Below are positions 1-64,000 of a stretch of 64,000 bases of DNA, in pieces. This DNA is from an uncultured Granulosicoccaceae bacterium (lineage in GTDB: Bacteria; Pseudomonadota; Gammaproteobacteria; Granulosicoccales; Granulosicoccaceae): NCBI GenBank assembly GCA_937931165.1, contig CALHCI010000084.1:1-64000 (forward strand). The letters are read 5' to 3'. Position 1 is the first letter of the stretch. Each line of letters opens with the position of its first letter. Both the position numbers and the translations under genes were made by a program. The notes below the pieces were generated by a model. The model searched no databases. It was not told where the DNA came from and saw only the letters and a list, made by a program, of their open reading frames with translations.

Positions 1-1473
1 GATCTGGAAGAGCGTCTGGCGCTGTTGTTGGCGAAACGTTTTGGTCGCAGCAGTGAGAAGCTTGACGATACTCAGATGAGGCTGTTTGACGAGACTGAGC
101 TCGAGCAAGCTATTGCAGCGTTGAAGAAAGAGCTGCAAGCCGAGACAGAAGCTGAGAAAGCGGAAAAGTCCAAACGTAAAGCGACAAAATCACAACCCAA
201 AAGAGAGCCTCTGTCGGAAAAGCTGCGTCGCATTGATATCATCGTAGATGTCGGTGAAGACGAGAAAGCCCGCATGGGCGAAGACTGGGAGATGATCGGC
301 TATGACGACAGCGAACAACTGGCGGTGCGAGATCGTGAGTACTTTGTCAAACGCTACCGACGCTGCAAGTATGTGCGCAAACAGGGCGAACCCGAACCGA
401 CTGAGCACGATATTAAAGTCGCCGAACCCGCCTGTGTCATTCTGCCCAAGTCACTAGTCGATGCCACGGTACTGGCGAAGATCATCACCGGCAAATTCGT
501 AGACGGGTTGTCGTTCTACAGGGAACATAAAGTACTTCAGCGTGAGGGTATCGATATCGGCTATTCCACGCTCTGCAACTACCCCATTCAGCTCTATGAA
601 AGGATGGAGTTGTTCAAAGAAGTTCTCTACGAGGAACTCGGTAAAGCGATCCGCTGGCATCTGGACGAAACCACACTACAGGTGCTTAAAGAACCGGATC
701 GGGCGGCAAGTACCAAGAGCTACATGTGGTGCAATCGGGCGCTTTTTGATGGTGGCGGAGAACTGATGATGTTCCACTACAATCCGCGGCGCAACTACGA
801 GGCATTGCAACAGTGGCTGTCACCGGCGCTGGAGACATTCAGTGGCGTCGTGGTGAGTGATGAGCACAAACCTTACGCAAAGCTCGCCAGTGAGTACCCA
901 CAAATTGCTGCTCGTGGCGGATGCTGGAGTCATGCGCGGCGAAAGTTCTCCGATGCAATGAAGGGACGGCGCCATGGGAGTGAGGCGCATCTGATCCTAA
1001 AAGACATTGCGATGCTGTTTAGACTCAACAAGAAGATGACCCATCTATCGGGTCAAGCGCTTCTCGATCAACGCAGCAAACACATCAAGCCCTGGTGTGA
1101 GAGATTCAAAGCTCGACTTGAGAAGCTTTCGCCATTGTACCCTGCGAAGGGTTTGATGAAAGAGGCAATCGGATACAGCCTGAACAACTGGGATAGCCTC
1201 ACCGCCTTTCTACAACATGCGGACCTGGTGATAACAAACGATCCAGTGGAAAGATCGATTCGACCGTTTACTACCGGACGCCGCAATTGGATTTTTAGCG
1301 GCGGTCCACGCGGCGCACACGCCAGTGCGTTTATGTACACATTGGTCGAATCCGCCAAAGCCAATGATCTGGAGCCAAAACGCTATCTGACCACGCTGTT
1401 CGAAAAGCTACCGTTGGCCACCACCCGGGAACAGCTCCGCTCACTACTGCCGCATATTTTTCAATTTAGCTGA
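1..1473 (+). CDS. tnpC: IS66 family transposase (TnpC), 5' truncated by window edge
   Basis: DDE transposase of an IS66-type insertion sequence. The frame is open from base 1 (it reads [21 protein letters not shown]), so the gene starts outside the window. Visible blocks are the Lys-rich linker (60-75 residues in), the zinc-binding-like middle, [10 protein letters not shown] and [12 protein letters not shown] carrying the first two acidic residues, [21 protein letters not shown] with the catalytic Glu, and the conserved IS66 C-terminal domain ending in LFEKLPLA. It appears intact at the 3' end, with stop at 1471-1473. The accessory tnpA/tnpB genes and left inverted repeat would lie to the left. 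It converges on and overlaps hpt by 8 bp. Confidence 0.95.
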
Positions 1474-2050
1474 CTATTTTGCTTGCGGTAATCCCGTTGT
1501 TTGCTGGATGCTTACCTATAAACCGCACCGCACCAATATACGGAAGGTTACGATTACGCTGTGCATAGTCAATACCGTAACCCACGACAAACTTGTCCTC
1601 AATTTCAAACCCAACCAGATCTGCTTTCACATCCACTTCGCGGCGGCTCGGCTTATCAAGTAGCGCACACACCAGCATGCGAGCAGGCTTGCGCGACTCT
1701 AACAACCGCAATACATGATGTAGCGTGTGACCGGTGTCGACAATATCTTCAACCACCAGTATGTCCTTGCCTTCAATTTCACCGCGCAAGTCTTTAAGTA
1801 TGCGTACCTCGCGGGACGACTCTGTTGAGTCGCCATAAGACGAAGTTTCGAGAAAGTCTACTTCTACCGGTAAGTCGAGCTCACGAACCAGATCGGCAAT
1901 AAACATAAAAGAACCGCGCAACAATCCGATCACGATCAGTTTTTCTGTGTCGCTGAAGGTTTCACGAATCTCCACCGCCATGCTCTCTACCCGCGCTGCA
2001 ATAGCCTTCGCAGAGATCATGTCATCGACGACGTAGTTATCGTGCTGCAT
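1466..2050 (-). CDS. hpt: Hypoxanthine phosphoribosyltransferase with IS-derived C-terminal tail
   Basis: Purine salvage enzyme converting hypoxanthine (and often guanine) plus PRPP to IMP or GMP in the cytoplasm. The PRPP loop [12 protein letters not shown] and the family C-terminal block DFVVGYG-like ([21 protein letters not shown]) are present. The ATG at 2050 (MQHDNYVV) is preferred over an upstream in-frame start at 2077 because it gives a family-like N-terminus and lies 4 bp after the pyrE stop. The product is 194 residues. Family members normally end shortly after LPYIG; here about 15 further residues ([15 protein letters not shown]) and the stop codon come from the adjacent IS66 end. 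The active site should be unaffected. Confidence 0.9.
1474..1515. mobile_element. Probable right terminus of the IS66 element
   Basis: Read inward on the minus strand, the sequence from 1515 begins GTAAGCATCCAGC. IS66-family ends commonly begin GTAAGC, and this lies 42 bp past the tnpC stop, a normal distance. The boundary also coincides with the point where the hpt product stops resembling its family. The left end is outside the window, so neither the inverted repeat pairing nor the 8-bp target duplication can be checked here. Confidence 0.5.
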
Positions 2051-2054
2051 GGTG

Positions 2055-2750
2055 CTAATTCGCCGGTGTGTAAACACCGCCGTGATCGGCTGACCACTGC
2101 AACGGCTGATTCAGGAATTTCTCTACTTCATCAAGCGTGTTTGTATCGAAGTAACCTTTGTTACGGCACAGCTTTAACACATCCCACCATGTAACGAGAT
2201 GGTGCAGATTCAACCCTCGGGCAGCGAGCTTGGAACTGGTATCCGGAAACACATCGTAATAGAACACCACCAGGGTATGCTCGGTTACCGCACCCGCCGT
2301 ACGCAATGCATCGGCAAACTTCAGTTTGGAGCCACCGTCAGTAGTCAGGTCTTCGACCAGCAGCACCCGCTGACCTTCTGTTAAGTCTCCTTCAATCTGT
2401 GCATCGCGCCCGAATCCTTTGGGCTTTTTGCGAACGTAAAGCATTGGCAGACCCATACGTTCTGCTATCCATGCGGCAAACGGTATACCTGCGGTCTCAC
2501 CACCGGCAATCGCATCAAACGATTCAAAGCCAACATCGCGCATTAGTTTGGACACAGCAAAATCCATTAACGCCGAGCGGATGCGCGGGTATGAGATCAG
2601 TTTGCGACAATCGATATACACCGGGCTGGCCAACCCTGAAGTAAGCTTGTACGGCTGATCTGCACGAAAATGCACCGCATCGATTTCAAGCAGCATACCG
2701 GCAGCAAGCTCTGCCATGGTTTCTTCATCGGGGAAGGAGTTTTGAAACAT
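2055..2750 (-). CDS. pyrE: Orotate phosphoribosyltransferase
   Basis: Fifth step of de novo pyrimidine synthesis: orotate + PRPP to OMP. The 231-residue length fits the family. Diagnostic blocks are [21 protein letters not shown] near residue 40, [13 protein letters not shown], and the PRPP-binding loop [18 protein letters not shown]. It lies between pyrC upstream (24 bp from its stop) and hpt downstream (4 bp), so the three nucleotide genes are probably one transcript. The ATG at 2750 has no clear ribosome site; an internal ATG at 2715 is a less likely alternative. Confidence 0.95.
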
Positions 2751-2774
2751 GTTATGTAACCAGTGTTAGGGTAT

Positions 2775-3815
2775 TTAACTTACGTGCCAGTGCAAGGCAC
2801 ACTCAGGGTCGAATACAGTGACCGGACCTTCCGCAGTTTGCACGCTTGCCGCATATTCAACAGGCTCACTTCTTTTTTCAAGTGTTACAGTGTTGACGTT
2901 CGGAGCCAGTCCGTAAAACGCCGGGCCGTTTAACGATGCAAACGATTCAAGGTTATCGAGCCTGCCTTCTTCTTCAAAAACATGCGCCAGACAGGATAAT
3001 GTATTGGGTGCATTGTATACACCGGCACAGCCGCAGGCAGACTCTTTCGCACCATCTAAATGCGGCGCGCTGTCAGTACCAAGAAAGAAACTTTTGTCAC
3101 CGGAAGTTGCTGCCTCACGCAGCGCCAGTTGATGGGACTGTCGCTTAGCAATAGGCAGGCAAAAATAGTGCGGCCTGATACCGCCTTTAAAAATGTGGTT
3201 GCGATTGATCATCAAATGATGGGTGGTGAGTGTTGCGGCAAGGTTGTCACCGCCACTTTTCACGTAGTCAACACCATCACTGGTAGTGACATGTTCCATC
3301 ACCACACGCAGTCCCGGTATGCGGCTGCGTAGCGGCTCGAGCACGGATTCGATAAACACCGCTTCACGATCAAAAATATCGATGTCAGGATCGGTCACTT
3401 CACCATGCACGCACAGCGGCAAACCAATCTCTGCCATGCGTTCAAGCACATCAGTTACCCGGGTGATGTCTTTAACGCCGGAGTCGGAATTGGTTGTCGC
3501 ACCAGCCGGATACAGCTTGACCGCGCGTATTAATCCTGAGTCGGCGGCGGCGGCAATATCGTCAGCACTTGAAGCTTCGGTGAGATAAAGCGTCATCAGT
3601 GGCTCGAAAGTCGAGCCTGCCGGCAGCGCCGCCATTATTCGCTCGCGATAGGCAACAGCGTCTGCCGCCCTGACCACCGGCGGCACCAGATTCGGCATGA
3701 TGATAGCGCGGGCGAAGTGACGGGCGGTGTCGGGCAGCACCGACTTCAGCATGTCGCCATCACGCAGATGCAAATGCCAGTCGTCGGGTTGCTTGATTGT
3801 GAGTGTTGTAGGCAT
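2775..3815 (-). CDS. pyrC: Dihydroorotase, class II (PyrC type)
   Basis: Zinc amidohydrolase that cyclises carbamoyl aspartate to dihydroorotate, third step of pyrimidine synthesis. The N-terminal metal motif [13 protein letters not shown], the [15 protein letters not shown] stretch with the carboxylated lysine, CVHGEVTD, and LGTDSAPH near the C-terminus match the short homodimeric PyrC class. The ATG at 3815 ([13 protein letters not shown]) gives 346 residues, matching the family; the frame is open to an earlier start at 3845, which would add ten unusual residues. It leads the pyrC-pyrE-hpt group. Confidence 0.95.
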
Positions 3816-3862
3816 CTGACCAGTGCGGTGCTTTATTGGCCGCACATGGTAGCGTCAGAGGG

Positions 3863-4975
3863 TTAGGACTTCCAGCGATCATCCTTGACGATGGCTTCGC
3901 AATGATTACCGGAGACAACCATTTCAAGCCTCGTGCCGGGGGTTGCCGAATCGACCGATACCATAGCAAACAACAGATTAGCGTCGTATTTCGGTGAGAA
4001 CGCGCAACTACTTGCATAGCCTGCAAGTGTACCGTTGTTTAGTACGGGCCATCGCTCACGCAGCCCCGGCAGTGGATTGCCAGCCACCATTAGGTGGCAC
4101 AGGCGCCGCTTTACACCTTGCGCCTGCAGTGCTTCGATGGACTCTTTGGCCATATACGGCGCAGGTTTATCCAGATGCATGTATCGCTCAAACCCGCACT
4201 CGAGCACGTGATCGTCATGAGTCATATCACTGCCGTATGACTTAAGACCGGTCTCAAGACGCTCGATCAGGTTAGGTGAACCGGCGTGTATGTTGTACTT
4301 TCCGCCCGCATCCCAGACGGCATCCCAAAGCGCCAGCCCGTCTGCACTGTTTTGCAAATAGATTTCATAGCCACCCTGTCCGCTCCAGCCGGAACGCGCC
4401 AGCACCACATCGGTACCGGCAATGGTGGTTTCGATAAAGCGGAAAAAACGAATGTCACGAACCTGTGGTCCCAGCAGATCAGCCATCAGGTCATCGGCTT
4501 TCGGTCCCTGCACCGCAAGCGGGCTGACATCAGGCTCAAACACACGGACATTCAATCCACAACCATAGGCGATCCCCTTCACCCACAGCAGCACGTCCGA
4601 GTCAGCAATAGAAATCCAGAACCGGTCTTCAGCCAGGCGCAGAATGATTGGATCATTAACCACCAGCCCGTCCTGATCGGCAAGTGGCGCGTACACACAC
4701 TGACCCACCTCGCAAGGTGCAATATGCCTTGGAGTGATGAGCTCAACCAGCGCCAGAGCATCGGGGCCGACCACCTCTACCTGACGTTCTGCAGAGACAT
4801 CCCACAACTGCACATTGGCGCAAAGGTGATGGTATTCATCCAGCGTGTTGGTGTAGTTGACCGGCAACACCATGCGGTTGTAAACCGTGTAACTCTTGAT
4901 ACCCAGTTCCCGAACACGCGGCTCGAAAGGAGTGACACGTAGTCGGGGGGAAAGAACCAGTTCTACCGGATTCAT
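3863..4975 (-). CDS. dmdA: Dimethylsulfoniopropionate demethylase-like aminomethyltransferase
   Basis: GcvT-fold, tetrahydrofolate-dependent enzyme expected to remove a methyl group from DMSP, giving methylmercaptopropionate. At 370 residues it has DmdA length rather than the longer GcvT. From memory of the Pelagibacter enzyme, it shares the N-terminal pattern LSPRLRVTPFEPRV, the run SYTVYNRMVLPV, the block WDVSAERQVEV, the stretch WISIADSDVLLWVKG, and RSGWSGQGGYEIY, which separate DmdA from glycine-cleavage T proteins. It stands alone on the minus strand, between pyrC and a divergent flavoprotein gene. The rest of the demethylation pathway (dmdBCD) is not nearby. A DmdA-like paralogue acting on another methyl donor remains possible. 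Confidence 0.82.
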   Translation of the reverse strand: MNPVELVLSPRLRVTPFEPRVRELGIKSYTVYNRMVLPVNYTNTLDEYHHLCANVQLWDVSAERQVEVVGPDALALVELITPRHIAPCEVGQCVYAPLADQDGLVVNDPIILRLAEDRFWISIADSDVLLWVKGIAYGCGLNVRVFEPDVSPLAVQGPKADDLMADLLGPQVRDIRFFRFIETTIAGTDVVLARSGWSGQGGYEIYLQNSADGLALWDAVWDAGGKYNIHAGSPNLIERLETGLKSYGSDMTHDDHVLECGFERYMHLDKPAPYMAKESIEALQAQGVKRRLCHLMVAGNPLPGLRERWPVLNNGTLAGYASSCAFSPKYDANLLFAMVSVDSATPGTRLEMVVSGNHCEAIVKDDRWKS

Positions 4976-5133
4976 AGGCTATGCCCTGCCGTAAATAAAG
5001 TCTGTTGACGGGAATTTTGTGCGTTATACCCTAGCCTTGCAACGCCCGCTTCCTCTGCGACGATCTTAAGACTACACTTGCCGCAAACAGTTGTGATTTA
5101 TAGTGACTTTACCTTATCCGCGGAGCTTGCCCC

Positions 5134-5796
5134 TTGTTCTACACAACCGATACACGCAAACACGGTCTGAAATTCGACCCGTTTAAAGCGCTGGTGGTTC
5201 CCAGACCGATCGGCTGGGTATCAACACTGAGTGAAAACGGGCAACCCAACCTGGCGCCGTTCAGTTTTTTCAACGCTATATCAGATTCGCCCCCTATGCT
5301 GATGTTCTCGGTGGCAAACGGTAAAGACACTGTGACCAATATCACCGCTACCGAAGAATGCACCTGTTCGCTGGCAGCCAATGCGCTGGTCGATGAAATG
5401 AATATGAGTAGCGCCGCAGTCAACAGCGATGTCAGTGAGTTTGCTCTGGGCAAGATTGAAACGGCAGAATCACAACTGGTGAAACCGGCAAGGGTGGCCA
5501 AAAGCCCGGCTGCGTTCGAATGCAAATTGTGGAAGACAATTGAACTGCCACTGGTTGAAGGGCGCACTGGTTACACCACCATTATTGTCCATGTGGTGGG
5601 GGTGTATATCGATGACACGTACATTAAAGACGGACTGGTCGACGTTGCATCCATGGAGCCACTGGCCAGACTTGGCTATATGGATTACGCTGTGATTAAC
5701 GAAAAGAATATGTTCAGCCTTAATCGACCAGAAGTCGACGACAGCGGCACTGAGGCCACATTAAAGAGCGGCCCATGGGATGGCGTGTATAAGTAG
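5134..5796 (+). CDS. Flavin reductase-like FMN-binding split-barrel protein
   Basis: Cytoplasmic flavoprotein of the flavin reductase-like domain family (split beta-barrel), 220 residues. The N-terminal block FKALVVPRPIGWVSTLSENG, followed by NLAPFSFFNAISDSPP, is the family signature for FMN binding. The start is TTG at 5134, giving the family-typical MFYTTD opening; a GCGGAG ribosome site lies just upstream. It is transcribed away from the DMSP demethylase-like gene and ends 1 bp before the convergent gene at 5798. The physiological substrate is unknown; a link to sulfur-compound metabolism is only suggested by position. Confidence 0.85.
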   Translation: MFYTTDTRKHGLKFDPFKALVVPRPIGWVSTLSENGQPNLAPFSFFNAISDSPPMLMFSVANGKDTVTNITATEECTCSLAANALVDEMNMSSAAVNSDVSEFALGKIETAESQLVKPARVAKSPAAFECKLWKTIELPLVEGRTGYTTIIVHVVGVYIDDTYIKDGLVDVASMEPLARLGYMDYAVINEKNMFSLNRPEVDDSGTEATLKSGPWDGVYK

Positions 5797-5797
5797 G

Positions 5798-6256
5798 TTA
5801 CTGCGTACCATTGGCGCGCACTAAAGAGGCTAACGCTTCTAATAAATGCTGAGCTGAATAATCATTATTAACAAGCTGATCACACCAGTAACGAGCCGGC
5901 CGTAGTGTTGCGTCGTTTAAAAACTCGTTACCGGAAACCCCACCTATTTTAACAGCAACTGTTGACATCAGATGCTGCGAGCGCAGATCGCAACAGGCAA
6001 AGAAAACCATATCCGGTGCAAAGACACGGGCGTCAGCCACTACGCGATCCATATTGGCGTGACTCAACGACTCTTCCGGCCAGTGCACGTTGTGACCGGC
6101 TTCAATGAGATCAGCGGCAATCGCCAGCATCTGAATAGGCAACAGACGCCGACTTCGACGCATGGCAAGCGCATTACAACCGCGTGACATCACACCGCTG
6201 TCGTTGTCTGCACAACCCGGGTTGCGATGTTCAAGTGAAATAAACAGAATTTTCAT
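5798..6256 (-). CDS. Small uncharacterised protein, possibly B12-binding-like fold
   Basis: A 152-residue soluble protein of unknown function. It opens with KILFISLEHRNPG and continues with RRLLPIQMLAIAADLIEAGHNVHW, a pattern reminiscent of the N-terminal Rossmann-like B12-binding domain of some radical SAM proteins. No radical SAM CxxxCxxC motif and no DxHxxG cobalamin motif are present, so the fold assignment is weak. The ATG at 6256 overlaps the stop of the lipid-kinase gene in a TGATG, so the two are translationally coupled. It is the last gene of the four-gene minus-strand cluster and converges on the flavoprotein gene with a 1-bp gap. Confidence 0.65.
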   Translation of the reverse strand: MKILFISLEHRNPGCADNDSGVMSRGCNALAMRRSRRLLPIQMLAIAADLIEAGHNVHWPEESLSHANMDRVVADARVFAPDMVFFACCDLRSQHLMSTVAVKIGGVSGNEFLNDATLRPARYWCDQLVNNDYSAQHLLEALASLVRANGTQ

Positions 6257-6900
6257 CACACACCAACCTCGCTTAAAGATGAACCAAAAGATGAATTGAA
6301 CGTTTGGGTGTCATCAATCAATGGCAACGGATCAGCTATTGGCCAGATAGATTGCTTCACATAAGGCAATAGCGTTTGCACACCGATTGCGGCAGCGGTT
6401 AACGAAATTAACAACACCGCACCTGCTGCAACGTCTTTGGCGGTTTTGATGTGCTCGCAATATTCGACAGAAACTGCGTTGCAAGCATATTCGATAGCTG
6501 TATTCAGCCCCTCTGCACACAACACCATGCCAATCAAAAGCATCATCCATCGCCAGTCACTGCCAGAAATACCAAGCGCGAAAGACAGTGCAATAACCGC
6601 CAGCATAATAGACAATTGAATCCATGCGCTGTGCTCATAACGCAACAGCAGGTACATCCCTCTTCCCGCGTGCAGAAAACTCATTGCACGGTTTGCAATG
6701 CTAAAACCGGTTCCGGTGGCAAATCCGGTAGACACTGCATTTTTTGGTGATTGTGTCATTTCAGCTGGTGGCCTATGTGCCAGTCCAGCAGGTTGCCAGG
6801 CCATACTGCACTGCGCCGATCCGCCAAACCAGCCAGACACCTGGCGCAACACCATAAACGGCAAGGCGAACGCAAGCGCAATCAAAATACAACAAGCCAT
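6256..6900 (-). CDS. DgkA-family membrane lipid kinase with N-terminal extension
   Basis: Integral membrane kinase of the diacylglycerol/undecaprenol kinase family. The core from about residue 60 shows the amphipathic RAMSFLHAGRGMYLLLRYEHSAW entry helix, the signature EGLNTAIEYACNAVS, and KTAKDVAAGAVLL, which carries the ATP-site residues, in a three-helix layout. The extra first 47 residues include a hydrophobic helix (MACCILIALAFALPFMVL) and a Cys/Trp-rich patch; translation may instead begin at the ATG at 6759. The start at 6900 lies 3 bp after the preceding stop, favouring the long form. The lipid substrate is unknown; an isoprenoid alcohol is a possibility given the upstream gene. Confidence 0.8.
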   Translation of the reverse strand: MACCILIALAFALPFMVLRQVSGWFGGSAQCSMAWQPAGLAHRPPAEMTQSPKNAVSTGFATGTGFSIANRAMSFLHAGRGMYLLLRYEHSAWIQLSIMLAVIALSFALGISGSDWRWMMLLIGMVLCAEGLNTAIEYACNAVSVEYCEHIKTAKDVAAGAVLLISLTAAAIGVQTLLPYVKQSIWPIADPLPLIDDTQTFNSSFGSSLSEVGV

Positions 6901-6903
6901 GTG

Positions 6904-8877
6904 CTAAGCCGCCTTTGGTGTCAGGGAAACTTCAGTACGGCCATCTACCACAACGCAGAGCCGGGCTTCACCATGATGGTCTGCCACCACCTGACAAGAC
7001 TCACCAGCCTGCTGCAGATAGGCCTTGCCGGGCATCAGGCCGCTCACGACAAAGCACTTCTTACCCGCCGTATCACCGGGATACATCACCGCCTTTATGC
7101 CACCATTGACGGTACTTTTAGCACTGGCCAGCAGCACATCGGGATACGCTATTTTTTTGATTACCGGCGCCGCCTGATCTTTCACCCCGGTAGTGGCAGA
7201 TTGCAGTGCGTTGTGATCACCGGCAATTGCCACAAACTCTAGCGCATGCGCCCACAGCGATACCTGAGGCCGATGCGCCACGCCATTGCTGACTACGAGC
7301 GGACAGTCTTCATCCAGATAGCCGAGTATGCGGTTAGCAGTTTCTCTGTCACCCATTTCAACCGCGGTCGCCGCACAGGCCCCATAGCTTGCCGAACGAT
7401 TAATACGATAGTTACCAATATCAACTGGCCACATCGAACGCTTGCCTGCAGACTCACTAAGGTTGTCACGTGTAATCTGCCATTGAGACACAGCTAAGTC
7501 TGGCAGCACCGAATTTAAAAACAGACACGGTAGTGCCTGCATCGCACCACCACCGATCATCGGCGCTGCGATACCGGTTCTGGATGATCGAAACGGCACC
7601 AGCAATCCGTTGGCGGAGGTAAACTCTGTGTGAAGTGATTGTTCGAATCTATCTGCTATCACCTCCCAGTCATTTGAGCCGGTTTGCGTATCAAGTGCAC
7701 GCAGGCCGGTCGCGGTAATGGCGTTGCAAAGCGGGAATACCCAGTTCGGTTCACAGGCCAGCAGTCCATAAGTCGCTTTCGCATAGTGACCGGCGACTGT
7801 TCGATTGATTTGCGACAACGAGTAGCGGTAGTCGCGCTTATCACATTGCTTAAACACCAGACTTTCTGGTAAATCAAATTCATTAAGCCCGACTAACCCT
7901 CTGGCGAGCCCCACCTGTGCAGACAAAAACCCCGATAACATGATGTTGTCACGCGCAATCGGGTCGGCACTGGTGCGCAGGTTTCCCCACATATTTTCAA
8001 GCTGCCAGTAACCCCATACGCGAGGGTCTGTTAACTTGTATGCAAGACGATGTTGCGCCTCATGCATATACCCGTGCGCAGCCGGCAGGTGTACATGACT
8101 GGCAACTGACAATGCGTAGGAAACAAAATTAATCTGATAGCGCAGTGATGCTGTCTGGAACTGATCTATCCAGTCAAAACCCTTAAACTCGTTTACCGGC
8201 TGCAATGAACGATCAAGTAGTGCACGCATTTTTTGCAGATCCTGCAGACTGAGTTCACTGTTCGTCGAAGCTGATGGAATAAAAGATTCCTTTGCATCGG
8301 CTTCTACCCGAACCTGATTGCGCTTTTGTTGTTCCGACCGCTCAGCTTTCGAGACAAACGCCATCAGAATCATCAGCGGTACACCAATCCGCAATACTGC
8401 CACCGCCATAGGCCATGGCACACCTGCCTCAGAAACAGGCAGAGCTGATGGCACCCATGCCGCAGCCACTGCAGCAAGCAGCCACATACTAACGGGCGCT
8501 ACCATATTGCCTGTGGCAAACCAAAGCACAATGGCAACGACATAACCGGCAACCGACACTGCCGCAAGCGCAAGGTAAACCAGAAAGGCATCACCCATCG
8601 GGTTGGCCCAGTAAAGAAAACCGGCACCAGGTAACATTAGTCCTGTAGCAAAAGCCTGCAGTCGCTGGGACTCTGCATACTGCTGAAGAAAAAACGCCAG
8701 TAAAAAAACACATGCATAGATCAGCACGGTGCGCAGCAGTCTCTTCCGCGTCACTGGCCCCCACGGCAACGGCAGTCCGCTGGTAAGCACTGCACGCTTA
8801 AAGTTGGCAAGCTTACCGGCACTTTGAGGTTTTCCACTTGCGCTCACTTGAGCACAATTCGATATTTTACTTTGCAT
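6904..8877 (-). CDS. Linalool dehydratase/isomerase-like protein with N-terminal membrane domain
   Basis: A 657-residue protein. Residues 40-180 hold four to five hydrophobic segments, then a Lys/Arg/Glu-rich linker, then a soluble domain from about 230 resembling linalool dehydratase/isomerase (Ldi of Castellaniella), an alpha/alpha-barrel enzyme. Shared blocks are RVWGYWQLENMWGNL, DPIARDNIMLSGFL and CEPNWVFPLCNA; the last keeps two cysteines nine residues apart (about 375 and 384), matching the catalytic Cys pair of Ldi as I recall it. The Ldi catalytic His could not be aligned with confidence. The ATG at 8877 follows an AGGAG by 11 nt. Its function may be hydration, dehydration or isomerisation of a terpenoid alcohol, but this is inferred. 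Confidence 0.75.
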   Translation of the reverse strand: MQSKISNCAQVSASGKPQSAGKLANFKRAVLTSGLPLPWGPVTRKRLLRTVLIYACVFLLAFFLQQYAESQRLQAFATGLMLPGAGFLYWANPMGDAFLVYLALAAVSVAGYVVAIVLWFATGNMVAPVSMWLLAAVAAAWVPSALPVSEAGVPWPMAVAVLRIGVPLMILMAFVSKAERSEQQKRNQVRVEADAKESFIPSASTNSELSLQDLQKMRALLDRSLQPVNEFKGFDWIDQFQTASLRYQINFVSYALSVASHVHLPAAHGYMHEAQHRLAYKLTDPRVWGYWQLENMWGNLRTSADPIARDNIMLSGFLSAQVGLARGLVGLNEFDLPESLVFKQCDKRDYRYSLSQINRTVAGHYAKATYGLLACEPNWVFPLCNAITATGLRALDTQTGSNDWEVIADRFEQSLHTEFTSANGLLVPFRSSRTGIAAPMIGGGAMQALPCLFLNSVLPDLAVSQWQITRDNLSESAGKRSMWPVDIGNYRINRSASYGACAATAVEMGDRETANRILGYLDEDCPLVVSNGVAHRPQVSLWAHALEFVAIAGDHNALQSATTGVKDQAAPVIKKIAYPDVLLASAKSTVNGGIKAVMYPGDTAGKKCFVVSGLMPGKAYLQQAGESCQVVADHHGEARLCVVVDGRTEVSLTPKAA

Positions 8878-8885
8878 TGCAAAGC
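8869..8885. promoter_or_regulatory. 17-bp palindrome, copy 1 (at the start of the Ldi-like gene)
   Basis: ACTTTGCATTGCAAAGC. Inner arms CTTTGCA and TGCAAAG are perfect around a single central T. It spans the ATG of the Ldi-like gene. The same ACTTTG-N5-YAAAGY architecture occurs twice more in front of the next gene upstream, which suggests a common regulator. Confidence 0.6.
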
Positions 8886-8966
8886 ATACTCCTAAAATAA
8901 AAGCCACTTATTTGTGGCCGACGATGAAACACGAGCAATATAGCCTGCCCGCCATGAAACTAAATA

Positions 8967-9734
8967 CTAGCCGTATTTAAGTCCTTCACTTGTATTCCCA
9001 CCTGACGGCGATTCTTGCGTGAGAGAATGGTCAAGACTGCTAATGAAGGCCTTTATCTGATGCGTCACATTACGATAGAACTCCCCGGTAGTCCCTCCCA
9101 GTTGACGAATACATTTTCCATGACTGGACCACAATACCGTTGCAGCAGCATATCCACACAGCCAAAACTGCAATCGCCAGTATGCCCGCCGCACTCCACC
9201 CTGTTTGGCGTACTGCTCTGCCAGCCGCGCGTTATGAAACCGCACATGACCATACTCATCTCTTAAGATAAGCGCACAGACATCACGCACTGCTTTATCC
9301 ATACAGTGGCAGCGCAACACAGAGTAATAGGAAGTACTGACCAATTCTGTCAGGGTGAGTATCTGGAGCTCGAATGACACGCCAAGCGTTTTTCGCAGCG
9401 TACAGAACAGTGAGAAACTCCAGTGGCTGTGAATCGGCTCAACACCGAAGCGCTGCAAAAGACCACCAAGCAGGCGGGAGTGTTCTTTCTCTTCATTGAA
9501 CCAGCTATCAACAATTGACTGAATATCAGACGATTGACAGCGGAAGCGCTCGGCATTAAAGGCAATCAGACTGGCAGGACCACCACCATCACCAAGCTGA
9601 AACTCACGCAGCGACTGAAACAACGCAGCCCGCGCACTTTGCGGCACGGTGACCGGCGCGTGCCAGTCCGGTTCTGCACGGTCCCGCTGATTGTCTGAAA
9701 AATATCCACGCCAGAAATCTGTATTCAATTGCAC
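8967..9734 (-). CDS. Ferritin-like (diiron) protein
   Basis: A 255-residue helical protein with a ferritin-like arrangement of metal ligands: DSWFNEEKEHSRLLG (E-x-x-H) about one third in and LRDEYGHVRFH (DE-x-x-H) later, with a Glu in TLTELVSTSYY between them. Such carboxylate-bridged diiron proteins include oxidases, desaturases and N-oxygenases; the subfamily is not recognised. The GTG at 9734 is chosen because GGGAGAA lies 6 nt upstream; an ATG at 9761 is in frame but falls inside a palindrome and -10-like TATAAT. It is the first gene of the cluster, 89 bp before the Ldi-like gene. Confidence 0.75.
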   Translation of the reverse strand: MQLNTDFWRGYFSDNQRDRAEPDWHAPVTVPQSARAALFQSLREFQLGDGGGPASLIAFNAERFRCQSSDIQSIVDSWFNEEKEHSRLLGGLLQRFGVEPIHSHWSFSLFCTLRKTLGVSFELQILTLTELVSTSYYSVLRCHCMDKAVRDVCALILRDEYGHVRFHNARLAEQYAKQGGVRRAYWRLQFWLCGYAAATVLWSSHGKCIRQLGGTTGEFYRNVTHQIKAFISSLDHSLTQESPSGGNTSEGLKYG

Positions 9735-9752
9735 TACGGCTTCTCCCAATAT

Positions 9753-9769
9753 ACTTTGCATTATAAAGT
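9753..9769. promoter_or_regulatory. 17-bp palindrome, copy 2, overlapping a -10 box
   Basis: ACTTTGCATTATAAAGT on the plus strand. On the minus strand it contains a perfect TATAAT (9760-9765) placed to drive the ferritin-like gene from a transcript start near 9753. Occupation by a repressor would block that promoter. Arms ACTTT and AAAGT are perfect; no convincing -35 box was found. Confidence 0.6.
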
Positions 9770-9783
9770 ACTTTGATTTATTC

Positions 9784-9800
9784 ACTTTGTAAAGCAAAGT
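9784..9800. promoter_or_regulatory. 17-bp palindrome, copy 3
   Basis: ACTTTGTAAAGCAAAGT, arms ACTTTG and CAAAGT with a 5-base spacer. Its centre lies 31 bp from the centre of copy 2, about three helical turns, consistent with two dimers of one regulator bound on the same DNA face. Confidence 0.6.
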
Positions 9801-9816
9801 TCAAAGAACTGTGCAC

Positions 9817-10068
9817 TCACACAGAGTTTCGTGACCAATCAGGAATAACGCACCAATCTAAATCAGTAGGGTGCCGTTGAATCGGAGGAGCAGTATTTGG
9901 AGAGAGAGTTGCCTGGCCCGTAAATTCGGCAAAGTGCAATAGCACACCAGAGGGCTCCCATACAAAAGTCACCGGCGCGCCATAGTCCCGGGGCTCAGGT
10001 GCTTTCAGCCTCGCCTTCCCATAATGGTCAGTCTTAACACACCAGCCATTAGAACAACCCTCGTCTGA
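9817..10068 (-). pseudogene. Start-less open frame, possible gene remnant
   Basis: Between the ferritin-like gene and the TauE gene, the minus strand has an 83-codon open frame preceded by a TGA and with no ATG. It encodes protein-like text such as WCVKTDHYGKARLKAPEP, TFVWEPSGVLLHFAEF and DLDWCVIPDW. It overlaps the tail of the TauE gene in another frame. This may be the surviving C-terminal part of a decayed gene or a chance open frame; a GTG about 30 codons in is the only plausible start. I do not recognise the family. Nothing else is seen in the gap. Confidence 0.3.
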
Positions 10069-10789
10069 TCAAATTAAGCCCGCTAAGACAAAATACAAGC
10101 AGCAGCACTTTATAAAACTGTGCAACGTTTAATCTGGACCGTAAACGTTCTCCGAGCGCAAACCCGAGTAACGTCGGAATAATCATCAGACCAGACCCGA
10201 TCAACAACTCTTTGCTCAAAATTCCGTTACTGATGTAGCCAAAAAACAACGGTATGGTTCCACACATGATCAAAAATCCGGTATGTGCCACAAAGTCATT
10301 TTTATCAAATTTTCGAGCGTGTAAATAAACCACCATAGCCGGTGACCAGATAGCGGTTAAACCTCCGATAACGCCGCCCGCAAAACCACCGACGAATTGA
10401 ACAGGCTTGTCGTATTGATCCGGTAGCCGCGGTGGCGCTTTGATCAGACTGGTGGCAGTCCACAACACCACCATAATACCGATACCGGCGACCAGCCACT
10501 GCAAAGGTACCATTGGCGCAAACAGTGATGAAAAATAGATTGTAACCATCATCGTTAAGCCAAATGGCCACAGCGTTGACAGCGAATTAGCCAGCTGCCC
10601 GCCACGATATATCTGCCAGCTGTTCGTCACCAGCGCCGGCAGCAGCAAAAACGAAATTGCCACGCGCGGGTCGACAAACTGCGCCATGATAGAAATAGTG
10701 ATTGTCGGCAGGCCAATGCCAATGGTGCCTTTTACCACCCCTGCAAACAGAAAGGCGCAAAAACCAATCAAAAACAACTCAAGGGCCAT
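10049..10789 (-). CDS. TauE/SafE family membrane exporter
   Basis: A 246-residue polytopic membrane protein with about eight hydrophobic segments. The opening LFLIGFCAFLFAGVVKGTIGIGLP is the repeated signature of the TauE/SafE family, which moves sulfite, sulfoacetate or other small organic anions; the second half-repeat appears as FVGGFAGGVIGGLTAIWSPAMV. It lies 25 bp after the N-formylglutamate hydrolase-like gene and is probably cotranscribed. The substrate cannot be read from the sequence; an exported acidic product of the neighbouring hydrolase would be consistent. Confidence 0.88.
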   Translation of the reverse strand: MALELFLIGFCAFLFAGVVKGTIGIGLPTITISIMAQFVDPRVAISFLLLPALVTNSWQIYRGGQLANSLSTLWPFGLTMMVTIYFSSLFAPMVPLQWLVAGIGIMVVLWTATSLIKAPPRLPDQYDKPVQFVGGFAGGVIGGLTAIWSPAMVVYLHARKFDKNDFVAHTGFLIMCGTIPLFFGYISNGILSKELLIGSGLMIIPTLLGFALGERLRSRLNVAQFYKVLLLVFCLSGLNLIRRGLF

Positions 10790-10814
10790 TAGCTATTCAC
10801 CATCCTGTTCACCA

Positions 10815-11588
10815 TTACCTGTTAACCAGCGCAATTAATGCGTTAACGGTAGCAGTGATACCTTCAGCACTACCACAATACTCATACGGCCAGTCAGACA
10901 CTGCTGCCCGAAACACAATCCGGTTAACCGATGCAATCTCTACCTGTACAGCTGAAATCCCCAACTGCTCAACGGCAAAACGAGTGACAGTATGGTTGCG
11001 CAATCCGCCAGTGAAGCGCGGATGATCCGTCACCACACTTTGCCTGTGTTGCTCGGCTCCGACCCCTGGTGGCAACGGCACCCCGTCAATCAGTTCAAGC
11101 GGCGGTGGGACAGCGTCAGCACTGACTACTTCAAAACCGTGCCTGGTAAAAGGTGCTATCACGTCGAAATGACGGCAAGCGCGCCCGTGCATAGTGCCCA
11201 ACGCCACACCCATATGATGTCGGTTCGTCATACCATGCAGATCAATGACAAACCGTATGCCATGTTGCAGCACCAGTTCTGCCACACGGGATTTATACGC
11301 GCCCAGAGTCACCCAGTTTGGATCTTCATCAGATTTATACCGTGTATAAATTGCATGGCAGCCGGTCAGACCTGCAACTTGTTTCGCCAGTGCAGCGGTA
11401 AACTCCTCAGACATTTTTTCAACCCCGTCACGCATATGCCGACATGCATGGGGCGCAGACACCAGCACCGGTACAGAGCCTTCTATACAGCAAAACCACG
11501 GCACTTCTCCAACAGCGATGCTGCGCGGAAAAATCTCGCTTTCGAACTGCTGCAACTGCAACAACAGCTCAGACGTGTTGGTGATCAA
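10815..11588 (-). CDS. N-formylglutamate amidohydrolase-family protein
   Basis: A 257-residue zinc hydrolase-like protein. The block VPVLVSAPHACRHMRDG, followed by FVIDLHGM near residue 115 and FTGGLRNHTVTRF with AVQVEIAS toward the end, follows the family that hydrolyses N-formylglutamate to glutamate and formate in histidine breakdown. No hut genes are nearby, so the substrate may be another N-acyl amino acid. It heads a two-gene unit with the TauE-like exporter. The start at 11588 (MITNTSELL) is the first ATG in frame. Confidence 0.8.
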   Translation of the reverse strand: MITNTSELLLQLQQFESEIFPRSIAVGEVPWFCCIEGSVPVLVSAPHACRHMRDGVEKMSEEFTAALAKQVAGLTGCHAIYTRYKSDEDPNWVTLGAYKSRVAELVLQHGIRFVIDLHGMTNRHHMGVALGTMHGRACRHFDVIAPFTRHGFEVVSADAVPPPLELIDGVPLPPGVGAEQHRQSVVTDHPRFTGGLRNHTVTRFAVEQLGISAVQVEIASVNRIVFRAAVSDWPYEYCGSAEGITATVNALIALVNR

Positions 11589-11826
11589 TCGTTTTCCTGG
11601 GCATGTGCGCCTGTACGAGAATTCGGGTCACAGCAATCTTTAAAAGAGCATATCCCGCAGGCAACTGGTTTCACAGTGATTTATGGGTAAATTAGAATCA
11701 ACATTTCGCCGGCACCATCAATCACTGCAATCAGATGCGACAGCAACACAATGAAAGTGACATCACACCATTGCCCTGACTCAACAATGTGCCAGAATCA
11801 CTATTTCGATTACACGGCATTGATTA
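11589..11826. other. Intergenic region, divergent promoters expected
   Basis: 238 bp between the divergent hydrolase and amidotransferase genes. A long frame covering part of it on the plus strand is antisense to the hydrolase and not credible. No clear promoter, operator or RNA structure was recognised. Confidence 0.4.
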
Positions 11827-12519
11827 GTGAAGATTGGCATTCTGGAAACCGGCTATCCTCCGGAAAACACCATTGAAGAGCACGGCAACTACCCGCTGGC
11901 TTTTATGAAACTGCTGGACGGCTTTGGCTTTACTTTTGAAAGCTGGGCAGCACTGGAAGGAGAGCTACCGGATAGTGTCACCGAAATGGACGGCTGGCTG
12001 GTCACCGGATCAAAGTATGGAGCTTACGAGGACTTGCCGTGGATTAAACCACTGGAAAACTTTCTGGCACAGGCCTACGCGCAGAACATTCCAATTGTCG
12101 GCATCTGTTTCGGTCATCAAATACTGGCACAGGCGCTTGGCGGAAAGGTAGAAAAGTTCGCCGGCGGCTGGAGCGTCGGAAAAGTTGATTACCAGCTCAA
12201 CGATAATGCCGAAGCAGTACCGTTGTACGCCTGGCACCAGGATCAGGTGGTGGAGCTGCCGGCAGAGGCAACAGTCGTCGGCTCAACCGATTTCTGCCAG
12301 TATGCTGCGCTGCAATACGGTAATAAAGCTTACAGCATTCAGCCGCATCCGGAATTCAGTCGGGAGTACATCACCGATCTGCTGGCCGCGCGCAAAGATG
12401 TGCTGCCGGCAAAAATAGCCGCCCTGGCGGCAGATTCAATTGCCAGTGGCGACACCAACTCCAGAGCTATCGCCGAAAAAATCGCCCGCTTCTTTCAGCT
12501 CGAGCGCAGCCAGGCCTGA
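11827..12519 (+). CDS. Type 1 glutamine amidotransferase
   Basis: A 230-residue class I glutamine amidotransferase. The nucleophile elbow GICFGHQILAQALGG (Cys near residue 98) and the His-x-Glu of QPHPEFSREY (near 180) complete the catalytic triad; WLVTGSKYGAYEDLPWI is the oxyanion region. It is a stand-alone amidotransferase similar to the GuaA N-terminal domain, with no synthetase domain beside it. The start is GTG at 11827, the first codon giving the family KIGILETG opening. It could act on gamma-glutamyl compounds or supply ammonia to an unlinked partner; the substrate is unknown. Confidence 0.88.
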   Translation: MKIGILETGYPPENTIEEHGNYPLAFMKLLDGFGFTFESWAALEGELPDSVTEMDGWLVTGSKYGAYEDLPWIKPLENFLAQAYAQNIPIVGICFGHQILAQALGGKVEKFAGGWSVGKVDYQLNDNAEAVPLYAWHQDQVVELPAEATVVGSTDFCQYAALQYGNKAYSIQPHPEFSREYITDLLAARKDVLPAKIAALAADSIASGDTNSRAIAEKIARFFQLERSQA

Positions 12520-12540
12520 AAGTACCGTCACCGCGACCGT

Positions 12541-12650
12541 CGAAAAAGGCACGAACACCCACCTCCCGCTTGCGGGAGTCAGCGTCTAAGCGCCGGGGAG
12601 GGCTCTCTACCCCGCTTTTACTCGTTTAAAACCACTCACAACCTCCCCGG
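12541..12650 (+). repeat. REP-like palindromic element, copy A
   Basis: Contains CTCCCGC-TT-GCGGGAG (12563-12578, perfect 7-bp arms), followed by TCAGCGTCTAAGCGCCGGGGAGGG, with a second pairing of CCGGGGAGG (12593-12601) to CCTCCCCGG (12642-12650). It lies after the amidotransferase gene. Copy C at 28.6 kb is the same unit in reverse; copies B and D share the core hairpin. No T-run follows, so it is not a typical terminator. Confidence 0.75.
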
Positions 12651-12684
12651 TCCCGCACTTTGTCGTTTTACGCACAGATATTGC

Positions 12685-12700
12685 AATTAAATATTTAATT
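12685..12700. promoter_or_regulatory. AT-rich perfect palindrome upstream of the cysD fusion gene
   Basis: AATTAAATATTTAATT, a perfect 16-bp palindrome, lies 17 bp before the TTG start of the transposase-domain/CysD gene, in the only strongly AT-rich stretch of the area. It could be an operator, including for the helix-turn-helix domain encoded just downstream, or simply part of the promoter. Confidence 0.4.
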
Positions 12701-12717
12701 TTCTCAATTATAGTTTA

Positions 12718-14478
12718 TTGTTTAATAAAACCAACGCTACTACTGACATGTGCAGCGATACTACAGACACCAGTAAATTCAACGAACGCCGCAGAAAAGC
12801 GGTTAAATTGCGCCTTGAAGGTCGTAAAATCGCAGATATTGCAGAGATCGTCGATCTCTCTGCCCCTACTATTATTGCTGCACACAAACAGTTTCTGGCT
12901 GGAGGATGGCCTGCTGTTGACGCGAACCCTCGAGGGAGGAAAGCGGGAAATCTCGCATTGTCAGATGACTTGCTGGATCTGGTACAGCAGGCGGCAGTCG
13001 GCAATCCAAACGATTCCGTCCCCTGGTCACTGCAACTTCTGGAGCAGCACTGCCGGGATACGCACGGCGCTAAAATCAGCGCCCGCTCTCTGGGCAGCTA
13101 CCTGGACCAGTGGGGCCTGAGCGCTGAAAACGAGTACACCCGCTGCAAAGATGGGGGCGCTCAACTCGACTGGCTCAACACCACCTACAAATCATTGACG
13201 CAGTCCGCCCGTCGCAACAATGCCACTGTTTTCTGGATGGGGCGCCACAGCACCAGCCACCAAGACGAAAATGTATCGGCAGTTTATGCCCACACCACAC
13301 GCGGCAAATACTACTGGACGGCAGAAAAGACCTCTAACCATGTTTCGCAGGCCAAAGATTTTCTGCAACGGTTAACCGTTGCCGCCAGTGGCCCCGTTGC
13401 GGTTGTGCTGTCAGACCAGATCCTGATCAATGACGCCGACTTTCAGCAATTTGTGCAGGCCACAGATCAGATCACTGTGATCCCGCACCCCGATAACCAG
13501 ATTTCTACACATGAGCCCTCAGTGACGACACCCACTGAAGCTGAAACCAATCTATTAAACAGGAAACACGACACCATGACGTCGCTTACCCATCTTCAAC
13601 GGCTGGAAGCCGAAAGCATTCACATCATGCGCGAGGTCGTTGCCAACGCTGACAAGCCGGTGATGCTCTATTCAATCGGTAAAGACAGCGCAGTAATGCT
13701 TCATTTGGCAATGAAAGCTTTCTACCCCGCCAAACCTCCGTTCGCCCTGCTGCATGTTGATACCGGCTGGAAATTCCAGGAGATGTACGAGTTCAGAGAC
13801 AAAACAGCCAAACAACATGGCCTTGAACTCATCGCCCACATCAACAAAGAAGGCGTTGAGAAAGACGTTAACCCGTTTACGCACGGCTCTGCGCTACATA
13901 CTGACATTATGAAAACCCAGGCATTGCGACAAGCACTCGACAAGCACGGGTTTGATGTCGCACTTGGCGGCGCAAGACGCGATGAAGAAGCATCACGTGC
14001 CAAAGAACGAATCTTTTCGTTCCGCACACCGGAACACCACTGGGATCCCAAAAATCAAAGGCCAGAGCTTTGGAGCCTGTACAACACTCACAAGATGCCG
14101 GGCGAGTCTATTCGTGCTTTCCCGATCTCCAACTGGACAGAGCTGGATATCTGGCAGTACATCTACAAAGAAGACATTCCGGTGGTACCGCTGTACTTCG
14201 CTGCCAAACGCCCGGTAGTACTGCGCGACGGTCAACTCATTATGGTCGATGACAATCGACTGCCAATGAATCCCGGTGAAGCACCGCTAATGAAAACGGT
14301 TCGTTTTCGCACACTCGGGTGCTACCCGTTAACCGCTGCTATTGAATCTAAAGCCACCACAGTGCCTGAAATCATCCGGGAAACCCTCGAGGCAGAAGGC
14401 TCTGAACGCGAAGGCAGAATGATCGATCACGACAGCGCAGCATCAATGGAACGTAAAAAACAGGAGGGCTATTTCTAA
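12718..14478 (+). CDS. cysD: CysD (sulfate adenylyltransferase subunit 2) fused to IS630-like domesticated transposase domain
   Basis: A 586-codon frame with two parts. Residues 24-110 read as helix-turn-helix DNA-binding segments of IS630/winged-helix type ([23 protein letters not shown]). Residues 160-262 resemble the IS630 DDE core, but the expected acidic residues are absent (VFWMGRH and [10 protein letters not shown] replace the usual motifs). After a disordered linker, residues 287-586 are a complete CysD: PP-loop [28 protein letters not shown] and the LGCYPLT tail, the subunit that makes APS from sulfate and ATP. CysD alone can begin at ATG 13576 behind AGGAAA, so two products are possible. 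The long-form start (TTG 12718 or ATG 12748) has no clear ribosome site. It overlaps cysNC by 1 bp. Confidence 0.9.
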
Positions 14479-16391
14479 TGGCCGTTGCAAATAAAAAAAT
14501 AGAAAAAAATATTCAGACTCTTCTTGAGCAAAGCGAGAAGAAAGACATGCTGCGCTTTATCACCTGCGGCAGTGTTGATGATGGTAAAAGCACACTGGTA
14601 GGCCGACTGCTATTTGAAACAAAGTCACTACCTGAAGATCACATCGAAAGCGCAAAGGCAGCATCAGTCAAGCACGGCACACAAGGCAAAGACCTAGACC
14701 TTGCACTAGTGGTTGACGGACTCAGCGCTGAACGTGAACAAGGCATTACTATTGATGTGGCCTACCGTTACTTCAACACAGAAAAACGTAAATTTATTAT
14801 TGCAGATACACCAGGCCATGTGCAGTACACACGCAACATGATCACCGGCGCTTCCAATGCAGATGCCGCGATTATCCTGGTAGACGCTCGCAAAGGTGTA
14901 CTGACTCAAACTAAAAGACACTTGTATCTGATATCACTGGTTGGCATAAGTAACGTGGTGCTGGCCGTCAACAAAATGGATCTGGTAAAATATTCAGAAG
15001 AGAAATACCAGGAGATTGTTGAAGAGTTTCAGAGCATTGCTAAAGATCACGGCATCGATCAGGTAACGGCTATACCAGTATCGGCACTGCAAGGTGACAA
15101 TATTATTACACCCAGCCAGCAGACACCCTGGTATCACGGCACAACGTTACTTTCCTGCCTTGAGACTTTAAAAATAGAATCAGAATCCAGCATTGACATG
15201 CCTTTCCGACTGCCGGTGCAATGGGTTAACCGACCCAACCTCGACTTCCGCGGTTTTGCCGGCACGGTCGCAAGCGGGCGGATAAAAGTGGGTGAGCAGA
15301 TCAGGGTTCAACCCTCCGGCAAGACCAGCCAGATCGAACGAATTGTCACCTTCGACGGCGACTTGCAGGAAGCCATTGCAGGCCAGGCAATTACCGTCAC
15401 ACTGAAAGATGAAATCGATATTTCACGTGGCGATATTATCTCTACCACCGACACACCTGCCAGTACCGCAAACCAGTTTGAAAGCACATTGGTATGGATG
15501 GATGAAGAGCCATTACTACCCGGCCGTGAGTACGCACTAAAGTGCGGGACGGCGACTGCAGTTGCTACCGTTACCGACATTAAGTACGAAATTAATGTGG
15601 ATACGCTGGAGCACAATGCCTCTAAAAAACTGGAGCTCAACGATATCGGTCTGTGCAACATTAACCTGGACAGACAGATCGCCTTTGACGACTACAACGA
15701 CAACAAGACTACCGGCAGTTACATACTGATAGACCGCTTAACAAATAGCACTGTAGCTGCCGGCACACTTAACTTTGCACTCAGACGCTCGCAGAATATT
15801 CATATGCAGGCAGTCGATGTTGACAAGACCGTGCGCTCAGACCTTAAAGCACAAAAATCCTGTGTGGTCTGGTTTACCGGATTGTCCGGCTCCGGCAAGT
15901 CAACTATTGCCAATATTGTTGAGAAGAAACTCGCTGAACAGGGCAAACATACCTACCTGCTGGACGGTGACAATGTTCGCCACGGTCTTAACAAGGATCT
16001 CGGCTTTACCGACGAAGACCGCGTAGAGAACATCCGACGCATTGGTGAAGTTTCACGACTGATGGTAGACAGCGGACTGATTGTACTGACCGCATTTATT
16101 TCTCCGTTTATTGCAGAACGCAAAATGGCGAGAGATCTGCTCGAAGATGGTGAATTCCTGGAGGTATATGTTGAGACACCACTGGCTGTGGCAGAACAAC
16201 GTGACCCGAAAGGCTTGTACAAAAAGGCGCGTCGCGGGGACCTTAAAAACTTCACGGGTATCGACTCACCTTACGAACGACCGGAGTCACCTGAAATTCT
16301 GGTAGATACTTCCTCTATGTCTGCAGAGCAGTGTGCCGAGAAAGTCATCAGTATTATGAAGCAACGGGGTATTATAAAAAATCCCGAGTAA
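14478..16391 (+). CDS. cysNC: Bifunctional sulfate adenylyltransferase subunit 1 / APS kinase
   Basis: 637 residues. The N-terminal GTPase (CysN) has G1 GSVDDGKST near residue 31, DTPGH near 112 and NKMD near 168, followed by elongation-factor-like beta barrels; it drives APS synthesis by CysD. From about residue 455 an APS kinase domain (CysC) carries the P-loop GLSGSGKST and LDGDNVRHGLNKDLGF, making PAPS. The ATG overlaps the cysD TAA, giving strict coupling. The pair forms a complete sulfate activation unit; a second, unrelated ATP sulfurylase (sat) occurs 5 kb away. Confidence 0.97.
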   Translation: MAVANKKIEKNIQTLLEQSEKKDMLRFITCGSVDDGKSTLVGRLLFETKSLPEDHIESAKAASVKHGTQGKDLDLALVVDGLSAEREQGITIDVAYRYFNTEKRKFIIADTPGHVQYTRNMITGASNADAAIILVDARKGVLTQTKRHLYLISLVGISNVVLAVNKMDLVKYSEEKYQEIVEEFQSIAKDHGIDQVTAIPVSALQGDNIITPSQQTPWYHGTTLLSCLETLKIESESSIDMPFRLPVQWVNRPNLDFRGFAGTVASGRIKVGEQIRVQPSGKTSQIERIVTFDGDLQEAIAGQAITVTLKDEIDISRGDIISTTDTPASTANQFESTLVWMDEEPLLPGREYALKCGTATAVATVTDIKYEINVDTLEHNASKKLELNDIGLCNINLDRQIAFDDYNDNKTTGSYILIDRLTNSTVAAGTLNFALRRSQNIHMQAVDVDKTVRSDLKAQKSCVVWFTGLSGSGKSTIANIVEKKLAEQGKHTYLLDGDNVRHGLNKDLGFTDEDRVENIRRIGEVSRLMVDSGLIVLTAFISPFIAERKMARDLLEDGEFLEVYVETPLAVAEQRDPKGLYKKARRGDLKNFTGIDSPYERPESPEILVDTSSMSAEQCAEKVISIMKQRGIIKNPE

Positions 16392-16410
16392 CCGGCGTCG
16401 TTGTAAAAGG

Positions 16411-16470
16411 CACGATACCACCCTCCCTTCGTGGGAGGGTCGGAGCCTTAGCAACAGGGAAGGTACTCCA
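16411..16470 (+). repeat. REP-like palindromic element, copy B
   Basis: ACCCTCCC (16420-16427) and GGGAGGGT (16433-16440) form perfect 8-bp arms around TTCGT, followed by TCGGAGCCTTAGCAACAGGG, similar to the downstream part of copies A and C. It sits after the cysNC stop. No T-tract follows. Confidence 0.7.
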
Positions 16471-16509
16471 CCGCAGCCAGCACTCGTTTCAAGCTAAGTC
16501 CAACAACCA

Positions 16510-17253
16510 TCAATTCCCATCATACTCCAGTATCAACGCAGCGTGATCACTCAATATTTCCCGTCGCCCCTCAGTGCGACCAGGCCATTCATGTCGAAAA
16601 CCATTTAGTCGATCTATAAGCGCCGGATGCACAAACATTTGATCAAGCCTGAAGCCATTTCTGCCATTCGGTGAATACCACGTAAACTCACGCCCTTGCG
16701 GGTAAAGGTGGCGAAACACATCACGCCAGCCAAGCCGCTCTATCGATTCAATCCAGTCGTGCTCTGTACGATTAAAGGTTCTGGCTTCTTCGTCGAGATC
16801 AATTTTTCCCGAGTTAGTATCACCTATCATCAGTGCCGGCTGCCCGCGCCAGTGTTCAAGTACGTCAATAACAGATTGCTGAAACGGATACTTGAGCCCG
16901 GTAGACCGGTTGGGCACGTGTAACGCCATCACACAAAACGGCTGCGGTGCCGCAACATTTACTGACAGCCATCGATAGTCATTATCAGGTGCACGTTTCA
17001 GCGGCATTTTTCTGATAGGCCATTTAGAGGCCACCAGCAACGCATTGCGCGCCGGGGTTTTGCGACTGGCGGTAGTTTTTTGAAAGGGGTATCCGTTGGC
17101 CGCCAGCGACTCGGCAATGCTAATACTTGGTGGCGTACCTCTGAATTCAGACAATGCTATTACATCAGCATTTTGTCTGATCAGATAGTCGGATATTTGG
17201 TCGCACCTGACGCCACCGCCCGCACGAATGTTCCAGGCGATACACTTGACCAT
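16510..17253 (-). CDS. Endonuclease/exonuclease/phosphatase family protein
   Basis: A 247-residue metal-dependent phosphohydrolase of the EEP fold (DNase I/AP endonuclease relatives). Characteristic pieces are AWNIRAGGG near the start, VIALSEFRG (catalytic Glu), MIGDTNSGKIDLD (Asp-Asn pair), RLDQMF and ILSDHAAL with the C-terminal Asp-His. The ATG at 17253 (MVKCIAWN) is preferred to an upstream TTG at 17268. No signal peptide is seen. It is monocistronic and convergent with cysNC. The substrate (nucleic acid, phospholipid or inositol phosphate) cannot be read from sequence. Confidence 0.88.
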   Translation of the reverse strand: MVKCIAWNIRAGGGVRCDQISDYLIRQNADVIALSEFRGTPPSISIAESLAANGYPFQKTTASRKTPARNALLVASKWPIRKMPLKRAPDNDYRWLSVNVAAPQPFCVMALHVPNRSTGLKYPFQQSVIDVLEHWRGQPALMIGDTNSGKIDLDEEARTFNRTEHDWIESIERLGWRDVFRHLYPQGREFTWYSPNGRNGFRLDQMFVHPALIDRLNGFRHEWPGRTEGRREILSDHAALILEYDGN

Positions 17254-17337
17254 AATGGTGCGAACCAACCAGCTAGAATCAGCCGCTACCTTGCACTAAT
17301 CTGACTCACGAATCCAGACACCGGCGACGAATTATCG

Positions 17338-18075
17338 CTACTGTAAATACTCATAGTTAAGACTCACCGCAAGCGCACTGCCGCTTTCTGTCGGCAGCGG
17401 ACCAAGTCCTGAGTAACTCAATAACCGTTTCGATGACGCATCGTAAGTTAACTCGACAGACGGCAACAGCACACGCAGAAAGAAATTACCCAGTGATACA
17501 CGAATGCAGTAGTGCCGCTTATTTGAACATGCGGCGCGACTAACAATCAGCGGTACAAGGCGGGCCCTGTCGACCTGAAGAAAGTTAAAGCGAACTTTAC
17601 TGCCCGCAGCAATATCATCCCAGTGGTTAAGTAAAAAGCGGTGGAATCCTGCATCGACCACCATTGGCTCAACAATAGTTACCTCTCGCACATCGACAAC
17701 AGCGCGCATATTATTTTCAAGCAGACGCAAAGACAACACCCGCAACTTGCCATCCTGCGGAACCACTTTGTAACCACTCGAACTACGGTAGTCCAGCAAC
17801 TCAAAAGCAGGATGTTTTGACTCTTCGGTAAAATTTAATTGCTTGCTGGCGAGTTCTTTTCCATCAGCAGAGCGATAGCTGGCGCGCACTACATCCGACA
17901 ACGGTTCATCGAGATAATACTCAACGTAGCCTGATTTTCCGGATTCGTGAGGGACAGCTTGCGCCTTGGAAATCGCATTTTCCAGATAGGCAGAATGCTC
18001 AGCCCCGAACACCGGACTTGCGCACACCGACATACCTAAGAACAATGCAATCAATAACTTATAGTGTTTACCCAT
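17338..18075 (-). CDS. Exported uncharacterised protein
   Basis: 245 residues with a clear Sec signal peptide (MGKHYKLLIALFLGMSVCAS, cleavage near VFGA-E). The mature part is predicted beta-rich and contains a repeated pattern of short strands, one Cys pair (ACSNKRHYC) and the tail SGLGPLPTESGSALAVSLNYEY. I do not recognise the family. It stands alone on the minus strand, divergent from the choice-of-anchor-like gene with about 130 bp between starts. It is probably periplasmic or surface exposed. Confidence 0.7.
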   Translation of the reverse strand: MGKHYKLLIALFLGMSVCASPVFGAEHSAYLENAISKAQAVPHESGKSGYVEYYLDEPLSDVVRASYRSADGKELASKQLNFTEESKHPAFELLDYRSSSGYKVVPQDGKLRVLSLRLLENNMRAVVDVREVTIVEPMVVDAGFHRFLLNHWDDIAAGSKVRFNFLQVDRARLVPLIVSRAACSNKRHYCIRVSLGNFFLRVLLPSVELTYDASSKRLLSYSGLGPLPTESGSALAVSLNYEYLQ

Positions 18076-18205
18076 ATCATCCTACGATTGACTATCTTCG
18101 CCACTCCGTGGCCACCACGTCGACAGGTTCCGGCAATGGTTCAGAACGGATTCAGTGTCACGCTGCAAGGATATCGGCGGATTCGAGACAACGTAAAGCG
18201 CAACC

Positions 18206-18955
18206 GTGAACTCCACAAGAAATTTAACAATCTACCTGACAACGCTTTTTTCGCTGCTACTGGCGATGATCAGCCTGTCAGTAAATGCCGGCGATTCATC
18301 GCCAGCACCAGACGGAAGACAGGCCAGCATTACCGAAGCAGGACTTACATCGCTGCATTATTATGAAGCGCCTTTGCAACGAACCCGGCCAGCAGACGCA
18401 AGTCTGTCTGCTAACAAAAGGACCACGCTAAACCACCAGTATGGACTCTGGCTGTACGACGTTGTGATCGGCTTTAATAATGACTATGACAACGACGGGC
18501 ATTATTCGAATTTCTCGATCACACTCGATTTTGATACCAGCCTTATCGCACCACTGGTATATGCAGTGCTTTATGTCAGCATTGACGACGGGCCATGGAA
18601 TGAATATGCGGTAAGTGGAGATTTCACCATCAACGGCTCAAACGCCTATGACGCCTACACCATTCACGCAACCCTCGACTCAGGCTACCCGACAGGCTAC
18701 TACAATCATTATGTTGAGTTATACGATGCCTACAGCCATGAGTTTTTGACTGGCTACGGCCCTGATGACAACCACTACTTTCATCACCTGCCCTTCGAAA
18801 GCTCGGTACACGACCACCACACCGGCTTTGCAAGCAGCGTGTCTTTGCGATTCACCGGCACCGGATCAATCGGTCCATTCAGTCTTTGCTTACTGGCAAT
18901 GCTGTTTGGACTGCAGCTAAAAGGATACGTTCGCAGGTCACCAACCATGCACTGA
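18206..18955 (+). CDS. Exported choice-of-anchor H-like protein with C-terminal sorting-type tail
   Basis: 249 residues with an N-terminal signal (LFSLLLAMISLSVNAG) and a beta-sandwich-like body marked by DNDGHYSNFSITLDFDTS, VYAVLYVSIDDGPWNEY and HYVELYDAYSHEFL. The C-terminus is GTGSIGPFSLCLLAML followed by basic residues, i.e. a Gly-rich motif, hydrophobic helix and basic cluster, as in GlyGly-CTERM-type surface anchors processed by rhombosortase. The pattern matches the choice-of-anchor H proteins of marine gammaproteobacteria as I recall them. Its ligand or role is unknown. Asp/Tyr/His-rich loops suggest metal binding. Confidence 0.72.
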   Translation: MNSTRNLTIYLTTLFSLLLAMISLSVNAGDSSPAPDGRQASITEAGLTSLHYYEAPLQRTRPADASLSANKRTTLNHQYGLWLYDVVIGFNNDYDNDGHYSNFSITLDFDTSLIAPLVYAVLYVSIDDGPWNEYAVSGDFTINGSNAYDAYTIHATLDSGYPTGYYNHYVELYDAYSHEFLTGYGPDDNHYFHHLPFESSVHDHHTGFASSVSLRFTGTGSIGPFSLCLLAMLFGLQLKGYVRRSPTMH

Positions 18956-19062
18956 CAATGACTTTTACGTACACGCTTTCTGATAGAATGCGTTGATGCG
19001 CAGCCGACATTGTTGAGACGATCATTTCACTACCCAGACTGAAGTTCTTTTTTGCCGCCTCG

Positions 19063-20109
19063 GTGCTTATCTGGCTTTCGATTAGCCTGCCGCTGGCAGT
19101 ATTGTGCATCTGGCTGTTTGCTCTACCCGCCACCACCACATTAATGTTAAGCGCTGTGTTTGCAATACCATTGGCAGTTTTTATGTGGGTATCTGTGCAG
19201 TCATCCAATCTGATTTATAAATGGCCTGCACTGCAGTTACTCGGCCTGACCACCATTTTAATTTCAGTACTGCTGGTTACCGCACCATTGCATATTTTTC
19301 TCAACGCAAATGCCGTCGGGATGATCGCTTTGATTTCCTGGGCACTGCTGTCTTTATATGCCGCCTACTCTGCGCTGCGGATTAAAAACATACATCTAAC
19401 CATCAACAGCCACAAGCTGCGCACTAAACATCGCATTGTTCATCTTAGTGATATACACGCCGGCAGCCGCAGCACAAAGCTACTGCAAAAAGTCGTTAAA
19501 CAATCGCTGTCGCACCAGCCCGATGCCATTGTCATTACCGGTGACTTACTCGACTCAAGCGCTGTTGATGCAGATTTTCTGGCACCGCTAAAACAGATTG
19601 ACTGCCCTGTCTGGATGTCACTGGGCAACCACGAGCGCTATGTTGATCTGGCACAGGCAATAGCAGCGATTGAACAACAGCAGGTTGCCATTCTGCGCAA
19701 TGAAAGCACTCTTTTTAAAGACTTGCATATCATTGGCGTAGACGATACCGACAACCCGCAGGACGCGATGCGTGAGCTGGCCAAACTCGACATACCTGAC
19801 GACCGTTTTACCGTGTTGCTGTATCACCGGCCAGACGGCTGGCAGGCAGCAAAAGACAATAAAATCGACTTGATGCTTGCCGGGCATACGCACGCGGGGC
19901 AGATCTGGCCATTTGGACTGTTGGTCAGGCTACAGTTTCGGCAACTTGCCGGCTACTTCAATTATCAGCATTCAGACTCGACCAACCCGTCTTTGATGTC
20001 ACACCTGGTTGTCTCTCAGGGTACCGGCACCTGGGGGCCAACACTGCGGCTGGGCACACGCAGTGAAATCATCGTACTCGACCTGCATCCTGTCCAACCA
20101 GCAAGCTAG
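19063..20109 (+). CDS. Membrane-anchored metallophosphoesterase
   Basis: 348 residues. The first 110 form about four transmembrane helices; the rest is a calcineurin-like phosphoesterase with HLSDIHAGS (D-x-H), VITGDLLD (GD), SLGNHERY (GNHE), LLYHRPDG and LAGHTHAGQIWPFG. This layout follows the YkuE/YaeI-like enzymes that act on cell-envelope lipids or related phosphates. Translation is assigned to GTG 19063, but the frame is open 66 bp further upstream without a standard start, so the N-terminus is uncertain. It converges on the CpdA-like gene with a 7-bp gap. Confidence 0.87.
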   Translation: MLIWLSISLPLAVLCIWLFALPATTTLMLSAVFAIPLAVFMWVSVQSSNLIYKWPALQLLGLTTILISVLLVTAPLHIFLNANAVGMIALISWALLSLYAAYSALRIKNIHLTINSHKLRTKHRIVHLSDIHAGSRSTKLLQKVVKQSLSHQPDAIVITGDLLDSSAVDADFLAPLKQIDCPVWMSLGNHERYVDLAQAIAAIEQQQVAILRNESTLFKDLHIIGVDDTDNPQDAMRELAKLDIPDDRFTVLLYHRPDGWQAAKDNKIDLMLAGHTHAGQIWPFGLLVRLQFRQLAGYFNYQHSDSTNPSLMSHLVVSQGTGTWGPTLRLGTRSEIIVLDLHPVQPAS

Positions 20110-20116
20110 CAGGCAA

Positions 20117-20809
20117 CTAACAATCTATCACCTTATAACTTGGACGCTGCCGTTCCTCGTCCGGGATTTTGCCCTTGCGTAGGTCACAGGCCATACAGGT
20201 TATTGCGGAGATTGGCAGGTTGTTAATGCGGGTAGCAACATTGCGGTGAACGTGCCCGCAGTAAACAGCGCGCAACTCTTTGCAACCGGTGAATATCTCC
20301 AGCAACTGCTCTACCGCAGACCAATCCTCAAACTGAAACGGATCTGGAATCTCGGTAACTTCAAACGGTGTGTGATGCATAAACACCATCAGCGGTGTCG
20401 GTCCGTTTTCACTGAACACCTGTTGGATGTGCTGCATGCGCACCTCACACAACGCACCTTTATTACTCATGGTACTCAACGTATCAATCAATAACAGTCG
20501 CACCGGGTATTCATCCAGCGTGTACTGGATAAACCCTTCATGCATCGACAGCTTGTCATGGAATATTTCCACCAGCCGGTTGCGGTCATCACGATTGCCC
20601 GGCATAACGTACCATGGTGCCTGCAGCTGCTCCAGAACATCGCGGGCAAGCCGGTACTCCTCCACACTTGCATCATGAGCAATATCGCCAGTATGGATAA
20701 CCAGATCGGGCCCTTGTTCATTCACAGCAGTCACACAGCGTTCAAGGTCGGCCAGCCGCTGCGGCGTGTCAGTAGAGATATGGCTGTCAGAAATTTGAAT
20801 GATGCGCAT
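20117..20809 (-). CDS. Metallophosphoesterase, cAMP phosphodiesterase CpdA-like
   Basis: A 230-residue cytoplasmic class III cyclic nucleotide phosphodiesterase-like enzyme. All metal motifs are present: QISDSHIS, HTGDIAHD, MPGNRDD, FMHHTPFE and YCGHVHR. The length and GNRDD variant match CpdA-type enzymes that hydrolyse cAMP, but related enzymes act on other phosphodiesters, so the substrate is inferred. It is divergent from the MazG-like gene; only 63 bp separate the two starts. Confidence 0.85.
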   Translation of the reverse strand: MRIIQISDSHISTDTPQRLADLERCVTAVNEQGPDLVIHTGDIAHDASVEEYRLARDVLEQLQAPWYVMPGNRDDRNRLVEIFHDKLSMHEGFIQYTLDEYPVRLLLIDTLSTMSNKGALCEVRMQHIQQVFSENGPTPLMVFMHHTPFEVTEIPDPFQFEDWSAVEQLLEIFTGCKELRAVYCGHVHRNVATRINNLPISAITCMACDLRKGKIPDEERQRPSYKVIDC

Positions 20810-20872
20810 ATTTGGCTGATCTGTGGTTATTCAAGTGGTAGTCTTGACGGCATTCTTTCTACTGGCAACACC

Positions 20873-21238
20873 ATGCAACAAAACCGCCCCTCACTGGATG
20901 ATCTGACACAGCAGTTAATCGAGTTTCGCGATGAACGTGACTGGCGTCAATTCCATTCACTAAAAGATCTGATCCTGTCCCTGTCACTGGAAGCCTCTGA
21001 ATTGCTGGAGCTTTCTCAATGGAAGCCCGAACAACAGTTTGAACAAGAGGCAGCTACACCGGCAATGAATGAACGCCTGCAGGAGGAGTGTGCAGACGTA
21101 CTGTTGTATTTATTGCTCATCAGTGAGCGTTGTGGCATCGACTTACAAAGCGCTGCTGCTAAAAAAATAGCAGCCAACGCGGTGAAGTATCCGGTTGATA
21201 AATCTAAAGGCACATCAGCAAAATACACCGACCTGTAA
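20873..21238 (+). CDS. MazG-like nucleotide pyrophosphohydrolase
   Basis: A 121-residue all-alpha NTP pyrophosphatase of the MazG/RS21-C6 type. Key residues are in SLEASELLELSQW (E-x-x-E) and ECADVLLYLLL (E-x-x-D), the metal-binding helices. Such house-cleaning enzymes hydrolyse dCTP or modified nucleoside triphosphates. The frame is open further upstream, but the ATG at 20873 gives the family-typical N-terminus. It ends 14 bp from the convergent sat stop, in a gap carrying a seven-T run. Confidence 0.88.
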   Translation: MQQNRPSLDDLTQQLIEFRDERDWRQFHSLKDLILSLSLEASELLELSQWKPEQQFEQEAATPAMNERLQEECADVLLYLLLISERCGIDLQSAAAKKIAANAVKYPVDKSKGTSAKYTDL

Positions 21239-21252
21239 ATGCGTTTTTTTGA

Positions 21253-22452
21253 TCAGGCCTGGCTCTGATAATAATCCATTAAAATTTCAGCCACCTCAGG
21301 TCGGGAGAATTCCGGCGGCGGTGCAATGCCTTTGCCGAGCATTTCTCTGACGGCGGTACCGGATAGCAAGACAAAATCTTCTTTGCTGTGGTCGGGGGCT
21401 TCACGCATCATCACAACCTGATCGAGCTTTTTCGAATACGCCGTGTGATCAGCCATAAACATTTCTATTTTTAATGCACCGGCAGGAATTTTATCGAAAA
21501 TTTCCTGCGCCTCGAAAGGCTCGTAGTAATCTCCTACTCCGGCATGGTCACGACCGATAATAAAATGTGTCGCACCCATATTCTGCCTGAATACAGCATG
21601 CAGCAGCGCCTCTCGCGGGCCGGCGTATAGCATGTCGAATCCGTAGCCGGTAACCAACGCAGAGTTGGCCGGAAAGTAAACATCGATCATTTTGCGAATA
21701 CAGGCATCTCTGACCAGTGCCGGAATGTCACCAGGCTTAAGCTTGCCAAGCAACATATGAATCACCAGTCCGTCAGCGTCTAACCGTTCCATCGCCATAC
21801 GACACAGTTCTTCGTGCGCCCGATGCATCGGGTTGCGGGTTTGAAACGCAACCACACGATTCCAGCCGTTTGATTCGATTGACTGTCTGATTTGCTCTGC
21901 AGTACGGAAGGTATCCGGAAATTCGATTTCGAAGTAACTGAAATTCAGCACTTCAATCGGGCCGGACAACAACACGTTGCCCTGCGCCATAAATTCTGCA
22001 ACCCCCGGATGCTCATGATCGGTGGTGCCATAGACATGCTGTGCAATAGACTCAAGTTCTGCATCGCTTAGCGACTCTACAGATTCGACTTGCTGCACCG
22101 CCAATACCGGCTCCCCGTCAACGTTTGGATCTTTAAGCGTTATACGGCTACCGGCAGCAACCCCTGCTGCGGCACTTTCATTGATCAGGTTAAGTACCGG
22201 CGTCGGCCAGAACAAACCATCAGTGGTCTGCATAGACTCCGCTACCGAAATCGCATTGGCTTTGTTCATGTATCCGGTTAACGGCGTAAAGTACCCCCCG
22301 CCAAGCATGACGGCATTGGCAGCTGTTGCCGAACTGACGGTAACAGAACTGAGTGTTGCCGCCTCAGCGAGCAGCTTGTCACGAGAGGCACTGTCGCTGA
22401 CATACAGCGGCATGAGCACATCTGATCCATGCGGGGCGATTAATTTCGACAT
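21253..22452 (-). CDS. sat: ATP sulfurylase (sulfate adenylyltransferase, Sat type)
   Basis: 399-residue monofunctional ATP sulfurylase, unrelated to CysDN. Active-site motifs FQTRNPMHRAHE (about residue 193) and IIGRDHAGVGDYYEPF (about 290) are intact, and the length fits the homo-oligomeric enzyme used in sulfur oxidation, where it runs toward ATP from APS, or in dissimilatory and some assimilatory pathways. No aprAB or dsr genes are in the window. It lies 66 bp downstream of a CysH-like gene on the same strand, which may point to an assimilatory use instead. Confidence 0.95.
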   Translation of the reverse strand: MSKLIAPHGSDVLMPLYVSDSASRDKLLAEAATLSSVTVSSATAANAVMLGGGYFTPLTGYMNKANAISVAESMQTTDGLFWPTPVLNLINESAAAGVAAGSRITLKDPNVDGEPVLAVQQVESVESLSDAELESIAQHVYGTTDHEHPGVAEFMAQGNVLLSGPIEVLNFSYFEIEFPDTFRTAEQIRQSIESNGWNRVVAFQTRNPMHRAHEELCRMAMERLDADGLVIHMLLGKLKPGDIPALVRDACIRKMIDVYFPANSALVTGYGFDMLYAGPREALLHAVFRQNMGATHFIIGRDHAGVGDYYEPFEAQEIFDKIPAGALKIEMFMADHTAYSKKLDQVVMMREAPDHSKEDFVLLSGTAVREMLGKGIAPPPEFSRPEVAEILMDYYQSQA

Positions 22453-22518
22453 AAATTTATTCCAAAATCTTGAAACGGGTTTTCTCAGGCAATCGCAGTC
22501 AGTGGACCAACAAACTGA

Positions 22519-23139
22519 CTAGAAGTGATACATCGGGTAAACCGCACCGTCCGTTTTGCCTTTGTAGTTAAACTGACGCTTGGCCATTTTATGGTAGGGC
22601 AGATTTTTTTCACTCATATAAACCTGCACGTCTTTTTTACTCCAGCGGGCAAGCGGGTCAACTTTAATCAGTTTGCCTTCGACGTCAACACGGTTGCGCG
22701 GTTCCGGCGACGGGTCGACATGGTACACCGCGCTGATCCAGCATTTGTATTTTGCCAGACAATCATTGATATGCAGCAACTGAAAAGAACGGCCAGGCAT
22801 ATCCCGATAGTGCACCCACATCCGCTCGCAATGGTCGCGATCACCTTGCGCTACTTCCGTCTCTCGACCGTCATTCATCACGACGTTGGTTAGCCCCAAC
22901 TGCTCGACAATCTGTGCGCGATACTCGGCGCTTTCTTCAAACACCGGCGGTCGCTGACAAAATACGACCGGTGTGGCCGGATCAATTTCAGAGACCATAT
23001 TCAGCACACAAATGCTTGGTGCACGCAACGAAGAGGTGATCACCGTTTCACCGGGGAACCTTTCCAGTATCAAGTGACGCAGCAACTCACTGGCGTTAAG
23101 CTCGCCACTGATCGAGCGAATTTCCTGTCTTAGGGACAT
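22519..23139 (-). CDS. PAPS/APS reductase-like protein lacking the C-terminal catalytic Cys motif
   Basis: A 206-residue member of the adenine nucleotide alpha-hydrolase/PAPS reductase family. TSSLRAPSICVLNMVSEIDP and VVFCQRPPVFEESAEY match the nucleotide-binding half; KVDPLARWSKKDVQVYMSEKNLPYH matches the CysH second half. Canonical CysH ends with an ECGLH-type motif carrying the catalytic cysteine; this protein stops at YPMYHF and has none. Cysteines at FCQRP, DHCERMW and NDCLAKYKC could serve instead. The ATG at 23139 is used; the frame extends to 23202. It is probably cotranscribed with sat. Either a divergent reductase or a different APS/PAPS-binding enzyme. Confidence 0.8.
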   Translation of the reverse strand: MSLRQEIRSISGELNASELLRHLILERFPGETVITSSLRAPSICVLNMVSEIDPATPVVFCQRPPVFEESAEYRAQIVEQLGLTNVVMNDGRETEVAQGDRDHCERMWVHYRDMPGRSFQLLHINDCLAKYKCWISAVYHVDPSPEPRNRVDVEGKLIKVDPLARWSKKDVQVYMSEKNLPYHKMAKRQFNYKGKTDGAVYPMYHF

Positions 23140-23202
23140 ATCGGGAGTCCAATCGGTACGACTTGAATTTATACCACTGCAGACTACAGCTCGCGACACC
23201 AA

Positions 23203-23329
23203 TTGCGCACACTGCTAAACCGTCAGCGATAAAGTGAGATCACAGCACAGCAGGTGCCGCTGTCGGTGCGGCGATAGCGCACCCCGCCCGCTATCAATCC
23301 CGATAGCAGGATATCGCGGTGGCGCGCTC
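23203..23329. other. Intergenic region with small inverted repeats
   Basis: 127 bp between the CysH-like gene start and the aglK stop. It contains GCTATC (23290-23295) and GATAGC (23302-23307) around six bases, with a further GATAGCG copy just upstream, so alternative pairings are possible. No T-run follows on the minus strand, so it is not a classical terminator for the agl operon, though it may stabilise the transcript end. Confidence 0.4.
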
Positions 23330-24385
23330 CTAGAAGAGGTGCGCCCTGCCCGGATCAAACGAGAAGCTTACCTGCTGACCGGCTTTGATGTCGAGACTCT
23401 CCGCTGCGGCAAAGCGAAACGAAGTCTCACTCGCCGACTGAAGCTCTACCACCGTTTCAGTACCCAGTTGCTCGACCAGTGTCACTGTACCGGTTAATGG
23501 TCCGTTGGCATCGAGCATCATATGTTGCGGCCGTATACCCAGCCGCACGGCATCACCGGTGGATTTCTCCTGACTGACCAATCGCACACCAGTAGCACTG
23601 AGACCCTCTCCGTCGAACTGCCCTGTATCAGTACCGGCACCGCCACTCAGCACGCCTTCAAAGAAATTCATCTTCGGTGACCCGAGAAACCCTGCGACAA
23701 ACTCGTTGGCCGGTGCGTTAAACAGTTCCATCGGACTGCCCACTTGCATCACCCGGCCATCTTTGAGCACCACAATTTTGTCAGCCAGCGTCATCGCCTC
23801 GACCTGATCATGGGTGACATAGATGGTAGTAGCACCGAGTTGCTCGTGCAGCTTGGCAATCTCTACCCGTGTGTCGTGTCGCAGTGCAGCATCGAGGTTT
23901 GAAAGCGGCTCATCAAACAAAAACACATCCGGGTTGCGGACAATTGCACGACCAATCGCCACGCGCTGACGCTGACCACCGGAAAGCGCTGCGGGACGAC
24001 GATCAAGCAGATGTTCCATTTGCAGAATAGTTGCCGCCGCTTCTACACGCTGACGAATTTCGGCTTTGCTAAACCCCTGCAAATCCAGTGAAAAAGCCAT
24101 GTTGTGGAATACAGTCATATGCGGGTATAACGCATAAGACTGAAACACCATTGCTATACCGCGTTTGGACGGTGGCAAGTCCATCACAGGTCGATCAGCA
24201 ATAAAGATTTCACCGCTGGATAAATTCTCAAGACCGGCGATTAAGCGCAACAGGGTAGATTTGCCACAACCGGATGGCCCGACAAAAACAACAAACTCGC
24301 CGTGTTCGATATGCAGATCAACATCATGGATAACCTGAACCTTGCCAAATGACTTGTTTACCCCTTTGAGTTCAACCTGAGCCAT
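23330..24385 (-). CDS. aglK: Alpha-glucoside ABC transporter ATPase
   Basis: A 351-residue ATPase of the MalK/UgpC class. Walker A VGPSGCGKSTLL, Q-loop VFQSYALYPHMT, signature LSGGQRQRVAIGRA, Walker B VFLFDEPLSNLD and the switch His in VTHDQVEAM are intact; a C-terminal TOBE regulatory domain follows (LGIRPQHMML). It is the last gene of the aglE-F-G-A-K operon and starts immediately after the alpha-glucosidase stop. It energises uptake of alpha-glucosides such as trehalose, sucrose or maltose; the precise sugar is inferred from operon homology. Confidence 0.93.
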   Translation of the reverse strand: MAQVELKGVNKSFGKVQVIHDVDLHIEHGEFVVFVGPSGCGKSTLLRLIAGLENLSSGEIFIADRPVMDLPPSKRGIAMVFQSYALYPHMTVFHNMAFSLDLQGFSKAEIRQRVEAAATILQMEHLLDRRPAALSGGQRQRVAIGRAIVRNPDVFLFDEPLSNLDAALRHDTRVEIAKLHEQLGATTIYVTHDQVEAMTLADKIVVLKDGRVMQVGSPMELFNAPANEFVAGFLGSPKMNFFEGVLSGGAGTDTGQFDGEGLSATGVRLVSQEKSTGDAVRLGIRPQHMMLDANGPLTGTVTLVEQLGTETVVELQSASETSFRFAAAESLDIKAGQQVSFSFDPGRAHLF

Positions 24386-25936
24386 TTATATTTCCTCAAA
24401 GGTGGCGGTTAGAGATTCAAAATCAAAGCTGCAGCGCAGGGTTTGTTGCTCCGATACCCGATCAAACACAATCTGTTTCTCTGAGCCACTGAGTTCACTC
24501 ATGGTATTAGCACTCATCAATGCCGGCTGATCTTTGCGCCACGCTAAAAAAGCCGCAAACTCGTTATAAACAGATTCAGGCCTAGCTGCCTCATCAAGGG
24601 CTGCTCTTTGCAAATGCCGCTGATCAATCGGAAGCCAGGTGCTGTTAGCTCTTGAGAAATCACCATTTGGCGAATCGCCCTTCCACACCATCGGGGTTCG
24701 ACAAGTATCCCGTCCGAGAAACACCGGAGCAAATTCAACACCCCACGGATCCTGCATGTGCTCAACCGGGATATCACGCACATCCTGTAATGCTAACTCT
24801 TCCCCCTGATAGATACAGGTAGACCCGATCAAACAGGTTTCAAGCTGTAATAACAGTAGTTGCATGGCAGGCTGTTGCTCTTCTTTTAACCCCAGCGCTG
24901 CAAGCTGCCTGGTTGAGCTGCGAGGCACATCATGATTGGAAAATGCAAAACTTAATCGACCAGTACCATTAAACGCTTCTATGGCTTTAGTAATAGCGGA
25001 CTTAAGCCCGTCGACATCTAAACCATCCCACTGCAGCAGGTTAAAGTTATAGGTGGCATGCAATCTACCGGGCGCGGTAAACGTCTGGCTCGCCAGTATG
25101 GGGTCATCACCATGCAGCTCACCCATCAAAAACCGATCACCGTACTGATCAGCAACTTCTCTGAATGATTCACTGAACGTCTGAATGGCCGGCTGATTCA
25201 GTTGTGCCGTGTCATGCAGTTGCCGGAAGAACGGTTGCTGTTGTTGCGGCAGTGGCCCCGGAACAAAATCCGGATTGGCCTGGTTGTCTCTAAAAGGTGC
25301 ACTGTCTGCGTTAATGGTATGCACGGCATCAAGACGAAAGCCGTCAACGCCGCGGTCAAACCAGAACCGCGCTACAGCCATTAATGCTTCACGCACTGCC
25401 GGATTAGCATGATTCAGGTTTGGCTGACTGCTTAAAAAATTGTGCAGATAGTACTGCTGCCTGCGCGGTTCCCAGCTCCATGCCGGACCACCAAAAAATG
25501 ACAGCCAGTTAGTCGGCGGGCCACCATCCGGCATCGGCTCTACCCAGTGAAACCAGTCGGCTTTTTCGTTATCTCTGGACTGTCGACTTTCCGCAAACCA
25601 CACGTGCTGGTCAGAACAATGTGCAGGCACGATATCTACCATCACTTTCAGACCAAGCTCATGCGCCTTTTTCAGCAGTGAATCAAAGTCTGCGAGCGTG
25701 CCGTACTCCGGATTTACATCGCAGTAATCAGAAACATCATAGCCAAAGTCTTTTTGCGGGCTTTTAAAAAACGGGCTGATCCAGATCGCGTCGACACCAA
25801 GGCCGGCAATATAATCAAGGCGAGTAGTAATACCCGGCAGATCACCAACCCCATCGTCATTGGAGTCCTGATACGAGCGCGGATAGATCTGATAGATAAC
25901 CGCAGTTTCCCACCAGCTTAAGGCGTCATTCTGCAT
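24386..25936 (-). CDS. aglA: Alpha-glucosidase, GH13
   Basis: A 516-residue family GH13 enzyme. The order of blocks is AVIYQIYPRSYQDSNDDGVGDLPGI, DAIWISPFFKSPQKDFGYDVSDY, VMVDIVPAHCSDQH, GFRLDAVHTINAD (nucleophile Asp), FLMGELHGDD (acid/base Glu) and FAFSNHDVPRS. It is cytoplasmic, with no signal peptide, so it cleaves imported disaccharides. The ATG at 25936 lies 4 nt after the aglG stop and behind GGGTGGA; a GTG at 25948 is an alternative. Its place within the transporter operon supports the Agl assignment. Confidence 0.93.
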   Translation of the reverse strand: MQNDALSWWETAVIYQIYPRSYQDSNDDGVGDLPGITTRLDYIAGLGVDAIWISPFFKSPQKDFGYDVSDYCDVNPEYGTLADFDSLLKKAHELGLKVMVDIVPAHCSDQHVWFAESRQSRDNEKADWFHWVEPMPDGGPPTNWLSFFGGPAWSWEPRRQQYYLHNFLSSQPNLNHANPAVREALMAVARFWFDRGVDGFRLDAVHTINADSAPFRDNQANPDFVPGPLPQQQQPFFRQLHDTAQLNQPAIQTFSESFREVADQYGDRFLMGELHGDDPILASQTFTAPGRLHATYNFNLLQWDGLDVDGLKSAITKAIEAFNGTGRLSFAFSNHDVPRSSTRQLAALGLKEEQQPAMQLLLLQLETCLIGSTCIYQGEELALQDVRDIPVEHMQDPWGVEFAPVFLGRDTCRTPMVWKGDSPNGDFSRANSTWLPIDQRHLQRAALDEAARPESVYNEFAAFLAWRKDQPALMSANTMSELSGSEKQIVFDRVSEQQTLRCSFDFESLTATFEEI

Positions 25937-25940
25937 TGTG

Positions 25941-27164
25941 TTATCCACCCTTCACCGAGCCTGCCAACAGACCTCGAATAAAATATCGCTGCATTGATAA
26001 AAATATAATCACCGGCACGATCATCGAAATAACCGCCGACGCATTGAGCAGGTGCAACTGATCTTTAAAAGTACCGAGTTGTTTTTGCAGACGAATAGGA
26101 AATACCAGATCAGCAGAATCAGCCGGGCCGATATACAACGCCACAATCAAGTCATTCCATACCCACAAAAACTGGAAAATGCTAAAAGATGCCAGTGCCG
26201 GTACAGACAACGGAATGATCAGACGTGTAAAAATCTGCAGATGACTGGCGCCGTCAATGCGCGCACTCTCGAGCAATTCCTTAGGCAATCCGACAATGTA
26301 ATTGCGCAACAGGTAGATCGCCAGCGGCAACCCGAAAGCCGTGTGCGTAACCCACAAGCTGGCAAATGTTTTGGAGGCAACCTGACAGGTTTTGGTGACT
26401 TCGCAATCAGTCATCCATGCGTTAAGTGAAGTCGCCCATGAGGCAATACCACTAAAGCCCTGTAACACCGGCAAAAACGCGAGCTGTGTCGGCACCACCA
26501 TTAATGAAACCACAATCACAAACAGCCAGTCACGCCCCGGGAAACGCATCCATGCAAACGCATAAGCAGCAAAGGCGGCAATGGTGATAGGAATAATGGT
26601 GGCAGGAATGGTAACAATAAACGAAGAGATCAACGCGTTCGGAACGTTTTTGTTTTCAAACAACACCTCTATGTAGGCATCTGTTCCAAATACAGGGTTT
26701 TGGTTAATAAACGCATCAATATTTTTTGGTTTAGGTGCTGTGGCTTCTGGAAACGTCCAGGTAAAATCACCATTCGACTGAAACACAAACTCGCCATCGC
26801 GCACATTCATGACTTCACCGGCAAATATCAACTGACGAATAAGTTTGGTTTTGCCTTCTTTTTCAGGGTCGGGTACACGCCCTTTAAACAATATTGACTT
26901 AACGTCACCAGAGACTTCAAAACTGCCTCTGTCTTTATTCAGCCGCTCAAATATATTCCCACTCATGGTGACAAACGGCTCAGTCTCACCCTTGTTATGA
27001 GTACTAAAGCGATGCCCCAGTTCTGTGGGAGTAAACGCCGTCCAGAAACCGGAGGTTTTAGACGCCGTCTCGGACCGTAGTGATGTAGTGACCAGTGCAA
27101 TAAAAGGCAGCACCCAGACAACAACAATCAAGGCCAGAACAATATGCTTGAATGTTCGTGTCAT
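25941..27164 (-). CDS. aglG: Alpha-glucoside ABC transporter permease AglG
   Basis: A 407-residue inner-membrane permease of the MalG type. After the first transmembrane helix there is an extra periplasmic segment (about residues 45-165), as in AglG proteins, then five helices with the EAA-type cytoplasmic loop KELLESARIDGASHLQIFTRLIIPLS that contacts AglK. It is paired with AglF immediately upstream (34-bp gap) and overlaps none of the alpha-glucosidase coding sequence if that begins at 25936. Confidence 0.92.
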   Translation of the reverse strand: MTRTFKHIVLALIVVVWVLPFIALVTTSLRSETASKTSGFWTAFTPTELGHRFSTHNKGETEPFVTMSGNIFERLNKDRGSFEVSGDVKSILFKGRVPDPEKEGKTKLIRQLIFAGEVMNVRDGEFVFQSNGDFTWTFPEATAPKPKNIDAFINQNPVFGTDAYIEVLFENKNVPNALISSFIVTIPATIIPITIAAFAAYAFAWMRFPGRDWLFVIVVSLMVVPTQLAFLPVLQGFSGIASWATSLNAWMTDCEVTKTCQVASKTFASLWVTHTAFGLPLAIYLLRNYIVGLPKELLESARIDGASHLQIFTRLIIPLSVPALASFSIFQFLWVWNDLIVALYIGPADSADLVFPIRLQKQLGTFKDQLHLLNASAVISMIVPVIIFLSMQRYFIRGLLAGSVKGG

Positions 27165-27198
27165 TGTTTAGCCACCTCACAAATTAATTTCAGAGAAA

Positions 27199-28452
27199 TC
27201 AATGGCCAAGGTCCTTCTGTTCACGGCGTATGCGCCTGGCGTTGTAAATCATATTGGGAATCACCGTCACCATCAGCATGACAGCAATAGCGGCAAACAG
27301 GTTTTCGACATTATCACCACCCACCGACCAGTTATTGCGGGCGTTCTCCATCATGGTGGCGAGCAGGAGTTTGTCATCATCGTTGGCGGATAATGCATAG
27401 GGTATGTCGAACATCTTCAACACCAGAATGACCAGCGTGGTCCAGACCACGACTACTGTCGAAAAAATCTGCGGCAGCTTAACGCGGAAAAACATCTGAA
27501 ACGGATTGGCACCATCGATTTTCGCCGCCTCTATGGTGTCTTCCGGTACTCCGCGCAGTGCTGCAGAAAAAATCACCATGGCAAAACCGGTCTGCACCCA
27601 CACCAGAATCCACATTAAAAAGAAGTTACCCCAGAATTTTAAGCTGTATAACGGCTCGTTGTAGGCAGCAGTATGCCCGAGCATCGCTTTGAGCAAACCA
27701 ATCTGATAGGAAGGTGTCAGGCCGTTGATCGCCTCCTGAGGTTGTATACCACCACCTGCAAAAATGTTGCGCCATATCACTGCAGCGCCCACAAACGAAA
27801 TTGCCATTGGCACAAAGATAAGCGTTTTGGCTATGATGCCCCAGCGCACAGAGTCGGCCAGTACCGCTATAAGCAGCCCCAGTGAAATACACACCGTTGG
27901 CACCAGCACCAGCCACATAAGACTGTTGCGCATGGCGTAACGAAACTGTTCGTAGCCAAGCGCTGATGAGTCCCACAAAAATGCATAGTTGCGCACCGTG
28001 CGGGTCCCATCTGCTTCCTGAAATGACAGGCTAAGCGTTGAAAACGCCGGTACAAATAAAAACAGTAGCAACAACACTAAGGCAGGGCCGACGAATATCC
28101 ACGGCTGTATCGCCTCGATGATGTAGGTTTCCCGGCCGGTTGATCCTTTAGATGCGACACGTGCCAACCCCTGATTGAGCCAGTTGGTCAGCCAGAAGTA
28201 TAAAAATGAAAGGCCTACCGCGATAAAGATAGAACGAATAGCAAAGCCGATTTTTGCAAACCGCTCTTGCGTATCAAACGTTGAAAATGACCAGTGATAG
28301 GTTTCGTGCAACCAGGTGCCAAACTGCACCATCCAGTTGTCCAGCGGAGAAGTGGCCACATAGGCAACGACACCGGTAATCGGCAGCACAAAAATGATGA
28401 TGAGGGCGATGGCCAGACCGTTACCGGCAATTAGTGGCCTGTGTGAACCCAT
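27199..28452 (-). CDS. aglF: Alpha-glucoside ABC transporter permease AglF
   Basis: A 417-residue inner-membrane permease of the MalF type with about eight hydrophobic segments. The cytoplasmic coupling loop reads GVPEDTIEAAKIDGANPFQMFFRVKLPQ. The first two helices and a Trp-rich periplasmic loop precede a central block PWIFVGPALVLLLLFLFVPAF. It forms the channel with AglG. It is separated from aglE by a 277-bp gap containing a REP-like element, which may uncouple high expression of the binding protein from the membrane genes. Confidence 0.92.
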   Translation of the reverse strand: MGSHRPLIAGNGLAIALIIIFVLPITGVVAYVATSPLDNWMVQFGTWLHETYHWSFSTFDTQERFAKIGFAIRSIFIAVGLSFLYFWLTNWLNQGLARVASKGSTGRETYIIEAIQPWIFVGPALVLLLLFLFVPAFSTLSLSFQEADGTRTVRNYAFLWDSSALGYEQFRYAMRNSLMWLVLVPTVCISLGLLIAVLADSVRWGIIAKTLIFVPMAISFVGAAVIWRNIFAGGGIQPQEAINGLTPSYQIGLLKAMLGHTAAYNEPLYSLKFWGNFFLMWILVWVQTGFAMVIFSAALRGVPEDTIEAAKIDGANPFQMFFRVKLPQIFSTVVVVWTTLVILVLKMFDIPYALSANDDDKLLLATMMENARNNWSVGGDNVENLFAAIAVMLMVTVIPNMIYNARRIRREQKDLGH

Positions 28453-28729
28453 TGTTTATTCCGTTGCAGAAGGTCAAAAGTTATGAAGAGGTACCCGGGG
28501 GCACCAGGTCAATCAGTGCTATGACAACAAACCAATCAGAGGAGGTTGCTGCAAAGCATGTTTGCCGCACTTATTGGGCATTTTTGCGCACTTATCCGGC
28601 CAGGCGCTAATCATTGAACAAGTCACGACCCGGGAACCCCTCCCCGGTGCCTGGACGCTGACCCTCCGCAAGCGGGAGGGTGTGATCATGCACCTGTTCT
28701 GTTGGCTTGCTTATACAAGCCAGACCCGG
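28453..28729. other. Intergenic gap inside the agl operon
   Basis: 277 bp between aglE and aglF on the minus strand. The main feature is REP-like copy C at its aglE-proximal end. A small frame on the plus strand here overlaps aglE in antisense and is not credible. A segment near 28540-28620 shows nothing recognisable. Confidence 0.5.
28631..28681 (-). repeat. REP-like palindromic element, copy C (inverted)
   Basis: On the minus strand it reads ACCCTCCCGCTTGCGGAGGG then TCAGCGTCCAGGCACCGGGGAGGGG, nearly identical over about 45 bp to copy A at 12.56 kb. The stem (28661-28681) has one missing base in one arm. It lies directly after the aglE stop, where REP elements typically protect the upstream message from 3' decay, consistent with the higher demand for binding protein. 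Confidence 0.78.
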
Positions 28730-30067
28730 TTACTTAATTGCATCCCATGCGGACTGAATGTTGTCGGCAGTGGTTTTAGCATCCTGACCATTCGCGAACG
28801 CTGTCATTTCAGACCAGAAAGCACCTGCGCCAATGGCACCAGGCATCAGATCAGACGCATCGAAACGGAAAGTCGTCGCGTTAGACAGAATCTCACCCTG
28901 CTTGCGCAGCGCAGGTGTTGCATAGGCACCAAGATCCGCACCTTTGTGGGCAGTCAGGAAAGTACCCTGTGACATCCATGCTTCGTGTGCAGATGCTTCT
29001 TTCATGTACTCGAAGAAAGCGCGGGTAGCCGGGCTGTCTTTAGTCATTGTCCAAAGTGTTCCTGCACCCAGCACCGGATTACCCAGATCAGCTTCTTCAA
29101 ATGGCGGGAAGTAGAAGAAGTCTGCTTCACCATTAGCTACCTCTTCACCTTTGTTCGGGAAGAAAGCCGGGATGAAAGAAGCCTGACGATGCATCATGCA
29201 TGATGCAGGGCTCGAGAACAGACCTTTTGGCGCATCACCGAAAAACGTGGTTGCGACCGAAGAAGCACCACCGGCAACATAGTCGTCGTTACGAGAGAAC
29301 TGACCGTAAAGTTCCATAGCCTTCAGAACTTCAGGACTGTTGAACGCCAGATCATTGGATACCCAGCGATCATAGTTTTCAGGCGTTGTGGTCCTGAGCA
29401 TCAGATCTTCCATCCAGTCAGTCGCGGTCCAGCCGGTAGCGTTACCGGACTCAACACCGATACACCACGGCGTGTTGCCGTCTTCAACCATCTGGTCAGA
29501 CAGCGCTAATAGCCCTTCCATAGTTGAAGGTATTTCATAACCGTTGTCTTCAAACTGCTCAGGTGAATACCAAACCAGTGATTTCAGATCCATCTTGTAG
29601 GCAAAACCATAGAAGTCTTCTTTGCCATCTTTATCTGCGTAAGTGCCAAGCGCCACCCATGACGGACCTGCACCGTAGTTTTCAGCCATCCAGTCAGCTG
29701 ATTCCTGACCCAGTGGTACCAAATGACCCTCTTTTGCCATATCACCAGCCAGACCCGGCTGCGGGAAGATAGCAATGTTAGGTGCGTTGTTAGAACGCAG
29801 GTCAGCAACAATCAGTGCCGCAAAGTCGCGTGAGCCGGAATACTTAACCACAGCGCCGGTTGCCTTTTCAAAGCAGCTAACGGTGTTGGTGAGCATTTCT
29901 TCGTCTTTGCCCTCCATTGAACCCATGATGGTAATGACTTCACCGTCAAATTTACCGAGATCACCGAGTGTTGAAGGGGTGTCACAGACATCCGCCAGTG
30001 TTGGCCCTGCGAACAAGGTTGCAGCAGCAGCTAACACGCTGGCCGCTGTTCCTAGTTTAAATTTCAT
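28730..30067 (-). CDS. aglE: Alpha-glucoside-binding periplasmic protein
   Basis: A 445-residue extracellular solute-binding protein (family 1). A Sec signal peptide (MKFKLGTAASVLAAAATLF, cleavage after TLA) precedes a mature domain with the conserved VVKYSGSRDFAALIVADLRSNNAPNIAIFPQPG and WCIGVESGNATGWTATDWMED segments typical of AglE. The ATG at 30067 is placed behind GGAG and gives a proper signal sequence; the frame extends upstream to 30139 with no such feature. It is the first gene of the operon, under a well-formed promoter and LacI-type operator. Confidence 0.93.
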   Translation of the reverse strand: MKFKLGTAASVLAAAATLFAGPTLADVCDTPSTLGDLGKFDGEVITIMGSMEGKDEEMLTNTVSCFEKATGAVVKYSGSRDFAALIVADLRSNNAPNIAIFPQPGLAGDMAKEGHLVPLGQESADWMAENYGAGPSWVALGTYADKDGKEDFYGFAYKMDLKSLVWYSPEQFEDNGYEIPSTMEGLLALSDQMVEDGNTPWCIGVESGNATGWTATDWMEDLMLRTTTPENYDRWVSNDLAFNSPEVLKAMELYGQFSRNDDYVAGGASSVATTFFGDAPKGLFSSPASCMMHRQASFIPAFFPNKGEEVANGEADFFYFPPFEEADLGNPVLGAGTLWTMTKDSPATRAFFEYMKEASAHEAWMSQGTFLTAHKGADLGAYATPALRKQGEILSNATTFRFDASDLMPGAIGAGAFWSEMTAFANGQDAKTTADNIQSAWDAIK

Positions 30068-30096
30068 ATTGCTGTCTCCGGAGCGTGAAATAGACG

Positions 30097-30110
30097 CCAA
30101 AGCGCCTTGG
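30097..30110. promoter_or_regulatory. LacI-type operator at the aglE promoter
   Basis: CCAAAGCGCCTTGG, near-palindromic with the central CG usual for LacI-family sites. It begins 7 nt downstream of the aglE -10 box, so it covers the transcription start. The half-site CCAAAGCGC is repeated identically at the aglR promoter. Confidence 0.75.
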
Positions 30111-30117
30111 AGCGTGG

Positions 30118-30146
30118 AGTATTCACCAGCCACCAACACCTGTCAA
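30118..30146 (-). promoter_or_regulatory. aglE promoter (sigma-70 type)
   Basis: On the minus strand TTGACA (30146-30141, perfect -35), a 17-bp spacer, then AATACT (30123-30118, 4 of 6 at -10). The predicted start lies in the operator, about 40 nt before the aglE ATG. Confidence 0.72.
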
Positions 30147-30196
30147 CGGTGCAGGCAGCAATAGGCTGAAATAGTCGCTATTTGCCACTTTTTCCT

Positions 30197-30225
30197 TTGC
30201 ACGACGTATCACCACAGACTATGAT
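30197..30225 (+). promoter_or_regulatory. aglR promoter (sigma-70 type)
   Basis: TTGCAC (30197-30202), a 17-bp spacer and TATGAT (30220-30225, 5 of 6). It points toward aglR, and the operator follows 6 nt downstream. Confidence 0.62.
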
Positions 30226-30231
30226 GCCTGA

Positions 30232-30245
30232 CCAAAGCGCTTTAA
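30232..30245. promoter_or_regulatory. LacI-type operator at the aglR promoter
   Basis: CCAAAGCGCTTTAA with the perfect palindrome AAAGCGCTTT at 30234-30243. Same core and same distance after the -10 box as at aglE, implying that AglR represses both the operon and itself. Confidence 0.72.
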
Positions 30246-30262
30246 ATTTTTATCATTTCCAC

Positions 30263-31291
30263 ATGAACCTCAAACAGCTTTCAAACCAACTAGGCCTGTC
30301 GCAAACCACTGTCAGCCGGGCGTTGAATGACTACCCCGAGGTAAACGAGAAAACCCGCGAGCGTGTCAAAACCGCCGCCCGCAGACACAACTACCGTCCG
30401 AACGCCCGCGCCACCGGACTTGCCACCGGCAGAGCAAAAACCATCGGCCACATCATTCCGGTGAACTCCACCGAGGTGTTTAACCCGATTTTCGGTGAGT
30501 TTATTGCCGGTGCCAGTCAGGCTTACTCAAAGCACGGCTACGAACTACTGCTAAACATGGTGAGCGAAAACACTGAAGAATCGGTCTATCGTGAAATTGC
30601 CTCCAAAGGATCTGTCGATGGTGTGATAGTTCACGCACCACGCGTTAACGATTCGCGAATAGAGTTGCTTCGAGAATTGAATCTGCCGTTTGTCATTCAT
30701 GGTCGCGATAACAGTAATGAAAGCGACTACTCGTGGATTGATATCAATAATCGCAGAGCGTTTTACCAGGCCACCAAGTTACTGATCGATCTGGGCCACA
30801 CCAATATTGCTTTGATCAACGGCAGAGAGACGCTCAACTTTGCGTGGCGACGCCGCAAGGGATACCTGAAGGCATTAACAGACGCGGGGATACAACCCGA
30901 CGACAACCTGCTGTTCACCGGTGATCTGACTGAAGCAAACGGTTACCACGCGGCGGCAAAAGCGCTGGGCACAGACAACACGCCCAGTGCGTTCCTGGTG
31001 TCATCGTACATGGGGGCACTTGGCGTCAGAAGAGCCATCCAGGATGCCAACCTGCAAATGGGTAAAGATATCTCTGTCATTATTCATGACGATGATCTCT
31101 CGTACTTTCACAACAGTGGCGACATACCGCAGTTCACCGCAACACGCTCGTCTGTAAAAGAGGCAGGCTACCTTGCCGCAGACATGTTACTTTCGCTGAT
31201 TGACAATCCGCATCTCGCACCTCAAACCAGACTATTGGAAGCGCACTTGATTATCGGCGCGTCAACCGGTCCAAATCGTATAAAGCAATAG
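30263..31291 (+). CDS. aglR: LacI-family transcriptional regulator of alpha-glucoside use
   Basis: 342 residues. An N-terminal LacI helix-turn-helix with hinge (NLKQLSNQLGLSQTTVSRALNDYPEVNEKTRERV) is followed by a periplasmic-binding-protein-like sensor domain (IGHIIPVNSTEVFNPIFGEF to the C-terminus). The ATG at 30263 places the helix-turn-helix at the very start as usual; the frame is open from 30182. It is divergent from aglE and has its own operator, so autoregulated repression relieved by an alpha-glucoside or its phosphate is expected. Ten bp separate it from dgoA. Confidence 0.92.
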   Translation: MNLKQLSNQLGLSQTTVSRALNDYPEVNEKTRERVKTAARRHNYRPNARATGLATGRAKTIGHIIPVNSTEVFNPIFGEFIAGASQAYSKHGYELLLNMVSENTEESVYREIASKGSVDGVIVHAPRVNDSRIELLRELNLPFVIHGRDNSNESDYSWIDINNRRAFYQATKLLIDLGHTNIALINGRETLNFAWRRRKGYLKALTDAGIQPDDNLLFTGDLTEANGYHAAAKALGTDNTPSAFLVSSYMGALGVRRAIQDANLQMGKDISVIIHDDDLSYFHNSGDIPQFTATRSSVKEAGYLAADMLLSLIDNPHLAPQTRLLEAHLIIGASTGPNRIKQ

Positions 31292-31301
31292 AGCTAACCG
31301 A

Positions 31302-31964
31302 ATGTCAGCAAGCCAGGAAACGGACACTGAAAAATGGCACAACGCAGTAACCAGCACACCATTGATTGCCATATTGCGCGGCATTTCCACCGCTGAATGT
31401 CTGGGCATTGGTGAAGCACTGATTAATGCGGGCTTTACCCTCATCGAGGTACCACTTAACTCCCCAACGCCGCTGCATACTATCGAACAACTGCAAAAAG
31501 CATTTGGCACACAGGCGATAATCGGCGCTGGCACCGTGTTAACCGCCAGCCAGGTACACGATGTCAGTCACGCCGGAGGCGAATTAATAGTTGCACCTAA
31601 CTTTGCACCAGCGGTTGCTGAAGCCTGCGGTGAAACTCACACTATCTATTGTCCCGGGGTTGCCACACCTACCGAAGCCTTTAATGCGCTAGGTGCCGGC
31701 GCACACGGACTAAAACTTTTTCCGGCAGAACTCATCAGCCCGCAAGCGGTAAAAGCCATGCGTGCCGTGCTTCCCGCAGAAACCTTACTGTTTCCGGTAG
31801 GCGGCATTACACCTGAAAACATACCGGTTTACCTCAGCGCTGGTGCTAACGGTTTTGGTATTGGCTCTGCGTTGTACAAACCCGGTGCAACTGCCAATCA
31901 GATTACGGAAAACGCCAAAGCGTTTGCCAATGCACTAATCACCGCAGCAACATCATCAAGCTGA
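31302..31964 (+). CDS. dgoA: 2-dehydro-3-deoxy-6-phosphogalactonate aldolase (KDPGal/KDPG family)
   Basis: A 220-residue class I aldolase of the KDPG/KHG family that splits 2-keto-3-deoxy-6-phospho-sugar acids into pyruvate and glyceraldehyde 3-phosphate. Motifs are TPLIAILRGI at the N-terminus, GFTLIEVPLNSPTPL, IGAGTVL, the Schiff-base lysine in HGLKLFPAE, and VGGITPEN. The tail NGFGIGSALYKPG resembles DgoA more than Eda. It is cotranscribed with aglR, which hints that alpha-glucoside-derived galactose or glucose enters an Entner-Doudoroff-type route. It overlaps the convergent oxidoreductase by 9 bp. Confidence 0.87.
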   Translation: MSASQETDTEKWHNAVTSTPLIAILRGISTAECLGIGEALINAGFTLIEVPLNSPTPLHTIEQLQKAFGTQAIIGAGTVLTASQVHDVSHAGGELIVAPNFAPAVAEACGETHTIYCPGVATPTEAFNALGAGAHGLKLFPAELISPQAVKAMRAVLPAETLLFPVGGITPENIPVYLSAGANGFGIGSALYKPGATANQITENAKAFANALITAATSSS

Positions 31965-34900
31965 CTTGGATAATGAGTCGCACATGGCGGTAACCGTTTG
32001 TTGTACCTTTTCGACTGACCGCTCTTTCACAACACCGTAGCCTCTTATGCCTCCAGCGGCGTCAAGTATACTTTGCCATTTCGAATGGTTGTCTGCACTG
32101 TCTTCACTACACCGTCGCATTAAATCCAGATACCACGGCACCAAAGCGCGTTCCATTTTACGCTCTGCGGTGTAGCCGAAAACATCCAGCGGGGTGCCTC
32201 GCAGTAGCTTAAGGTGCGCGAGCCCATTCATCGCATTATCCATCCAGCCACCAAATTGCCGTTTTAGCGGTCTGCCACGACTGTCTTTTTTACCGCTAAG
32301 GAAAGGCGGCGCCAGATGGTAATTGAGCTGATAACCCGACTCAAACCGGGACGACAACTGCTCCTTAAACGCAGATGATGTCAGTAGCCTGGCTACCTCG
32401 TACTCATCTTTATAGGCCATTAACTTAAACAACGATCGGGCAGCCGCGGCAACGAGTTGCTCGTCGTTCACGTGGTGGCGAAAGTCCGTCAGTGCGTTTT
32501 CATATCTGGCAGCATAGCGTTTGCTCTGATAGTCGACCAGAAATTCACTGCGGTGGTTGATTATTTCATCCAGCGACGGGGCAATAGCATTATTCTCTGC
32601 ACTTAGGCCAGCCGATCTATCGTGTGCCAGCACACGACCGGATTCAAATGCCTGAATATTTTTATCTACCGCAACACCGTTAAGCTTGATGGCACTGTGC
32701 AATGATGTTCTGCTGATGGGTAACAACCCATGCTGCCACGCAAACCCCAGCAGTAAAACATTCGCAAACACACTGTCACCAAACAATCGAACAGACGTTT
32801 CATTGGCATCAATGGAAGGTATGGCAACCCCACCAATCGCCTGCTCAATACTATGGAGCCTGTCTTCAATGCGCAGGCTTGCATCACGCTCACGAACAAT
32901 ATCACCAGTTGGCATGGTGGCGGTATTAACCACTGCCCGCATATTGTGCCGGTAGGTGCCGGACGCTTTTGGTGAAGACGACACCACAATGTCACAGCCA
33001 ATCAATGCATCAGCAGAACAATCGTCTATACGTACCTGATTAAGCGCCGTCGGGTGTGATGCAAAGCGAACGTAACTAAGTACCGGCCCAAACTTCTGTG
33101 CAAAGCCGGTAAAGTCGAGCACCGAGGCACCCCGACCTTCAAGATGCGCTGCCATCGTCAGTAATGCAGAAACCGTGATCACACCGGTACCGCCAACTCC
33201 AGTCACCAGCACATTAAATGGCGAGTCAAGCGCAGGCAACTGTGGCTCGGGTAATTCATAGCTTTGTAAGTCCAGTGCTTTGGCAGTGGGCTTTTTAACG
33301 CTGCCGGTGACTGTGACAAAACTCGGACAAAACCCCTCAAGACAAGAATAGTCTTTATTGCAGGCCGATTGGTTAATGCGTCTTTTAACACCGAATTCAG
33401 ACTCTACCGGCTCGACACTCAGGCAGTTCGAGGCCACCGAACAGTCACCACAGCCTTCACAAACCAGCTCATTGATAATCACCGTTTTGTCTGGCACTTT
33501 TGCCTGACCACGCTTGCGCTTTCGACGCAACTCGGTTGCACAGGGTTGTTCGTAGATCAACACACTGACGCCGGGCACCTGTCTTAAATCGCGTTGCACA
33601 GTGTCGAGCTCGCTTCGATGATGGATTGTCACTCCTGCAGGAAACTCACTGACACTGAATTTTTCAGGCGCGTTCGATACCAGCACAATACGCGCTACCC
33701 CTTCCGCACGTGATGCATGTGCTATGGCCTGTACCGACACCGGACCATCAACTGGCTGACCACCTGTCATTGCAACCGCATCGTTAAACAAAATTTTGTA
33801 CGTGATATTGGCACCCGCTGCGACAGCCTGACGAATTGCCATAGAACCCGAGTGATACCAGGTACCCTCCCCCAGATTCTGAAAGATATGTTTATTCGCG
33901 GTGAATTTTGAAGATGCCGCCCAGTTAACGCCTTCCCCCCCCATCTGAATTAGTGAAGTGGTTTCGCGGTCCATCCAGCTCGCCATAAAGTGACAGCCAA
34001 TACCCGCCAGTGCTTTTGAACCCTCCGGTACTCTGGTAGAAGTATTGTGCGGGCAACCGGAACAAAAATAGGGTGTACGCACCGCACCTTTAACATTGAC
34101 AGGTACTGCCACCCTGCCCAGTATCTGATTAGCGCGTGCCGGATAGTCCTTGTGCGGGAACAACCGGTGTAGTCGTTTGGCGATGATCGGTACTAACATG
34201 CGCGGTGTCAGCTCTCCAGTCCATGGCACCAGTGGCTTGCCGTTTTCATCACGCTTGCCCACCATGAGCTCCGGTTTATCTCCGGGCCAGTCATAAAAGT
34301 ACTCTTTAAACTGGCTTTCAATAATTCCGCGCTTTTCTTCTATGACCAGCACTTCACGCTTGCTGCGCACAAAGTCCAGTGCATCAGTGCGCGCTAATGG
34401 CCAGACCAGCCCGACCTTATAAACATCTATACCGAGCTCCCGACAATCCGCTTCATTGACGCCAAGCAATCGCAGCGCTTCCATCGCATCCAGATGGGCT
34501 TTACCAGTGGTGACCAGACCAAATGACGCGTCACTGATGTGATAGATATGCTTGTCAATGGGATTGGCTTGTGCAAATGCAAACACAGCATTTTTTTTAT
34601 GCACCAGACGCTCTTCAATCTGAGGTCCGGGCAGATCCGGCCATCGATAATGCAAGCCCTCCGCAGGTGGTGTGAAGTCAGGTGTTTTAAATTGCCGGTC
34701 CTGCCGAAGATCAAACGATGCAGCAGATTCAACCGTTTCAGAGATGGCTTTAAATCCCACCCACATACCGGTGTAGCGCGATAACGCATAACCGTACTCA
34801 CCAAACTCAAGATACTCCGCAACACTGGCCGGATTAAGTGTTGGCATAAACCAGGTCATGAAAGCGACATCGGATTGATGCGGCATAGAAGAAGACACGC

Positions 34901-35363
34901 AGCCATGATCGTCACCCGCCACCACCAGCACACCACCATGCGGCGACGAACCATAAGCATTGCCGTGACGCAGTGCATCTCCGGCACGATCAAGCCCCGG
35001 CCCCTTGCCATACCAAAGGCCAAACACACCATCGACCTGTTTATCCGGATTGCTCTCGACTTGCTGCGATCCGAGCACCGCAGTGGCAGCAAGGTCTTCG
35101 TTGACGGCCGGTAGAAACTCGATACCGGCTTGCGCGATGCGTGCTTTTTCTCGCCATAACTCAAGATCAACGCCACCGAGCGGGGAACCGCGATAGCCGG
35201 CAACAAACCCGGCAGTATTCAATCCGTGCGAACGATCCCTGCGCGACTGATCGAGCAGAACGCGAACCAGCGCCTGCGTGCCGGTCATGAATACCCGCCC
35301 ACCGGATTGCTGATATCGGTCTGCCAGCTGGTATTCACTGACGCCGGAAACACTTGCAGTCAT
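31956..35363 (-). CDS. Fused indolepyruvate ferredoxin oxidoreductase
   Basis: A 1135-residue protein joining the alpha, beta and gamma parts of a 2-oxoacid:ferredoxin oxidoreductase. The N-terminal thiamine-diphosphate region (GFVAGYRGSPLGGVDLELW, AVNEDLAATAVLGSQQ), a central TPP-binding/beta half (YFCSGCPHNTSTRVPEGS, GIGCHFMASWMD), a 4Fe-4S cluster segment (CEGCGDCSVASNC) and a C-terminal gamma domain (VTGVGGTGVITVSALL) are in order. It oxidises aryl pyruvates from Trp, Phe and Tyr to acyl-CoA. The ATG at 35363 is preferred over 35429. It is divergent from an Lrp-type regulator that probably controls it. Confidence 0.93.
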   Translation of the reverse strand: MTASVSGVSEYQLADRYQQSGGRVFMTGTQALVRVLLDQSRRDRSHGLNTAGFVAGYRGSPLGGVDLELWREKARIAQAGIEFLPAVNEDLAATAVLGSQQVESNPDKQVDGVFGLWYGKGPGLDRAGDALRHGNAYGSSPHGGVLVVAGDDHGCVSSSMPHQSDVAFMTWFMPTLNPASVAEYLEFGEYGYALSRYTGMWVGFKAISETVESAASFDLRQDRQFKTPDFTPPAEGLHYRWPDLPGPQIEERLVHKKNAVFAFAQANPIDKHIYHISDASFGLVTTGKAHLDAMEALRLLGVNEADCRELGIDVYKVGLVWPLARTDALDFVRSKREVLVIEEKRGIIESQFKEYFYDWPGDKPELMVGKRDENGKPLVPWTGELTPRMLVPIIAKRLHRLFPHKDYPARANQILGRVAVPVNVKGAVRTPYFCSGCPHNTSTRVPEGSKALAGIGCHFMASWMDRETTSLIQMGGEGVNWAASSKFTANKHIFQNLGEGTWYHSGSMAIRQAVAAGANITYKILFNDAVAMTGGQPVDGPVSVQAIAHASRAEGVARIVLVSNAPEKFSVSEFPAGVTIHHRSELDTVQRDLRQVPGVSVLIYEQPCATELRRKRKRGQAKVPDKTVIINELVCEGCGDCSVASNCLSVEPVESEFGVKRRINQSACNKDYSCLEGFCPSFVTVTGSVKKPTAKALDLQSYELPEPQLPALDSPFNVLVTGVGGTGVITVSALLTMAAHLEGRGASVLDFTGFAQKFGPVLSYVRFASHPTALNQVRIDDCSADALIGCDIVVSSSPKASGTYRHNMRAVVNTATMPTGDIVRERDASLRIEDRLHSIEQAIGGVAIPSIDANETSVRLFGDSVFANVLLLGFAWQHGLLPISRTSLHSAIKLNGVAVDKNIQAFESGRVLAHDRSAGLSAENNAIAPSLDEIINHRSEFLVDYQSKRYAARYENALTDFRHHVNDEQLVAAAARSLFKLMAYKDEYEVARLLTSSAFKEQLSSRFESGYQLNYHLAPPFLSGKKDSRGRPLKRQFGGWMDNAMNGLAHLKLLRGTPLDVFGYTAERKMERALVPWYLDLMRRCSEDSADNHSKWQSILDAAGGIRGYGVVKERSVEKVQQTVTAMCDSLSKSA

Positions 35364-35501
35364 TGATTCACTCTCGCCTATACCCGCAGTTATTAACCTG
35401 TTGATTGGTGCAAAGTATAGGCCGTACAACCTGAGTTTTCTTTTCTAATCAATCGTTTATTAGTCTATATTTGAAATAACTATCCTAATTTTTCTATATT
35501 T
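35364..35501. promoter_or_regulatory. Divergent regulatory region, oxidoreductase and Lrp-family gene
   Basis: 138 bp between the two divergent starts. The half next to the Lrp gene is strongly AT-rich with several TATATTT and TTTCTATATTT runs, suitable for an Lrp-type wrapping site and promoter. No single operator could be defined by eye. Confidence 0.45.
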
Positions 35502-35990
35502 ATGAAACAACCGTTCAATCTCAGCACACTGGACAGGAAAATTCTCACCCTGCTGCAGTCTGACAGCAGGATGAGCAATCAGGACATTGCAGCAAAAACC
35601 GGCAGCTCCGCCTCCTCTGTGTGGCGAAGGATTCGGACGATGGAACAAGCCGGACTGATCAGCGGGTTTCATCTCAGTGTCACTGCAGAAGCGCTGGGAT
35701 ATGCCGAAACTGTTCTGGTGTATGTCAGCCTGAATACCCACAGCGATAAAAGTATCGAATCGTTCACGAAACTGATCGACGAAACACCACAGGTTATTGA
35801 TTGCTATGCCGTCACCGGTGATCACGACTATCTGCTAAAAGTGCTGGCCACGGACATGCGGGCGTTTTACCGGTTCCTTGAAGACACGCTGATGAGCAAG
35901 GAATACATTGCACGAACACACACGAATGTTGTCATGAAAAAAATTAAAGAGTCACGCGCCGTTCCGGTTACCGCTCACACAAACCCTTAA
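35502..35990 (+). CDS. Lrp/AsnC-family transcriptional regulator
   Basis: A 162-residue regulator. The N-terminal helix-turn-helix (STLDRKILTLLQSDSRMSNQDIAAKTGSSASSVWRRIRTME) is followed by the RAM ligand-binding domain (VLVYVSLNTHSDKSIESF, VIDCYAVTGDHDYLLKVLA). Such proteins sense amino acids. The divergent indolepyruvate oxidoreductase suggests an aromatic amino acid as effector; this is inference. The next gene starts 10 bp after its stop, so it may be cotranscribed with the HupE-like gene. Confidence 0.92.
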   Translation: MKQPFNLSTLDRKILTLLQSDSRMSNQDIAAKTGSSASSVWRRIRTMEQAGLISGFHLSVTAEALGYAETVLVYVSLNTHSDKSIESFTKLIDETPQVIDCYAVTGDHDYLLKVLATDMRAFYRFLEDTLMSKEYIARTHTNVVMKKIKESRAVPVTAHTNP

Positions 35991-36000
35991 AGCCGCTACC

Positions 36001-36708
36001 ATGTATCAAACCCGCAGCCACGCCAACTTGTCAGTTATTTTGTTATCGATACTGACCGCCTGCCTCATACCGGCACTGGGGTTTGCGCATGGTGTAGAAG
36101 CCGGTGACAAAGCTTATATCCAACAGATAGACGGTCCACACATCATGCCGTTTATCTACCTTGGCGCCAAGCACATGGTGACCGGCTATGACCACATACT
36201 GTTTTTAGTTGCCGTTATCTTTTTCCTATACCGGATGAAAGAGGTATTTCTGTACGTGAGTCTGTTTGCAATCGGCCACTCACTGACGTTACTTGCAGGC
36301 GTGTATTTTGAATTTGGCATTAACGGATCCGTTATAGATGCAATTATCGGTCTTTCCATTGTTTATAAAGCACTGGACAATCTCGGTGCGTTTAAGCGTT
36401 GGTTCGGTGTTCAGCCAGACACACGTGCAGCCACTTTTATATTCGGTCTTTTTCACGGCTTTGGACTGGCCTCTAAAATTATCGACTATGAAATCTCACC
36501 GAACGGCCTGGTACCAAACCTGATCGCTTTTAACATTGGCGTTGAAATTGGTCAGCTGATCGCACTGGGTGCGGTACTCATATTTATGGGCTGGTGGCGA
36601 CACACCCGAAGCTTTTACCCACTGGCTTACAGCACCAACGTACTGATGATGTGCGCCGGATTTACCCTGACAGGCATGCACCTGGCAGGCTATCTGATCA
36701 ATATCTGA
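36001..36708 (+). CDS. HupE/UreJ-family membrane protein
   Basis: A 235-residue inner-membrane protein. A signal-like first helix ends at ALGFAHGVEAGD, and about six helices follow. The family signature GAKHMVTGYDHILFLVAVIFFLY has the His and Asp expected for metal passage, with further His at FLFHGFG-like (GLFHGFGLASKI). Members are proposed metal (nickel or cobalt) permeases or hydrogenase/urease accessories. No urease or hydrogenase genes are here. It is followed 10 bp later by a membrane-anchored partner, a pairing I recall in other marine bacteria. Confidence 0.85.
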   Translation: MYQTRSHANLSVILLSILTACLIPALGFAHGVEAGDKAYIQQIDGPHIMPFIYLGAKHMVTGYDHILFLVAVIFFLYRMKEVFLYVSLFAIGHSLTLLAGVYFEFGINGSVIDAIIGLSIVYKALDNLGAFKRWFGVQPDTRAATFIFGLFHGFGLASKIIDYEISPNGLVPNLIAFNIGVEIGQLIALGAVLIFMGWWRHTRSFYPLAYSTNVLMMCAGFTLTGMHLAGYLINI

Positions 36709-36718
36709 GTTACCGACT

Positions 36719-37270
36719 ATGTTTAACGCTGAACCACCCACACACGCACAGTTACCGTCAACCGGCAGACTGATCAGATCAACACTGCTTGCCATGGTTG
36801 GCGCATGCGTACTGTTAGTGCTGTTTGTTCTGCCGGCAGAGTACGATATTGACCCGACTGGCATCGGAAAAAAGCTGGGACTGACAGATATGGCTCACGT
36901 CAGCAATGCGGATAATCAGGAGTCGTTGGCAATCACCTCCAATCCCACCGGTGACTGGCGCGATGAAGTGACTGTGACCATAGACGGTTACGGGCAGATT
37001 GAACTGAAACTGTCAATGGCGGCAGGTGAAACTGCCAGCTACGAATGGGTCACTGATGGCGGAAAGCTGAATTCCGACATGCATGGAGATGGTGCAGCAG
37101 ATAAATTTGTAAGCTATCGCGAGGCCACCGATGAACCACAAAACAGTGGCGACTTAACAGCGGCGTTTGATGGCACACATGGCTGGTACTGGCAAAACAA
37201 GCAGCGAAGTAAAGTCTCAGTGACTCTGCGAACCAAAGGCACATACAGCGAACTGAAACGCGTGATGTAG
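36719..37270 (+). CDS. Membrane-anchored periplasmic protein paired with HupE-like gene
   Basis: 183 residues: short cytoplasmic N-terminus, one transmembrane helix (LLAMVGACVLLVLFVLP) and a periplasmic domain with TVTIDGYGQIELKLSMAAGETASYEWVTDGG and DGTHGWYWQNKQRSKVSVTLRT, resembling proteins annotated as transmembrane anchor protein. His, Asp and Trp residues in the soluble part could bind metal or a ligand delivered by the neighbouring HupE-like channel. Function is unknown. Confidence 0.75.
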   Translation: MFNAEPPTHAQLPSTGRLIRSTLLAMVGACVLLVLFVLPAEYDIDPTGIGKKLGLTDMAHVSNADNQESLAITSNPTGDWRDEVTVTIDGYGQIELKLSMAAGETASYEWVTDGGKLNSDMHGDGAADKFVSYREATDEPQNSGDLTAAFDGTHGWYWQNKQRSKVSVTLRTKGTYSELKRVM

Positions 37271-37300
37271 GCAGGCAATAGCCAGCCAAAAACTGCCTTA

Positions 37301-37600
37301 TCAGGCTTTTACTTTAGCAACGCGAACCTTGCCGTCTTGTTTCTTTTCGTACTCAGTCATTGCTGGCGGTTTTTTCCGCCCGCAGCCCGGACGATCGGCC
37401 GTTGCACCGGAATCGCTGTCATTACCCGAGATCTCGGCATTTTTTTCTCCGGCAAAACCAAGGCTGTCGCAATCGGTGCGAATTGCCTCTTCCTGCGATC
37501 TTGCCATTGTGCTGCCAGCCAGCAAAAACGCAGCGCCTGCACGCACAAAAGCACGGCGACCTGAAGCATCACGTACAATAACCTTGTCGGTTTTTTTCAT
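37301..37600 (-). CDS. Small Tat-exported protein of unknown function
   Basis: 99 residues. The N-terminus has a twin-arginine signal (SGRRAFVRAGAAFLLAGSTMARS) and the mature part is short and highly polar, with two cysteines (TDCDSLG and RPGCGRKKPP) and a basic tail ending KVRVAKVKA. Open frames exist in several other registers over the same DNA, but only this one carries a credible export signal. It could be a small redox or metal-binding protein; no family is recognised. It converges on the anchor-protein gene. Confidence 0.62.
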   Translation of the reverse strand: MKKTDKVIVRDASGRRAFVRAGAAFLLAGSTMARSQEEAIRTDCDSLGFAGEKNAEISGNDSDSGATADRPGCGRKKPPAMTEYEKKQDGKVRVAKVKA

Positions 37601-37654
37601 GATAAACCCAATGAGACATAACTCGGTTAAGCATCAACCTAACAAACCTGCTTT

Positions 37655-38806
37655 TTAAGAGTCAAGTACAACACGAATACAATTGACATTCCTTAGTTGA
37701 TCCAACAATGCGGTGCGCTGATCTTTATTCAAACCCGCCAGCTCATCAGCAGCAATTGTTTCATGGTCAATTAACTGCTGCACCGCGGTGGCAAACGGCT
37801 CGGGAAATTCCAGCACCTGCCCGGCCACCCGCAACTTCAATAACGAATCGTTACGCTCCGCACTGATTATTGCAGTGCTTTCGATGGCAAACCGTGCGTC
37901 TTCAGCAACAGCCGTTAGCTGTCCGTGTCCGGCTGGTGTCATAGCAATAGCCACTTCATCAAACAAACGCGACCGGGCTGCCTCAAAGAGTGATTGATCA
38001 ACCGCAGAATTTAGCTGCTGTTTGATCAGTTGCAGTGTGTCGGCAGTAACAGGTGATTGCAGATCTATTGCACGGCGCAGTTCGACATTGCGTTCAGCTG
38101 CCGCCTGCACCATCTCCTGGAGCACATCACGTACAACCAACGGGAAAACCCCCAGCGTGATATGCAGCGACGGATCTTCCGTCTGCGCCACTGCATCATG
38201 AACTATACCTCTGGGTATATACAGCGTATCACCGGCGGTTAGCAGAATCGTTTCCTGGACTGTATCTTTAACAACGTAATCTGCAGGAAAAGTTTCTTCA
38301 CTAAAAGGCAGCGCCACATCAGAGTGGTAAAACCGGAATAACTTACTGCCGGACACCTGCAGCACAAAAACATCATGGGTGTCGTAGTGCGGCTTGAAAC
38401 CCTGATTGCTGCCCGGAGACAAATAAGCATTGGCCTGGCTTCGCATACAAAACTCCTGCGAAACGGTGCGGCACAAATCAGCCAAACGGGTAAACCGACG
38501 CTGTGCGCCGGATATAACAATGGTTGCACCGGAACGGTAATGCCCCCACAAGCCTGGGGTAACAATGCGCCGGTCACTATCTGTGTAATCACTCACCGGG
38601 ATATCAACAGCAGAATTAACCAGCTGCACGTCCGGAAAATACTGACTGCCCGTGGACAACAACGCTTCAATATCCTCAAGCGACAACAACTCGCGAAAAT
38701 AGTCAGACGCCGAGCGCTCGATATGCAGCGGTATCTGCTCGCGGTAATCGGCGTGAAACTCGGTTCTGGAAACGGGCGCGAGGATATTACAGTATGGCTG
38801 ACTCAT
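37655..38806 (-). CDS. JmjC/cupin-family 2-oxoglutarate-dependent oxygenase
   Basis: A 383-residue protein of the cupin-4 (RoxA/YcfD-like) family, which hydroxylates residues of ribosomal proteins in known members. The metal motif is at FKPHYDTHDVFVLQVSGSKLF (H-x-D) with the distal His in YIPRGIVHDAVA. A C-terminal winged-helix-like region follows (SLLKLRVAGQVLEFPEP and beyond). The start at 38806 abuts the divergent cobU, with their starts 59 bp apart. Whether it modifies a ribosomal protein is inferred from the family. Confidence 0.85.
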   Translation of the reverse strand: MSQPYCNILAPVSRTEFHADYREQIPLHIERSASDYFRELLSLEDIEALLSTGSQYFPDVQLVNSAVDIPVSDYTDSDRRIVTPGLWGHYRSGATIVISGAQRRFTRLADLCRTVSQEFCMRSQANAYLSPGSNQGFKPHYDTHDVFVLQVSGSKLFRFYHSDVALPFSEETFPADYVVKDTVQETILLTAGDTLYIPRGIVHDAVAQTEDPSLHITLGVFPLVVRDVLQEMVQAAAERNVELRRAIDLQSPVTADTLQLIKQQLNSAVDQSLFEAARSRLFDEVAIAMTPAGHGQLTAVAEDARFAIESTAIISAERNDSLLKLRVAGQVLEFPEPFATAVQQLIDHETIAADELAGLNKDQRTALLDQLRNVNCIRVVLDS

Positions 38807-38864
38807 GCAGATACGTTACCATTCCATCGCACAGAAGCAAGCCTCACCGCAACAGAATACACAG

Positions 38865-39395
38865 ATGAAAACACTTGTCCTCGGTGGCGTAAAGTCCGGA
38901 AAATCCCGTCACGCAGAAAAGCTTGCAAAAGCATCCGGCAAAGAAATTACCGTCATTGCCACTGCCATTGCAGGTGATGAAGAAATGCGTGAGCGTATAG
39001 CCCGGCACCAGGCAGACAGACCTGCGCACTGGAAAGTTGTTGAAGCGCCGCTGGCGCTGACAAATGCTCTGCAGTCAATAAACGCTAAAGCACAAGTTGA
39101 AAACAGCCATATCGTGATCGATTGTCTGACGTTGTGGATTACACAACTTTTATGCAGTGATTACTCAGAACCACAGATGCAACAGGAGATCGACAGTTTC
39201 GTCATGGCCGTCAGGCATTTCAAAGGCGAGCTAACGATTGTTTCAAACGAAACCAACATGGGCGTTATGCCTGTCGATGCGTTGTCACGCCGTTATGGAG
39301 ATACCATTGGCATTCTGCATCAACAACTGGCTCGTGACGTGGGTACGGTTGTTTTGATGGTGGCCGGGCTACCTGTTACTGTCAGGGAACCCTGA
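38865..39395 (+). CDS. cobU: Adenosylcobinamide kinase/adenosylcobinamide-phosphate guanylyltransferase
   Basis: A 176-residue bifunctional enzyme of B12 nucleotide-loop assembly: phosphorylates adenosylcobinamide, then attaches GMP. P-loop LGGVKSGKSRHAEKLA lies at the start, followed by TAIAGDEEMRERIARHQADRP with the GMP-linked His, and SNETNMGVMPVDALSRRYGD. The ATG at 38865 is chosen; the frame opens at 38805. It is separated by 14 kb from cobT and cobS, with which it works. Confidence 0.94.
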   Translation: MKTLVLGGVKSGKSRHAEKLAKASGKEITVIATAIAGDEEMRERIARHQADRPAHWKVVEAPLALTNALQSINAKAQVENSHIVIDCLTLWITQLLCSDYSEPQMQQEIDSFVMAVRHFKGELTIVSNETNMGVMPVDALSRRYGDTIGILHQQLARDVGTVVLMVAGLPVTVREP

Positions 39396-39679
39396 ACATA
39401 GCCACTAAGTTCCAGTAATTTCCAATAATTTCTACCTGGGGAACGTTAGCACCGACTCATCGGTGACCACGACAACCTGCCCGTCACTTGTCATTCTCAT
39501 CGTTCTGACGCTGGCGTACCCCTCAGAACTTACTCAATAACGTCAGTGGTTCTGAGGCGGCGAACTTACTGTTTTTGCAAGAAGATAGATAAAATAACTT
39601 TCGCCTCTAACCACTTGCCTGTACAGCCTGTTAAACGGCATACTGGCTACGGGCATTCAGAACTTTATGAGGAAAGACT
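39396..39679. other. Intergenic region with two inverted repeats
   Basis: 284 bp after cobU. It contains CACCGA/TCGGTG (39450-39465, 4-base loop) and a 9-bp arm pair CCTCAGAAC (39521-39529) and GTTCTGAGG (39549-39557) with a 19-base loop. Neither is followed by a T-run. A promoter for the cyclase gene probably lies in the AT-rich part near 39570-39600. Confidence 0.45.
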
Positions 39680-40501
39680 ATGTGCCATGCATGTGTGATG
39701 GACAGTGTGAAAAACAAAATGCTCAATCGCCGCGGCTTTCTAAAAGCAACAGCGGCACTATCTACCGCCACCGCCGCAGCAACGGTGGTAAATTCCACAC
39801 CGGCAATGGCTGCAGGGCATACGCAGGTTGCCGACATGACCCACACACTCGGTGAAGACTTTCCCTCTTATTTCGGTGTCCAGCATTTATTTATCGATCA
39901 GAAGTTTAACTACGAAGAACACAAGATTAATCTGAACGAACTCAGAGTCAATGAACACACCGGAACACACATGGATGCACCATTGCATTTCTCGGCAGAT
40001 GGGCAGTCTGTTGCGGAAATACCGGTAGAAAACCTGGTCGTACCACTGGCAGTGGTAGATATAAAACAAAAGGCCAGTGAAAACGCTGATGCACAAGTCA
40101 CCCCTGATGACTTAAAAGCATGGATTGCAAAGCACGGGCCGCTCCCTGAAAACTGCTGCGTTGCCATGAACTCGGGGTGGGACAAACACGTTAAAACCGA
40201 CAAGTTCCGAAACGCCGACGGTGACAATAAAATGCACTTTCCCGGCTTTCATGTAGAGGCGACCAACATGCTAATGGAAGACGCCAACGTGACAGGGATA
40301 GCCGTAGACACTCTTTCACTCGATCACGGCCCCTCTGCAGACTTTGCTACGCACTACGCCTGGCTGCCAACCAATCGGTGGGGCATTGAATGTCTGGCCA
40401 ATCTCGACGCAGTACCGGCAACCGGGGCCACGCTGGTAGTTGGTGCACCGAAAATTGTCGGCGGTACAGGCGGGCCGAGCAGAATATTCACACTGATGTA
40501 G
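39680..40501 (+). CDS. Tat-exported cyclase-family metal hydrolase
   Basis: 273 residues with a Tat signal (NRRGFLKATAALSTATAAA, cleavage after AMA) and a cyclase domain (kynurenine formamidase relatives). The metal motif HTGTHMDAPLHF lies near residue 95, with NEHTG just before it, and TNMLMEDANVTGIAVDTLSLDHG later. Family members hydrolyse N-formyl or cyclic amides or isatin-like compounds. Periplasmic location is unusual for kynurenine formamidase. It is the first of a plus-strand group facing the NicX-type operon and could act on a related compound. Confidence 0.85.
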   Translation: MCHACVMDSVKNKMLNRRGFLKATAALSTATAAATVVNSTPAMAAGHTQVADMTHTLGEDFPSYFGVQHLFIDQKFNYEEHKINLNELRVNEHTGTHMDAPLHFSADGQSVAEIPVENLVVPLAVVDIKQKASENADAQVTPDDLKAWIAKHGPLPENCCVAMNSGWDKHVKTDKFRNADGDNKMHFPGFHVEATNMLMEDANVTGIAVDTLSLDHGPSADFATHYAWLPTNRWGIECLANLDAVPATGATLVVGAPKIVGGTGGPSRIFTLM

Positions 40502-40521
40502 CCTTTACCAACAATGCATAA

Positions 40522-40543
40522 GCCCGGATAAGGAAACCCGGGC
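40522..40543. terminator. Possible terminator-like hairpin after the cyclase gene
   Basis: GCCCGG and CCGGGC form 6-bp arms around ATAAGGAAAC about 20 bp after the stop. No T-run follows, so intrinsic termination would be weak. Confidence 0.35.
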
Positions 40544-40599
40544 AAATTGCCGGAGTTGTTACTCTCTATTCAAACCACTAATCACCTGCAGAGCGCTCA

Positions 40600-40998
40600 A
40601 TGGCCGTTACCGCACCAGTCACTGATGATCAAGCCACTGGCAGAGTCGCAGAGATATTTGCAGATATTCGCAAAACTCGCGGCACCGACTTTATCAATAA
40701 CTTCTGGCGGGCTCTGGCAGTAGACGAGGACTTACTTGAACGGACCTGGACAGAACTCAAACAAGTCATGTTAATGCCGGGTGATATCGATCCACTCACC
40801 AAAGAGATGATATACATCGGTGTTTCGGTGGCCAATGGTTGTAGCTATTGTGTTCATTCACACACTGCAGCAGCAACGGCCAAAGGCATGTCGGCAAAGA
40901 TGCATGGCGAGCTATTGTCAGTGATTGCCCTGGCTGGAAAAACCAACCAACTCGCGGAAAGCCTGCAGGTTCCGGTTGATGACGCCTTTATGAAATAG
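40600..40998 (+). CDS. Carboxymuconolactone decarboxylase/AhpD-family protein
   Basis: A 132-residue helical protein with the AhpD-type redox motif CSYCVHSH near residue 82. Members are alkylhydroperoxidase partners or small decarboxylases. The preceding helices (KEMIYIGVSVANG) match the family. No peroxiredoxin gene adjoins it. It lies between the cyclase and a transporter gene, where it may belong to the same catabolic theme; its specific reaction is not known. Confidence 0.88.
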   Translation: MAVTAPVTDDQATGRVAEIFADIRKTRGTDFINNFWRALAVDEDLLERTWTELKQVMLMPGDIDPLTKEMIYIGVSVANGCSYCVHSHTAAATAKGMSAKMHGELLSVIALAGKTNQLAESLQVPVDDAFMK

Positions 40999-41081
40999 TC
41001 GCAGAGGCTACCACCATTCACGTACCGGCGAGTTAGCCGGTATTACCGTGATACTCTGAGTCACTGCTCCGCAGAATCAGG

Positions 41082-42251
41082 GTGCCCTCCGTGGAAAAAA
41101 CAAAAAAACTAGTGGCGTGTATTGCAGTAAGCACGGTACTCGGATCTATCCATGCGTTTTCTGTTTTAATTCCGGATTGGGAGACAAGCCTGGCGCAGAG
41201 TCGTGGCTCAGTCAGCTTTGTGTATTCACTGTCGCTTGGCTTTCTGACTCTGGCCGTACTATTCGGCCATCATCTTTTTCGACTGCTGACACCTGCACAG
41301 ATATTTATTCTGGTCGCCGCAGGCAGCGGTGCCGGCCTGCTGCTCGCAGCCTCAGCCACCTCAATACTTACCGTGTATATTGCCTACGGCGTTCTGTTTG
41401 GTACTGCCAACGGGATTGGCTACGGTTATGCGTTACAACTGGCTGGACAGATAGCGGGTAAGCGCCACGCCGTCAGCATGAGTCTGGTTACCGCGTTCTA
41501 CGCCGTAGGGGCTGTTGGCGCATCACCGGTATTTCAATTCACTTCTGGTATTGGTGGTAACAAACTCACCCTGATTACCGCCGCGACAATAATTTTTATC
41601 GTTTGTGTAATCGCAAGCATAACCACAGCCATCACAAAAACTACTTTTGAATCAGAACCGGCAGGCACAGTTAAAGCCATTAGTGCATCACAAAGACAAT
41701 TACGATTGATGCTGTGGCTGGTCTATGGCACTGCTGTCACGGCAGGGCTTATGGTGATTGGACATGCCTACCCGATACTACATGCAAAGCATGCCGCCAC
41801 AGAGAACGCGGCCATCGCCCCGATGCTGGTTGCAATGGGCAATATCATTGGTGGATTGAGCATTGGCTACTTCGCACAAAAATTCAGTCATAAAACCGTG
41901 CTACTGGCCTTTTCGGTACTATCATTTTGCGGATTGATTATGGTCGCGATACCAGCCGGCAACCTGTTTTTTCTCACGTTATTTGGCCTTACGCTAATCG
42001 GCCTTACTTTAATAGGTTTGGGCTACGGTGCCATCATTGCGATATATCCGGTGGTCGTTGCAGACCGCTACGGCAAACAATCATCTGCCAGAATTTACGG
42101 GCAGATATTTACCGCATGGGGGCTGGCAGGACTTATTGCACCGACGTTGTCGGGTATTTTATTTGATGTAAGCGGCACGTATACCTTTTCACTGTTGCTG
42201 GCGGTAGCGTTATGTGTCGTTTCTATTTTGGTTATATTACGGAGATTCTAA
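41082..42251 (+). CDS. Major facilitator superfamily transporter
   Basis: A 389-residue protein with 12 predicted transmembrane helices. LVACIAVSTVLGSIHAFSVLIPDWE at the start and VLFGTANGIGYGYALQLAGQIAGKRHAVSMS fit the OFA (oxalate/formate antiporter-like) subfamily, which moves carboxylates. The start may be GTG 41082 or GTG 41091. Its end overlaps the end of the convergent acyl-CoA ligase by 15 bp. Together with the adjacent operon it may import the carboxylated substrate. Confidence 0.87.
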   Translation: MPSVEKTKKLVACIAVSTVLGSIHAFSVLIPDWETSLAQSRGSVSFVYSLSLGFLTLAVLFGHHLFRLLTPAQIFILVAAGSGAGLLLAASATSILTVYIAYGVLFGTANGIGYGYALQLAGQIAGKRHAVSMSLVTAFYAVGAVGASPVFQFTSGIGGNKLTLITAATIIFIVCVIASITTAITKTTFESEPAGTVKAISASQRQLRLMLWLVYGTAVTAGLMVIGHAYPILHAKHAATENAAIAPMLVAMGNIIGGLSIGYFAQKFSHKTVLLAFSVLSFCGLIMVAIPAGNLFFLTLFGLTLIGLTLIGLGYGAIIAIYPVVVADRYGKQSSARIYGQIFTAWGLAGLIAPTLSGILFDVSGTYTFSLLLAVALCVVSILVILRRF

Positions 42252-43733
42252 GTAGCGACCGTTAGTCATTTTTTGCTGTACCAGTTCTTTAACTTTAGCC
42301 ACCACCACTTTACCAAGTGCATTTGCCGGCAACGCATTTACAAATATCACATCGTGCAGCTGCTTAAACCGCGCAATAGTTTCACAGGCAGCTTTAATAT
42401 TTTCTGCAGTGATTTGAGGCTCACTAACGACGACAGCGACCGGTACCTCTCCCCACTTTTCATGTGTTCTGCCTACCACAGCCACCTGCGTCACACCATC
42501 GAGGTCACGAATAAGTCTTTCGAGTTCTGCCGGGTAAATGTTTTCACCACCGGAAATGATGACGTGCTTCAGTCGATCATCAAACCAGTAAAATCCATCA
42601 GTATCCCTATGCGCAACATCACCAGTCCTGAACCAGCCATCGTTTAAGGCAGCGTCAGTCGCTTGAGGATTCTTCCAGTAGCGATCCAGCAGGTTGCGCC
42701 CTTTTACCTGAATCTCGCCAGACTCACCGACAGCAACCTCAATACCCTGCTCATTGACCAGCCTGATCTCATTTAGCAGGCCGGCTCTTCCGATTGTGCC
42801 TTCAATATCAGCGTGTTCAATGCGCTGGTAAATGGCAACCGGCGCCATTTCTGTCGCACCATAGACTTGTATCAACGAGACGCCTTTAGCGTGCACTGAT
42901 TGAATCAATGATACCGGCACATCAGTTGACCCAATGGATATTGCCCGTATTGAAGATAAATCTGCCTCAGCCCACTGCTCTGTATCTATTATTGCCTGTA
43001 ATACAGTTGGCACTGAATTCATCAGGGTTATTTTGTCATTCACGAGTGAGTCGAGTGTTTTTAACGCATCGAATCGCGACTGCGAAACCAGTGTCGCACC
43101 GTACAATAAGGCAGGCAGCGGTTGAATATTCAAACCACCAACATGAAACAGCGGCAACACATTTAACACCCGATCTTCAGGCGTTAAATCGTACATATGT
43201 TGACTCATTTCGGCACTGCACAACACAGCGCTTTCGCGCAGCACCGCGCCTTTAGGTTGTCCGGTTGTCCCCGACGTATAAACAATTAACAAATCGCTGT
43301 CGGTCGCAGCTCCAGGTACAAACGTGTTTTTGGTCGACGGTGGAAACTGGCGATTGCCAATCAGCTGCAACGCGCTTTCATCAGTCACCAGTTGTCTGGC
43401 GGTTTCTGCAAAGGTCGAATCATGCAGCAGCAACGCTGGTTCGCAATCACTGACAACAAACCCAAGCTCTGCTACAGACAAGCGCCAGTTGAGCGGAACC
43501 AGTATCAATCTGCAGCGAGCAGCGGCAAACAGACAAATAAACCAGTCCGCATGGTTCTGCGCCAGAATACCTACCCGGTCTCCACGACTAAGCCCGCGTG
43601 AATCAAACCAGTCACAACACTGATCAGTCAGCACCTTTAACTGCAAATAGGTAAGGACACCACTTTCACTCTCAATCGCGGCGCTGTTGGGCTGAAACTC
43701 TGCATGACCACAGAGCCGTTGGTAGAGACTCAT
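42237..43733 (-). CDS. AMP-dependent acyl-CoA ligase
   Basis: A 498-residue ANL-superfamily ligase. The ATP-binding loop YTSGTTGQPKGAV (near residue 155), the QVYGATEMAP block, the GWFRTGDVAHRD motif and the C-terminal catalytic lysine context (ANALGKVVVAKV) are intact. It activates a carboxylic acid as its CoA ester; the residue pattern is closest to short aliphatic or aromatic acid ligases but does not fix the substrate. It overlaps the preceding dehydrogenase-like gene by 4 bp and is last in the operon. Confidence 0.92.
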   Translation of the reverse strand: MSLYQRLCGHAEFQPNSAAIESESGVLTYLQLKVLTDQCCDWFDSRGLSRGDRVGILAQNHADWFICLFAAARCRLILVPLNWRLSVAELGFVVSDCEPALLLHDSTFAETARQLVTDESALQLIGNRQFPPSTKNTFVPGAATDSDLLIVYTSGTTGQPKGAVLRESAVLCSAEMSQHMYDLTPEDRVLNVLPLFHVGGLNIQPLPALLYGATLVSQSRFDALKTLDSLVNDKITLMNSVPTVLQAIIDTEQWAEADLSSIRAISIGSTDVPVSLIQSVHAKGVSLIQVYGATEMAPVAIYQRIEHADIEGTIGRAGLLNEIRLVNEQGIEVAVGESGEIQVKGRNLLDRYWKNPQATDAALNDGWFRTGDVAHRDTDGFYWFDDRLKHVIISGGENIYPAELERLIRDLDGVTQVAVVGRTHEKWGEVPVAVVVSEPQITAENIKAACETIARFKQLHDVIFVNALPANALGKVVVAKVKELVQQKMTNGRYLESP

Positions 43734-44989
43734 TCGTCAGTCTCACCCGGTTTATAAAGCGCTGCCTTGCCAATCATATCCATGCAAAGTTCTGCGGTCC
43801 ATGGCAACATCAGTGCACCACAGCGACTGTCACGATAGAGCCGCTCCAGATGTAGTGACCGCAGCATGGCTTGCCCGCCACAAGTGCGGATTGCGAGCTG
43901 TGCAATCTCATTGGCATTTTCCATAACGGTATATTGCGCCGTCCATGCGCGTATTAATGATTCTTTATCTGGTGAAGTTTTCGCTTCACTGATACTTTGA
44001 TACCACAAAGACTTGGTTTGCTCCAGCATAATTCGCATTTGCGCTACTGCCAGCTGCTTGGTTGGATACATACGTCGTTTCACCGGCGGCGTACCCGGCA
44101 TTTCACCACGAAGATATGAAACCGTGAAATCATAGGCCGCTTGTGCAATACCCATGTAACTCGGTGTTAATGTCATAAACATATGTGGCCATTCTTTTGC
44201 CGCGCTGAAGTAGACGCCGCGCGGCATTAACAAGGCCTCTTTACTCACAAATACGTTGTCGAATATCAGGGTACGCGACACCGTGCCACGCATACCGAGC
44301 GGATCCCACTCCCCTTCAACACGAACACCTTCAGCATCCGCAGGGACGGCAACATACATAGTGTTGCGGCGTGACGGTGTATCATTAGCATCTTTTAGCT
44401 CAGTACACAGTGCGCCGTAGTAGTTTGCGTGACCGGACAATGACGCAAATATTTTCTTACCACTAATCAGCCAGCCACCCTCTGTACGTGTTGCTGTAGT
44501 TGCAAACGCCACTTTACCAGCCGCCGCCGCACCACCTTCGGAAAACGGCTGAGCGTAGATCGCACCGTCTTTTATTATGCGGTCGTAGTGCCGCTTTCTA
44601 CCAGCCTGCAACTCGTCACGAACCGGGCCTTCGAGCGTTAGATCATCAGCCAGTGGCCCTGTCCAAAGACATGAACTGACATGCATATTAAAGGTAAGTG
44701 CAGTGGCACCACAGTACCGACCAATTTCAGATGCCACCAGCATATAGGTTTTCAGGTCTGCACCATGCCCACCCAGCGCTTCAGGAATACAGATACCCAA
44801 CAAACCGGATTCGTGCAGATCTTTAAAATTTTCTGTAGGAAATGCGGCTTCCCGATCATAACGTACCGCCCTTTCTGCAAAGCGTGATTTTCCCAGCTCT
44901 CTTGCCAGTGCACTCAAGCTTGCCTGCTGTTCGGTTAACTGCCATTGACCTGGATCAAAGATCGGTGCATCTGCTACAGAATCATTCAT
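43730..44989 (-). CDS. Acyl-CoA dehydrogenase-fold flavoprotein
   Basis: 419 residues of the acyl-CoA dehydrogenase fold: ESGLLGICIPEALGGHGAD near the N-terminus, ALTFNMHVSSC, and the FAD-binding block RTCGGQAMLRSLHLERLYRDSRCGALMLPWTAE at the C-terminus. Family members are either CoA-ester dehydrogenases or, when reduced flavin is supplied by a partner, monooxygenases of the DszC type. The catalytic Glu position cannot be decided by eye. The ATG at 44989 overlaps the hydrolase stop by 8 bp. It sits between a hydrolase and a CoA ligase in one operon. Confidence 0.87.
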   Translation of the reverse strand: MNDSVADAPIFDPGQWQLTEQQASLSALARELGKSRFAERAVRYDREAAFPTENFKDLHESGLLGICIPEALGGHGADLKTYMLVASEIGRYCGATALTFNMHVSSCLWTGPLADDLTLEGPVRDELQAGRKRHYDRIIKDGAIYAQPFSEGGAAAAGKVAFATTATRTEGGWLISGKKIFASLSGHANYYGALCTELKDANDTPSRRNTMYVAVPADAEGVRVEGEWDPLGMRGTVSRTLIFDNVFVSKEALLMPRGVYFSAAKEWPHMFMTLTPSYMGIAQAAYDFTVSYLRGEMPGTPPVKRRMYPTKQLAVAQMRIMLEQTKSLWYQSISEAKTSPDKESLIRAWTAQYTVMENANEIAQLAIRTCGGQAMLRSLHLERLYRDSRCGALMLPWTAELCMDMIGKAALYKPGETDE

Positions 44990-45797
44990 ACGGGAAATTC
45001 TTTTCAATAAATCCGGTTATTATTCGATTGCACTGATCAGGTACTTCTGTATTGACCAGGTGACCGGCACCTGACACAAGATTAAACTCGGCCTGCGGCA
45101 TTTTATGTGACATCTTTTCCATGGTGGAAGCTGGCGCGTTGGTGTCGTTTTCACCGGCTATCAAACAAACCGGACAAGCAATTTCCGGCAATGCTGCTCT
45201 GCGATCAAATGTCACCAGGCAGCGCAGCACCGCTTTATAAACATCAACATCGAGCATCGCCATCGCATTGATTGCGCCTTGCAAAGCAGCAGGGCTAATG
45301 GCGTTACCCACTATTGCAGGCATTGCCTCCTTACCAAGCTCTGCCATCGAAACTCCCTGCTCAAGCGGCGCTAACCGGGCTTTCAAAAAGGCATCGCGAA
45401 AGCTACTGTCTTTGCCACCAAACGCTGCAGTAGTGGCGATAAGAATAAGAGACCTCACACGGTCGGGGTAATGACAATAAAACTCCTGTGCAACCATGCC
45501 ACCGATGGACTGACCCGCTACATGTGCGGTGGTTACCGCGAGCGCATCAAGTAAGTTCGCCAGCGTATCTGCAAGTCCTTTAAACGAAACCGGTTCGATC
45601 ACATCGGAGTTTCTATAGCCCGGCATATTCCAGGCTATTACCCGGTATTTTTCTGCAAGCACGTTCGACTGCATTTCGAAGCTGGTATCGTCACCGCCAA
45701 TACCATGCATAAACACAATGGTATCTGTGTCAGCAGTTACAGTTGATGGCTCGGCGACTGAAAACTCTATACCGGCGAGCTTGCGGCGAACAATCAT
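44982..45797 (-). CDS. Alpha/beta hydrolase
   Basis: A 271-residue alpha/beta-fold hydrolase. HGIGGDDTSFEMQ gives the oxyanion region, AGQSIGGMVAQEF the nucleophile elbow (Ser), GENDTNAP the acid and GAGHLVNTEVP the catalytic His. It overlaps the NicX-like gene by 4 bp. In nicotinate breakdown the NicX product N-formylmaleamate is deformylated by NicD, an alpha/beta hydrolase, so an analogous role here is plausible but unproven. Confidence 0.9.
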   Translation of the reverse strand: MIVRRKLAGIEFSVAEPSTVTADTDTIVFMHGIGGDDTSFEMQSNVLAEKYRVIAWNMPGYRNSDVIEPVSFKGLADTLANLLDALAVTTAHVAGQSIGGMVAQEFYCHYPDRVRSLILIATTAAFGGKDSSFRDAFLKARLAPLEQGVSMAELGKEAMPAIVGNAISPAALQGAINAMAMLDVDVYKAVLRCLVTFDRRAALPEIACPVCLIAGENDTNAPASTMEKMSHKMPQAEFNLVSGAGHLVNTEVPDQCNRIITGFIEKNFPYE

Positions 45798-46822
45798 GAA
45801 ACAGGCTTGCCGCAGGTGACAACTTCACTACCATCAAGTGCGATTGTGCAACCCATTACCGGGAGATCAAAGTGCCCGCGGGTAAAGCGACCGGCAAACT
45901 CGTTGGCACCAGTTGAATACAGAAAATTTCCGGCAACCGCTCTTAACTCGGTACCGTTGGTATCTGAACGATCATACATCGTCATGGCTTCGTAGCGGGC
46001 AGCCGGGTTTAATCCCCAGCCCACATGGCTGGTGGCAAACGCTGCAGGGTCATCAAACGCTGCCAGGTAATCCTGCATTAGCGCGCAATCCGCCCCGTGC
46101 CCTTGCAGTGCTTTGACATAATCATTCTCGATTTGCAAAGTCACTGGTGATTCAATGTAACGCTTAAAAGTCAGGTTCAGATCACCGGCACCCAATACCA
46201 ATTGACCGTTTACCGTACCCGCTGCAGGAAAACTCACGACCAGACCGCCAGGCCAGTGGGCCAGTGTGCCGGGCCGATCCGTCCAGCCCCAGACACCGAC
46301 AGTTCTGGCATCTTTAAGACCAACGGTGAGATCAGTGCCAGCCTCCGAAACAACCGTCATACGCGATGCTGATCGAATACTTTTTACCGCCTGCTTTACC
46401 TGTTGTTGCAGATTGTCGTCCGGTAGCATGCGACTCAGCGTTTCCGGATGCTCGTTGGAAATATTCATGATCCGAGTGCCGGACTGAAGTATTTCAGTAG
46501 TTTCCACCGCGTGCATCAGCCCCTCTACCGTCAGATCTATGACGACGTCCGCGTGGCAAAGTGCAGCAACTGCCGACGACTGGCCGGTTAACGCCAGAGA
46601 GGCACCGCTTGAGCGCACCAGGGGCCCGCCAGGCGTTGCGGGTGTTGGCAGCGTCAACCGGAAGTACCGACACTGCAGTTGTGACAATGCAAGCTCGGCA
46701 AGCGTCACGAGATCGGCACGGGTCTGTTGCTCAGTCAGTACCACAACAGTTTCGCCGGTAGCGATAGCGCAACGCTCAAACGTTTTTATAAATGCATCAA
46801 GCCAGCGGGCTTCAAGGTTCAT
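45794..46822 (-). CDS. NicX-like (M29-fold) ring-cleavage dioxygenase candidate
   Basis: A 342-residue protein that resembles 2,5-dihydroxypyridine 5,6-dioxygenase (NicX) as I recall it. Shared blocks include DVVIDLTVEGLMHAVET, GTRIMNISNEHPETLSRMLPDD, DRPGTLAHWPGGLVVSFP, TSHVGWGLNPAARYEAM and HFDLPVMGC. The His of SHVGWGL and the His-x-Asp of HFDLP match the expected iron ligands; another ligand position (TEYGYADEP in NicX) is replaced by VGVWGWTDRP, so activity on a different heterocycle is likely. The M29 aminopeptidases share this fold but not these blocks. First gene of the operon. Confidence 0.75.
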   Translation of the reverse strand: MNLEARWLDAFIKTFERCAIATGETVVVLTEQQTRADLVTLAELALSQLQCRYFRLTLPTPATPGGPLVRSSGASLALTGQSSAVAALCHADVVIDLTVEGLMHAVETTEILQSGTRIMNISNEHPETLSRMLPDDNLQQQVKQAVKSIRSASRMTVVSEAGTDLTVGLKDARTVGVWGWTDRPGTLAHWPGGLVVSFPAAGTVNGQLVLGAGDLNLTFKRYIESPVTLQIENDYVKALQGHGADCALMQDYLAAFDDPAAFATSHVGWGLNPAARYEAMTMYDRSDTNGTELRAVAGNFLYSTGANEFAGRFTRGHFDLPVMGCTIALDGSEVVTCGKPVS

Positions 46823-46949
46823 GTTAAATTCCGTCTATCTCCAAGCCAAGCTTCGCCCAGAGCCAACAGCAAAGCAAATTTTTTGAACGCTGTTGCGAAC
46901 CCGACAGCGACCCACGGTGCCTTGCTCGGCTAGATGCTATTGAGTGCAA
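46823..46949. other. Intergenic region
   Basis: 127 bp between the start of the NicX-like gene and the btuD stop. It must hold the promoter of the catabolic operon, but no convincing boxes were seen, and no terminator for the btu operon is visible. Confidence 0.4.
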
Positions 46950-47714
46950 TCAATCGTCAGCCATTCGCCAGCCACCCGGCAATTCACCGAGACCGGGCGC
47001 TGCCTCAACCCCGTAAACATTCCGCAGATTTTCAGCACTGAGCACATCAGCGGTGATTCCGTCTGCCACCATCTGCCCCTGCTGCATGAGGTACAGCCGG
47101 TCACAATAGCGCGCCGCAAGCGACAGATCATGCAGTACAACCAGACAACAGCGATCATCAGCGGAAAAGCTGCGCAATACACTCATGGTCTGAAGCTGAT
47201 GCTTGAGATCGAGTGCGGCAACCGGTTCATCGGCCAACAACACAGTGGGCTCTGTTGCTAGTGCTCGCGCTAACAACATACGGGTGCGTTCACCACCGGA
47301 AAGCGTTGTAGCATCCTGCTGGCGTAGTGCATCGCAGTCGGTGGCGGCAATTGCCGCATCAATCGCACGCTTGTCATCGTCACCAGGCTTTTGCCAGGCC
47401 CCCATATGCGGCCTTCGTCCGAGTGTGACGATTCTTTCAACACTCAACGGCCAGTTTACCGGACCGCTTTGCGCCACCCATGAAAGCAGACGGCTGCGCT
47501 TCGTTGCCGGTATACGTTTGATACTGGTGCCATCAAGAGTGACATCGCCTTCGTCACACGGGGTTAGTCCAGCCACTGCATTCAGCAGTGTGGACTTACC
47601 CGCGCCATTCGGACCGATCAATCCGACAAGCTCACCGGCATTAAGAGTGAGACTGACGTTGTCGACAAGTTTTTTATTGTTGCGAATGATTCCGACAGAA
47701 TGAGCGATCAGCAT
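46950..47714 (-). CDS. btuD: Vitamin B12 ABC transporter ATPase
   Basis: A 254-residue ATPase of the BtuD/HmuV/FhuC family: Walker A GLIGPNGAGKSTLLNAVAG, signature TLSGGERTRMLLARAL, Walker B VLLADEPVAALD and switch VLHDLSLAARY. It overlaps btuC by 1 bp and closes the btuB-lipoprotein-btuF-btuC-btuD operon. The family alone would also allow heme or siderophore, but the riboswitch and gene set indicate cobalamin. Confidence 0.9.
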   Translation of the reverse strand: MLIAHSVGIIRNNKKLVDNVSLTLNAGELVGLIGPNGAGKSTLLNAVAGLTPCDEGDVTLDGTSIKRIPATKRSRLLSWVAQSGPVNWPLSVERIVTLGRRPHMGAWQKPGDDDKRAIDAAIAATDCDALRQQDATTLSGGERTRMLLARALATEPTVLLADEPVAALDLKHQLQTMSVLRSFSADDRCCLVVLHDLSLAARYCDRLYLMQQGQMVADGITADVLSAENLRNVYGVEAAPGLGELPGGWRMADD

Positions 47715-48715
47715 TACACGTATTCCCGCCGGCTCTGCACAATCAGGCGCAGAAAAAACGGTGCGCCTACCAGAGCGGTTAAAACACCTACCTTGAGCGG
47801 CGTATCAGTTGGAATAATGCGTACACCAATATCAGCGGCAAGCAACATCGCAGCACCACCCAGCGCAGAAACCATCAGTAACCGACCGGGCTGATAACCC
47901 ACATAGGGGCGCAGTAAATGCGGCACCACCAACCCTACAAAACCGATCATACCGACAGTGGCAACCGCTGCACCGACCGCAAGACTGACCGCTATAAAAA
48001 CACGCCAGCGCAACCGCTGCGGGTTAACACCCATACTTTCTGCGGTGCGCTCCCCCAGGGTTAATGTGTCAAGCTGACCACCAACACCCACCAGCAACAA
48101 CCAGCCGGCAATAGTGGTTGGGATCATTAACCAGAAGTCAGCCATACTTCTGTCGGTGATATCTCCCAGGGTCCACAACACCAGCTCACGTACCGCAAAC
48201 GGACTGGGCGCAAGGTTTAACAACAGTGACATGCCGGCGGTTGCCAGTGCATTAACTGCCACACCCGCCAGTATTAGTGTGGTAATCGACGCATCACGGC
48301 CTGCCATCAGGTAAACGATAATAGTAGCGAGCATCGCACCACACATGGCTGCAATTGGCAGTACCCAGGGCATTGTGTTACTGACGCCAAAGTACAATAC
48401 AAATACCGCAAAGAATGCAGCGCCACTGGCAGAGCCGACAAGCCCCGGGCTTGCCAGCGGGTTGCGAAGCAGACCTTGCATGGCTGCACCACAGAGCCCC
48501 AGAGAGGCTCCTGCGAACAGCGCTATCAGTGCCCTTGGTATACGAATCTGCGACAGGATAATACCGTGCACAGCATCATCACCACGCAACCAGCTACCGA
48601 GTGCCGCAAACAGGGGTAACGGTTCACGGCCAATCGCAAGCGATGCAATAAACAACAGTGCAACAACCACACAAAGTATTACCGGCAGGCGGCGATTTGC
48701 TGGTGCGTTACTCAT
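47714..48715 (-). CDS. btuC: Vitamin B12 ABC transporter permease
   Basis: A 333-residue FecCD/BtuC-family permease with about ten transmembrane helices. LSQIRIPRALIALFAGASLGLCGAAMQGLLRNPLASP and GFVGLVVPHLLRPYVGYQPGRLL are family signatures; the latter includes the coupling helix that touches BtuD. It overlaps btuF by 4 bp. Confidence 0.92.
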   Translation of the reverse strand: MSNAPANRRLPVILCVVVALLFIASLAIGREPLPLFAALGSWLRGDDAVHGIILSQIRIPRALIALFAGASLGLCGAAMQGLLRNPLASPGLVGSASGAAFFAVFVLYFGVSNTMPWVLPIAAMCGAMLATIIVYLMAGRDASITTLILAGVAVNALATAGMSLLLNLAPSPFAVRELVLWTLGDITDRSMADFWLMIPTTIAGWLLLVGVGGQLDTLTLGERTAESMGVNPQRLRWRVFIAVSLAVGAAVATVGMIGFVGLVVPHLLRPYVGYQPGRLLMVSALGGAAMLLAADIGVRIIPTDTPLKVGVLTALVGAPFFLRLIVQSRREYV

Positions 48716-49560
48716 TGAACTGTCGTCATTCTGATCCGTTCTTCCTGCAGCCGCTCAAGTATATCGACAGTCCATGGACCGGCACATATCATCATACGAC
48801 TCGGTATAGAGATAATATGCGGATCAAGCCCGGCCTTAAGCAATGCCGGGTGCCGGCTGGTCATCTGTGCACGCGAGTAGGTTCCGGGGCTATAGGGGGA
48901 ATCAATCAGCGCGTCCGGTGCCATGCTTATAATCTGTTCAAGCGATAACTGCCCGTAACTTTCAATACCCGCGTCTGTTGCAGCATTGCGCCAACCCGCC
49001 ATCTCCATTAACTGCCCGCGCAAAGAGCTGGCACCACTGGTATAGCCGTTAGGGTCGTAGGCAGCTGCGACGGGCCTGGGCTCAACAACCGGCTCAAGGT
49101 TCAGCAGCCGCTGCTGCAGATCGGTAATGATTGCCTGCCCACGTTCCTCCTGTCCTACCCAGGTGGCAACACTTCGGATGTTGTCTATCAGTGTTTCAAT
49201 ACTGTTGGCAATGGGCAACGACTCCACTCGCAAACCCACTTCGGTGAGCAGTTTCACAGTGTGCAGTGCGGTGTATTGACCGGCGATAACTACATCAGGC
49301 GCCAGCCTCAGGATTTTTTCGGAATAACCTTTGTTTGCAGGAAAGTTGCGGGCTTTTTCATAATAATATGACCCTGCGGTATCGTGCGATAAATTGGTCA
49401 GTGTCAGTATCTGGTTATCATCTGCTAACAACAGCACCAGTTGATCAGCGCACAGGTTAATAGAAGCCACCCTCAACGGCTCTGCAGATACTACCGGCGA
49501 TGTCAGTAGCGGTAACACCGACACCAGCAACCAGAGCGAAATAATTCTCATGAGCTTCAA
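48712..49560 (-). CDS. btuF: Vitamin B12-binding periplasmic protein
   Basis: A 282-residue cluster III binding protein with a Sec signal peptide (MKLMRIISLWLLVSVLPLLTS). The opening RVASINLCADQLVLLLADDNQILTLT and the IETLIDNIRSVATWVGQEERGQ backbone helix fit BtuF/HutB-like proteins. It delivers cobalamin to BtuCD. A 40-bp gap separates it from the lipoprotein gene upstream. Confidence 0.9.
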   Translation of the reverse strand: MKLMRIISLWLLVSVLPLLTSPVVSAEPLRVASINLCADQLVLLLADDNQILTLTNLSHDTAGSYYYEKARNFPANKGYSEKILRLAPDVVIAGQYTALHTVKLLTEVGLRVESLPIANSIETLIDNIRSVATWVGQEERGQAIITDLQQRLLNLEPVVEPRPVAAAYDPNGYTSGASSLRGQLMEMAGWRNAATDAGIESYGQLSLEQIISMAPDALIDSPYSPGTYSRAQMTSRHPALLKAGLDPHIISIPSRMMICAGPWTVDILERLQEERIRMTTVQ

Positions 49561-49600
49561 GGTACGACAGCACCCGAGAGAGTGCTGTCGTCAAGTCCGG

Positions 49601-50923
49601 TTACTGGACGAAATTTAAACCGGCAGGTACCAGTGTGGTCGGAAGCGTTGCACCCACCTGACTGCCATCAGCCGGGTTAAGCACAACGATTCCGGGGTTC
49701 ACCGCATCACCAATAGCAACCCACAGATTGCCGGCAGGTCCTGTAGCAAGATCACGCACATCAACACCGGAAATACCACCAAAAGCGCTGTTAATAATTG
49801 CTCCGGTGTTAGGGTCAAACTTGACAACATTTGAGCTGCCAAAGCTTTGCTGCGAAATTAAGAATGCGTTGTTAGCATCTATCACTTCAACGCCCATCAT
49901 ACGACCGGTCTCTGCAGTATCGTCAATTAACAGGTTGGTACTGTAATCTTCAGTATCTACAGTAATGATGCCGCCGGTGAATGCAGGATCACGGGAACCG
50001 TCAAACGCACCGAAGTCACCTGCCGCAGCAACAAAAATCGTATTCGTCGCTTCATCAAAAGAGATTTCCCATGGGTTAAATGCAGGCAGTTCTATACCAT
50101 TGAATTCCGCACTGGTACCGGTATCTATTTCAACACCATTAGCAGTATTGAATACCGCTACAACACCCGGCAATGCAGGTGCAAAGCCGTCGAGGCGCTG
50201 CATAAATACAAACAACTTGTCGCCAACTACCAGTCCTCTGGTGGCTTCAGGGACACCATCGGCATCATAGGCGCTAATATCTATCTCACCGGTCTTAAAC
50301 TGCGAAGCATCGGTAGCCGACGGATTCACCTGCCAGATTTTAGAACTGCCATACCGCATCAGGTAACCTTTGGCACTGTCTACAAAGGCCATATCGTGCG
50401 GGTTACTCGACTCATCGACGTTGCCATCGTTAGTCGATGACTCGAAGATGACTGAAGAAGAATCGTCAACCGAATAGGCAGCAATACTGTCTGACTGAAA
50501 CCGCCTGATGACGAAGTATCTGTCCTCAAATGTCCGAACGATGGTATCCGACACACCCGGATTCAAACCAGTCTGGCCATCAAACGGCTCTGATGTGTTG
50601 TAGATTTCCACACCGCCAGAGCTGAAATCACTGGCTAGTGCAGTAACGATAACCCGAGATGCAGCAGCGCTGTCAGTCCCGTCGGTTCCATCAGTGCCTT
50701 CAGTTCCATCGGTGCCGTCAGTCCCGTCGGTTCCATCAGTTCCGTCAGTTCCGTCAGTTCCGTCAGTTCCGTCAGTGCCGTCAGTTCCGTCAGTTCCGTC
50801 TACATTTTCCCCGCCATCTACAGCCACACCTTCGCTGCTGCTGTCACAGGCACTGAGCGCAAGCGTTGCGGCAAACAGCGGCACCAGCCACCACTTTGAT
50901 TCTTTTATTACGGGAGTTTTCAT
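49601..50923 (-). CDS. Beta-propeller-like lipoprotein within the B12 uptake operon (BtuG-like candidate)
   Basis: 440 residues. A lipoprotein signal (KWWLVPLFAATLALSACDSSS, lipobox Cys near residue 26) precedes a Gly-Thr-Asp tandem linker, then a domain of about 350 residues with repeated short-strand units: SRVIVTALASDFSSGGVEIY, GLVVGDKLFVFMQRL, TIFVAAAGDFGAFDGSRDP, GPAGNLWVAIGDAVNPGIVVLNPADG. This pattern suggests a YncE-like beta-propeller. It lies 12 bp after btuB under a cobalamin riboswitch. In Bacteroidetes the surface beta-propeller lipoprotein BtuG caps BtuB and captures B12; an analogous role here is an inference from position and architecture, not from recognised homology. Confidence 0.75.
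   Translation of the reverse strand: MKTPVIKESKWWLVPLFAATLALSACDSSSEGVAVDGGENVDGTDGTDGTDGTDGTDGTDGTDGTDGTDGTDGTEGTDGTDGTDSAAASRVIVTALASDFSSGGVEIYNTSEPFDGQTGLNPGVSDTIVRTFEDRYFVIRRFQSDSIAAYSVDDSSSVIFESSTNDGNVDESSNPHDMAFVDSAKGYLMRYGSSKIWQVNPSATDASQFKTGEIDISAYDADGVPEATRGLVVGDKLFVFMQRLDGFAPALPGVVAVFNTANGVEIDTGTSAEFNGIELPAFNPWEISFDEATNTIFVAAAGDFGAFDGSRDPAFTGGIITVDTEDYSTNLLIDDTAETGRMMGVEVIDANNAFLISQQSFGSSNVVKFDPNTGAIINSAFGGISGVDVRDLATGPAGNLWVAIGDAVNPGIVVLNPADGSQVGATLPTTLVPAGLNFVQ
50672..50797 (-). repeat. Nine-base tandem repeat encoding Gly-Thr-Asp units
   Basis: Fourteen contiguous 9-bp units of the form GTCAGTTCC on the plus strand, i.e. GGAACTGAC coding Gly-Thr-Asp on the minus strand; one unit codes Glu in place of Asp. 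Units differ mostly at third positions. Copy-number change would keep the reading frame and only alter the length of the acidic linker between the lipid anchor and the propeller. Confidence 0.95.
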
Positions 50924-50935
50924 ACGTGACCTCAG

Positions 50936-52966
50936 TCAGGGTTGATAAGTGAAACTAATAAAACCGGAACGCCCGGGTTTAGGGTAGCCGTTAAAATCTT
51001 CATAGATATGATTGCCAATGTTGTTAATTTCAAAATCAACCCGCCACAATTTGAAGTAGCGACTAACACTGGCACTGTGAACTTTCTGATCCGCTGCCGG
51101 CAACAGATTTGGACTGTCATAAAACCGGTCTGCGTTTAACTTGTAGGTGTAACCCAGCTTCCACTGCGGATTTTTCCAGCCAATATTCAACGCACCGTCA
51201 ATGGCCGCTTCACCCGGCAACTGCTTGCCGGTAAACCCGCTGATCGCTGAAAGGTTTTTGGTATCCTGAACTGTCAGATTGCCATTAACAGAGAACCCGT
51301 TTTGCCAGCCAAAACTGCCGGCAAGCTCAAGCCCGCTGCCACGGGCAGCAGAGATATTTTCTGATCTCCCGACTCCGCGTGCATCATACACTCTTGAAAT
51401 CAGATTCTTTTTACGGTGATAAAACCATACCAGTTGAACAGTAGTATCGATCTTGTGGCGCGGGTCAGACTGCCACTCTACACCGATGTCAGCATTGCGC
51501 GACTCTTCGGTTTCGAGCGCAGGATTCCCCTCGAAAAAACCCTGACTGCCAAACAACTCGAAAAACGACGGTGTTCGTTGCTGCAGTGACGCATTGGCAA
51601 AAACGTTTGCACTGCCGCCTAATTTTTCGCCGAGCGAATGATTAATGCCAACTTGTGGGGTTATCGCATCTGAATCATAGTCAGCGCGTTGAAAGCCTGA
51701 GTTGGATGTGTCGTAGCTATCCCTGACTATAAACCCGAGCAAACCAACAGAGAACAAACTACTGCCACCGTTATAGTAACGGTTACGCTGAAAATTCAGG
51801 TCGGTGCGAAACCGGGAGGCTTGTGTACTGGTGGCACTACGCAACTGATTTTCAGTATCCAGAGATTCATACCGGCCTTTGAGATTAAACGAAAGTGAAC
51901 GCCCCTCGGTCAGCTTTTCCCAATAGCCCGTCCCCCCCAGCACGCGTGTGTTTGACAATATCTGCTGATTACCCAGACCAATAGAACCCTGGCTGTCATC
52001 GTAGAGCTCATCTTTGGCACTGTAGTGCACCCCGAGTCTGGAAGACCAGTGACCTGCAGCAGCTGTCCGGCTAAGTGTTGAGCGCCATTGAACAGAGTCT
52101 GTATCAAGCGACGCACTACCACTGGCCGTGTTACGCCAATCCGCTATCTGCTGCAGATGACTGTCTATTTGTATTGCCTGCTCGAGTCTGTTGCCACCAC
52201 TCAGCGTAAAGCCGCTTTTCAAAAACCCCGAGGTACTTTGTGTTGCTGCATTGTTGCGTTGCTGTTTTTCATCATCAGCAGTGTTAAACACCGTACCGTT
52301 ATCATTAACAAACGAAAAGTTATTATCGCTTTGCCGATGCGTAAATGACGCAACCAGCCTTTGCTCATTCAAAAACTGTAACGGCCCCGCATAAGACGCG
52401 GAGACCCTTGCCGACCCGAACGATCCAAACCCTGCCAGCAACCGGGTGGATGGATTGGCTGTAGCACGATTAGTGGTAATGTTTACCGCACCACCAATAG
52501 CGCTATTACCCAATTGCACCGGCACCGCACCGCGATAGACTTCTACACGGTCAGCCTGCATCAACTCGATATGACTCAGGTTAACACCACCACCTGAAGC
52601 TTCGTTCAGTAAAATACCATCGAGATAGACATTGACCTGTTCGGCAGTTGAGCCTCGCAGTGACACGGTTGAAAAACTGCCAATGCCGCCACTTTGTCGA
52701 AACTGCACCCCGCTGCTTTCGGCAACCACTTCAGCAAGCGAGCTGCCGGCCTGTTGCAGCGCCTCTTTTTCGATCACTTCGTGTACGCCGGTAAATTCCC
52801 CGGAGGGCACATCACCAATCTCGAACGGTGTGACCGCATTCTGTACCGGTGCCACGATTTCAATCACACCAAGATCAGCGGCCACAACGCTGCCACTGCA
52901 CGCCAAGTACAAGCCAGACGCAGTGCAGAACTGCAGCAGTTTATTGTGTAAACCAGACGGTTTCAA
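50936..52966 (-). CDS. btuB: TonB-dependent vitamin B12 receptor
   Basis: A 676-residue outer-membrane receptor. Signal peptide to about residue 29, plug domain (LAEVVAESSGVQFRQSGGIGSFSTVSLRGSTAEQVNVYLDGILLNEAS, VEVYRGAVPVQLGNSAIGGAVNI) and a barrel ending in FISFTYQP with a terminal aromatic zone. A TonB box-like DLGVIEIVAP follows the signal. The start is TTG at 52966. The cobalamin riboswitch upstream and the B12 transporter genes downstream identify it as BtuB. Confidence 0.92.
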   Translation of the reverse strand: MKPSGLHNKLLQFCTASGLYLACSGSVVAADLGVIEIVAPVQNAVTPFEIGDVPSGEFTGVHEVIEKEALQQAGSSLAEVVAESSGVQFRQSGGIGSFSTVSLRGSTAEQVNVYLDGILLNEASGGGVNLSHIELMQADRVEVYRGAVPVQLGNSAIGGAVNITTNRATANPSTRLLAGFGSFGSARVSASYAGPLQFLNEQRLVASFTHRQSDNNFSFVNDNGTVFNTADDEKQQRNNAATQSTSGFLKSGFTLSGGNRLEQAIQIDSHLQQIADWRNTASGSASLDTDSVQWRSTLSRTAAAGHWSSRLGVHYSAKDELYDDSQGSIGLGNQQILSNTRVLGGTGYWEKLTEGRSLSFNLKGRYESLDTENQLRSATSTQASRFRTDLNFQRNRYYNGGSSLFSVGLLGFIVRDSYDTSNSGFQRADYDSDAITPQVGINHSLGEKLGGSANVFANASLQQRTPSFFELFGSQGFFEGNPALETEESRNADIGVEWQSDPRHKIDTTVQLVWFYHRKKNLISRVYDARGVGRSENISAARGSGLELAGSFGWQNGFSVNGNLTVQDTKNLSAISGFTGKQLPGEAAIDGALNIGWKNPQWKLGYTYKLNADRFYDSPNLLPAADQKVHSASVSRYFKLWRVDFEINNIGNHIYEDFNGYPKPGRSGFISFTYQP

Positions 52967-53049
52967 AGCTAGCCCACTCGGCAGTGTTCAGACGCGGGCG
53001 CTTTTAGAGAAGGGAAAGTCCACTACTCCGCCAGGCACCTCGCGTGGCA

Positions 53050-53240
53050 AGAACGTTAACGTTGTCGGTGGATATCCTGACTCACGGGTCAATGCTTACA
53101 TTCGGCCTTCCCGACAACGCAATGTTGCCAGTGGCTGGGAAATTCCCTTGAATGTTCGCTCTCCGTCTACAGTTGCGAGGGCAGTCTGGGCTTTTGCCTG
53201 GCTGAACGTATCCGCTCAGGCAGTACCCCGTTCCCCACAG
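53050..53240 (-). ncRNA. Cobalamin riboswitch
   Basis: Minus-strand leader of btuB. Diagnostic blocks in order: CTGCCCTCGCAACTGTAGAC, GGAGAGCGAACATTC, the B12 box core AGCCACTGGCAACATTGCG, CGGGAAGGCCGAATGTAAGC and GTGAGTCAGGATATCC. These match the AdoCbl riboswitch consensus closely. The 3' switching part (53000-53050) precedes the btuB start by tens of bases. It should shut off btuB and the downstream genes when cobalamin is plentiful. The 5' boundary is approximate. Confidence 0.93.
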
Positions 53241-53507
53241 CCGCCTGCATAGCAATTGGCTGTCCTACTGGACCGACAGTCGCCGGAGTGTGGACCAAAT
53301 ACCAGTGACTATCAAGTAAAATATGACTGATTACTGATGCCCGAATCACAATGACGGTACCATGGCTGTCTGACTTGCACCTTATCCTCTTAGACAACGT
53401 TACTGACCACGACTCTGCATTGGCAATAGTCGAAACTTTAAGACAGGACTACCGCGATAATCGATTGGCAGGCTATGATGCGCGCCCCACAGTTGAAGAC
53501 TACCGCC
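53241..53507. other. Intergenic region between divergent riboswitch and cobT
   Basis: About 270 bp containing the btuB promoter (minus strand, upstream of the riboswitch) and the cobT promoter. A plus-strand frame from 53351 overlaps the cobT start and has a metallophosphatase-like opening (WLSDLHLILLD), but no continuation; it is not called a gene. Confidence 0.4.
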
Positions 53508-54527
53508 ATGTACAGCCAGGCATTTACACAACGACTGCAAGCGGCAACTCAGGTGCTCGATCAGAAAACCAAGCCACCGGGTTCCCTCGGCACACTTGAA
53601 TCGGTTGCTGCACAAATCAGTGCTATTCAACATACTGATACACCCTGTACAGACTCGGCACGTGCGTTAATTTTTGCTGGCGATCACGGTGTTGTACAAG
53701 AAGGTGTCAGTGCTTTTCCGCAGGAAGTAACCCGGCAGATGCTGCTTAACTTTACTGCAGGCGGTGCTGCCATAAATGCACTGTGTAACTTGCATAACAT
53801 TGAACTCGAAGTCATTAACACCGGCGTTACCGGAGACCCGGTTGAAGGCACGGTTACCGAAAAAATAGCAAACGGCACAGCCAACATGCTAAATACAACC
53901 GCCATGTCACAGCCCGAGCTTGAACAAGCGTTGACCATTGGCAAGGACGCCATGCAACGCGCACAAGACAACAACATTGCACTGGTAGTTACCGGTGAAA
54001 TGGGCATTGGCAACACCACATCTGCCGCGGCTATAGTCGCGGCACTCTGCAACGCCAACGCCAGTGATACCGTTGGCCGCGGTACCGGCCTCAATGATCA
54101 GGCACTTGCCAATAAAACGCAGATTATTAGCCAGGTACTGAAAAAGCACACTTCAACAGATGCAAAAGATGTATTGCGATGCATGGGCGGGTTCGAAATT
54201 GCTGCACTCGCTGGTGCCATGTTGCAAGCTGCCGGCACTCATACTGCAGTGGTTGTCGATGGATACATCACCACGGCCGCAGCACTTTGTGCGGTTGATA
54301 TAAACCCGCAAGTCCGTGAACATCTGATCTTTGCCCACCAGTCTGCCGAGCCCGGACATCAGCTGGCATTAGAAAAACTACAGGCAACACCACTGTTACA
54401 GCTTGATATGAGACTGGGTGAAGGCTCGGGCGCGGCGTTAGCGGTACCGTTAATAAGAAGCGCCTGTGCCATCATCAATGATATGGCGACCTTCGATGAT
54501 GCTGGTGTCACCAAAGAAAGCCATTAA
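53508..54527 (+). CDS. cobT: Nicotinate-nucleotide:dimethylbenzimidazole phosphoribosyltransferase
   Basis: 339 residues; makes alpha-ribazole phosphate, the lower ligand nucleotide of B12. KTKPPGSLGTLESVAAQI, FAGDHGVVQEGVSAFPQEVTRQM, TGEMGIGNTTSAAAI and RLGEGSGAALAVPLI (catalytic Glu) are the family markers. The ATG at 53508 is assigned; two in-frame ATGs at 53475-53480 behind GGCAGG are equally possible. cobS starts 1 bp after its stop, so the two are coupled. Confidence 0.94.
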   Translation: MYSQAFTQRLQAATQVLDQKTKPPGSLGTLESVAAQISAIQHTDTPCTDSARALIFAGDHGVVQEGVSAFPQEVTRQMLLNFTAGGAAINALCNLHNIELEVINTGVTGDPVEGTVTEKIANGTANMLNTTAMSQPELEQALTIGKDAMQRAQDNNIALVVTGEMGIGNTTSAAAIVAALCNANASDTVGRGTGLNDQALANKTQIISQVLKKHTSTDAKDVLRCMGGFEIAALAGAMLQAAGTHTAVVVDGYITTAAALCAVDINPQVREHLIFAHQSAEPGHQLALEKLQATPLLQLDMRLGEGSGAALAVPLIRSACAIINDMATFDDAGVTKESH

Positions 54528-54528
54528 A

Positions 54529-55284
54529 ATGCACCCACTGGTTAATCGCTACTTCGTCGCACAGATGTTCTTAACGCGACTGCCTTCACCAGGCAGGCTG
54601 CGCTGGTCTGAAGCAGAACTCGCTGCCAGCACCGTATTCTTTCCGGTTGTAGGCATTGTAGTCGGCGCTATTGCCTCCCTGACCTGGTATCTGGGTGCAG
54701 CACTTTGGTCAGACACCATCGCGGCATTACTTGCAGTTGGTGCAGCAATCCTGGTGACCGGGGCGTTTCATGAAGATGGACTGGCAGATTCTGCTGACGG
54801 GCTTGGCGGTGCATTTGACGTAAACCGCAAACTGCAAATTATGCGTGATAGTCGCATCGGTACCTATGGCAGTGTATTGCTGCTGTTTGTCGTGCTGGCC
54901 AAAGTATTGAGTATCGCTCAAATACATTCTGTCACTATGGTTGGCGCGCTGGTCGCCGCACATGTTATTGCGCGCTTCACTTCATTGCCATTGATAAAAA
55001 ACAACACCTACGTTCGTGAGGAAGGCACCGGAAAACCTTTTGCCGCTACCGTTAACCAGCAACAACTGGTCATCGCCTCGGCAGTCACACTGGCGGTCAC
55101 CATTATCGCTCTGGGCTGGCGTGCAGCCATTGTCATACCCGTTGTAGTGCTTTTTGTATGGAGCGCACAGTGGTATTTACGAAGGAAAATCGGCGGTGTT
55201 ACCGGAGATGTGCTGGGCGCGGTCAATTCTCTGACTGAGCTCCTGGTCTACCTGGTATTGAGCGTAGCATGGTCCGCTTCCTAG
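54529..55284 (+). CDS. cobS: Adenosylcobinamide-GDP ribazoletransferase (cobalamin synthase)
   Basis: A 251-residue integral membrane enzyme that joins adenosylcobinamide-GDP to alpha-ribazole (phosphate), the last step of B12 assembly. LTRLPSPGRLRWSEAELAAS near the N-terminus, GAFHEDGLADSADGLGGAFD with the conserved acidic cluster, MRDSRIGTYGSVLLL and GGVTGDVLGAVNSLTELLVYL define the family. The ATG at 54529 lies 1 nt after the cobT stop. It ends about 40 bp from the convergent transglutaminase-like gene. Confidence 0.95.
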   Translation: MHPLVNRYFVAQMFLTRLPSPGRLRWSEAELAASTVFFPVVGIVVGAIASLTWYLGAALWSDTIAALLAVGAAILVTGAFHEDGLADSADGLGGAFDVNRKLQIMRDSRIGTYGSVLLLFVVLAKVLSIAQIHSVTMVGALVAAHVIARFTSLPLIKNNTYVREEGTGKPFAATVNQQQLVIASAVTLAVTIIALGWRAAIVIPVVVLFVWSAQWYLRRKIGGVTGDVLGAVNSLTELLVYLVLSVAWSAS

Positions 55285-55323
55285 CCGGTGTCAGACCAGC
55301 GGAACACCATGTAACCATACCCG

Positions 55324-57429
55324 CTATTCATCGATTGCCGCTTCTTTACCGTCAGCCATCAGCTCGGCATTGCGTCTGAACCACGAGCCGATATCAGTGA
55401 GCTGGTTTTCAAGGAAGTAAAGCGGCTCCGTGCCCACAGGCAAAGAAAACTCCACGGTATAGTAAGCGTCGTTGCGTACGCGCTTCAGATCACGAATGTA
55501 TTTTCTGGCACGCTTAACCGGCACAACGCCCTGCAGCGATTCAAGGCCGTAAGATAACAACAACTCTTTGCCATTCACCTGCACTGAACTGTGATATTTG
55601 AAGAAGTCATTATCTATAGTTACTTCATCAGGACCCATGGCCCAGCCTTCGTTCAGCATCACCGAGATAGTATGCAACACTGAAACCGGATGGCGATGCG
55701 CCAGCGGCTGCACGCGCCGCTGATCAGACGGCAGGGTCAGATTTTCGTAAATCGAGTCTGCGACAAATTCAAGTTCATACAGACCTTCCTCGTCTGTCTC
55801 TACCCATACTTCTGCAATATCATATCGCTCGGTAATAATAACCGTGTTTTCCGCGCGATTGTCAGTAACCTCTAACGGGGCGGCGATCTCAACCACCCCA
55901 TAGCGGTTGCGATAGTAGTTCAAATAACTGTTTTGCAGCTCCTGCGCTCCCTCGCTTTGCAGGGTCTGACGTCTGTACTCGGCTTCTGCGCCTCGATAGG
56001 TTGTCTTCACTGTTAGCAATGTAGCTTTACTGTCTGCGTTGTGGCGCAAACGAAACTGCTCAAGAATTTCTTTCTCAGGTTGCTCTGCTGCATCTAAGGT
56101 ATAGGCTTCAAGATCACCAGCGTGGTCATTGACAACCAGCGCATTATGATAGTTACCCTGCGCCAGCGACTGCACGGTGCTGCCTTGCAATGTCATGGTG
56201 CCATCAACCCAGTAGTCTTTACCCTGGTATGGCAGCTTGACAATCATATGGTTAAACACATCCGGAGACGGCAGATAGTCGGGCAGTGCTTCACCGTCTT
56301 TGCTGTGCACAAGTACGGGAAAGGCGTCAACACCAAGCTCCCGCAACAGCGCAATCATTAACACCGCTTTGTCTTTACAGTCACCATAGCGGCGATTGAT
56401 TATTTCCTCAGGCGTATCTGGCTTATAACCGCCAATACCTGAGTTTATTCCGGTGTAGCGAATCGCATCCTGCACAAAATTAATGACCGCGTTAACCTGC
56501 TGATCAGCCGTTGACCACTGTGCTCTAATTGCATTTGCCTTTGCGGCCACAGACGGGGTTGCGCTGCCAGGCAGCTCATAAAGGGGGCTACCCCACTGCG
56601 CGACTGACTGCCAGTCTTTAAAGCTACTGTACTGCACGTAGGTTTCCGCCAGAAAACTATAGGGAGTGTCTGACTGATAGTGACTGGCTTCGGTATGAAT
56701 TTCCTGCCATGTCACTTCTTTATACTGACCGGCAACCCGCTCTGTTACCTCCGGTTCATTAACATAGGTTTTGAAATTCACGTGTTTGTACTTCGGATAG
56801 CGCAACTGGTAGTAGTAATTACCCACCGGTACTCCAGCCTGCAGGCGCGCCCATCCGAATACATGGCTGCCAAACACCGGGTTTCTGCCAACCACCGAGT
56901 AGCTATATTCGACCTGATCACCAACACGCTGATCGTGCAGCAGGATATGGATGGTTTGCATACCATCGTATAAGCCGGATTCGAGTTCAGTTTCACGTTG
57001 CAGCAGTTGCACGTTGTCAGCGCTTAGCTGATTAATTACGCTGTCACCGCGCCGTAATTGCACCTTGTGCAGTAACACATGCTGATAGAGCGGATCAAAC
57101 TCGATGGTTATCGCATCACTCTGATCAAGTCCGCTGGTGTTATTAATGGAGTAGACATATCTTTCGTACGCCAGGGACTCGGCCGGGTCATTCTCAAAAC
57201 GGCTGTGTGTCTCCGCCACGTTATAATAACGGCCACCCACTGCATATTCGTTTTCCGGAGAAACGATTTCTGCCTGACTGCCCCAGGAGGGCTCTTCAGC
57301 AATTTTCCACAGTGTCTGGCTGGCTTCAGCCTGAGCAGGCGCCTGCACCGTGACCAGCAACAATAAATACATACACAGCTTCAGCGAGCTGATATATCGT
57401 GACACAATAGAATCTGTCTTGTACGTCAT
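55324..57429 (-). CDS. Exported DUF3857 and transglutaminase-like protein
   Basis: 701 residues: a signal peptide (LCMYLLLLVTVQAPAQA), a DUF3857 domain (residues 60-260), a papain-like transglutaminase core (310-460) and a C-terminal beta-rich region. The catalytic Cys lies in RRYGDCKDKAVLMIALL, the His in FNHMIVKL and the Asp in YWVDGTMT, so the triad is complete. Members are periplasmic or surface proteins of unknown substrate, often near envelope genes. It is convergent with cobS and divergent from an MBL-fold hydrolase gene. Confidence 0.88.
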   Translation of the reverse strand: MTYKTDSIVSRYISSLKLCMYLLLLVTVQAPAQAEASQTLWKIAEEPSWGSQAEIVSPENEYAVGGRYYNVAETHSRFENDPAESLAYERYVYSINNTSGLDQSDAITIEFDPLYQHVLLHKVQLRRGDSVINQLSADNVQLLQRETELESGLYDGMQTIHILLHDQRVGDQVEYSYSVVGRNPVFGSHVFGWARLQAGVPVGNYYYQLRYPKYKHVNFKTYVNEPEVTERVAGQYKEVTWQEIHTEASHYQSDTPYSFLAETYVQYSSFKDWQSVAQWGSPLYELPGSATPSVAAKANAIRAQWSTADQQVNAVINFVQDAIRYTGINSGIGGYKPDTPEEIINRRYGDCKDKAVLMIALLRELGVDAFPVLVHSKDGEALPDYLPSPDVFNHMIVKLPYQGKDYWVDGTMTLQGSTVQSLAQGNYHNALVVNDHAGDLEAYTLDAAEQPEKEILEQFRLRHNADSKATLLTVKTTYRGAEAEYRRQTLQSEGAQELQNSYLNYYRNRYGVVEIAAPLEVTDNRAENTVIITERYDIAEVWVETDEEGLYELEFVADSIYENLTLPSDQRRVQPLAHRHPVSVLHTISVMLNEGWAMGPDEVTIDNDFFKYHSSVQVNGKELLLSYGLESLQGVVPVKRARKYIRDLKRVRNDAYYTVEFSLPVGTEPLYFLENQLTDIGSWFRRNAELMADGKEAAIDE

Positions 57430-57573
57430 GAATTCTCCATCACGCGCCTGGCTGTTCTATTTTTTCTCGGCGCAACTTCCGCCGCGTATAACGGCTGCAG
57501 TTATTCAGACTGTACCACACTGAAATACCACAGCAGCAGGTTCGCAAACCGTGTCACACGACCCTTTCAAGCT

Positions 57574-58695
57574 ATGACGATAAACCGCATTTTTCGCCTG
57601 TTTCTGCGAGTTGGCAAGTACCTACTCGTACTGGTCGCAACGCTCGCACTTGCGATTGTCGCTTTTTTGTACCTGGCGCCAACCTTCGGCGCAAACCCGT
57701 CCGGCGATACTCTGAGCAGGATTAAAGCTTCACCCAATTATCACAACGGTCGTTTTCGAAATTTAACCGACACACAAATCAGCACCCGTGACCCATCACA
57801 GCCGATGGATCTGGCCACATGGCTGTTCCCTGCAGCTGATAAAAACCCTGCTGCACCACTGCCATCACAGCAGTTCGACAGTAGCGCATTCAATCCCGGT
57901 AGCTATGTCTGGCTTGGGCACTCAACCATACTGTTCAAAACAGACTCACTGGTGGTATTGACTGACCCGGTATTTAACCGGGCCTCACCGATACCCGTAT
58001 TTGGTAAACCATTCCCCATCCAGCACCCGCCAGCACTTGAATCTCTTCCCGCTATTGATGTTGTAGTCATTTCACATGATCACTATGACCACCTTGATCA
58101 CCTGGCAATCGCAGCACTCGAACCGTCAACTACCCGTTTTCTGGTGCCACTTGGCGTGGGCGCACACCTGCTGAGATGGGGCGTACCGCAAAGTAAAATT
58201 ACCGAGTTCGACTGGTATGAGTCTGAATCTATCGACAACACGCAATTCACAATGACACCGGCGAGACACTTCAGCGGCCGCGGTTTTACCAACCGCTTCA
58301 AAACCCTGTGGGGGTCATGGGTCATTACATCACCAACCGGCAAAGTATTTTTCAGTGGTGATACCGGCTACTTTGAAGATCTGAAAAAAATCGCTACAGA
58401 CTACGGACCGTTTGATATTTCTTTTATGGAAAACGGCGCTTACAGTAAAGACTGGACACAAATCCATATGATGCCGGAAGAATCAGTACAGGCATCTGTA
58501 GACTTAAACAGCAAAGTCTACTTTCCCATACACTGGGGCAAGTTTGATCTGGCACAACACGGCTGGAAAGACCCGATCAATCGCGCTACCACCAAAGCAA
58601 AGTCACTTGGTGTCGCCATAGCAACGCCCGTTATAGGTCAGACTTTTACGCTAACAGAGCTGCCACAACACGACTGGTGGAGCGACGCCAAATAG
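57574..58695 (+). CDS. MBL-fold hydrolase, NAPE-PLD-like, membrane-anchored
   Basis: 373 residues. An N-terminal transmembrane segment (YLLVLVATLALAIVAFLYLAP) is followed by a metallo-beta-lactamase domain: SYVWLGHSTILFKTD, SHDHYDHLDHLAIAAL (HxHxDH), the ARHFSGRG His, FFSGDTGYFED and PIHWGKFDLAQHGW. This order matches the NAPE-phospholipase D-like branch, which cleaves N-acyl phosphatidylethanolamines in known members; other phosphodiesters are possible. The active site faces the periplasm if the anchor is a simple signal-anchor. Confidence 0.88.
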   Translation: MTINRIFRLFLRVGKYLLVLVATLALAIVAFLYLAPTFGANPSGDTLSRIKASPNYHNGRFRNLTDTQISTRDPSQPMDLATWLFPAADKNPAAPLPSQQFDSSAFNPGSYVWLGHSTILFKTDSLVVLTDPVFNRASPIPVFGKPFPIQHPPALESLPAIDVVVISHDHYDHLDHLAIAALEPSTTRFLVPLGVGAHLLRWGVPQSKITEFDWYESESIDNTQFTMTPARHFSGRGFTNRFKTLWGSWVITSPTGKVFFSGDTGYFEDLKKIATDYGPFDISFMENGAYSKDWTQIHMMPEESVQASVDLNSKVYFPIHWGKFDLAQHGWKDPINRATTKAKSLGVAIATPVIGQTFTLTELPQHDWWSDAK

Positions 58696-58722
58696 CAACC
58701 GCTTTGAGCGGGTGCTGCCTTC

Positions 58723-58941
58723 ATGTTCTCCCTGACAACCAACTGGTTTCCATCACCAGCACTCGACACCGCAGACAATCCGGCTTCTGCACTGATCAGA
58801 CTGGACAACGCCATCGCATTGTTTCAACAATCGGCACCGGACTTACAGCCACACTTTGCTTACGGCAATCTGTCTAAAGCACAGTATGAACAGCCACATG
58901 CCATGCATCTGACCAATCACTTTTCAGCGATAGATGCTTAA
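58723..58941 (+). CDS. Short DUF1569-like protein, probable C-terminal fragment
   Basis: A 72-residue frame whose segment HFAYGNLSKAQYEQPHAMHLTNHF resembles the C-terminal His-containing stretch of DUF1569 proteins (DinB-like four-helix family). The N-terminal helices of a full-length member are missing, so it is either a natural short version or the remnant of a larger gene. It follows the MBL-fold gene by 27 bp on the same strand. Confidence 0.55.
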   Translation: MFSLTTNWFPSPALDTADNPASALIRLDNAIALFQQSAPDLQPHFAYGNLSKAQYEQPHAMHLTNHFSAIDA

Positions 58942-58976
58942 CCCGCATTTATTTACAAGGCGACCGGGGATAACCC

Positions 58977-59582
58977 TTAAATCTCCTGACCAGGCTCATG
59001 TAACTTTCGATAAGACTCCGGCCACAATGCCTTAGGCAAGGCGCCACGTTCCTGTATCCACGGATGAATAGTCACTGCACGCCGCAACATTTTCATTGCT
59101 GTTTCATGGCGGTTTTGAATACGCAACACGTGGTACATCCCTGACAGCGCGCCGAAATGATCCGGGTTCAGCTCCAGTGTTTTTTCAAGATCAGCCAGGG
59201 CACCGTCGTAGTTCTCCCTTAAAAACCTTGCAAAAGCCCGTTGGTTATACCCCTCGAAATATTCCGGGGCGCCGTCAACTACCTGATCAAAGTATGCTTC
59301 CGCAGCGGCATAATCATAGGCTTCGCGACGCTCCCTGCCTTTATTTAACAGGCCGCGAATTTCAGCTGTTGGCGACTGATCAAACCAGTGCTCCCAGATC
59401 ACACTCTCAGCCAGCCGTCCGGCGCTTTCCGTTTTTGCACCGGCAAGCTGTTTGAACATCGCAAGTTCGATATCACGCCGATTATCACCCGCTGCTGCAA
59501 CAACCTGAGCTGCACATAGTAAGGCAACCACCAATGCAAAGGGCAGGACAATAGCTTGTCTTATCAGATGTCTGTTCATCAA
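58977..59582 (-). CDS. Exported TPR-repeat protein
   Basis: 201 residues. A signal peptide (IVLPFALVVALLCAAQVVA) leads to a helical protein with three tetratricopeptide repeats (AAEAYFDQVVDGAPEYFEGYNQRAFARFL, DGALADLEKTLELNPDHFGALSG, TAMKMLRRAVTIHP). Such proteins scaffold interactions in the periplasm. It ends 35 bp from the convergent DUF1569-like frame. The partner is unknown. Confidence 0.85.
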   Translation of the reverse strand: MMNRHLIRQAIVLPFALVVALLCAAQVVAAAGDNRRDIELAMFKQLAGAKTESAGRLAESVIWEHWFDQSPTAEIRGLLNKGRERREAYDYAAAEAYFDQVVDGAPEYFEGYNQRAFARFLRENYDGALADLEKTLELNPDHFGALSGMYHVLRIQNRHETAMKMLRRAVTIHPWIQERGALPKALWPESYRKLHEPGQEI

Positions 59583-59685
59583 CGGTGTAACCTGATGTTT
59601 TTACCAGACACCAACACTACATCAAAACAACGACCGGGCGTAGCAAAACGCGCCAGCTGTTGCTAAATTACCGGCACTAAAGAGA
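59583..59685. other. Intergenic region
   Basis: About 100 bp between the TPR gene start and the end of the leucine-rich-repeat gene. It should hold the TPR gene promoter; no terminator or other structure was recognised. Confidence 0.35.
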
Positions 59686-61542
59686 CTAATTACATCCATC
59701 CGCCCAGTCAGGCTCATATATCTGAAGCCAGTTAACCACTGTGGGATCTGTTGCGGTAAAACAACCGTTACCATGAACGCTGAATGAAGTTTCATCCCAC
59801 AATGTATCAATGACGTTAACCAGTGGATCTAAACTCCCTTCAAGCTGGTTGTATTCGATGTTCAGTTCGTTCAACTGCGGCAACGAGGCCAATGAAGCCG
59901 GGATTTCTCCACTAAGCTGATTGCGTGAAAGGTGAATGCTCCATAGCTCCGGGTTATAAAACGTATCGGGGATCGGACCCGTCAGATTGTTATATGCAAG
60001 ATCCAGAATCTGTAAGAACTGCAGATCACCAATACCGCGCGGCATGCTGCCTGTCAGCTTGTTTGCAAAGACGTTAAAATCAATCAGCGATTGAAGTTGC
60101 CCGACGGTTGCAGGTATCTCACCGGATAACTCATTGTGTGCCAGGTAAAGGTATTCGAGTGCGGCGAGGTTGCCGATTTCATCTGGTATAGGCCCGTTGA
60201 ACTGATTACTGTTGAGGTTAAGCCATTCAAGTTCAGTAAGGTTTACGATTGACGCAGGAATACCGCCACTGAACTGATTTCTTTGCAGCTCAAGCCTGAC
60301 CAGTGCTGTAAGGTTTCCAAGGTTTTCCGGAAGCGACCCGGACAGGTTGTTTTCATAAACCCGTAGATAACCAAGCCTGGAGAAGCTACTGAGATTTGAT
60401 GGCAGCGGTCCCGTCAGATTATTTTTATAAAGATCCAGAGAGCCGAGACCCGTCAGATTGTTTATAGATTCAGGAATCACTCCCGAGAGATTATTGTCTG
60501 CCAGACCCAACACCGATAACCCGGTCAGATCCCCGAGTTCAGACGGAATAGAACCCGTCAGATCGTTACCATAAAGTGCCAGTACCGTTAGTGTGGGTAT
60601 GTTTCCAAGACTGACCGGAATTGACCCGCTAAACTGGTTGGATTGAAGGTCCAGGTGATACAGAGAAGTAGCACTTAAATCGGGAATAGTACCAACCAAC
60701 TCGTTACCGGGAAGCACCAGTACTTTAAGTCCGGTAAGGTCATTGAGATTAGCCGGCAAGCTGCCTTTCAAACTCGCCGCAGGCGCGATGACACTGACCG
60801 AGTTGTTCTCACAGTAAACATCATCCCATGTGCAAGGATCGGTAGCCGTGGCAAAGTCGCTGTCTTCCCAGTTGGGACCATTGGTACTGTAGTAAAAAGC
60901 CATGAGCGCATCACACTCATGTTGTGGCAGCATGGTAGCAACAGCCTCACCATTTATGTCACAGGTTTTTGTTGGAGTCTCCGGCGGTTCAACCGTACAG
61001 GACTGATAACCGTTCCAGCCCCAGCCATCCCCATCGGGGTCTATGCATTCATCACTCACTGTGATGTAACAAGATGCATCTCCGGTCCACCCCCATCCGT
61101 CCCCATCGGCATCGATACACACACCCGATTCGTCATAGACCAGATCGCAGCTCTGCGTGCCGTTCCAGCCGTATCCATCATCGTCGGTGTCGATACAGTA
61201 GTTGGTAGTGGCCAATTGACATTGCGCAGTCGTACATTCGTCATCGCCGGAGACAACACAGGACTCACTGCCATCCCATCCCCAGCCATCGCCGTCATCA
61301 TCGATACACTGTGCCGGCGCAATTCGGCAACTCTCCAGACCATCCCAGCCCCAGCCATCACCATCGGTGTCGACACAGACACCGTCAGGTGACGCGCCGA
61401 TCCGGCAGGAACCGACACCATCCCAACCCCATCCATCTCCATCTGTATCAATACAGGCGCCACCGGGAGTTTGCGCTTGACTAACTGGAAGCCACAACAC
61501 ACCTAATACAACAGCAAAAACACACAGAGCACGCACGACCAT
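59686..61542 (-). CDS. Secreted leucine-rich-repeat protein with six DGDGWGW repeats
   Basis: 618 residues. A signal peptide (LCVFAVVLGVLWLPVSQAQ) is followed by six near-identical units of about 20-30 residues, each C-(I/V)-D-x-D-x-D-G-W-G-W-x-G-x-x-S-C, which combine a calcium-type Asp cluster with a disulfide pair. From about residue 215 a plant-type LRR cap and at least twelve LRRs follow (SGSIPVSLGNIPTLTVLALYGNDL and so on), ending with a Cys-containing cap (WLQIYEPDWADGC). It is probably an extracellular or surface binding protein. No enzyme domain is present. Confidence 0.9.
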   Translation of the reverse strand: MVVRALCVFAVVLGVLWLPVSQAQTPGGACIDTDGDGWGWDGVGSCRIGASPDGVCVDTDGDGWGWDGLESCRIAPAQCIDDDGDGWGWDGSESCVVSGDDECTTAQCQLATTNYCIDTDDDGYGWNGTQSCDLVYDESGVCIDADGDGWGWTGDASCYITVSDECIDPDGDGWGWNGYQSCTVEPPETPTKTCDINGEAVATMLPQHECDALMAFYYSTNGPNWEDSDFATATDPCTWDDVYCENNSVSVIAPAASLKGSLPANLNDLTGLKVLVLPGNELVGTIPDLSATSLYHLDLQSNQFSGSIPVSLGNIPTLTVLALYGNDLTGSIPSELGDLTGLSVLGLADNNLSGVIPESINNLTGLGSLDLYKNNLTGPLPSNLSSFSRLGYLRVYENNLSGSLPENLGNLTALVRLELQRNQFSGGIPASIVNLTELEWLNLNSNQFNGPIPDEIGNLAALEYLYLAHNELSGEIPATVGQLQSLIDFNVFANKLTGSMPRGIGDLQFLQILDLAYNNLTGPIPDTFYNPELWSIHLSRNQLSGEIPASLASLPQLNELNIEYNQLEGSLDPLVNVIDTLWDETSFSVHGNGCFTATDPTVVNWLQIYEPDWADGCN

Positions 61543-61840
61543 CGAAAAATCACCTGTTTTATTGCAGACGTCTTATTAACCGACGCCAGCACATGTTATT
61601 GTCATGACATTTTATTTCAAGTAAAGTCATGTATCAAGTCTGGTGCGGCGGTATACTGAAAAAGGCATGTTGTCTATGACTTCCGGCCGAGTGATGAACC
61701 CACCGTTTTGCACAATTGACAATAAGGAAGAAAAGTAAACTGTCGTTACTTACCCGACACTTGTCACGATCGGTACGCTAACCGGTCAACATTTTGTAAT
61801 TTCCCGGATCAGTGTGAAGTAAGGAAAAGGAGTACAAGCA
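61543..61840. other. Intergenic region, divergent promoters expected
   Basis: 298 bp between the divergent LRR and DUF898 genes. GTCATGAC at 61601-61608 is a small palindrome, and TGAC and GTCA words recur around 61604-61630. A purine-rich AAGGAAAAGGAG ribosome site precedes the DUF898 start. No RNA gene or promoter was confidently identified. Confidence 0.4.
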
Positions 61841-63010
61841 ATGCATGACCAACCCACAACAAACACACAGCATCAGTTGCAATTCACAGGCAGTGGCTCT
61901 GAATATTTTCGTATCTGGATCGTTAATATTCTCTTAACCGTTGTCACTCTGTACATTTACTCGGCATGGGCCAAGGTACGTACGCGCCGTTATTTCTATG
62001 GCAACACGGTGCTTGATGGCAGTGCATTTGAGTACCACGCAACTGGTAAACAGCTATTGCCTGGCAGGTTAATCGGTCTGGTATTAATATTAATGATTGC
62101 TTTTGGTGAATCACTTTCAATCGCAGTGGCGTTGGCCGGCTACGGCCTGATTGCGGTTCTGGCGCCGTGGGCACTCTGTCGCTCAAGGCAATTCAATGCA
62201 CGCATGAGCAGCTACCGAAATATTCGCTTTGGCTTTTCCGGCAAAGCATGGAAGTTTTACGAGTACATTATATTAATGCCGTTTATACCAGTGCTGTTTA
62301 TTGGCACAATCGCAGTTGCACTGTTTTACTCAAGAGTAATAACTCAGGGTCAGGCATTCTTTTTCCTGCCTGTTGCAGTGTTTACACTGTATGCAATGGC
62401 ACCGTGGATACTCGGCAAACTCGCCAGGTATTCACTCAATAACAGCCTGTACGGTACCGCACAGTTTTCAACTGGTATAACTGCCGGGCGATATGCCAGC
62501 GTTTATTACAAAGCAATCGCACTCTCAATTGGTTTGTTCATCCTGCTTGGCGGGATTACCATTGGCGCGGCTACTCTGTTCGCAGAAACTGTAAATATTG
62601 ATCCCGAGGCACTGGCAAACCCGGATTCCCTGGCGGCATATGGGTTACTCGGATCGCTGTACCTCGTACTAATACCGGTTAGCACGCTAATAAAGGCCTA
62701 CATCGCGTGTCGGGTAAGAAACTATCAATTGAACAACACCACACTCGACAGGAAGTTCAATCTTAACTCCAACGTGACCACGATAAAGCTGTGGGGTCTG
62801 GAGTTGACTAATCTGTTGTTGATCGTATTGACTCTCGGGCTGGGTTATCCATGGGCCGCGATTCGCAAAGCACGCTTTATGGCAAACCACACACAGGTTA
62901 CGACCAGTCACAATGCAGATCAGTTTGTTGCAGACCAGGGTTATCAGGTGTCTGCTGTCGGTGACGAGATTGGTGATGCCTTTGATATGGATATTGCCGC
63001 GGGTTTCTAG
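61841..63010 (+). CDS. DUF898 (YjgN-like) membrane protein
   Basis: A 389-residue inner-membrane protein with about eight helices. The block FRIWIVNILLTVVTLYIYSAWAKVRTRRYFYGNTVLDG and its repeat-like partner KLWGLELTNLLLIVLTLGLGYPWAAIRKARF are the DUF898 signature. The function is unknown in the family. GGAAAAGGAG sits about 10 nt upstream of the ATG. The next gene on the same strand encodes a membrane M48 peptidase, a pairing seen in other Proteobacteria. Confidence 0.9.
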   Translation: MHDQPTTNTQHQLQFTGSGSEYFRIWIVNILLTVVTLYIYSAWAKVRTRRYFYGNTVLDGSAFEYHATGKQLLPGRLIGLVLILMIAFGESLSIAVALAGYGLIAVLAPWALCRSRQFNARMSSYRNIRFGFSGKAWKFYEYIILMPFIPVLFIGTIAVALFYSRVITQGQAFFFLPVAVFTLYAMAPWILGKLARYSLNNSLYGTAQFSTGITAGRYASVYYKAIALSIGLFILLGGITIGAATLFAETVNIDPEALANPDSLAAYGLLGSLYLVLIPVSTLIKAYIACRVRNYQLNNTTLDRKFNLNSNVTTIKLWGLELTNLLLIVLTLGLGYPWAAIRKARFMANHTQVTTSHNADQFVADQGYQVSAVGDEIGDAFDMDIAAGF

Positions 63011-63030
63011 CACGCCTCCCCTTTCCACCA

Positions 63031-63054
63031 AACCCTCCCCACGGGGAGGGTCAA
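63031..63054 (+). repeat. REP-like palindromic element, copy D
   Basis: ACCCTCCCC (63032-63040) and GGGGAGGGT (63043-63051) form a long perfect stem over a very short loop, followed by CAAGGCTC, matching the core of copies A-C. It lies in the gap after the DUF898 gene. Confidence 0.65.
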
Positions 63055-63117
63055 GGCTCACACTAATTTAAAGCAACATCAAAAATCACGCAAAGCTGTT
63101 AAGCAGAAACAACAACC

Positions 63118-64000
63118 ATGGTAACAGTCAACGGACAGTTCTTTGAAGCCCATGTGTCAACGCGACACAACGCCACACTTGAACTTGGCAATGGCAGATA
63201 CACACTGCAGTGCGACGCACTACCGGTAAGAGCCGGAGACATTAAAGAACTTTCAATTAGCGACAGACTCGGAAATATCGCAAGACGTATTCAATGGCCT
63301 GATGGCGCTACCTTTGAGTCCACAGACAACCAGTCGATAGACCGCGCAATTAATCATCAAGCCAGCGTGGGCGGAGTTTTACATGCGCTTGAAAGCCACT
63401 GGCGCTTTATTCCGGTTGCACTCGCATTAATCGGTTTCGCGGTTTTTGCATTATTTAGATGGGGATTACCCGCAGCGTCGTACCACATTGCCGACCGGCT
63501 ACCGGTGTCTGCGCATGAACTGGTTTCCGAAGGTGCTATAGCAACACTGGATAAAGTGTTGTTTACCCCTTCAAAGCTCAGCCAACACAGACAAGACGAG
63601 GTGTCTGAAAGTTTCAATAACCTGGTTAGCCAAATTGAAAACAGCGAATTCAACTACCGCTTGTATTTTAGAAATATGTCATTTGACGGTGTGAGTCTTC
63701 CCAACGCCATGGCACTGCCTTCCGGTGAAATCATTGTCACCGATGCGTTCGTGCAAATAGCAGGGCCGGGAGAACTCGAAGCAGTGCTGCTGCATGAAAT
63801 CGGCCACGTTGAAGAACACCACGGCATGCAACAGGCAATAAGTGCTTCCGCCACGTCCGTTACAGTCTCTCTCACCCTCGGTGAAATGAGTGGCCTGAGC
63901 GAGCTGATTACCGCTGTACCGATTTTCCTGATTCACAGTGGCTATTCACGTAAGAACGAATCGGCCGCAGATGAATTTGCATTTAAACGGATGGCAGAGT
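63118..64000 (+). CDS. M48-family membrane metallopeptidase, 3' truncated by window edge
   Basis: The first 294 codons of a zinc peptidase; the frame is open to the window end. A soluble N-terminal region, one transmembrane helix (WRFIPVALALIGFAVFALF, about residue 100) and a peptidase domain are visible. The zinc motif is LLHEIGHVEEHHG at about residue 226, and ESAADEFAF near the edge supplies the third ligand. The start ATG at 63118 follows the DUF898 gene by 107 bp. Members process or degrade envelope proteins. Confidence 0.88.
   Translation, partial: MVTVNGQFFEAHVSTRHNATLELGNGRYTLQCDALPVRAGDIKELSISDRLGNIARRIQWPDGATFESTDNQSIDRAINHQASVGGVLHALESHWRFIPVALALIGFAVFALFRWGLPAASYHIADRLPVSAHELVSEGAIATLDKVLFTPSKLSQHRQDEVSESFNNLVSQIENSEFNYRLYFRNMSFDGVSLPNAMALPSGEIIVTDAFVQIAGPGELEAVLLHEIGHVEEHHGMQQAISASATSVTVSLTLGEMSGLSELITAVPIFLIHSGYSRKNESAADEFAFKRMAE

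Follow-up and report, generated by a model that had tools for sequence, protein, structure and literature searches.

A BtuG-like β-propeller lipoprotein as candidate lid of a BtuB-type receptor in a Granulosicoccaceae bacterium

Results

Directly behind a btuB-like receptor gene, an uncultured Granulosicoccaceae bacterium carries a gene for a lipoprotein that is predicted to fold into a β-propeller, with BtuG as its nearest solved structure. This lipoprotein quite probably serves as a lid that captures corrinoids for an outer-membrane B12 transporter of two parts, with a mode of action like that of BtuB-BtuG in Bacteroides. We infer that it binds corrinoids, faces outward, forms a complex with BtuB and moves as a lid. 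In excerpts of the founding paper on BtuG (PMC6143338), BtuG2 is described as a seven-bladed surface lipoprotein that binds B12 tightly and caps BtuB2, and BtuG homologs as "exclusively found" in Bacteroidetes. The protein is also used as a reagent, as stated in an excerpt of PMC11287211.

Operon and host

The window, i.e. the whole stretch of 64,000 nucleotides that was analysed, contains the propeller gene on the minus strand (49601..50923, 440 aa, ATG start), identified by its ORF, lipobox, profile search, structural model and Foldseek matches. Its start is separated by 12 nt from the stop of the preceding gene, which encodes a BtuB-like TonB-dependent outer-membrane receptor (50936..52966, minus strand, 676 aa; Plug domain, E = 1.5e-17). 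Upstream of the receptor gene lies a cobalamin riboswitch aptamer (RF00174, 53050..53292, minus strand) with 72.1 bits in Rfam at a gathering threshold of 31.5. No second cobalamin riboswitch was found in the 4.86-Mb assembly. The propeller gene is followed, on the same strand, by genes for a BtuF-like periplasmic binding protein (48712..49560; Peripla_BP_2, E = 7.6e-17), a BtuC-like permease (47714..48715; FecCD, E = 7.1e-84) and a BtuD-like ATPase (46950..47714; ABC_tran). The first-pass annotation had placed a lipoprotein between btuB and btuF under a cobalamin riboswitch, and the ORF agrees with it exactly; the Rfam match is in line with it as well. Divergent neighbours on the plus strand are cobT (53475..54527; DBI_PRT, E = 2.5e-128) and cobS (54466..55284; CobS, E = 1.9e-53), both for nucleotide-loop assembly.

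The NCBIfam matches of the transport genes were below cut-off. The best were the BtuC model for the permease, a corrinoid ATPase model for the ATPase and the myxochelin receptor MxcH for the receptor (2.9e-41), which was followed by the B12 receptor model TIGR01779 (TonB-B12; 3e-37, also below cut-off). For the binding protein, TIGR04281 was the best match, ahead of the BtuF model (7.8e-9, below cut-off). An RNA hairpin of 12 pairs, one of them G-U, lies between the propeller gene and btuF (49564..49591, minus strand; MFE -25.9 kcal/mol for a 68-nt stretch, z -3.27). No T run follows it. The hairpin may balance expression and adjust the amounts of receptor and lid relative to the transporter.

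The genome of the host, with a completeness of 94.9%, encodes the B12-dependent MetH (1731 bits), and neither MetE nor CbiC was matched in it. The host thus probably requires B12 and cannot make the corrin ring itself, with an assembly gap as a possible cause of the missing matches.

Predicted fold

In the protein, a signal peptide and the lipobox LSAC are followed by a (DGT)n tether and then by a domain about 350 residues long. The domain as modelled (residues 84-440; 49604..50674, minus strand) was predicted with AlphaFold2 from an alignment of 12 members and reached a pLDDT of 88.2 and a pTM of 0.90. The model consists of strands nearly throughout. Seven blades with a 1+3 closure were counted by eye from its strand list, in which one outer strand (about 340-345) was uncalled by DSSP. 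Foldseek gave 1007 matches in the PDB at E ≤ 0.001. Ranks 1-15 were BtuG chains with a query TM of 0.71-0.76 and a target TM of up to 0.82, followed by XusB chains on ranks 16-20 and then, among the best 50 of the 1007, by YVTN, NirF, AztD and YncE propellers.

Pfam returned nothing at E ≤ 0.01 for the domain alone. On the whole protein, the low-complexity tether was matched as "collagen", together with one sub-threshold match. The propeller call rests on structure prediction and fold comparison. It had been made at first pass from strand-repeat features; the predicted fold agrees with it, and these features alone would be weak evidence for it. The structure prediction and comparison with BtuG that were proposed then returned a propeller, and not the other fold that would have spoken against it, with BtuG as the nearest solved structure.

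Sequence relationship to BtuG

A 13-row family profile was searched against 177,635 distinct PDB sequences and found nine at E ≤ 0.001 (1.3e-6 to 1.3e-4), with the next one at 0.97. Seven of the nine are BtuG according to titles or papers. Also among them are 8puj, the aligned letters of which are identical to those of BtuG 8okv, and 8baz, which was assumed to be BtuG from its name and length. With hhalign, the family profile matched two BtuGs at 97.1%, and the 228 aligned columns ran in colinear order up to the C-terminus. In the forward profile test, the values for three single BtuGs were 95.5, 16.3 and 53.5%. Four near-miss propellers reached 84.2-94.7% with 51-129 columns aligned, and two from the host genome had 18.7 and 2.2%. 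The near-miss controls came from five loci, four of which had an ORF that could be scored (L064 gave none). In the reverse test, a profile of three BtuGs failed to pick up the window domain (0.7%, 27 columns), and it scored two control propellers with 89.5 and 94.2%. A larger profile of 29 rows ranked the propellers of the histidine kinases 4a2l (1e-7) and 3v9f (3.4e-6) above BtuG (6.4e-6), a rank that arises from summed weak repeats.

BLASTP of the window domain reached E = 0.005 with one BtuG. According to the excerpts of PMC6143338, BtuG homologs were screened by BlastP at 1e-10 in 313 gut genomes; a screen at this level could not have detected the window protein. DUF5074 was matched by all three BtuGs compared and by one of 29 family members, and the window domain has no Pfam match. 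A recent transfer from Bacteroidota that would be visible as direct similarity was considered and rejected on the BLASTP values (propeller 0.005, receptor 6e-6). On these profile comparisons, remote homology of the family specifically to BtuG is plausible; the structural resemblance to BtuG, as judged from the model, is firmer than the sequence homology.

Members of the family and their loci

A contig scan of genomes yielded 12 loci with family members, labelled as Chromatiales, Granulosicoccaceae, Nitrospirota, Deltaproteobacteria, Latescibacterota, an unplaced bacterium and Gemmatimonadota. The nearest relatives of the window protein are encoded in a Chromatiales MAG (68%) and in a Granulosicoccaceae MAG (40%). 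In the Gemmatimonadota-labelled MAG (L012), the propeller and the gene order nearly match those of the Latescibacterota MAGs, and its label is likely a binning or naming error. The six Latescibacterota-type loci, L012 among them, are near-copies.

Full-length members were found in 21 of 369 genomes of the same class (own genome included), spread over 11 family codes, with one member split over two contigs. A search with the whole protein had matched 53 of the 369, and 32 of these were discarded as chance or low-complexity matches that covered the DGT linker or short pieces only; the 21 with a match spanning the propeller were kept. The same 21 were returned by the profile search, in addition to one partial divergent match and eight weak ones. 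In the phylum of L004, two of 118 genomes were matched, namely L004 itself (full-length) and one with a weak short match. Searches of viral contigs and plasmids yielded no relative of the family, and viral contigs yielded none of BtuG.

Altogether, 33 loci were compared (the window and 32 others, six of the latter near-copies). A related receptor is encoded directly upstream on the same strand in all 32 (blastp against the window BtuB, E of 7e-31 or better), with gaps between -534 and 176 nt, the large overlaps being due to over-long ORF starts. All 20 further full-length members in the 369 same-class genomes directly follow a BtuB-like receptor as well. Of the 33 loci, 29 (28 of the 32 and the window) have a cobalamin riboswitch upstream in the same orientation. 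The four without it (L003, L006, L035 and L049) are cut short by the contig end, either inside the receptor gene or 120 nt ahead of it. The link to B12 uptake that had been proposed for the window holds across the loci compared. In the Latescibacterota-type loci, a binding-protein gene is located between riboswitch and receptor. Eleven non-receptor neighbours were scanned. Eight are corrinoid or BtuF/BtuC-type genes (CobO twice, PduO-type, CobD/CbiB, CbiZ-CobD, two binding proteins and FecCD), one is a decarboxylase (L005) and two have no Pfam match. CbiZ and CobD/CbiB share one frame in L007 (7725-9272) and are two separate ORFs in L008, L010, L012 and L013; the single frame is either a fusion or a sequencing effect.

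Partner receptors

For the receptors, 28 of the 33 were used, with L003 (partial) and the near-copies L008, L009, L012 and L013 omitted. The best PDB matches of their profile were the B. thetaiotaomicron BtuBs solved with BtuG (8blw with 4.7e-52, 8p97 and 8p98, 8bmx with 1.5e-45), in the order BtuB1, BtuB3 and BtuB2, followed by XusA and then by E. coli BtuB (4.3e-43). Searched alone, the window receptor matched XusA (1.8e-20), E. coli BtuB (1.2e-14) and then Bacteroides BtuB1 (2.5e-10). As references, 58 riboswitch loci were hand-picked excluding the known propeller loci and many contig-end sites, so that they give no frequency estimate; 43 of them have a receptor ORF of more than 500 aa and two are stubs of less than 400 bases. 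These 43 solo receptors scored 100-216 bits with the 28-receptor profile, compared to 152-159 for three Bacteroidota BtuBs and 152 for that of E. coli. Many solo receptors are thus nearer to the partner receptors than the three BtuBs of Bacteroidota or that of E. coli.

A FastTree of 75 receptors places the 28 that are linked to a propeller on one side of a branch with a support of 100 and the 43 solo ones on the other. The program flagged long branches (L051 and L053) and an odd composition in 24 rows. A quick IQ-TREE run with 36 hand-chosen rows gave the same split with a support of 99. In both unrooted trees, the three Bacteroidota BtuBs are found on the propeller side of the branch bearing the solo and E. 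coli BtuBs, with supports of 94 and 92, below star level. Propeller and receptor distances were correlated over 27 loci (Mantel r = 0.89, none of 5000 permutations as high), and r was 0.78 for the 339 of 351 pairs with a propeller distance over 0.4. This is expected if propeller and receptor travel together. The model of the window receptor has a pLDDT of 71.6. In its fold search, PqqU, Bacteroides BtuB, XusA and E. coli BtuB were mixed at the top, with a best query TM of 0.82 to BtuB1; as backing for a likeness to BtuB-BtuG, this modelled comparison is weak.

Presumed ligand face

The pocket of BtuG2 is narrowed by Trp194, Trp272 and Tyr316, and Tyr335 contacts adenosylcobalamin. In the hhalign alignment with two BtuGs, for which the numbering of B. 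finegoldii was taken as that of BtuG2, Trp194 corresponds to Gln159 and Tyr335 to Ala324, while Trp272 and Tyr316 fall into uncertain columns. The named pocket aromatics are thus not recognisably kept in the window domain, and its contacts would differ from those of BtuG if it binds B12. Among the family members, conservation at Gln159 is 89%. The presumed ligand face is on average no more conserved than the opposite one (p = 0.40); as a post hoc observation, it holds 15 of the 35 best conserved positions, compared with 8.8 expected. The net charge is -32 for the window domain, -12 to -61 for 29 domains and -16 to -19 for BtuG. It does not discriminate, as a lactonase and a YVTN propeller of the same genome have -17 and -24.

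Anchoring

The tether between lipid anchor and propeller is encoded by a 9-bp tandem repeat (50672..50800, minus strand; TRF period 9, 14.3 copies). It matches two further places in the same genome (G000:C6:36413-36583 and G000:C107:7-204) and may thus be a linker that these places have in common, with differing numbers of repeats. Besides the window protein with the cysteine of its LSAC, a lipobox-type cysteine is present in 25 of the 32 other loci by a loose rule and in about 20 by a stricter pattern. Seven members are without it by the loose rule, namely L005 and the six of Latescibacterota type (L007-L010, L012 and L013). The L005 propeller (2574-4046) ends in a FlgD_ig-like domain, just above the Pfam cut-off, of a type that is found in secretion tails; it is possibly a secretion or sorting tail. 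L007 (5968-7200), the Latescibacterota-type member that was scanned, has an EF-hand/dockerin-like tail below the Pfam cut-off. The lipid with its DGT tether and the FlgD-like and dockerin-like tails would be different ways to hold the same propeller outside the cell.

Discussion

Compared with BtuG (BtuG1-3 of B. thetaiotaomicron; PDB 8okv, 8bai, 8bmx, 8bmy, 8p97 and 3dsm), the window protein is likewise a propeller lipoprotein encoded beside a btuB-like gene in an operon with a cobalamin riboswitch, and BtuG is the best match of its domain both by fold and with the 13-row profile. It differs from BtuG by the long DGT tether, other pocket aromatics and the lack of a recognised Bacteroidetes export signal. 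Its gene follows the receptor gene as in two Persicobacter loci, whereas the one of B. finegoldii precedes it. XusB, the lid of the Bacteroides xenosiderophore transporter XusA (9hqk, 9hqe and 9gbc), is also a propeller lipoprotein over a TonB-dependent receptor; it differs by DUF4374, a siderophore ligand and a hook insert, as described in excerpts of PMC13142918. The functions of receptor, binding protein, permease and ATPase are shared with E. coli BtuB/BtuF/BtuCD, but no lipoprotein gene lies within the 7.5 kb examined around btuB of E. coli K-12. Excerpts of PMC13398666 describe the DUF4465 (BtuJ) proteins as extra B12 binders that also occur in Pseudomonadota, with a β-jellyroll and not a propeller. 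Among the matches listed from open-licence PMC papers, no BtuG-like propeller outside Bacteroidota was mentioned in titles or abstract openings. A Leptospira paper among them deals with other propellers.

The proposed lid would work as follows. A cobalamin riboswitch permits expression of its operon at low B12, and the genes would thus be switched on under B12 scarcity. Through its lipid and the DGT linker, the lipoprotein would be tethered to the outer membrane, with the propeller above the extracellular mouth of the BtuB-like barrel. The central face of the propeller would bind the corrin ring, and the lid would then close. Receptor loops would hand the vitamin into the barrel for TonB-driven import, from where it would proceed to BtuF and BtuCD.

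The lipoprotein could also face the periplasm, as most gammaproteobacterial lipoproteins do. Docked on the inner side of the outer membrane, it would then pass the corrinoid from BtuB to BtuF or aid the assembly of BtuB. The residue at +2 after its cysteine is Asp, an inner-membrane retention signal in E. coli. The Bacteroidetes export signal was not found after the cysteine, where CDSSSEG is, judged by eye, unlike MKWD of BtuG2, and excerpts of PMC6143338 describe this signal as Bacteroidetes-exclusive. This orientation is nevertheless unlikely, since BtuG and XusB, the nearest structural relatives, are described in the excerpted papers as lids or surface lipoproteins of receptors, and since L005 and the six Latescibacterota-type members lack a lipobox, with the tails mentioned above in the two that were scanned. 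A lid on the outside might in turn serve another or wider ligand, such as cobinamide only, a siderophore-like complex or a B12-binding protein, and the riboswitch would then indicate membership in the B12 regulon only. XusB has the same fold, acts with a related receptor and carries siderophores according to the excerpts on it; XusA and MxcH are the best matches of the window receptor on its own, and the pocket residues are unlike those of BtuG. The riboswitch in 29 loci and the eight scanned neighbours with corrinoid or BtuF/BtuC-type functions make this reading quite improbable. In one same-class genome (L060, 4161-7572), a divergent receptor-propeller lipoprotein pair is followed by DUF3450 and ExbB-type genes, with no Rfam riboswitch within 12.7 kb. 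This pair, which adds to the case for other ligands, is perhaps a lidded transporter for one.

That a generic YVTN- or regulator-type propeller lipoprotein entered the operon by chance and has no role in uptake would agree with weak Reg_prop matches in five of 29 members, with SGL and NHL in single members and with the control propellers that score close to BtuG in the profile tests. The constant position behind a BtuB-like receptor, seen in each of the 20 further full-length same-class members over the 11 family codes (own included), renders such a coincidence very hard to credit.

According to the first-pass annotation, a parallel in Gammaproteobacteria would be a convergent or transferred device for B12 piracy. 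A parallel propeller is indeed predicted, but the choice between these two origins is too narrow, as the unrooted receptor trees also allow a single one that is shared with the Bacteroidota pair. One origin of lidded BtuBs is possible from the receptor sequences, and it may be common to the BtuBs with propeller lids in all phyla. It is somewhat short of an even bet that the family is an anciently split second branch of BtuB-BtuG, with its own pocket chemistry and anchoring, in Gammaproteobacteria and in Nitrospirota-, Latescibacterota- and Deltaproteobacteria-labelled genomes, and that lidded transporters are not an invention of Bacteroidetes.

If the family is a working lid, the published exclusivity of BtuG to Bacteroidetes would be wrong. 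The lid would then be a wider answer to B12 scarcity that can be tested in a proteobacterium, and it would raise the question of how such a protein is displayed on the surface without the Bacteroidetes export signal.
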